Source of the DNA: an uncultured Eubacteriales bacterium
GTDB taxonomy: Bacteria > Bacillota_A > Clostridia > Christensenellales > Aristaeellaceae
Direction: 5' to 3'
DNA length: 9,988 bases
Assembly (NCBI GenBank): GCA_902775835.1
Contig: CACYNZ010000120.1
Span: forward strand, 1 to 9,988
Shown here: piece by piece, positions 1 through 9,988 of the stretch
Position numbering within the stretch: position 1 is the stretch's first letter
How the letters are laid out: every line of letters starts with the position of its first letter
Notes under the pieces: model-generated
Database searches by the model: none
Told to the model about the DNA's origin: nothing
What the model saw: only the letters and a program-made list of their open reading frames with translations
Made by a program: the position numbers and the translations under genes

Positions 1-105
1 CCGGTGCCGCTCCAGAAATTCACGGCAGAAGATGGGCTCATTGATTGTTTTCCCCGTGAACCATTCCGGCCAGGTATCAAGCCGCTCGATCTTTTTCTGG
101 GCCAC
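1..105 (-). CDS. Start of an unidentified element gene (partial, 35 codons)
   Basis: An open frame runs off the left edge of the window. It begins with GTG at 105-103, preceded by a strong AGGAGG at 115-120 with a 9-base spacer. The 35 visible residues start MAQKKIERLDTWPEWFTGK and have no stop. The gene overlaps the last 29 bases of the upstream CHC2 zinc-finger gene in another frame, which suggests translational coupling. In related elements the gene after a CHC2 protein is often a P4-type or VapE-like primase-helicase. That is only a contextual guess, because too little protein is visible to assign a family. It is too short to stand out without its ribosome binding site. Confidence 0.6.
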   Translation of the reverse strand, partial: MAQKKIERLDTWPEWFTGKTINEPIFCREFLERHR

Positions 106-700
106 TATTCTTCACCTCCTGACATTCTACATTGAGGATCGCTTCGATTTTTGCAACAGCATCTGTGCTCCTGATATGATCCATGATGGCTTTTCGCTCG
201 TCCGGGTCGGATGAAAAGAGACGATCAATGGCATCGCCCAAGGTTGGCAGGTGATGAACAGCGTGCACGAATCGGTCATCAAAATTTTCATTCTTGGGAT
301 CAGAGGGAGCGAAATCTTCCTTCCATTTTTCCAGGAGCCGCTCATATTCGATCAGGATTTTCAGCACGCGCTGTTCCTCTTTTCTTTCGATCACAGCAGC
401 GGGCAGCTTCGGGATCGGTGCGCTTTGCCCCGGCGGCAGCGGCTGAATGTTGAAATCATTCGCCAGCTTCTTCGCCGCGTCATACAGCGGAAGGCTGAAC
501 AACCTGGCCGTGAAATCAATCACATCGCCGGTGGTGTGGCAGCCGAAGCAATAGAATCGTTCATCAATCTTCATGGAAGGGTGACGGTCATCGTGGAATG
601 GACAGCAGGCCATGCCGCTGCGATTCACGGGTACGCCGTAACGTTCCGCTGCCTGACGGGTGGTAACTTGGGACTTGACTTGGGTGAAAAGTAAACTCAT
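77..700 (-). CDS. CHC2 zinc-finger (DnaG-type primase N-terminal) protein
   Basis: The 207-residue protein carries a CHC2 zinc-binding motif near its N-terminus: C33-x2-H36, then C51-x2-C54, with the context CPFHDDRHPS and FYCFGC typical of DnaG-like primases. In primases this domain recognises template DNA. No Toprim catalytic core is visible, so this is a zinc-finger module on its own, probably acting with another replication protein of the element. Residues about 115-200 are charged and likely helical. The start at 700 is chosen over an upstream in-frame ATG at 808 because AGGAGG lies at 705-710, directly before it, and homology-like sequence begins only there. The gene follows the relaxase after a 571-base gap and overlaps the next gene's start by 29 bases. 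Confidence 0.85.
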   Translation of the reverse strand: MSLLFTQVKSQVTTRQAAERYGVPVNRSGMACCPFHDDRHPSMKIDERFYCFGCHTTGDVIDFTARLFSLPLYDAAKKLANDFNIQPLPPGQSAPIPKLPAAVIERKEEQRVLKILIEYERLLEKWKEDFAPSDPKNENFDDRFVHAVHHLPTLGDAIDRLFSSDPDERKAIMDHIRSTDAVAKIEAILNVECQEVKNSGPEKDRAA

Positions 701-704
701 GTTT

Positions 705-710
705 CCTCCT
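705..710 (-). promoter_or_regulatory. Ribosome binding site deciding the CHC2 protein start
   Basis: AGGAGG on the minus strand sits four bases before the ATG at 700-698. It supports the 207-residue product rather than the 243-residue version starting at 808. Confidence 0.75.
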
Positions 711-772
711 GTTGTTGATTTTGCTGTTGTGCTTTCTGCTGTATGTCCGATCACACAGCAGGAGGATATCCT

Positions 773-821
773 GCCATCCTGCGTTCGGATCATGCTTCGC
801 GACGGCATGACGCAGGACGGC
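773..821. repeat. Nested inverted repeat upstream of the CHC2 gene
   Basis: The outer arms are 773-783 (GCCATCCTGCG) and 811-821 (CGCAGGACGGC), which pair over 11 positions with one mismatch. Inside, TCATGC (790-795) pairs with GCATGA (805-810) around a nine-base loop, leaving TTCGGA unpaired on one side. The structure lies about 75 bases before the CHC2 start. It could be an mRNA leader fold, an operator or part of a replication origin; the sequence does not decide. Confidence 0.5.
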
Positions 822-924
822 TTTATGTGAACGCACAGGATAGCTTTTCCTGAGCGGGAAGTCGTTGGGATGAAGCCTTACGCTCTGGCTTTCACCGTCA
901 CCATATCACATAGCCTTCAAAATC

Positions 925-943
925 GTTTTCACGTTATGAAAAC
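925..943. repeat. Perfect 7-bp inverted repeat, copy 1 of a related pair
   Basis: GTTTTCA (925-931) and TGAAAAC (937-943) pair perfectly around CGTTA. A second version lies at 1037-1055 and matches at 16 of 19 positions. It may be a protein binding site in the relaxase-to-CHC2 gap. Confidence 0.5.
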
Positions 944-1036
944 TTCGGAAAGCGTTGCGGCATAAGGCTTTGTTGGCATTTTTACGTCTGTTTGAATTTC
1001 TGAAATGACGGTTTTACTGGGTTTCCCGGGCTAAAA

Positions 1037-1055
1037 GTTTTCACGAAATGAAATC
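1037..1055. repeat. Copy 2 of the 19-bp dyad motif, imperfect
   Basis: This site keeps the GTTTTCACG half of the motif at 925-943 but reads AAATGAAATC on the other side. It differs at three of 19 positions, so the dyad is less perfect. The start-to-start distance between the copies is 112 bases. Confidence 0.4.
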
Positions 1056-1113
1056 TCTTTTTTTCGGGAGCACGATTCCATGGTCTCCTGAAACCAGCCC
1101 TGGAGCATAGTAG

Positions 1114-1232
1114 CAAGCAGGGCAAAAGTAGCACTTTTGCACTTTGCTTGTTGGGGCACTCCCGGGGCCTGCCGGCCCGCTCTTCGCTGAAAATGATCCA
1201 CTGGATCATTTTCCGGGCGCTCAAAGCCCCAA
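1114..1232 (-). other. Candidate origin of transfer (oriT) with nested inverted repeats
   Basis: This 119-base block just downstream of the relaxase gene is packed with dyads. A hairpin pairs GCAAAAGT (1122-1129) with ACTTTTGC (1133-1140), flanked by CAAGCA (1114-1119) and TGCTTG (1145-1150). GGGCC (1165-1169) pairs with GGCCC (1174-1178). A 25-base palindrome with 12-base arms spans 1189-1213. TTGGGGC (1151-1157) and GCCCCAA (1226-1232) enclose the last two. On the minus strand, TGCCCTGCTTGC follows the first hairpin. Its CTG/C step resembles nick regions of MOBP systems such as RP4, so a nick near 1118-1120 is plausible. No nick site is proven. Short open frames crossing this block do not look like genes. 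Confidence 0.6.
1189..1213. repeat. 25-base perfect palindrome with one central base
   Basis: GAAAATGATCCA (1189-1200) and TGGATCATTTTC (1202-1213) are exact reverse complements around C1201. It is the longest perfect dyad I found in the window and lies inside the candidate oriT. No run of T follows on either strand that would make it a standard terminator. Confidence 0.85.
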
Positions 1233-1271
1233 TCCCTTTTACCAGCGCAAGCGCTGTGGTTGTTTTGCGAA

Positions 1272-2711
1272 TCAGCGGGATTCGTCATCGTGGTTGGCAC
1301 CGTGTTCATCGTAGTGGTGATCTTTTGGTATGACATGTTGGTGACCATTTGGTGCGCTGTCTCTTTCCAGTACATTATAGTTATACAGAATGTGCTTGAG
1401 GTCAGTCAGCTTTGGTTTCAGCTCGTCGAGCGCTGCCTGATCGGTTTCTTTCCCTTCCTTCAGCCCGTCGTACTCTGCTGTCAGTTCTTTCAGTGTCGGC
1501 ATCTTTCCATCGAGTGAGGAATAAACCGCTTGTGCATTTTTGTGATCTTCGATCTCCTGCCGATGCTCCTGATAGAATTTCACCGACCAGCCAGATTCCC
1601 GATACTGGGTATAAATCTCTTTCGTCCGGCTGTAATCCCGGATCGCTTGCCGCTGCCGATTGATCTCCTTCATCCGATTTTGCTTTTCCCGGAGAGATGC
1701 CTTCAGGGCGTTTTGCTGATCCGTCAATTCCTGAATCTGCTCGTTCAGTTCTTCCATCGAACCGATATGATGCTCTTTCAGGAAAATGATCATCTGTGCT
1801 TTCGTGTCAATGTTGTTCCGCTCGGCCCACACCTGATAGCCTTTTCCCTTGCCGGCACGGAGCTTTGCTTCAATGTCGACCAGCCGTTTGATCTGACTTT
1901 CAGAATAATCTCCCCGTGGGATTTTCGGAATGTGCACATGATCGTGTGCCAGCGTCCGGCGCAAAGATGCTTCATCGTATTCCGGCCCCAACGTATCGAG
2001 CCGGATATACCGTTTACCATCCGGCGGCTTGATGCTGATATGCGCGCCGCGCTTGATGCGACAGCCGACGTCTTCCAGCAGCTGCATCAGCGCATCAAAA
2101 CCGTCAGGCTGCATCCGCAATGCGGTGTCGATGATCATTCGCAGCTCATCCCGATGGGTGAACTTTCGCTGATTGCCTTGCCACTTGTTATAAGAAACGG
2201 TTTTGTTCTGAGGATCATGAATGACCGAAAGCTGATGCGCTTCACAAATCGCATCGCTGAGTTGGGCCAGATCCTTGCCGCTGCGTTTCACATCCCGATA
2301 CTTGTGTTGGCAGTCCAGCGCCGTTGAGCAAATGACAATGTGGTTATGCACATGATGTTTGTCGATGTGCGTCGCGACGACGTAGGCGAACTGATCGTTG
2401 GTCATGCGGGACGCCAGCTCTTTCCCGATCTCATTTGCTTCCTCCGGCGTGATCTCATCTGGCTTGAAAGCCTGCCGGACGTGATAGACCAAAACCTCAT
2501 TTTCGATTTCCCTGCCGGTGTTTTCAAGATACTCCTGCCGGTACAGCATGAATTCGTTGACCGCCGTTTCCGGCATGCAGGCGTGCGATGAAATCAGCGC
2601 GCTGCCGTCGGTCTTTGCCGGATTCATGATGTAATTCAGCTGCGCTGCCACGCACTGCTTCGGCGTTTTTCCTTTGTTGACATGAACGGGTATAATGGTT
2701 GTAGTCGCCAT
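1272..2711 (-). CDS. mobA: Relaxase (mobilization nuclease, MOBP type)
   Basis: This 479-residue protein should nick the element at oriT, stay bound to the 5' end through a tyrosine, and lead the strand into a recipient. Residues about 1-250 form the relaxase domain. The candidate catalytic tyrosine is Y27 in LNYIMNP. The motif VYHVRQAFKPDEITPEEA at about 75-92 is characteristic of clostridial relaxases. The metal-binding motif HxDxxHxHNH is complete at 115-124. A long charged coiled-coil-like region covers about 310-375. The tail is rich in histidine and aspartate, possibly a disordered end. The start is backed by AGGAGG at 2716-2721, four bases upstream. It follows mobC after 77 bases with a hairpin between them. 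The length and motifs look intact. Confidence 0.93.
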   Translation of the reverse strand: MATTTIIPVHVNKGKTPKQCVAAQLNYIMNPAKTDGSALISSHACMPETAVNEFMLYRQEYLENTGREIENEVLVYHVRQAFKPDEITPEEANEIGKELASRMTNDQFAYVVATHIDKHHVHNHIVICSTALDCQHKYRDVKRSGKDLAQLSDAICEAHQLSVIHDPQNKTVSYNKWQGNQRKFTHRDELRMIIDTALRMQPDGFDALMQLLEDVGCRIKRGAHISIKPPDGKRYIRLDTLGPEYDEASLRRTLAHDHVHIPKIPRGDYSESQIKRLVDIEAKLRAGKGKGYQVWAERNNIDTKAQMIIFLKEHHIGSMEELNEQIQELTDQQNALKASLREKQNRMKEINRQRQAIRDYSRTKEIYTQYRESGWSVKFYQEHRQEIEDHKNAQAVYSSLDGKMPTLKELTAEYDGLKEGKETDQAALDELKPKLTDLKHILYNYNVLERDSAPNGHQHVIPKDHHYDEHGANHDDESR

Positions 2712-2737
2712 GGTTCCTCCTTTTTGCGCATAAGAAA

Positions 2738-2766
2738 GCGGCGATTTGCAAGCTGCAAAACGCCGC
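2738..2766 (-). terminator. Hairpin between mobC and the relaxase gene
   Basis: GCGGCG (2738-2743) pairs with CGCCGC (2761-2766), and TTTGCA (2745-2750) pairs with TGCAAA (2754-2759) around AGC, with a single A-A mismatch on the plus strand (U-U in the minus transcript). On the minus strand the stem is followed by TTTCTTAT, as in a weak intrinsic terminator, then by the relaxase ribosome binding site about 16 bases on. It probably lowers relaxase expression relative to mobC or protects the mRNA end. Confidence 0.6.
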
Positions 2767-2788
2767 GATAATAAATGATGATCCCTGA

Positions 2789-3133
2789 TTATCGTCTTAT
2801 CCGATCCAGGCTGGTGAGGATCTTGTCCAACGTATCCTGTAATTGCTTTTGCCTTTCCACAATGTCGTCTATCTCCGTTTCATAAATCGATCCGCCTTCA
2901 TGCAGCCGCCGGGCGATCTGATTCACGTTGTTGGAAAGATTGCCCATGAGACGCGTTGCATTTTTCAGCTCCGGCAGATCCAAGCACAGAATCAATCCTC
3001 CCAGAACAATGCGTCGGATGAACGCAGATTGATTCTTGATTCCGGTAAGCTCCATCTTTTTCTGAATGATCTCATCCTCCTCCGGCGTGGCTTTGAAGCT
3101 GTAGTGGATGGTGCGTTTCTGATTTTCGTTCAT
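2789..3133 (-). CDS. mobC: MobC-family mobilization accessory protein
   Basis: This 114-residue protein has a ribbon-helix-helix-like N-terminus (about residues 6-45: a short strand, two helices, then NQSAFIRRIVLGG). The MobC signature NLSNNVNQIARR lies at about 65-76, followed by a helical C-terminus. Relatives bind DNA at oriT, help the relaxase open the strands and often repress their own operon. It is the first gene of the mobilization unit, 77 bases before the relaxase. AGGAGG at 3140-3145 with a six-base spacer fixes the start. Its upstream region holds five promoter modules with phased repeats. Being a ribbon-helix-helix protein, it is one candidate to bind them, though nothing in the sequence proves this. 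Confidence 0.88.
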   Translation of the reverse strand: MNENQKRTIHYSFKATPEEDEIIQKKMELTGIKNQSAFIRRIVLGGLILCLDLPELKNATRLMGNLSNNVNQIARRLHEGGSIYETEIDDIVERQKQLQDTLDKILTSLDRIRR

Positions 3134-3162
3134 GCTCTTCCTCCTTTTCTGATTATCGATGG

Positions 3163-3198
3163 GTAAAAGAAAAGCACCGGCATAATTGCCAGTGCTTT
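3163..3198 (-). terminator. Intrinsic-terminator-like hairpin in the mobC leader
   Basis: AAAGCAC (3171-3177) pairs with GTGCTTT (3192-3198), and GGCA (3179-3182) with TGCC (3187-3190) around TAAT. The one mismatch becomes a U-G wobble in the minus-strand RNA, giving a 12-pair stem followed by TTTTCTTTT. It lies only about 10 bases after the predicted start of transcription from the nearest promoter and before the mobC ribosome binding site. mobC expression from any of these promoters must therefore read through it. Confidence 0.7.
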
Positions 3199-3214
3199 CA
3201 ACTCCTCAGAATAT

Positions 3215-3243
3215 ATGATAGGACAAATTGGCAGTACAGTCAA
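3215..3243 (-). promoter_or_regulatory. Promoter A, nearest to mobC
   Basis: On the minus strand TTGACT (3238-3243) and TATCAT (3215-3220) are separated by exactly 17 bases, a near-consensus vegetative promoter facing mobC. Array A lies just upstream of it. Confidence 0.65.
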
Positions 3244-3253
3244 GTGACCAACT

Positions 3254-3281
3254 GGGGGCTTAAAGGGGGCCTAATGGGGGC
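3254..3281. repeat. Array A: three GGGGGC repeats at 11-base spacing
   Basis: GGGGGC begins at 3254, 3265 and 3276, each followed by a pyrimidine and T. The array starts 11 bases upstream of the -35 element of promoter A. Confidence 0.8.
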
Positions 3282-3319
3282 TTGTTATGGACAACTTTTA
3301 TCCTTCTTTTACATCGTAC

Positions 3320-3348
3320 ATTATAGCATAGAAAGGAGCCGGTGTTAA
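3320..3348 (-). promoter_or_regulatory. Promoter B
   Basis: TTAACA (3343-3348) and TATAAT (3320-3325) are 17 bases apart on the minus strand, and the -10 has the extended TGC form. This is the best-matching promoter of the five. It faces mobC and sits next to array B. Confidence 0.7.
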
Positions 3349-3350
3349 GA

Positions 3351-3399
3351 CGGCACAGGGACGACATTGGACGACAATTTCACGACGTGGGGACGACAA
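3351..3399. repeat. Array B: four to five CGACA-type repeats
   Basis: CGACA or CGACG cores begin at 3362, 3372, 3383 and 3394, with a degenerate CGGCAC at 3351. The spacing alternates 10 and 11 bases, close to the DNA helical repeat. Three of the cores are preceded by A, giving ACGACA. Confidence 0.75.
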
Positions 3400-3423
3400 T
3401 TTTTGTCCAGCTTTACATCGTAC

Positions 3424-3452
3424 ATTATACCATGCCTTGACCTGGGCGTCTT
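3424..3452 (-). promoter_or_regulatory. Promoter C, strong -10 without a good -35
   Basis: TATAAT (3424-3429) lies in the same 18-base context as promoter B, but the -35 position (3447-3452) reads AAGACG. Array C begins two bases beyond it, so a bound protein may replace the missing -35. Confidence 0.5.
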
Positions 3453-3453
3453 G

Positions 3454-3479
3454 CGACTTTTGGCGACATGCGGCGACGA
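3454..3479. repeat. Array C: three GGCGAC-type repeats at 10-base spacing
   Basis: CGAC cores begin at 3454, 3464 and 3474. The preceding bases are TG, GG and GG, which separates this set from the ACGACA words of arrays B and D. Confidence 0.65.
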
Positions 3480-3571
3480 TTTTTGGAATCGGGGATCCAT
3501 ATCCGTAGCAATCACAAGAGGCGTTGCTGGGGTGAGTTCAACTTTTCCCTGTTGCATTTTTCGCATGATAC

Positions 3572-3600
3572 ATGATATCAGTTTTCCATCACGACATCAA
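3572..3600 (-). promoter_or_regulatory. Promoter D
   Basis: TTGATG (3595-3600) and TATCAT (3572-3577) are 17 bases apart on the minus strand. The first repeat of array D overlaps the -35. GATACATGATA, covering the -10, is shared with promoter E. Confidence 0.55.
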
Positions 3601-3650
3601 GACGACATCGGGGCGACATTGGACGACATTTACACGACATAGGACGACAC
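3592..3650. repeat. Array D: six CGACA(T) repeats at 10-11 base spacing
   Basis: CGACAT begins at 3592, 3603, 3614, 3624 and 3635, and CGACAC at 3645. The steps are 11, 11, 10, 11 and 10, averaging 10.6 bases, almost exactly one helical turn. The bases between cores are not conserved. Confidence 0.85.
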
Positions 3651-3703
3651 ATTTTTTCATATGAACTTTGCAAGCGTTATCATGCTGTGCCGCGACAAGC
3701 GCA

Positions 3704-3739
3704 ATAGAAAAGCACCAGTCGTTTTATCGACTGATGCTT
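3704..3739 (-). terminator. Terminator-like hairpin after promoter E
   Basis: AAGCA (3710-3714) pairs with TGCTT (3735-3739), and CAGTCG (3716-3721) with CGACTG (3728-3733) around TTTTAT. The C-A mismatch becomes a U-G wobble on the minus strand, followed by TTTTCTATT. It shares the closing sequence GGTGCTTTTCT with the hairpin at 3171-3198. It is the first terminator after pyrG and may end the gltBD-pur-pyrG transcript. Confidence 0.65.
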
Positions 3740-3760
3740 CCATATCTTTTCACAGGATAC

Positions 3761-3789
3761 ATGATACCACGTCAAGCCCTGGACATGGG
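3761..3789 (-). promoter_or_regulatory. Promoter E, -10 with repeats in place of a -35
   Basis: TATCAT (3761-3766) shares an 11-base core with promoter D. The -35 position (3784-3789) reads CCCATG and is covered by the first repeat of array E. A TTGACG at 3770-3775 lies too close to serve as -35 for this -10. Confidence 0.4.
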
Positions 3790-3847
3790 TGGGACATTTT
3801 AGGACATACCAGGACATTTCAGGACATTTTGGGACATTCGAGGACAT
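3781..3847. repeat. Array E: seven GGACAT repeats at 10-base spacing
   Basis: GGACAT begins at 3781, 3792, 3802, 3812, 3822, 3832 and 3842, with one 11-base step and then five 10-base steps. All seven copies are exact; the four bases between them vary but are often T-rich. The array ends 27 bases from the pyrG stop codon. Confidence 0.92.
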
Positions 3848-3874
3848 TTTTTGATGATGATAAAACAATGTACC

Positions 3875-5465
<1,591 letters not shown>

Positions 5466-5477
5466 TTGCGTCTCTCC

Positions 5478-6893
5478 TTAAAGTGCTATTTCCGCGCTGC
5501 CGGGACGCGCTTCCTCCAGCAGCGGCTTGATCTTTTGCAGATAGGCGTCCACCTGCTCCGGGCACCTGCCGATATACCGCTCAGGCGCGAGAGCCGCTTG
5601 CAGATCTTCCCTCGTCAGTTTCAGGTCTTCCTCCCGCTCCAGCCGCTGCAACAGGTCGCAGAGGCCGCCCTCGTTCATTTGGCGAATGGCCTCCATGGAG
5701 CACCGCCGGATGGCTTCATGCGCCTGCTGACGGTTTCCGCCTTGTTTGACGGCGTTCATCAGCAGGTTTTCGGTGGCGATGAAGGGCAGATATTCCATGA
5801 CCGATTTTTCAATCATGCGCTCGTTGACACGCAGTCCTCCCGTCACATTTTGGGCAAGACGAAGAATGGCATCCGCGCACAGGAAGCCCTCCGGCATTGA
5901 AATGCGGCGGTTGGCCGAATCATCCAGCGTTCTTTCCAACCACTGGGAGGAGGCGGTCAGCGGGGCGTTGAGGGCGTCCACCATCAGATAGCGGGACAGG
6001 GAGCATATCCGTTCGCACCGCATAGGATTCCGCTTGTAGGCCATGGCGGACGATCCAACCTGCGTTTGCTCAAAAGGCTCTTCCAGATGCCGGTCATGCT
6101 GCATGAGACGGATATCCGAGGCCATGCGATAACATGCTTGGCCCAAACAGGAAAGGGCGTTCAGAATACAGCTGTCCACGATACGGGGATATGTCTGGCC
6201 GCAAACGTCAAAGCAGCTGTCAAAGCCGAACTCCGCCGCGATCATGCGGTTCATTTGATCGATTTTCTCCTGATCGCCTTCAAAAAGTTCCAGAAAGCTG
6301 GCTTCCGTGCCCGTGGTGCCCCGGCAGCCCAGGAAGCGCAATGTGCCCAGGGAATGCTCGATTTCGTTCAGGCCGAAGACATAATCCTGCAGCCACAACG
6401 TTGCGCGCTTTCCCAGCGTGACCGGCTGCGCAGGCTGATAGTGCGTATAGCCCAATATAGGCAAAGCCTTGTACTGTTCGGCAAAGGCGGACAGATTTGC
6501 CATGACCTGCCGCACCTGCTTTCGCAAAAATCGCAGCGCGTCCCGGTAGAGGATCAGGTCCGCGTTATCGGTCACGTAGCAGCTGGTGGCACCCAGATGA
6601 ATGATTCCCGCTGCCTCCGGCGCCGCTTGTCCATAGGCGTAAATGTGCGCCATGACATCGTGCCGCACCTCTTTTTCCCTTTGGGACACGCAGGCGTAGT
6701 CAATATCCTGGATGTGCGCTTCCAGAGCGTCCACCTGTTCCTGCGTGATAGGCAGTCCCAGTGCCCGCTCCGCCCGCGCCAGGGCTGTCCACAGCCTGCG
6801 CCACGTCCGGAAACGGGTGTCCGAAGAAAACAATGAAAGCATAAACGCCGAAGCATACCGGATGGAAAGGGGCGTTTCAAATCGATCGGTCAT
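5478..6893 (-). CDS. purB: Adenylosuccinate lyase
   Basis: PurB splits adenylosuccinate into AMP and fumarate, and SAICAR into AICAR and fumarate, in purine synthesis. The 471-residue protein belongs to the fumarase/aspartase superfamily. The signature SSAMAYKRNP lies at 281-290, the substrate-contacting GYTHYQPAQPVTLGKR at about 148-163 with H151, and HLGATSCYVTDNAD at about 99-112. The N-terminus MTDRFETPLSIRYAS is typical of the family. I place the start at ATG 6893 because AGGAAG lies at 6902-6907, eight bases upstream. A GTG at 6911, overlapping the purA stop, would add six residues and is less likely. It lies 14 bases after purA and 12 before pyrG, so the genes are surely co-transcribed. 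Confidence 0.95.
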   Translation of the reverse strand: MTDRFETPLSIRYASAFMLSLFSSDTRFRTWRRLWTALARAERALGLPITQEQVDALEAHIQDIDYACVSQREKEVRHDVMAHIYAYGQAAPEAAGIIHLGATSCYVTDNADLILYRDALRFLRKQVRQVMANLSAFAEQYKALPILGYTHYQPAQPVTLGKRATLWLQDYVFGLNEIEHSLGTLRFLGCRGTTGTEASFLELFEGDQEKIDQMNRMIAAEFGFDSCFDVCGQTYPRIVDSCILNALSCLGQACYRMASDIRLMQHDRHLEEPFEQTQVGSSAMAYKRNPMRCERICSLSRYLMVDALNAPLTASSQWLERTLDDSANRRISMPEGFLCADAILRLAQNVTGGLRVNERMIEKSVMEYLPFIATENLLMNAVKQGGNRQQAHEAIRRCSMEAIRQMNEGGLCDLLQRLEREEDLKLTREDLQAALAPERYIGRCPEQVDAYLQKIKPLLEEARPGSAEIAL

Positions 6894-6907
6894 TGTTTTT
6901 TCTTCCT

Positions 6908-8181
6908 TCACTTTCTGATGATGATGCTGTCCCGCTCGGGACCCACGGAAATATACGTTATGGGGCAGCTGATTTCCCGCTCAATATACGTAACATAACG
7001 CTGCGCCTGCGGCGGCAGATCTTCCCACCGACGAGCAGATGTCAGATCGCACCGCCAGCCCTCAAGCCAGGTCAGCACAGGCTTTGCCTCCTCCATTTCC
7101 GCAGGGAAGGGAAAATCCGTACTGCGACGGCCATGCAACGCGTAGGCTGTACAGACGGGAATCTGCTCCAAATAGCTCAGCACATCCAACTTCGTAAGGG
7201 CGATTTCCGTGGCCGCCTGCACGTTGACGCCATACCGCGTTGCCACGGCGTCAAAGGGGCCAACCCTGCGGGGGCGTCCGGTTTTGGCTCCGTATTCCTT
7301 TCCGTTTTCGCGAAGTCTGTCCGCTTCCGCTCCAAACATTTCACAAACAAAGGGACCTTCCCCTACGCAGGTGGAATATGCCTTGACAACACCCACTACG
7401 CCGTCGATGGTAATCCCCGGGCAGCCAGCGCCGATTGGCGCATAAGCCGCCAGCGTATTGGAGGAGGTGGTGTAGGGATAAATGCCAAGATCCAGATCGC
7501 GCAAAGCCCCAAGCTGCGCCTCAAACAGAACTCGTTTTCCGCAGGCATGCGCGCTGGTCAGCTGCGCACCCGTATCGCACAGGAAGGGAATGATCCGATC
7601 GCAAAAGCGCATTTTCCATTCAAGCAACGCCTCCATTGTATATGGCTCCACGCCGTACATCCCGGTCAGCATCAGATTTTTCCATTCCAGAATCTCCTTC
7701 AAATGCGCTGCGAACGCTTCCGGATGGCGCAATTCCCCGGCCATAATGGTTTTCTTTTGATATTTATCGGAATAAAACGGGGCGATTCCCTGCTTTGTGG
7801 AGCCGTATTTTTTGTCCGCCAGCCGGGTCTCTTCCAGCTGGTCCTGCAGGCGATGCCATGGGAGCAGGAGGGAAGCGCGGTCGCTGATTCTCAGGTTCTC
7901 GGGCGTAATGGCGATGCCCCTGCTTTGAAGCTCGGTGATTTCCAGCCATAGGTTTTCCGGATCCAGTGCCACGCCGTTTCCCAGCACGTTGATCACCCCG
8001 TCCCGGAAAACACCGGAGGGCAGCAAATGCAGAGCAAAGGTGCCTTTTTCGTTGCTTACGGTATGTCCTGCGTTTCCTCCCCCCTGATAGCGGACAACGT
8101 AATCGAATTGGCCTGTCAGTAAATCCACCATCCTGCCTTTGCCTTCATCACCCCAGTTAATCCCCACCACAGCACATGCGC

Positions 8182-8185
<4 letters not shown>
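6908..8185 (-). CDS. purA: Adenylosuccinate synthase, divergent clostridial type
   Basis: PurA joins aspartate to IMP using GTP, the first step from IMP to AMP; PurB, encoded next, completes it. The 425-residue length is normal. The GTP loop GINWGDEGKG lies at 8-17 with D13, and GGGNAGHT at 35-42 with H41, matching the catalytic pair of the E. coli enzyme. TGRPRRVGPFDAV and KLDVL are present towards the C-terminus. The IMP loop, usually GTTGRGIGPAY, reads GSTKQGIAPFY, as in a divergent branch I associate with Clostridia. The start at 8185 is chosen over 8206 because AAGGAG lies at 8194-8199 and the family N-terminus begins there. Its ATG overlaps the gltD stop as ATGA, which suggests coupled translation. 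Confidence 0.94.
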
Positions 8186-9594
<1,409 letters not shown>

Positions 9595-9598
9595 ACCG

Positions 9599-9988
9599 TC
9601 ACGCCCCTTTCAGGAAGGCTAAGTATTCGTCGGAGATCACCGCTTTGAATTTGGGCAGATACGAATCAAAGTGGGTGAGGAGCTCCTTGGCTTTTTTTGA
9701 GCCCGTGGCCCGCTCGTGCAGCTGCAACAGCCGCTGCAATTCGCCCGCCTGGTTGGATGTGACAGTGTAGATTTTCACGTGGCCCGGGTTCATGCGATCC
9801 TGCAAATCATCCTTTTCATCCAGCACCCAGGCGATGCCGCCGCTCATGCCCGCGGCAAAGTTGTCGCCCACGGTTCCCAGCACCGCCACCCGGCCCCCGG
9901 TCATGTATTCGCAGCCGTGATCGCCCACGCCCTCCACCACGGCCCAGGCCCCGGAATTGCGCACGGCGAAGCGTTCGCCCGCCATCCC
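9599..9988 (-). CDS. gltB: Glutamate synthase large subunit, C-terminal end (partial)
   Basis: The last 129 codons of gltB enter from the right edge and end with TGA at 9601-9599. GERFAVRNSGAWAVVEGVG, then GDHGCEYMTGG and NFAAGMSGGIAWVLD, is the conserved glycine-rich beta-helix domain found at the C-terminus of the large (alpha) subunit. The catalytic amidotransferase and FMN domains are outside the window. The end is followed four bases later by gltD, the partner subunit. The frame is open to the window edge, so nothing suggests damage. Confidence 0.95.
   Translation of the reverse strand, partial: GMAGERFAVRNSGAWAVVEGVGDHGCEYMTGGRVAVLGTVGDNFAAGMSGGIAWVLDEKDDLQDRMNPGHVKIYTVTSNQAGELQRLLQLHERATGSKKAKELLTHFDSYLPKFKAVISDEYLAFLKGA

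What the first reader, a model, noticed from the sequence alone, without database searches (positions are those of the whole stretch)
3215..3847. Five promoter modules with helically phased, differently worded repeat arrays
Five arrays of short direct repeats at 10-11 base spacing each sit on the upstream side of a minus-strand -10 element. The words differ (GGGGGC x3, ACGACA x4-5, GGCGAC x3, CGACAT x6, GGACAT x7) but the layout recurs. From the -10 edge to the first repeat the offsets are 34, 26 (or 37 without the degenerate copy), 25, 15 and 15 bases, roughly steps of one helical turn. Repeats would then lie on about the same DNA face relative to polymerase. That pattern suits oligomeric binding of a regulator, as with ribbon-helix-helix or OmpR-type proteins, with different specificities per array. 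I know of no named system with this arrangement, but I could not search for one.
Basis: partly seen in the sequence, partly recalled or inferred. Interest (0 to 1): 0.8.

Follow-up and report, generated by a model that had tools for sequence, protein, structure and literature searches.

The report
Mobile element with five helper-sensing promoters
A small hitch-hiking DNA element of gut bacteria carries five switches side by side in front of its transfer gene, at least three of them apparently copied from the control switches of different larger self-transferring elements, so it could wake up when any one of several carriers becomes active.

Summary
In detail: five arrays of short repeats at 10-11 base steps lie upstream of minus-strand -10 elements (23 copies; at most 6 in 300 shuffles). 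They form the right end of an integrative and mobilizable element (IME), before mobC-mobA. The regulator guess does not hold. In genomes of the same family and in viral contigs such arrays often sit directly behind genes for sigma-region-4-like late activators (DUF1492/ArpU/RinA/Ltr class), before prophage genes and before the ParA-ParB-VirD4-VirB4 operon of conjugative elements (ICEs); words differ between activators. Three window modules match different ICE promoters with the same array-to--10 spacing to within a base: M1 L132, M3 L158-L160, M4 L128. M2 is related to L128; M5 shares word and 14-base spacing with promoters in viral contigs. The IME stretches searched encode no such activator. 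Across six IME copies, arrays, and words within them, vary least. Best reading: captured operator-promoters, each answering a different helper's activator, so mobC is expressed with whichever helper is active. Helper sensing has precedents (SGI1/AcaCD); this stacked, multi-helper form was not found in my searches. No transcription or binding was tested.

The parts
3254..3283 (-). Array 1 (module 1): GCCCCC x3 read on the minus strand, 33 bases upstream of its -10
   Evidence: copy number 1 in L001, 2 in L002, 3 in the window, L004, L009, L010
3215..3220 (-). Module 1 -10 (TATCAT) with -35 TTGACT at 3238-3243
3171..3198 (-). Promoter-proximal hairpin of 12 pairs with T-run in the mobC leader, 22 to 50 bases from the start of the module 1 -10
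   Evidence: (I6); not listed by the consensus terminator scan; met by the same strict rule in L003, L004, L010, L059 and L060, not in L001, L002 and L009
3350..3402 (-). Array 2 (module 2): TGTCGT words x4 plus one weak copy
   Evidence: whole module absent from L001 and L002
3320..3325 (-). Module 2 -10 (TATAAT) with -35 TTAACA at 3343-3348
   Evidence: 11 of 12 matches
3445..3481 (-). Array 3 (module 3): GTCGCC/GTCGCA words ending in GACGCC 15 bases from the -10
3424..3429 (-). Module 3 -10 (TATAAT), no promoter match in the sigma-70 scan
3588..3655 (-). Array 4 (module 4): ATGTCG words x6
   Evidence: 3 of 68 columns variable in the IME alignment
3572..3577 (-). Module 4 -10 (TATCAT), 14 bases from the array
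3781..3851 (-). Array 5 (module 5): ATGTCC x7, at the right end of the IME
   Evidence: flank changes just beyond it in L001 and L009
3761..3766 (-). Module 5 -10 (TATCAT), 14 bases from the array; no promoter match in the sigma-70 scan
3710..3739 (-). Hairpin of 12 pairs with T-run in the module 5 leader, 27 to 57 bases from the start of the -10; by eye identical in L009 and weaker in the other copies
   Evidence: (I10); not listed by the scan
2789..3133 (-). mobC (NikA-like/MobC accessory protein), first gene behind the stack
1272..2711 (-). mobA, MobA/VirD2-type relaxase
   Evidence: PF03432, 2.1e-33
77..694 (-). CHC2 zinc-finger primase-like protein of the element
3853..3874 (.). Right boundary of the IME, just beyond the pyrG stop codon
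   Evidence: comparison of L001, L002, L004, L009, L010 with the window

Best explanation
The region is the regulatory right end of an IME. Each module is a late-type operator-promoter (phased direct repeats plus a -10) of the kind recognised by a sigma-region-4-like activator of the Ltr/RinA/ArpU/DUF1492 class. In many ICEs and prophages the activator gene sits directly upstream of one such array and would switch on the conjugation or late operon. The IME stretches seen carry no activator but up to five arrays with different words, in series, all pointing at mobC-mobA. The activator of any of several helpers would bind its own array as a head-to-tail oligomer and recruit RNA polymerase to that -10, so the relaxase operon is expressed when that helper is transferring. 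Shown by sequence: arrays, -10s, activator adjacency elsewhere, word differences, module-to-ICE matches with kept spacing, lower variability. Inferred: binding, activation and mobilisation by several helpers.
For: (1) Activator-array adjacency: 15 of 72 distinct activators have a strict array in the last 40 bases of the gene plus 90 downstream; 0 of 72 upstream, 3 of 72 at 170-300 downstream, 0 in shuffles. Blind test in viral contigs: 19 of 70 array loci against 0 of 400 random positions. (2) Module matches: M4 to the ICE array L128 over 95 bases at 82%; M3 to ICEs L158, L159, L160 over 54-59 bases at 78-81%; M1 to ICE L132 over 39 bases at 85%; 0 of 65 control pieces matched at E 0.001 in the corresponding set. 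(3) Spacing to the -10 in IME and ICE: M1 33 vs 34; M3 15 vs 15; M4 14 vs 14. (4) IME array L059_b matches the ICE array of its own genome G171 at 80% over 87 bases. (5) Six IME copies: variable columns 24 of 240 in arrays, 4 of 45 in -10 stretches, 70 of 251 elsewhere; repeat words 6 of 138, linkers 15 of 80. (6) No activator-profile hit in the IME stretches searched; hits in ICEs L119, L123, L251. (7) The ICE behind L129 is a real conjugative element: VirB4 CD1110 and VirD4 CD1115 families; its relative L119 has ParB and sortase domains. (8) Activator model: C-terminal sigma region 4; best full-length viral match is a DUF1492 protein, TM 0.81/0.88. (9) Known Ltrs act through direct repeats, in phi13 at the 3' end of the ltr gene, and deleting them abolishes the promoter (PMC13123087, passages).
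Against: No transcription, binding or transfer data. 57 of 72 activators have no strict array right behind them and 50 of 70 viral array loci have no recognisable activator within 1.5 kb. The word-activator correlation rests on few related pairs (Mantel r 0.56, p 2e-4, 21 activator-array entries, but Spearman only 0.08). M5 has only a weak match (L162, 32 bases, 81%) and M2 only a related one. In ICE L132 the activator is cut by the contig end and the array lies about 1 kb further on, behind other frames. In ICE L119 another gene lies between activator and array. The third module of IME L059 does not keep the M1 spacing (13). Of eight hosts of array-bearing IMEs in the family draw only G004 and G171 have an activator hit (the draw is taken to be that), and no strict array follows the one in G004. 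The genomes named are MAGs.
Confidence: 0.66

Rival explanations
1. The same operators, but the helper protein works at least partly as a Q-like antitermination factor: it loads at the array, and RNA polymerase starting there reads through the hairpin terminator placed about 20-60 bases downstream.
For: 14 of 21 array promoters have a perfect hairpin plus T-run starting 19-43 bases after the start of the -10; 30 of 82 activator-downstream stretches against 9 of 82 on the opposite strand, about 1.5 in shuffles and 5 of 78 further away. In the window modules 1 and 5 meet the same rule at 22 and 27 bases. Weak antiterminator-Q hits: PF06530 in L129, L133 and L122, all below its cut-off, and phrog_79 in five of six activators at E 3.5e-4 to 0.19. 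Modules 1 and 2 have good -35 boxes.
Against: Modules 3 and 5 have no promoter match and module 4 a weak -35, as expected for activation; the Ltr paper reports dependence of promoter activity on regulator and repeats (PMC13123087). Window modules 2, 3 and 4 have no hairpin near the -10, and the mobC leader hairpin misses the strict rule in L001, L002 and L009. The consensus scan listed neither window hairpin. The hairpins could simply stop read-through from upstream genes.
Confidence: 0.2
2. Decoy: the arrays soak up the helpers' activators and damp the helper, and the promoters matter little.
For: Many copies per IME; SGI1 elements are known to destabilise their helper plasmid (PMC5704250, passages).
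Against: The -10 stretches are as little variable as the arrays, array-to--10 spacing is kept in the matched modules, and all five modules point at mobC.
Confidence: 0.06
3. Scar: leftover promoter pieces gathered by repeated insertion or recombination of related elements, without present function.
For: Modules share pieces (a 45-base stretch repeated at 82%, and a TATAATGTACGATGTAAA-like core in modules 2 and 3); L001 and L002 lack module 2 with a junction at that core; L003 has only one module; six of eight IME hosts show no activator.
Against: Arrays vary about a third as much as the surrounding stretches, words less than linkers. A past-use signal does not prove use today.
Confidence: 0.1
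4. The arrays bind MobC or another DNA-binding protein of the element itself (relaxosome or autoregulation).
For: They lie next to mobC.
Against: Arrays of the same kind stand before ParA-, ParB-, primase- and terminase-like genes (named by eye) without mobC; nearly identical MobC goes with one array or the full stack.
Confidence: 0.03

Closest known systems
Ltr / RinA / ArpU (DUF1492) late activators of Gram-positive phages and their repeat operators (phi13 Ltr-P23, TP901-1 Alt)
   Same: Small protein encoded directly upstream of its promoter; direct repeats, in phi13 inside the 3' end of the gene; a -10 behind them; operon switched on late (PMC13123087, passages).
   Different: Here words of about 6 bases at 10-11 base steps (phi13: three 18-base repeats plus a partial one); such regulators also occur in ICEs before the transfer operon; and arrays for several regulators are stacked in an element in which no regulator was found.
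SGI1/MGI islands sensing AcaCD of IncA/C plasmids, MGIVflInd1 sensing SetCD of SXT
   Same: An integrated, non-self-transferring element uses the helper's master activator as the signal to start (PMC4605294 abstract; PMC5704250 passages).
   Different: There one activator type is sensed; here up to five different operator words in one stack, activators of another fold, target mobC-mobA rather than xis or mobI.
ICEs of Clostridia with VirB4 CD1110 and VirD4 CD1115 families (Tn1549/CTn-like; that label is recalled)
   Same: The probable helpers belong here by their transfer genes.
   Different: Control by an Ltr-like activator plus phased array was not found described in the searches I made.
Phage Q antiterminators with leader terminator (recalled)
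   Same: Promoter with adjoining protein site followed by an early terminator.
   Different: Arrays lie upstream of or over the -35 position with 3-9 copies; similarity of the proteins to Q is weak.

Membership tests
Ltr/RinA/ArpU-type late operator-promoter | Regulator gene directly upstream of the promoter | tested here: not met
   No activator-profile hit in window 1-3853; in ICEs and phages with such arrays it is often met. So the window holds operators of this type without the regulator.
Ltr/RinA/ArpU-type late operator-promoter | Several imperfect direct repeats upstream of a -10 | tested here: met
Ltr/RinA/ArpU-type late operator-promoter | Promoter activity depends on regulator and repeats | not testable with these tools
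   needs reporter assays
Ltr/RinA/ArpU/DUF1492 proteins (the linked activators in ICEs) | Small protein with sigma-region-4-like DNA-binding part | tested here: met
   PHROG 36 in all six tested (1e-17 to 1.4e-13); Sigma70_ECF above its cut-off in L129 and L135; model of P0011 matches sigma region 4 and phage DUF1492 proteins
Ltr/RinA/ArpU/DUF1492 proteins (the linked activators in ICEs) | Score above the curated cut-off of ArpU (TIGR01637), RinA (TIGR01636) or DUF1492 (PF07374) | tested here: inconclusive
   DUF1492 met by L133 (23.3 vs 21.5); ArpU and RinA only below cut-off
Integrative and mobilizable element | Own relaxase/mobilisation genes, no mating-pair formation genes | tested here: inconclusive
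   Relaxase and MobC present; the sister copy L045 adds a P4-type primase and a tyrosine integrase beside tRNA-Ser; its gene set was read by eye, not all scanned, and the window is cut on the left
Integrative and mobilizable element | Defined att sites and excision | tested here: inconclusive
   The right end is constant but I saw no direct repeat of the tRNA-Ser end beside it (by eye)
Helper-activator-sensing IME (SGI1-like) | IME promoter carries the helper activator's binding site | tested here: met
   By sequence similarity to ICE arrays only:
Helper-activator-sensing IME (SGI1-like) | Activation and mobilisation by the helper | not testable with these tools
   needs mating and reporter tests
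Phage Q antiterminator system | Q-family protein | tested here: inconclusive
   Only weak hits

The most novel reading that the evidence does not exclude
A mobilizable element runs an OR gate: a stack of operator-promoters captured from several unrelated ICEs, and perhaps phages, lets one IME be switched on by the private late activator of whichever helper is active. The stack changes by gain and loss of modules (1 to 5 in the IMEs seen), and the promoter-proximal terminators mean that the helper protein must also modify the polymerase. Operator-activator pairs would then be a readable record of which helpers an IME can use.
Probability: 0.45. Interest if true: 0.86.

Novelty: new variant of a known kind. 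Interest (0 to 1): 0.75.

Why it matters
It would show that a conjugation parasite is not tied to one helper but reads several helpers' private signals, and it makes helper range predictable from sequence: match the IME's array words to activator genes. It also extends the phage late-activator class to the transfer operons of ICEs in gut and rumen Clostridia, and gives many natural activator-operator pairs from which the recognition code of this sigma-region-4-like fold could be learned.

Tried and rejected
Window genome: not held, so other arrays in the host itself could not be searched. Phage and plasmid collections: no DNA match to 3140-3875. MobC in viral contigs: none. MobC in 347 genomes of the order: 7 with a match, four of them (G004, G035, G095, G153) already known; upstream DNA of the three new loci L255-L257 (37-42% identity) was not inspected. 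oriT as the meaning of the arrays: set aside because an oriT-like hairpin stretch lies behind mobA in the window, L045, L046 and L047 (recognised by eye, not tested). CRISPR, iterons, RNA families: not pursued once activator adjacency was clear. The 160-residue sigma-like protein of ICEs L119 and L123 (L119:3300-3782) was considered as the binder; it has sigma region 4 but lies kilobases away, while the 140-153-residue activators adjoin the arrays. The 15-base GCCCCC pattern in viral contigs found 28 stretches, none with an activator within 1.5 kb upstream, so it gave no further support for module 1. The PDB second look was filled mostly with coiled coils and says nothing on function. Small reading frames across the arrays (3345-3566 and 3680-3868, minus) have no Pfam match; the first shifts frame in L001 by eye. 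Some array places lie in genes or lack a -10 by eye (for example L098, L105, L110, L115) and are likely chance. Literature: searches; in their listings I saw no paper on an ICE driven by an Ltr-type activator or an IME with stacked operators; only open-licence PMC papers are searched, and Quiles-Puchalt et al., the founding Ltr paper, was seen only as cited in PMC13123087.

Rows dropped: of the activator places printed I used 86; four more that were fetched (L223, L224, L232, L235) ran off their contigs and were left out; the rest were not fetched. One search cut the 86 to 72 (under 90% identity, 300 bases downstream). One search covered 86 activator-downstream stretches plus nine added loci; one search covered the 86 plus two. 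One search counted 99 overlapping placements; I read the 30 loci it returned. In some searches alignment columns covered by fewer than four copies were left out.

Full report
What is there. The window carries, on its minus strand, mobC (2789-3133), a MobA/VirD2-type relaxase gene (1272-2711) and a CHC2 primase-like gene (77-694), next to a chromosomal pyrG (named by eye). Upstream of mobC lie five arrays of short direct repeats at steps of 10 or 11 bases, each followed on the minus strand by a -10 hexamer. Coordinates and copy numbers were recomputed: 3, 4 (5 with a weak copy), 3, 6 and 7 copies. The five chains hold 23 copies; 300 dinucleotide shuffles gave at most two chains and six copies, and no chain of four or more appeared at seven other step pairs.

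The region belongs to a mobile element. MobC relatives at 92-96% identity were found in L001, L002, L003, L004, L009 and L010 and at 88% in L011; those in L009, L010 and L011 are fragments, in L009 and L010 at contig ends. All are MAG contigs, titled Clostridia or Clostridiales except L003 (Oribacterium); two are from roe deer rumen or omasum by their titles. L001, L002, L004, L009 and L010 carry the same stack, L001 and L002 without module 2; L003 and L011 carry only the module-2 type. The flank beyond array 5 is pyrG in the window, L002, L004 and L010 and something else in L001 and L009, so array 5 is the element's end. The module 2 gap in L001 and L002 has its junction in a core shared by modules 2 and 3, and the GCCCCC copy number is 1, 2 or 3. 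L045, a longer stretch of the genome of L004, adds a P4-type primase and a tyrosine integrase beside tRNA-Ser genes. I saw no repeat of the tRNA end at the right boundary, so the att sites are unresolved.

The layout recurs outside close relatives. MobC relatives at 55-57% identity in other genomes (L059, L060, L061) have the same layout with two or three modules: GCCCC-type, ATGTCGCC-type and, in L059, ATGTCACC-type arrays, each before a -10, then a hairpin, then mobC. These are 3 of the 26 loci printed; the others showed no such arrays by eye.

What the arrays are elsewhere. A loose pattern (ATGTC three times at 10-11 base steps) matched in 38 of 300 genomes of the family, 99 overlapping placements, against 11 placements in 7 genomes for the reversed pattern; the five-module IMEs themselves account for 38 of the 99. 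Behind several of these arrays stand -10 elements and then genes that look by eye like ParA, ParB, CHC2 primase or phage terminase. ParA of one such locus (L119) led to ICEs in which a gene of 140-153 codons ends a few bases before the array: L129, L130, L133, L134, L135, L136; in L131 it ends about 185 bases before it. The words differ: GTCGC..GACGCC in L129, L130 and L135, TGTCGCC in L131, TGGACA in L133, L134 and L136, and TGTCCG behind the relative in L122. The ICE behind L129 has VirB4 (CD1110 family) and VirD4 (CD1115 family); its relative L119 has ParB and sortase domains. Most of the more distant ParA loci (L137 onward) show no array.

The linked regulators. All six activators tested match PHROG 36 'transcriptional regulator' (1e-17 to 1.4e-13) and PHROG 248. 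Pfam gives sigma region 4 just below the curated cut-off, Sigma70_ECF above it for L129 and L135, and DUF1492 above it for L133; NCBIfam ArpU and RinA only below cut-off. Homologs include P0011, named a sigma-70 family factor by its source. A model of P0011 (mean pLDDT 86) is a pair of long helices followed by a domain that overlays sigma region 4 (for example 5fgm, rmsd 1.0 over 59 columns, target TM 0.85), although no PDB match passed E 0.001; the best full-length viral match is a phage DUF1492 protein (TM 0.81 and 0.88).

The rule was tested two ways. First, with the activator as bait: 110 of 300 family genomes have a match; among 72 distinct activators, 15 have a strict array within the last 40 bases of the gene and the next 90, against 0 of 72 in the 130 bases upstream of the gene, 3 of 72 at 170-300 downstream, and none in shuffles. 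Words seen include TTCCAG, GTGCAC, CCGACT and TGACAG. A TATNAT-type hexamer stands 13-15 bases behind the last copy in 13 of 70 loci, with the peak at 14, which is the spacing of modules 4 and 5. Against this stand the 57 of 72 and 50 of 70 that do not show the pair. A Mantel test of activator identity against array similarity gave r 0.56, p 2e-4 over 21 entries, but it rests on few related pairs (Spearman 0.08).

The window modules against ICE promoters. In a set of 86 activator-downstream stretches plus nine added loci, M4 matches L128, the array of the ICE in G053, at 82% over 95 ungapped bases including the -10. M3 matches L158, L159 and L160 at 78-81% over 54-59 bases. M1 matches L132 at 85% over 39 bases. 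M2 matches the single-module IME L003 at 90% over 87 bases and L128 at 72% over 81. M5 has only a weak match to L162 (81% over 32 bases) and to added loci. None of 65 control pieces matched at E 0.001 in the corresponding set. The array-to--10 spacing agrees between IME and ICE: 33 against 34 for M1, 15 for M3, 14 for M4, and 36 for M2 and L003; the third module of L059 departs from this (13). In genome G171 an IME (L059) and an ICE (L131/L161) lie together, and the IME's second module matches that ICE's array at 80% over 87 bases. The IME stretches searched (window 1-3853, L045, L126, L121, L046, L060) gave no activator-profile hit, while ICEs L119, L123 and L251 did. Of eight hosts of array-bearing IMEs in the family draw (G001, G002, G004, G005, G006, G158, G171, G182) only G004 and G171 have an activator match, taking its draw to be that.

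Signs of use. In an alignment of six IME copies, variable columns are 24 of 240 in arrays, 4 of 45 in the -10 stretches, 29 of 110 between array and -10, and 70 of 251 elsewhere (Fisher p 3.5e-7, arrays against elsewhere). Within arrays the repeat words vary in 6 of 138 columns and the linkers in 15 of 80 (p 0.0013). That pattern is what a row of protein contacts would leave. Columns covered by fewer than four copies were left out.

A second regularity. Of 21 array promoters, 14 have a perfect hairpin with T-run starting 19-43 bases after the start of the -10; over 82 activator-downstream stretches it is 30, against 9 on the opposite strand, about 1.5 in shuffles, and 5 of 78 further downstream. 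By the same rule the window has such hairpins behind modules 1 and 5, at 22 and 27 bases, and none near the -10 of modules 2, 3 and 4; the mobC leader meets it in L003, L004, L010, L059 and L060 but not in L001, L002 and L009. The general scan did not list the two window hairpins. They may insulate the late operon, or the activators may also act against termination.

Mechanism proposed. A helper ICE (or phage) makes its late activator, which turns on its own operon and, through the matching module, the IME's mobC-mobA, so the relaxase is made while a mating channel is available. Several modules would let several helpers do this. The cited precedents are SGI1 with AcaCD (PMC4605294, abstract and outline) and SetCD with MGIVflInd1 (PMC5704250, passages); known Ltr regulators work through direct repeats, in phi13 at the end of the regulator gene (PMC13123087, passages). 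What is new here, as far as the listed searches show, is the class of activator in ICEs and the stack. Binding, activation and mobilisation are inferred.

Noticed in passing
window 3875-5465, minus strand: pyrG (CTP synthase, by eye) is split over two frames (3875-5080 and 4926-5465), so the copy beside the element is frameshifted, by error or in truth.
   Followed up: no
L158-L247, window 3171-3198 and 3710-3739: Hairpin terminators stand about 20-60 bases behind the -10 of many array promoters of Ltr-like activators.
   Followed up: partly
L080, L083, L084, L085, L086, upstream of mobC: Other mobC relatives lack arrays but have several diverged modules of roughly 110 bases with motifs such as GTTTCCAAAA...GATTTTGGACAT, another repeated-module region before mobC.
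   Followed up: no
L175, L176, L177, L191, L195, L197, L236, L242, L243: In several prophage-like loci a gene behind the activator and promoter begins like S-adenosylmethionine synthetase (MetK; recognised by eye).
   Followed up: no
L118, L119, L124 (and array loci L116, L117): A DUF4143-like ATPase gene (by eye) lies beside module-4-type arrays: between activator and array in the ICE L119, and beside orphan arrays in L118 and L124.
   Followed up: no
L121 5600-6800: A primase-helicase element with a serine recombinase (by eye) carries a module-3-type array and a second, divergent array of TGTCA words.
   Followed up: no
L009 / L049 about 865-900: The IME end adjoins a sequence like an IS3-family end, and similarly in L061; possibly an insertion or assembly junction (recognised from memory).
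   Followed up: no
L047 about 3819-4251: An insert of about 430 bases with repeated ATTATCCCGAA motifs sits behind the relaxase remnant and is absent from L046.
   Followed up: no
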